7,590 bases of DNA from Halovenus sp. (GTDB taxonomy: Archaea; Halobacteriota; Halobacteria; Halobacteriales; Haloarculaceae): the NCBI GenBank assembly GCA_003551265.1, contig PUMG01000117.1, positions 1 through 7,590 on the forward strand. The letters are read 5' to 3'. How positions within the stretch are numbered: the first letter of the stretch is position 1; every line of letters begins with the position of its first letter. Positions 1 through 7,590 of the stretch are shown here, one piece after another. The translations under genes were made by a program, and so were the position numbers. The notes under the pieces were generated by a model. The model ran no database searches. It saw only the letters and a list, made by a program, of their open reading frames with translations, and had not been told where the DNA came from.

Positions 1-471
1 GACTGGTTCGACGACCCTGCAGTAAACACCGCAGAGGTCAGCGCCTACGCCTGCTGGGGGCTGATGGCACCACAGGGTCCAGAACCCGCCCGGCGGGAGA
101 CGATGCACCTCTACGAACAGGGGTCGACCGGGCTGTTCAAAGGCGACCTCTACTACTACTCGGTCGACCACGACTACCGCGACAAACTCGACCAGGTCAA
201 CCCCGAGTGTCCGTGCTACGTGATGAACGGCGAGTACGACTTCGCCACCGACCCTGACGACGCTCGCGAGGTTGCCGACGGCATCGGTGACCAGGCGCAG
301 GCGATCGAGATGAAAAGCATCGGCCACTTCCCGATGTGTGAGAACCCCGACCTGTTCCTCGGCTACATCAAAGTTGTCCTCGACGACATCAGAGGCGAAG
401 ACGTGACCGTTCCTGACACCATGACCCCCGAAGACGTGGGTGTCGACATGGAGGTCACTGCCGCAGACTGA
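1..471 (+). CDS. Alpha/beta-hydrolase family protein, C-terminal part (5' end outside window)
   Basis: The reading frame is open from base 1 and gives 156 residues, so the start and the nucleophile-elbow Ser lie upstream. The visible part fits the C-terminal half of an alpha/beta hydrolase. A strand ending in NGEYD (Asp at visible residue 80) followed by an acidic loop matches the usual catalytic Asp position. SIGHFPMCENPDLF (His at about residue 109) matches the catalytic His loop, followed by a final helix. The acidic tail (about residues 133-156) is typical of halophilic proteins. Substrate and reaction cannot be told from this part; esterase, lipase or haloperoxidase-type hydrolases are all possible. 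An internal ATG at base 64 exists, but coding continues in frame upstream of it, so it is not taken as the start. Confidence 0.85.
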   Translation, partial: DWFDDPAVNTAEVSAYACWGLMAPQGPEPARRETMHLYEQGSTGLFKGDLYYYSVDHDYRDKLDQVNPECPCYVMNGEYDFATDPDDAREVADGIGDQAQAIEMKSIGHFPMCENPDLFLGYIKVVLDDIRGEDVTVPDTMTPEDVGVDMEVTAAD

Positions 472-560
472 TACTTACTGCTGCGAGAGGACAGCCGGTC
501 GGTTTTGTGAGTCGCTGTGAGACGACAGCCGTTTTGTCACTCCAGTCCAAACAAAGAGTC

Positions 561-1046
561 GTGACGCTTGCACCACCGTTCGAACTTCCCAACCTTGCAT
601 CAGGTCCAGACCCGCTGATACTCTCGACGCTGGCAGACGAACACGAGTTCGTGCTGTTGTTGTTCCAGCGCGACTACCGATGTGGTAACTGTCGGAAGCA
701 GGTTCAGGTGTTCGCGGACTGGTACGACGAGTTCCGTGAACGAGAGACGGAGGTCGTCTCCATCGTGCCAGAACCACCCGAGCGGGTCGCCCGCTGGCAG
801 GACGAGTACGACCTTCCGTATCCGCTGTGTGCGGACCCGGAGAAGACGGTTTCGGCGGCCTACGACCAGCCAGTCCGCTTCGGACTGCTGGGGAGTCTGA
901 GTGACCTGTTCGGACGGATGCCGAAGGCGGTCCTTCTGGACTGTCGAAACGAAGAGCCGACCATCACGTACGCACACGAGGGGTCGTCAACCTGGGACCG
1001 TCCGGAGCTCCAGGAGTTGTTCGCCGAGCTCGACGAACGCCGATGA
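561..1046 (+). CDS. Redoxin / peroxiredoxin-like (AhpC/TSA) protein
   Basis: Encodes about 161 residues with a thioredoxin fold. An N-terminal APPFELPNL segment is typical of peroxiredoxins, then a strand (EFVLLLFQR) runs into YRCGNCRKQ, where Cys41 and Cys44 form a CxxC at the position of the peroxidatic Cys. VVSIVPEPPERVARW, then DLPYPLCADPEKTVSAAY, and a cis-Pro-like RMPKAVLLD strand follow, as in AhpC/TSA members. Likely role: cytosolic thiol-dependent peroxide reduction or disulfide exchange; the substrate is unknown. GTG at 561 is chosen because homology-like sequence begins there and a TATA-like GTTTTGT (531-537) lies the right distance upstream for a leaderless mRNA. GTG at 507 would add 18 residues that do not look conserved. 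The gene ends 5 bases before the convergent membrane-protein gene. Confidence 0.82.
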   Translation: MTLAPPFELPNLASGPDPLILSTLADEHEFVLLLFQRDYRCGNCRKQVQVFADWYDEFRERETEVVSIVPEPPERVARWQDEYDLPYPLCADPEKTVSAAYDQPVRFGLLGSLSDLFGRMPKAVLLDCRNEEPTITYAHEGSSTWDRPELQELFAELDERR

Positions 1047-1051
1047 AGGTG

Positions 1052-1501
1052 TCAGTACTGGTATCCAATCGGACCGCCGACCTTTTTGCGTGTGAAGTCC
1101 CCGACGATTGCACCGATGTACGCGACCGGCAAGAGCGCGATGAAGACGATGATGAGCCAGCCGCCAGCGAGGGCAACGGAGTTGAACAACGTGTCGCCTG
1201 CACCCTCGACACCGAAGAAGAACACGACTCGCATGTACGCGAGCACGGGTGTCAACACGACGAGTCCGAGGAGCGTCCCGATAACGGCATTGTGGCCGGA
1301 CTGCTGGTAGAAGCCACTCCGCAAAGACGCGACAGTACCGGCGAGAAAGGCGCTGTAACCGAGCCAGGATGGACGCATGAACACGAAGTTCGCGACGAGT
1401 CCTGCCGCAATCATCGTCCCCGCCACCCACAGTACCGGACCCCAGTCGAACTCCAGTTCGGGGTCGATTTTCTGTCTCATTGTCCGTAACTGTCGGTTCA
1501 T
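1052..1501 (-). CDS. Small integral membrane protein of unknown function (about four helices)
   Basis: Reads as about 149 residues with a short charged N-terminus (RQKIDPELEFDW) and four hydrophobic stretches. From the chosen start these are near residues 21-42, 47-62, 71-96 and 106-134. It closes with a basic tail (GDFTRKKVGGPIGYQY) that should face the cytoplasm. The Gly-rich helices and the terminal IGAIVGDF pattern recall small haloarchaeal DUF-type membrane proteins, but I do not recognise the family securely and assign no function. Three in-frame ATG starts are possible (first bases 1531, 1501 and 1480); the middle one is given. A TATA-like CCTATG on the minus strand sits about 27-32 bases before the 1480 start, so the shortest form is also credible. 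Convergent with the redoxin gene. Confidence 0.75.
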   Translation of the reverse strand: MNRQLRTMRQKIDPELEFDWGPVLWVAGTMIAAGLVANFVFMRPSWLGYSAFLAGTVASLRSGFYQQSGHNAVIGTLLGLVVLTPVLAYMRVVFFFGVEGAGDTLFNSVALAGGWLIIVFIALLPVAYIGAIVGDFTRKKVGGPIGYQY

Positions 1502-1611
1502 CAGAACATAGGTCTTTCCACTCGTTTCCACAGTGTTTTGAGTTCTCGGTGTGTACCGCTACAGCATCCAGATACCATGACCAGACGACAACACACAGTG
1601 AGAGCGTGGCG

Positions 1612-1797
1612 ATGAGCAGCCTCCTCATCCGCATCGCTGGCGCAGCGTTTTTCCTCCTCGGGTCGGCGTGGATTGTGGCCGGGTTCTACGTCGACGAGAT
1701 GCTCATCTGGCTCTCCGGTGGACTCGCTGCTGCTGCAGGGATGGGTCTGCTGGCGGTTGCGCCACGACTGAACGAGCGCAGTTCCCACAGCGAGTGA
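1612..1797 (+). CDS. 61-residue two-helix membrane protein, unknown function
   Basis: Starting at ATG 1612 the product is 61 residues. A hydrophobic helix near residues 5-25 (IRIAGAAFFLLGSAWIVAG) and a second near 30-50 (LIWLSGGLAAAAGMGLLAVA) are joined by a short FYVDEM turn, and the tail RLNERSSHSE is hydrophilic. This is the form of many small haloarchaeal membrane proteins; no family or function is recognised. The frame stays open upstream to 1480, but that extension is polar, His/Ser/Thr-rich and lies in the divergent intergenic region, so it is left out. The gene ends 42 bases before the Trp leader ORF of trpS. The TATA-like box of trpS is inside that gap, so the two genes are probably transcribed separately. 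Confidence 0.65.
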   Translation: MSSLLIRIAGAAFFLLGSAWIVAGFYVDEMLIWLSGGLAAAAGMGLLAVAPRLNERSSHSE

Positions 1798-1810
1798 AGA
1801 AGAACAACGG

Positions 1811-1816
1811 TTAAGT
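1811..1816 (+). promoter_or_regulatory. TATA-like box for the trpS leader transcript
   Basis: TTAAGT preceded by AACGG (a BRE-like position). Its centre is about 26 bases upstream of the leader ATG at 1840. Archaeal transcription usually starts about 25-27 bases downstream of the TATA centre, so the transcript would begin at or next to that ATG, giving a leaderless mRNA as is common in haloarchaea. Position is seen; the function is inferred. Confidence 0.5.
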
Positions 1817-1832
1817 GAACGTACTGTTTCAC
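1815..1832 (+). repeat. Inverted repeat between TATA box and start of the trpS leader
   Basis: GTGAA (1815-1819) and TTCAC (1828-1832) are exact reverse complements separated by 8 bases. The site overlaps the downstream edge of the TATA-like box and the expected start of transcription, a usual place for a repressor operator. The short arms make a chance match possible. Confidence 0.3.
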
Positions 1833-1839
1833 TGAGGAC

Positions 1840-1908
1840 ATGGTGTCCACTCCGACAGACAGCTGGCGCTGGTGTGTCTCTTCGGGAGTGGACAGTACCG
1901 CGTGCTGA
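1840..1908 (+). CDS. Putative Trp leader peptide upstream of trpS (22 residues, Trp-Arg-Trp)
   Basis: ATG at 1840 opens a 22-codon ORF ending in TGA at 1906-1908. The peptide begins MVSTPTDSWRWCVSS and has Trp at residues 9 and 11, codons TGG at 1864-1866 and 1870-1872. Trp is normally the rarest residue, so two in 22, one residue apart and directly upstream of the tryptophanyl-tRNA synthetase gene, is striking. A TATA-like box at 1811-1816 would start the mRNA at this ATG; a weak GAGG (1834-1837) also precedes it. The Trp codons lie in the loop of a hairpin (1844-1894), and the second one begins a 16-base segment complementary to 1992-2007. The likely job is sensing charged tRNA-Trp by ribosome stalling. 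It is too short for routine gene callers. Translation is not proved by sequence alone. Confidence 0.6.
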   Translation: MVSTPTDSWRWCVSSGVDSTAC

Positions 1909-2019
1909 GGGCGTCGGGCCTCACTCGTCGTTCTCGATGCGGTGCTCACTCACTTTCTCGCGGCGCAGCATCGTTCGGACAGACCGTTTCACCGGAGAGA
2001 CACACCACGAGAGTGTGTC
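1844..2019 (+). promoter_or_regulatory. Attenuator-like trpS leader RNA with mutually exclusive pairings
   Basis: Three main pairings can be read. (C) Bases 1844-1853 (TGTCCACTCC) pair perfectly with 1885-1894, with AGACA 1857-1861 pairing to TGTCT 1875-1879 inside; the Trp codons are in its loop. (A) Bases 1870-1885, starting at the second TGG, pair with 1992-2007: 16 pairs with one G-U. (B) GACACAC 1999-2005 pairs with GTGTGTC 2013-2019 (7-base loop), ending 16 bases before the trpS ATG. A excludes both B and C. Minor hairpins are 1906-1910/1919-1923, at the leader stop codon, and CGATGC 1935-1940/GCATCG 1968-1973. A ribosome stalled at the Trp codons would cover the 5' arm of A and free the B region. 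No run of four or more T is present, so control of translation or factor-dependent termination fits better than a simple oligo-U terminator. Confidence 0.5.
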
Positions 2020-2035
2020 GACAACACAGCAACCG

Positions 2036-3220
2036 ATGCCAGCCAACACACCGTTCACCGTTACACCGTACAGCGTCGAAGGACGTATCGACTACCAACA
2101 GCTCCTCGAAGAGTTTGGAGCGGACGAACTGACCGACGAACAGCGAAAGCGATTCCCCGGACCCGGACATCCACTCGTTCGTCGGCAGATTTTCTACGCC
2201 CACCGGGAACTCGACAGGATTCTCGATGCAGTCGCCGCCGGTGAGCAACACGCACTCGTCACTGGCCGTGGTCCGTCGGGACCGATGCACATCGGCCACA
2301 TCATCCCCTTCTATTTCGCCCGATATCTGCAACAACACGCCGGTACTGACGTGTACATTCCACTCTCGGACGACGAGAAGTACCTCCTGAAAGAGCAGTC
2401 ACCGGCGTCGATTAGCGAACACACGCGTGCGAACCTCCTGGATATCCTTGCGGTCGGGTTCGACCCGGAGCGGACGCGAATCGTCGTCGACAGCGCCGAT
2501 GCAGACGTCGTCTATCCGATTGCGACGGTGCTAAGTAAGGAGATTACACAGGCGACAGTCGATGCAACCTACGGCGACCCGCCGAACGTCGGACTGTCGT
2601 TCTATCCGGCGATACAGGCGACTCACCTGCTGTTGCCGCAGTTCGTCGATGGACGACAGCCCACGCTCGTGCCGATTGCAGTCGACCAGGACCCCCACGT
2701 CCGGGTCTGTCGGGACGTGGCAGCCAAAGAGCGATACGACGTCGAGAAACCGGGTGCATTGCTCTCGAAGTTTCTCCCCGGTCTCGGCGGGCCGGGGAAG
2801 ATGAGTTCTTCGGACGACCTGCCGAGCATCCTGCTTTCTGACGACAGAGAGACCGTCCACGAGAAGATACAGAGACACGCCTACTCCGGCGGTCGGACGA
2901 GCGTCACCGAACACCGCAAAAAAGGCGGCAATCCTGAAATAGACGTTGCGTATCTGCTGCTGTATTACTTCTTCGAGGACGACGACGAAACCGTCGAGCG
3001 AATCGCCAGCGAGTACCGCAACGGGTCGTTGCTGAGTGGCGAACTCAAGGCACGCGCTGCAGAGAAGGTCGCTGACTTTCTCGAACGCCACCAGCAGCGA
3101 CGACATGCGCTGGGACTGCTCACCGACGAACTCGAAGCGTACCGACTGACACCTGAAGAACGCACACGGGCGCTCGGCCGTGCTGGATATCCTGAACGGT
3201 CGCTGTGTCGAACAACCTGA
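2036..3220 (+). CDS. trpS: Tryptophanyl-tRNA synthetase (archaeal/eukaryotic type)
   Basis: This 394-residue class I synthetase charges tRNA-Trp with tryptophan using ATP in the cytoplasm. GRGPSGPMHIGH (about residues 77-88) holds the HIGH motif, IAVDQDPHVRVCRDVA (214-229) is the diagnostic TrpRS substrate-binding segment, and GPGKMSSSD (253-260) is the KMSKS loop. The opening FTVTPYSVEGRIDYQQLLEEFG matches the N-terminus usual for archaeal TrpRS. ATG 2036 is chosen because this conserved start follows it directly; the frame extends upstream to 1874, but that part is the leader. The protein contains no Trp residue, so it could be made when Trp is scarce. No Shine-Dalgarno site precedes the start. 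Haloarchaea often carry two trpS paralogues; this may be the auxiliary, regulated one, which one window cannot decide. Confidence 0.95.
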   Translation: MPANTPFTVTPYSVEGRIDYQQLLEEFGADELTDEQRKRFPGPGHPLVRRQIFYAHRELDRILDAVAAGEQHALVTGRGPSGPMHIGHIIPFYFARYLQQHAGTDVYIPLSDDEKYLLKEQSPASISEHTRANLLDILAVGFDPERTRIVVDSADADVVYPIATVLSKEITQATVDATYGDPPNVGLSFYPAIQATHLLLPQFVDGRQPTLVPIAVDQDPHVRVCRDVAAKERYDVEKPGALLSKFLPGLGGPGKMSSSDDLPSILLSDDRETVHEKIQRHAYSGGRTSVTEHRKKGGNPEIDVAYLLLYYFFEDDDETVERIASEYRNGSLLSGELKARAAEKVADFLERHQQRRHALGLLTDELEAYRLTPEERTRALGRAGYPERSLCRTT

Positions 3221-3303
3221 AATGTGCAGTCGTTTGTGCGGCGGCCAGAGGTCCTCACACAGCAACTACAGGTCGTTCACACGGCGACCGCAGGGAGCCG
3301 TAT

Positions 3304-3322
3304 GAGTGTGTGACACACACTC
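3304..3322. repeat. Perfect 19-base palindrome upstream of the 53-codon ORF
   Basis: GAGTGTGTG and CACACACTC are exact reverse complements around a single central A. The site ends 9 bases before a TATA-like TTAATA (3332-3337), where a BRE-proximal activator or repressor site would lie. It could also be a weak terminator hairpin for trpS, which ends 83 bases upstream, but no T-run follows. The GTGTG/CACAC composition is partly low complexity. Confidence 0.4.
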
Positions 3323-3331
3323 CAGCCAGAG

Positions 3332-3337
3332 TTAATA
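3332..3337 (+). promoter_or_regulatory. TATA-like box for the 53-codon ORF
   Basis: TTAATA, one of the clearer TATA-like hexamers in the window. The expected transcription start is near 3360, which leaves a 5' leader of about 27-29 bases before ATG 3389. That leader contains a GGAGG Shine-Dalgarno site at 3375-3379. Confidence 0.5.
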
Positions 3338-3388
3338 CAACTGGCGTTTGACAGACAGTAGACGCATCGCAGACGGAGGCTTCACACC

Positions 3389-3550
3389 ATGACAACTCGC
3401 CACGACGCACGGTTTGCCCGCTGTTACTCACCAGTGCGCTCGGAGGGCGAGAGTACGATGGAGACGAAGTCGACCGGAACCGAGCCGACCGGGAACGCGC
3501 GCAACGACCCGATTGTTGCAGGCCTTGCCCGGCTACTTCTGTCCCGATAA
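3389..3550 (+). CDS. Putative 53-residue small protein, unknown function
   Basis: ATG 3389 opens a 53-codon ORF ending in TAA 3548-3550. The product starts MTTRHDARFARCYSPVR, has a Thr/Glu-rich middle and ends NDPIVAGLARLLLSR, a short amphipathic or hydrophobic C-terminus. No family is recognised. Support comes from context: TATA-like TTAATA at 3332-3337, a GGAGG Shine-Dalgarno site 9 bases before the ATG (unusually good for this window), and a hairpin followed by TTTCGTTTT at 3618-3638. The same frame stays open after the TAA for about 66 more codons, with GC-rich third positions for the first 26 or so. The ORF may therefore be the front of a broken longer gene rather than a complete small protein. 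Codon bias is weaker than in neighbouring genes. Confidence 0.4.
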   Translation: MTTRHDARFARCYSPVRSEGESTMETKSTGTEPTGNARNDPIVAGLARLLLSR

Positions 3551-3617
3551 CTCGGCCCCCACGCGGACTACCCGCCCGGGGCTGGGGAACACGGGACCGT
3601 CGCCTGTCTCCTCCTGA

Positions 3618-3638
3618 AGAGAGCGCTCTTTCGTTTTG
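3618..3638 (+). terminator. Terminator-like hairpin plus T-rich tract
   Basis: AGAGCGCTCT (3620-3629) is a perfect palindrome followed by TTCGTTTT (3630-3637 region). It lies about 70 bases after the stop of the 53-codon ORF. A T-rich tract is the main archaeal termination signal, so this could end that transcript. It also overlaps the upstream region of the next gene. Confidence 0.4.
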
Positions 3639-3741
3639 AGGAGTGTGCGACAGCACGACCACAGCACTCGACCAGCAGACGAGTATCCCCACAGCAACCA
3701 GAACGATGGCAATCACAACAACCCGAGACGAACCGACAACG

Positions 3742-4002
3742 ATGACCGGCGCAGTCGCCGTGAGAGTGCCCGAACACGCCACTGGCGGCCTCCTCGCTGA
3801 CGCCGAGCGACGGCTGGCGTGCGTCGACGGCGTCTCCGACGTGAGCGTCGACGGATTCCAGTCTATCCAGCCCGGCCTCTCTGCGACAGTCGTGACTGTG
3901 AGCGTGACGTTCGAAACCGTCCACTCCCCCTCGACGCTGCGAGAACACCTCTCCGAACGAGTTGCAATCGAGGCTGTCGAGCGCCTCGAACGGGCAGTGT
4001 GA
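3742..4002 (+). CDS. Conserved-looking small protein, unknown function (ferredoxin-like beta-alpha-beta pattern)
   Basis: From ATG 3742 the product is 86 residues. A strand (GAVAVRVP), a helix (GLLADAERRLACVDGV), strands (SDVSVDGFQ and LSATVVTVSVTFE), a helix (PSTLREHLSERVA) and a final short EAVERLERAV suggest a compact alpha+beta domain, such as a ferredoxin-like fold. No catalytic or metal-binding motif is visible; the single Cys is isolated. No function is assigned. The frame extends upstream to ATG 3706 (98 residues) and GTG 3643 (119 residues); the extra sequence is Thr/Gln-rich and looks non-conserved, so the shortest start with compact fold is preferred, with moderate certainty. A perfect 19-base palindrome follows 35 bases after the stop. 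Large minus-strand frames opposite this gene have Arg/Ser-rich shadow composition. Confidence 0.6.
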   Translation: MTGAVAVRVPEHATGGLLADAERRLACVDGVSDVSVDGFQSIQPGLSATVVTVSVTFETVHSPSTLREHLSERVAIEAVERLERAV

Positions 4003-4037
4003 CCGTGGGCGGCCGCGACAGCGGATGGGTGGACCGG

Positions 4038-4056
4038 GTCTGAACACTGTTCAGAC
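4038..4056. repeat. Perfect 19-base palindrome between two genes
   Basis: GTCTGAACA and TGTTCAGAC are exact reverse complements around one central C. It lies 35 bases after the stop of the 3742-4002 gene and about 45 bases before the TATA box of the 4129 gene. It may be a terminator stem (no T-run follows) or a binding site for a dimeric regulator. It has the same geometry (9+1+9) as the palindrome at 3304-3322 but a different sequence. Confidence 0.4.
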
Positions 4057-4101
4057 AGACTGTCACTCATAGTGTCACGCCCGGAGACAAAGCCAAACCC
4101 A

Positions 4102-4110
4102 TTTATTTTA
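4102..4110 (+). promoter_or_regulatory. TATA box for the 4129-4860 membrane protein gene
   Basis: TTTATTTTA is the strongest AT-rich box in the window. It is centred about 24 bases before ATG 4129, so the transcript should begin within a few bases of the start codon. This also supports ATG 4129 over the upstream in-frame GTG at 4072. Confidence 0.7.
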
Positions 4111-4126
4111 CCGGTTCAAGGACCGG
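4111..4126. repeat. Inverted repeat between TATA box and start codon
   Basis: CCGGT (4111-4115) and ACCGG (4122-4126) are exact reverse complements with a 6-base spacer. The repeat directly abuts the TATA box and ends 2 bases before the ATG, the position of a core-promoter repressor site. Short arms, so suggestive only. Confidence 0.3.
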
Positions 4127-4128
4127 AT

Positions 4129-4860
4129 ATGACATCCCTCCCACAGCCGCTTTCGAATCTCTCGTCGAAGCGTCGTGACGGACTGGTGTTCGTCATCGGC
4201 CTTCTGTTGCTTTTTTCACCAGTCCTCGTCACGATGGGGTTCGTCGGTGGGACCGACTACCACTACGAGGGCGTCGAGGTCGTGACGACAGGCGACACAC
4301 TCACGTACGCCGACGAGAGCGTCGTCCCCGACGGAACGCCGATCAGTGACGAGATTGCCTGCTCCGGAACGCTCCTCCAGCGTGGCTGTGCGCTCGAACC
4401 TGCACTGGCCGACGGCGAGACGCTGCCACTCGGTATCGAGAGTGACAACCCGAACGACGACCCCGCGATTGCTGACCAGCCGTACGAGTTCGTCCAGCTA
4501 GAGGATGCGGTGTACCGGACCAGTTACATGACAGGCGCGGACAACACGGTCAAAGTGGCAATCAACTCGACGTCGCCCAATATCGCACTTCACGCGGTAT
4601 CAGTCGACAGTGAAGAGGTCTCGAGCACCGTCGTCGAGGCCGCCGAAGAAGGTGAAGCCACCTCGCGAACCTCTGTCGATGTTCCAGAGACCCCTGTCCA
4701 TCTCGACGATGGGTACTACCGGGTGTACGTGACGCAGGAGGCTGACGAAGGAGCGACTTCACCGCTCAGCCTGATGATTTTCTTCGGTGCAGCGCTCGGC
4801 GGCATACTGCTGCTCAGCCTCAGCCGAAAACTCCGAGTGAGTTACAACCCCGGCCGGTAG
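4129..4860 (+). CDS. Membrane-anchored surface-exposed protein, unknown function
   Basis: The product has 243 residues. A cytoplasmic N-terminus (NLSSKRRDG) leads to a first membrane helix (about residues 19-38, GLVFVIGLLLLFSPVLVTMG), then an acidic domain of about 165 residues predicted outside the cell. A second helix follows near the C-terminus (LSLMIFFGAALGGILLLSL) and then a basic tail (RKLRVSYNPGR) consistent with facing the cytoplasm. The outer domain contains two Cys (CSGTLLQRGC) that could form a disulfide, and a YYRVYVT strand near its end. No family is recognised. ATG 4129 is supported by the TATA box at 4102-4110; GTG 4072 would extend through that promoter. The gene meets gcvH tail to tail with a 2-base gap. 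No signal-peptidase or lipobox motif is seen. Confidence 0.75.
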   Translation: MTSLPQPLSNLSSKRRDGLVFVIGLLLLFSPVLVTMGFVGGTDYHYEGVEVVTTGDTLTYADESVVPDGTPISDEIACSGTLLQRGCALEPALADGETLPLGIESDNPNDDPAIADQPYEFVQLEDAVYRTSYMTGADNTVKVAINSTSPNIALHAVSVDSEEVSSTVVEAAEEGEATSRTSVDVPETPVHLDDGYYRVYVTQEADEGATSPLSLMIFFGAALGGILLLSLSRKLRVSYNPGR

Positions 4861-4862
4861 CC

Positions 4863-5246
4863 TCACTCGATCTGTTCCCGATACGCCGACGGTGAAAGGA
4901 GTGCGTCCATCTCACTCTCGTCGTCGAGTTCGACTTCGAGCATCCAGCCGTCGCCGTAGGGGTCCTCGTTGACGAGTTCCGGGGCAGTGATGAGGTCGTC
5001 GTTGACCGCCGCGACGGTTCCGGAGACCGGTGCGTAGAGGTCGGAGACCGCTTTGATGGACTCGATGACGCCGAAGTCGTTCTCCTGTTCGACGGTGTCC
5101 CCTTCGCCGGGCAGTTCGACGAAGACGATGTCGCCGAGTTCATCCTGTGCGAAATCCGTGATACCGATGCGGACGGTGCCGTTGTCTGGTCGGGCCCATT
5201 CGTGCGATTCGAGGTAGCGACAGTCGTCTGGAGTTTCGAAGCTCAT
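4863..5246 (-). CDS. gcvH: Glycine cleavage system H protein
   Basis: This 127-residue protein is the lipoyl carrier of the glycine cleavage complex. It shuttles the aminomethyl group from P protein (GcvP) to T protein (GcvT), then electrons to L protein (dihydrolipoyl dehydrogenase), in the cytoplasm. Family marks are YLESHEW at residues 11-17, [19 protein letters not shown] at 28-46, and the lipoylation site [18 protein letters not shown] with Lys65 as the lipoyl lysine. [13 protein letters not shown] follows near the C-terminus. Length is normal for the family. A TATA-like ATACTA (5266-5271, minus strand) sits about 20-25 bases before the ATG, giving a leaderless transcript. No gcvT or gcvP is within the window, so gcvH stands apart here. 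Confidence 0.96.
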
Positions 5247-5265
5247 ACGAGAAGTGGCGTTCTCC

Positions 5266-5271
5266 TAGTAT
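5266..5271 (-). promoter_or_regulatory. TATA-like box for gcvH
   Basis: Reads ATACTA on the minus strand, with its far edge 25 bases upstream of the gcvH start codon. The spacing fits a leaderless haloarchaeal mRNA. Confidence 0.4.
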
Positions 5272-5367
5272 GTGCGTTCTTCGGTTCGTCCTCACAGTCC
5301 ACCGCCAGCATCCACGAGTGAAGCGAGTGGTTCCCCGACGGCCAGGACCGTAGGGACGATCAGTCGG

Positions 5368-5433
5368 CTTTTTGGTGCAGATTTTTGCAAGTGGTTCGAG
5401 TGAGCGAAGTGAACGAGGACCCGCAGCAAAAAG
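5368..5433. repeat. Palindromic intergenic element between gcvH and mobA
   Basis: TTTTTGC (5382-5388) and GCAAAAA (5426-5432) are exact inverted arms. A second upstream CTTTTTG (5368-5374) can also pair with CAAAAAG (5427-5433). The interior contains GTTC (5394-5397) and GAAC (5411-5414) flanking GAGTGAGCGAAGT. A related GAGTGAAGCGAGTGG lies nearby at about 5314-5328. From memory, T-run/GAGTGAGCGAAG/A-run palindromes recur between genes in haloarchaea, so this may be one copy of a dispersed element or a bidirectional terminator-like structure; no copy number can be given from one window. Confidence 0.45.
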
Positions 5434-5453
5434 GTGCGTTGACAGGAAGCGTT

Positions 5454-5461
5454 TTTGAATA
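5454..5461 (+). promoter_or_regulatory. TATA-like box for mobA
   Basis: TTTGAATA, centred about 25 bases upstream of ATG 5482, predicts a leaderless mobA mRNA and supports that start over the in-frame ATG at 5455, which lies inside this box. The box overlaps the left arm of a perfect palindrome. Confidence 0.5.
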
Positions 5462-5474
5462 CGCCCGTATTCAA
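5455..5474. repeat. Perfect 9+2+9 palindrome in the mobA promoter (candidate operator)
   Basis: TTGAATACG (5455-5463) and CGTATTCAA (5466-5474) are exact reverse complements with a CC centre. The palindrome covers the TATA-like box and the DNA up to a few bases before the expected transcription start. A protein bound here should block TBP/TFB or polymerase. The sequence does not match the bacterial ModE site as I know it. Confidence 0.5.
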
Positions 5475-5481
5475 GCCACAT

Positions 5482-6108
5482 ATGCGCAGTGGCGTGGTTC
5501 TCGCCGGTGGTCGTTCGACCCGTTTCGGAGAGCGTGACAAGGCTGTGGCCGACCTCGCTGGGACGCCAATGAGTCGCCGGGTTGCAGACCGTCTCTCCGA
5601 TGTTGTCGACGAACTGGTGGTGAACTGTCGACCCGATCAAACTGAGGTGATTCGAGCGGCGATGAGTGGATATCCTCTCGAAGTTGCGTACGCTGAGGAC
5701 GACGTTCCGGACCTGGGTCCAGTCGCTGGCATCCGGAACGGACTCGACAGCGCGAGCGGACGTGCAGCGTTCGTCGTCGCCTGCGACATGCCCTTTGTTG
5801 ACCCCGCGCTGGCATCGTTTCTGTTCGAGCGTCTCGATGAGACAGAGGCCGACGCCGTCGTCCCGCGTCTCGAATCAGGCTGGTTCCAGACGACACAGGC
5901 AGTCTACCGAGTCGAACCGATGGTACGAGCGTGTGAAATTGCACTCGAAACCGACAACCCACGGATTCTCGCACCACTCGACGAACTCGACGTCGCCGTC
6001 GTCGAGGAAGCCGAACTGACTGACGTGACGACGCTCGAAAGCTTCGAGAACATCAACACCCGCGAAGAGTTCGAGCGTGCTGCAAGGCGACTGAACGCAA
6101 CTGACTGA
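5482..6108 (+). CDS. mobA: Molybdenum cofactor guanylyltransferase
   Basis: This 208-residue cytoplasmic enzyme transfers GMP from GTP to molybdopterin cofactor, forming the guanine dinucleotide form used by DMSO-reductase-family enzymes such as nitrate or DMSO reductases. The N-terminal nucleotide-binding signature GVVLAGGRSTRFGERDKA (residues 4-21) is intact. DLGPVAGI (77-84) and the metal-binding VVACDMPFVD (98-107, Asp102) follow, and ESFENINTREEFE near the C-terminus matches the family's NINT motif. Length is normal. ATG 5482 is set by the TATA-like box at 5454-5461 and by homology starting right after it. A perfect palindrome overlaps the promoter. Other NTP-transferases share the N-terminal motif, but the NINT ending favours MobA. 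No other molybdopterin gene is in the window. Confidence 0.9.
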   Translation: MRSGVVLAGGRSTRFGERDKAVADLAGTPMSRRVADRLSDVVDELVVNCRPDQTEVIRAAMSGYPLEVAYAEDDVPDLGPVAGIRNGLDSASGRAAFVVACDMPFVDPALASFLFERLDETEADAVVPRLESGWFQTTQAVYRVEPMVRACEIALETDNPRILAPLDELDVAVVEEAELTDVTTLESFENINTREEFERAARRLNATD

Positions 6109-6133
6109 AAAAGTCAACAGAGACTGTCAGTTG
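6098..6133. terminator. Shared inverted repeat and A/T tract between convergent genes
   Basis: CAACTGAC (6098-6105) and GTCAGTTG (6126-6133) are exact inverted arms with a 20-base spacer and include or touch both stop codons. The spacer contains AAAAA (6108-6112), which reads as U5 in the minus-strand transcript about 15 bases after the acyltransferase stop, and a small GACT/AGTC hairpin around it. Likely a bidirectional termination region, better for the minus strand. Confidence 0.5.
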
Positions 6134-7035
6134 TCGGGAGGCGAAAGGTCCCGTTCGAACTCGTCGAAGATGTCGAGGTCCTCGGGGAGGTCGTACTCGA
6201 TGCGGCGCTGTTCGCGGCGGTCGACGTTTGCTTCCTCGAGCGGTGTTGCCACGGACTCCCACCCCGGTTTGATGGCGATGGATTTGGCAGGCGTTCCGGC
6301 AGCGATGTGGTGGGCCGGGAGGTCGCGTTGCAGGATGGACTTGGCCGCCAGAATCGAGTTTCGCCCGACGTGGACGCCAGCCCGGACCATCGAGTCGAAC
6401 GTAATTCTGACATCGTCCTCGATGATGGTGTGGTAGTTACTGACTTCGGTCTGGTCGACAACGTCGTGGTCGTGGCTGTAGACGTGTGCGTTGTCGGATA
6501 TCGAGACGCGGTCACCGATAGTCAACTTTCCACGGTCGTCGAGGTGGACGTCGTCGTGGACGACCACGTTGTCACCGAGGGAGATGTTGTGGCCGTAGGT
6601 CATCGTGATACCCTTGAAGAAGCGACAGTTCTCTCCGCAGTCGTCGAAGAGGTGTGACGCGAGCATCGACCGAAACTCGAGTGCGAAATCCACGTTGTCG
6701 GCCATGGGAGTTGCATCGAACTGTCGCCAGAGCCACTGGAGATGTTTCGAGCGCTGGAACTCGTCGTCCTGTACTTCGAGTTCGGCGTAGTACTCACTTT
6801 CGAGCGTCGCGTTGCAGGGGTCGTAGCTCTGGAGTCGAACGCGCGCGGCGGGAGAGACGTCACCACCCGAGCGCCACCGCTCGTACGCCTCGCGATCGCC
6901 GTGTAAGTCCACGAGAACGTCCTCGACCACCGAACAGGTGTCCTCGTCGCTCGCCAACCGTCGGTCGACCTCGTCGACGAACTCTCGAAGGCTCTCTGCC
7001 ATCTCTGCTGGCAGCGAGACGTGACGTTTGGTCAT
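6127..7035 (-). CDS. Hexapeptide-repeat (left-handed beta-helix) acyltransferase
   Basis: The product has 302 residues. Residues about 135-255 form a left-handed beta-helix: SLGDNVVVHDDVHLDDRG, LTIGDRVSISDNAHVYS, then IIEDDVRITFDSMVRAGV and VGRNSILAAKSIL, ending in AAGTPAKSI, the usual C-terminal mark of maltose/galactoside O-acetyltransferase-like enzymes. YSHDHDVVD (His188, His190) sits where the catalytic His of this family lies. The N-terminal 130 or so residues are acidic, mostly helical and not typical of short acetyltransferases; they may be a halophile-specific cap. After the helix come about 45 acidic residues. Likely transfers an acyl group from a CoA donor to a sugar or cell-surface component; the acceptor is unknown. 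A TATA-like CTATGA (minus strand, about 7058-7063) predicts a leaderless mRNA. Confidence 0.88.
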   Translation of the reverse strand: MTKRHVSLPAEMAESLREFVDEVDRRLASDEDTCSVVEDVLVDLHGDREAYERWRSGGDVSPAARVRLQSYDPCNATLESEYYAELEVQDDEFQRSKHLQWLWRQFDATPMADNVDFALEFRSMLASHLFDDCGENCRFFKGITMTYGHNISLGDNVVVHDDVHLDDRGKLTIGDRVSISDNAHVYSHDHDVVDQTEVSNYHTIIEDDVRITFDSMVRAGVHVGRNSILAAKSILQRDLPAHHIAAGTPAKSIAIKPGWESVATPLEEANVDRREQRRIEYDLPEDLDIFDEFERDLSPPDN

Positions 7036-7037
7036 AC

Positions 7038-7050
7038 CAGCCTTTGGCTG
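7038..7050. repeat. Inverted repeat directly upstream of the acyltransferase start
   Basis: CAGCC (7038-7042) and GGCTG (7046-7050) are exact reverse complements around TTT, ending two bases from the start codon and lying between TATA-like box and start. It could be a small operator or a 5' hairpin if the mRNA has a short leader. Short arms make this weak. Confidence 0.25.
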
Positions 7051-7057
7051 TCAGGAC

Positions 7058-7063
7058 TCATAG
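7058..7063 (-). promoter_or_regulatory. TATA-like box for the acyltransferase gene
   Basis: Reads CTATGA on the minus strand, 23-28 bases upstream of the ATG at 7035. The spacing fits a leaderless transcript; the sequence is only a moderate TATA match. Confidence 0.3.
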
Positions 7064-7180
7064 TGGTTTTCGTTGCGGAGAGCAAGACCACGACGCGAGC
7101 AACGGAGAGGCTTCGGGGTTCTGGTGGCAAAAGAGCGATGCTGGGAAAGTGACTTGCCACCGAAGAACGTACACACGCCC

Positions 7181-7396
7181 ATGGCGCGTGAATCGTGTGA
7201 CGGCTGTGGTAAAGGAGTGACCATCGGCGGGGCGGTCGCCAACCTCTGGAAGTTCGACCAGCAATCGACCGGCGGACTCGAACTCGAACTGGCCGACGGA
7301 ACTGAACACTTTCTCTGTCACGACTGTATCGACGACCTGCCCGACGACCGCGACGTGACTGCCGAGGACGTCGAAGCGCTTTCGAAAGAACGGTAG
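7181..7396 (+). CDS. Small zinc-ribbon (CxxC-CxxC) protein
   Basis: From ATG 7181 the product has 71 residues. CDGCG (Cys6, Cys9) and CHDCI (Cys46, Cys49) make two CxxC knuckles about 36 residues apart, expected to bind one zinc. Between them is a beta-rich GGAVANLWKF and LELELADGTEHFL, and after them an acidic helix (VTAEDVEALSKER). Such one-domain zinc proteins are abundant in haloarchaea and mostly uncharacterised; partner and target are unknown. The frame extends upstream to 7073, but that part is Arg-rich and lies in the divergent promoter region, so it is left out. No Shine-Dalgarno site precedes the ATG. The gene converges on the gamma-glutamyltransferase gene, 24 bases away. Confidence 0.78.
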   Translation: MARESCDGCGKGVTIGGAVANLWKFDQQSTGGLELELADGTEHFLCHDCIDDLPDDRDVTAEDVEALSKER

Positions 7397-7420
7397 TCTG
7401 TCGTCGTATCCTGCTCGACT

Positions 7421-7590
7421 CTAGAATCCTGCGACCTGTCCGTCTTTCCGTGGCTCGGTCGCACCCGAGAGCGTCCCGTTCTGGTTTCGGACGGCCTGTG
7501 CGCCACCGAACAGTCCGGGGGAGAGAACTCTGACGTCGTGGCCTCTGCGAGCGAGTTTCGACGCCACGCCCGGATACATCCGCTCTTCGA
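7421..7590 (-). CDS. ggt: Gamma-glutamyltransferase, C-terminal end (5' part outside window)
   Basis: The minus-strand frame ending in TAG (7421-7423) is open to the window edge and gives 55 residues. KLARRGHDVRVLSPGLFGGA, then QAVRNQNGTLSGATEPRKDG and QVAGF match the last part of the small subunit of gamma-glutamyltransferases, where GG-A-Q-A-I, a G-A-D/E-PRKDG segment and a short hydrophobic end are typical. The enzyme cleaves and transfers the gamma-glutamyl group of glutathione-like compounds; haloarchaea use gamma-glutamylcysteine as main thiol, so that is a plausible substrate (inference). The catalytic Thr that starts the small subunit lies outside the window. The ORF is easy to miss because only the tail is present and another frame on the same strand is also open. 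Confidence 0.85.
   Translation of the reverse strand, partial: EERMYPGVASKLARRGHDVRVLSPGLFGGAQAVRNQNGTLSGATEPRKDGQVAGF

Follow-up and report, generated by a model that had tools for sequence, protein, structure and literature searches.

Upstream of the auxiliary tryptophanyl-tRNA synthetase gene (trpS) of a Halovenus species lies a short leader open reading frame (ORF) with paired tryptophan codons, and it is likely that this leader senses charged tRNA-Trp by ribosome stalling and thereby controls the synthetase gene. The sensing of a stall is strongly supported by the comparison of related sequences, while the route leading from the stall to trpS is one that we infer. The elements that emerge from the comparison are a promoter at a fixed distance, a Trp-x-Trp (W-x-W) motif in the leader peptide, an early helix (P1), a second helix (P2) enclosing a hairpin (M), and a U-rich motif at a fixed spacing. 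An earlier note on this DNA had proposed that stalling at the Trp codons controls trpS. Conservation, promoter, covarying helices, and the switching of targets and codons support that reading, in which the stall itself and the change of structure are postulated. The finding goes beyond what was claimed there, in that the leader-peptide RNA is a conserved one in archaea.

In bacteria, ribosome-mediated attenuation is textbook knowledge, and it requires tight coupling of transcription and translation. Archaea have a eukaryote-like RNA polymerase, with termination involving FttA (aCPSF1). If the present reading, with mRNAs that begin at the leader AUG, is true, archaea couple transcription and translation tightly enough for computing with both, and the leader would allow coupling, as well as FttA-dependent termination, to be assayed cleanly in vivo. 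As far as the open-licence PMC literature searched extends, control by a Trp leader was previously described only in bacteria, and no case of attenuation of amino-acid genes in archaea was found there in the titles and abstract openings of the matches listed. An article that discusses transcription-translation coupling in archaea has no occurrence of "attenuat" (PMC8116511).

The window, that is the whole stretch of 7,590 nucleotides analyzed here, carries the leader ORF at positions 1840-1908 of the forward strand, on which all features described below are also found. The ORF opens with an ATG at 1840-1842, closes with a TGA at 1906-1908, and its 22 codons translate as MVSTPTDSWRWCVSSGVDSTAC. 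It is predicted to begin a leaderless mRNA and is probably translated. The putative regulatory codons, Trp-Arg-Trp, occupy 1864-1872, with TGG at 1864-1866 and 1870-1872, and correspond to Trp at codons 9 and 11. A gap of 127 nt (1909-2035) separates the leader stop codon from the auxiliary trpS (2036-3220, 394 aa; Pfam tRNA-synt_1b, 5.6e-29), which is the candidate regulated gene. Versions 59-77% identical to it are present in 17 of 39 other genomes (18 of 40 if its own genome, at 100%, is added). Its own genome and others also carry a housekeeping trpS, about 33-37% identical to the auxiliary TrpRS. The sequence bears out what the earlier note described, namely the ORF with its two Trp codons, the TATA-like box, and the untranslated stretch of 127 nt. 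Conserved helices lie inside this stretch. These helices had been missed, as had the perfect pairing between the ORF start (1844-1853) and a later part of the same ORF (1885-1894).

The TATA-like box, TTAAGT, is located at 1811-1816, 29 to 24 nt before the leader ATG. Its assignment is reinforced by the relatives, in which an A/T peak keeps a constant spacing to the leader start. In 72 leaders the A/T content at positions -30 to -26 is 0.74, 0.76, 0.86, 0.89, and 0.69, with the maximum of 0.89 at -27. A second A/T peak spans -36 to -34 from the leader start in these 72 leaders, where a BRE-like CGAAAC is visible by eye; we take these elements of the leader promoter to be the TATA box and the BRE. 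Given this constant spacing of the promoter elements, the mRNA probably begins at the leader AUG or adjoining it. With the promoter ahead of the leader, one transcript would carry both leader and gene, as in an attenuator.

Published data on Haloferax volcanii bear on the same point. A dRNA-seq survey lists, in its Table 2, a 23-aa uORF within the 150-250 nt 5'-UTR of HVO_A0127, annotated as tryptophan--tRNA ligase, and the entry has no mark for an additional transcription start site at the gene (PMC4983044). This entry agrees with, and thus supports, a transcript start at the leader AUG. The trpS leader of Haloferax prahovense also has 23 aa, with a pI of 5.43 (5.4 in the table) and a mass of 2624.8 (2743 in the table); the two sequences are not identical, and we infer their equivalence (PMC4983044). 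Among 15 Haloferax genomes, five match the RNA model R1 described below, one of them weakly (5e-4).

The W-x-W leader was followed in a set of named loci consisting of the best 80 of 154 haloarchaeal trpS relatives. A short W-x-W ORF is found within 300 nt upstream at 68 of the 80 trpS loci vs. 10 of 434 control ORFs, the controls being the remaining ORFs of 200 aa or more at these loci, some of them spurious. When the search is widened to 450 nt, such an ORF is present at 73 of the 80 orthologous loci. Among the first 17 related loci (L002-L018), again with 300 nt searched, 15 carry it; of the two misses, L008 is truncated by a contig end and in L012 the leader is located farther upstream. 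As to the seven of the 80 loci devoid of W-x-W, inspection by eye shows that L045 is truncated, that the Trp codons of L095 are adjacent, and that L054 has no Trp. A paralogous, partly plasmid-borne trpS group (L046, L047, L049, and L051), also inspected by eye, has leaders with a GTG start and a single Trp. With the start codon picked blind to Trp, TGG occurs 151 times in frame vs. 19 times out of frame in 72 leaders. The residue between the paired Trp is Arg in 62 cases, Gln in 8, His in 4, Pro in 2, and Cys in 1. A leader with cognate codons thus stands before the cognate gene, as in an attenuator. The earlier note had regarded loss of the ORF or of its Trp codons in close relatives as a reason to abandon the idea; both turn out to be conserved across haloarchaea.

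To judge from the aligned leaders, what is conserved behind the Trp codons is the RNA and not the protein. The reading frame drifts there while the nucleotides are kept, as illustrated by Halorussus, which has ERTVS where others have ADSV. The leaders of L044 and L053 stop directly after the Trp codons. Finally, the GGRAGYGGACAGT stretch is kept in differing reading frames, and some leaders terminate ahead of it.

The conserved RNA can be described as a scaffold of helices. P1 joins the ORF start to the GGRAGYGGACAGT stretch and, in the window, pairs arm A (1844-1853) with arm B (1885-1894) over 10 perfect base pairs. P2 joins the bases after GGRAGYGGACAGT to a CCGCGRTGCT sequence about 50 nt on, around hairpin M. 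In the window, its arm B2 (1894-1903) forms 10 of 10 pairs with arm C1 (1937-1946), which ends in an invariant GCT(C). Hairpin M (1915-1927) has 77.7% and 84.3% of its cells paired in the alignments, and in many relatives the leader stop codon sits in its loop. Next to C1 comes the U-rich motif (1947-1960; consensus CMCTCGCTTTCTCG), which is conserved and is a candidate termination site. A competing hairpin, P3, would pair a 5' arm at 1935-1945 with the 3' arm D at 1963-1973 (82% complementary). As P2 and P3 both use C1, they would be mutually exclusive.

Evidence for this scaffold comes from alignment A2, which contains 76 of 81 sequences; L045 (contig end), L054 and L059 (no anchor), and L053 and L107 (excluded by choice) are out. 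The spacing from B2 to GCTC is 49-53 nt in 76 of the 76 leaders. Changes on both sides of a pair are seen for 8 of 11 pairs in P1 and 7 of 11 in P2 (76 sequences). Taken together, P1, P2, and M have 87.2% of cells paired vs. 39-47% in slid controls, 18 of their 26 pairs have changed on both sides, and none of 500 shuffles equals them on any of five measures. In an arm-swap test with 52 non-redundant leaders (24 of the 76 were dropped as near-duplicates), 0 of 2000 permutations were as good for P1, P2, or the C1:D pairing. The same test on the 52 leaders gave no signal for A:D, B2:D, A:C, and B:C, and direct B:C pairing as an antiterminator was discarded on this negative result.

Covariation between C1 and D peaks 28-54 nt downstream of C1, with z from -3.2 to -3.6 and edges at -2.2 and -2.3. 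Elsewhere, candidate partners of C1 give z from 0.3 to -1.7, the value of -1.7 being reached by windows farther downstream. A partner close behind the U-rich motif (offsets 12-36; z -0.5 to -1.0) was tried and found unsupported. The covariation of P3 is modest, and relatedness could explain part of it. The U-rich motif has a mean T fraction of 0.41 vs. 0.16 between B2 and C; it is not a strong T run, with TTT or similar in 56 of 76 leaders. A terminator scan of window positions 1780-2100 detected no intrinsic terminator of the bacterial type, and in the relatives checked by eye for such a terminator only the U-rich motif follows P2. The window also has extra strong pairings near the trpS start, 1870-1885 with 1992-2007 and 1999-2005 with 2013-2019. 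The long pairing and the 1999-2019 hairpin are outside the covarying scaffold and were omitted from the model for that reason.

In the switch that we propose, scarcity of Trp would stall the ribosome at the Trp codons, where it would cover arm A; P1 would not form and P2 would. In 71 leaders, 21-28 nt (median 24) separate the last Trp codon from B2, so that a stalled ribosome would cover arm A and leave B2 free. P2 would then keep C1 from D. With ample Trp, the ribosome would reach the stop codon, P2 would be blocked or would yield, and C1 and D would pair to form P3. P3 would present the U-rich motif in its loop; the prediction is that transcription then stops ahead of trpS, either intrinsically or through FttA (aCPSF1). 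Low Trp would thus lead to more TrpRS. In this model P2 would be the "on" structure, following the logic of a classical attenuator. The termination output through P2 and P3, taken by itself, is put forward tentatively, as a proposal that falls somewhat short of being probable.

Ensemble folding was carried out for 50 leaders at standard conditions, not in molar KCl, with an assumed ribosome footprint of -18 to +12 around the codon masked. With the ribosome at the first Trp codon, P1, P2, and P3 are predicted at 0.06, 0.58, and 0.22; with the ribosome at the stop codon, at 0.59, 0.11, and 0.42; and with no ribosome, at 0.68, 0.42, and 0.28. In the window, P2 falls from 0.99 with the stalled ribosome to 0.00 with the ribosome at the stop codon, whereas P3 rises from 0.00 to 0.80. 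P1 is at 0.00 in the full-length fold of the window even without a ribosome, and it is below 0.1 without a ribosome in 13 of the 50 leaders, window included. The minimum-energy fold of the window has P2 together with the long 1870-1885/1992-2007 pairing instead of P1, and it surpasses shuffled sequences only mildly (z -1.92), 9 of 200 of them being as good. P1 may form first, during transcription. The stop codons range from before arm B (L044 and the L046 group) to inside hairpin M. Because they vary in place, the half of the model that depends on the stop position does not fit all members.

Archaeal termination follows rules other than those of the bacterial type (PMC7237163; PMC11616081). 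The intergenic terminators of Hfx. volcanii consist of T stretches that end at a C (PMC7237163). For an FttA-dependent terminator, the RNA needs to be U-rich at 30-36 nt behind its 3' end (PMC11616081). In the leader, this would place the RNA polymerase just past D. The same stall sensor could also act on the translation of trpS, via access to the start site or re-initiation, rather than on termination. This is a real rival, since the predicted exposure of the U-rich motif shifts only from 0.44 with a stalled ribosome to 0.54 with the ribosome at the stop codon (0.49 when free), and we rate it as possible, if rather unlikely. The best C:D duplex ends at most 45 nt from the trpS start in 73 of 76 leaders, starts being rule-assigned (61 nt in the window), and the textbook terminator is absent from the window. 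Access to the trpS start region is predicted to be slightly higher when the ribosome is stalled (0.56) than otherwise (0.51); the smallness of this difference counts against control of translation. So do the position of the conserved U-rich motif tens of bases before the start, the variable distance from D to the start, and the nature of the Hfx. volcanii terminators, T stretches ending at C (PMC7237163).

The wiring could also be the opposite of that proposed. The stacked P1 and P2 would then make up a terminator-like hairpin before the U-rich motif, and a stalled ribosome would break P1 and so prevent the hairpin. P1 and P2 do abut, both are conserved, and the U-rich motif comes a few bases after P2. 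However, a stalled ribosome would leave B2 free, the prediction for P2 under the stall is an increase rather than a decrease, and P3 is possible only once the U-rich motif has been transcribed. We therefore find this arrangement unlikely.

That the RNA is T-box-like or binds Trp, with the ORF being incidental, is highly improbable. The gene downstream is a synthetase, and a GGACAGTACCGCG stretch in the window resembles the bacterial T-box sequence, which we counted in favor of the idea. Against it, no Rfam match is obtained up to E 1, most relatives have CGG in place of the TGG in GGAGTGGAC, the conservation of TGG is mainly in frame, and leaders with Ser codons (see below) keep the scaffold and change the codons. 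A T-box or Trp riboswitch was ruled out as a candidate on the absence of an Rfam match to E 1, the non-conserved candidate UGG, and the in-frame bias of TGG. Such uORFs appear among the small proteins tabulated by Babski et al. (PMC4983044). That the leader peptide works as a small protein in its own right, or that its conservation was carried over from an older coding sequence, is nevertheless very hard to credit, as it is mainly W-x-W that is kept as protein, while other residues, length, and frame vary and bases covary.

Returning to stall-controlled attenuation, the classical kind is represented by the ribosome-mediated transcription attenuators of the bacterial trp, phe, and his type, such as the trp operon leader. 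Like these, the haloarchaeal leaders have a short ORF with cognate codons, an early helix holding the ORF start, putative alternative helices downstream, and a cognate biosynthesis or synthetase gene behind. Unlike them, they occur in a haloarchaeal host and have the leader ORF at the 5' end of the transcript, which is predicted to be leaderless. Moreover, the haloarchaeal P1 and P2 abut without shared bases (one base is shared in the window), and exclusivity would be between P2 and P3. Finally, there is no terminator-like hairpin with a T tail in the window, and the haloarchaeal U-rich motif is found in the P3 loop. In Streptomyces, attenuators were predicted before trpS2 of Streptomyces avermitilis and before leuS (PMC1262725). 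As in haloarchaea, an attenuator thus stands before a synthetase gene, and trpS2 is a numbered second copy. The Streptomyces attenuators are nevertheless classical, having terminator hairpins and poly-U (trp operons, leuS); this is another RNA in another domain of life (PMC1262725).

Beyond trpS, we lean slightly toward a general haloarchaeal form of attenuation. Leader peptides encoded on leaderless mRNAs would, by way of stalled archaeal ribosomes, let the supply of Trp, Ser, or Phe act on the cognate synthetases and on trpDF, via refolding of the RNA and premature termination at U-rich sites. The scaffold would be modular; it would have moved between genes, swapped its codons, and been recruited before acetyltransferase and exporter genes as a stress sensor. 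Its distribution was followed with two RNA models, R1, built from 52 sequences including the window, and R2, a scaffold model without the Trp codons. R1 matches 1840-1965 with 2.1e-22, the window being among the sequences that built it. In the order as a whole, R1 matches 178 of 392 genomes, belonging to 55 of 95 genera. R2 matches 177 of 392 genomes which, by the tables and among the matches listed, are the R1 genomes except G035. Since R2 finds nearly the same genomes, the link with Trp genes is not built in by the Trp codons of R1, and the scaffold appears, among the matches listed, to be mostly a Trp device.

The genes behind the scaffold were classified at 140 loci, namely the 30 best R1 matches, 30 further ones, and 80 picked by hand; these include second and weak matches, overlap with the 80 named loci, and are a part of all matches. 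According to tblastn, 93 of the 140 precede an auxiliary trpS, 29 a housekeeping trpS, and 18 neither. Because it stands before both kinds, the leader RNA appears to have been exchanged between strongly diverged trpS copies. By an automatic rule, W-x-W is found in 80 of the 93 auxiliary leaders and 21 of the 29 housekeeping ones; for one of the auxiliary leaders, L158, the ORF flagged is a different one. The 13 auxiliary misses under this rule comprise seven with no ORF, two with a wrong ORF, three with one Trp, and one with adjacent Trp; of the eight housekeeping leaders without W-x-W, seven carry RRWH.

Other targets and codons are also found. At L244, a MLSAFRSWSWRWYRSGKRTVS leader precedes trpD and a cut-off trpF, from the Trp biosynthesis operon (NCBIfam: trpD, 396 bits, over the cut-off; trpF piece, 95.8 bits, under the cut-off). 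At L181 and L183, a MESTSRSRSQSSFWEVDS leader with Ser codons precedes serS, identified by 434 bits (over the cut-off) at L181 and by a gene start resembling that of L181 at L183. In these Ser leaders P1 remains intact through paired changes, GTCTAC with GTAGAC. By eye, L180 has a Ser-type leader before a broken serS.

A leader rich in Phe codons precedes pheS. Because Table 2 of the Hfx. volcanii survey lists a 26-aa uORF before pheS (PMC4983044), the pheS upstream regions of 26 named haloarchaeal genomes (L251-L276) were searched. A leader whose peptide ends in GFGFFF or something close to it is present at 23 of the 26 loci (for example L254, L262, and L269) and at none of L266, L255, and L256. 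A TATA-like box of its own stands at -29 to -26, and its early helix covaries, with 0 of 2000 permutations as good (n = 23). It is a class different from the Trp scaffold. The pheS leader of Hfx. prahovense has 26 aa, a pI of 5.94 (5.9 in the table), and a mass of 2850.2 (2772 in the table) (PMC4983044). The uORFs listed before HVO_A0127 and pheS in Hfx. volcanii thus have the same lengths and pI as the Hfx. prahovense leaders; no regulation is proposed for them in that survey, and "attenuat" is absent from its main text (PMC4983044).

In a test of cognate codons, W-x-W leaders were found at 25 of 26 trpS, a set chosen for carrying the auxiliary gene, and Phe-rich leaders at 22 of 26 pheS under a stricter rule. 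Tyr-rich leaders were found at 0 of 27 tyrS and His-rich leaders at 0 of 26 hisS. Non-cognate matches, counted in a fixed wide window, were two Phe and two His at trpS, one W-x-W at pheS, one W-x-W at tyrS, and two W-x-W and one Phe at hisS.

Five loci with weak R1 matches (L191-L195; E about 1e-4 to 8e-4) were judged to be chance matches and discarded, and the copy at L189 looks decayed. The scaffold is also seen before GNAT-like acetyltransferase genes (L176, L177, L178, L190, and L146), a methyltransferase-like gene (L154 and L175), and an MsbA-like exporter gene (L173). Of these, L146, L154, L173, and L176 were scanned and gave family matches below the curated cut-offs only; the other four were assigned by eye. 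At such genes the scaffold is possibly a sensor of other translation stress, and the eight leaders have 0-2 Trp codons, with no W-x-W.
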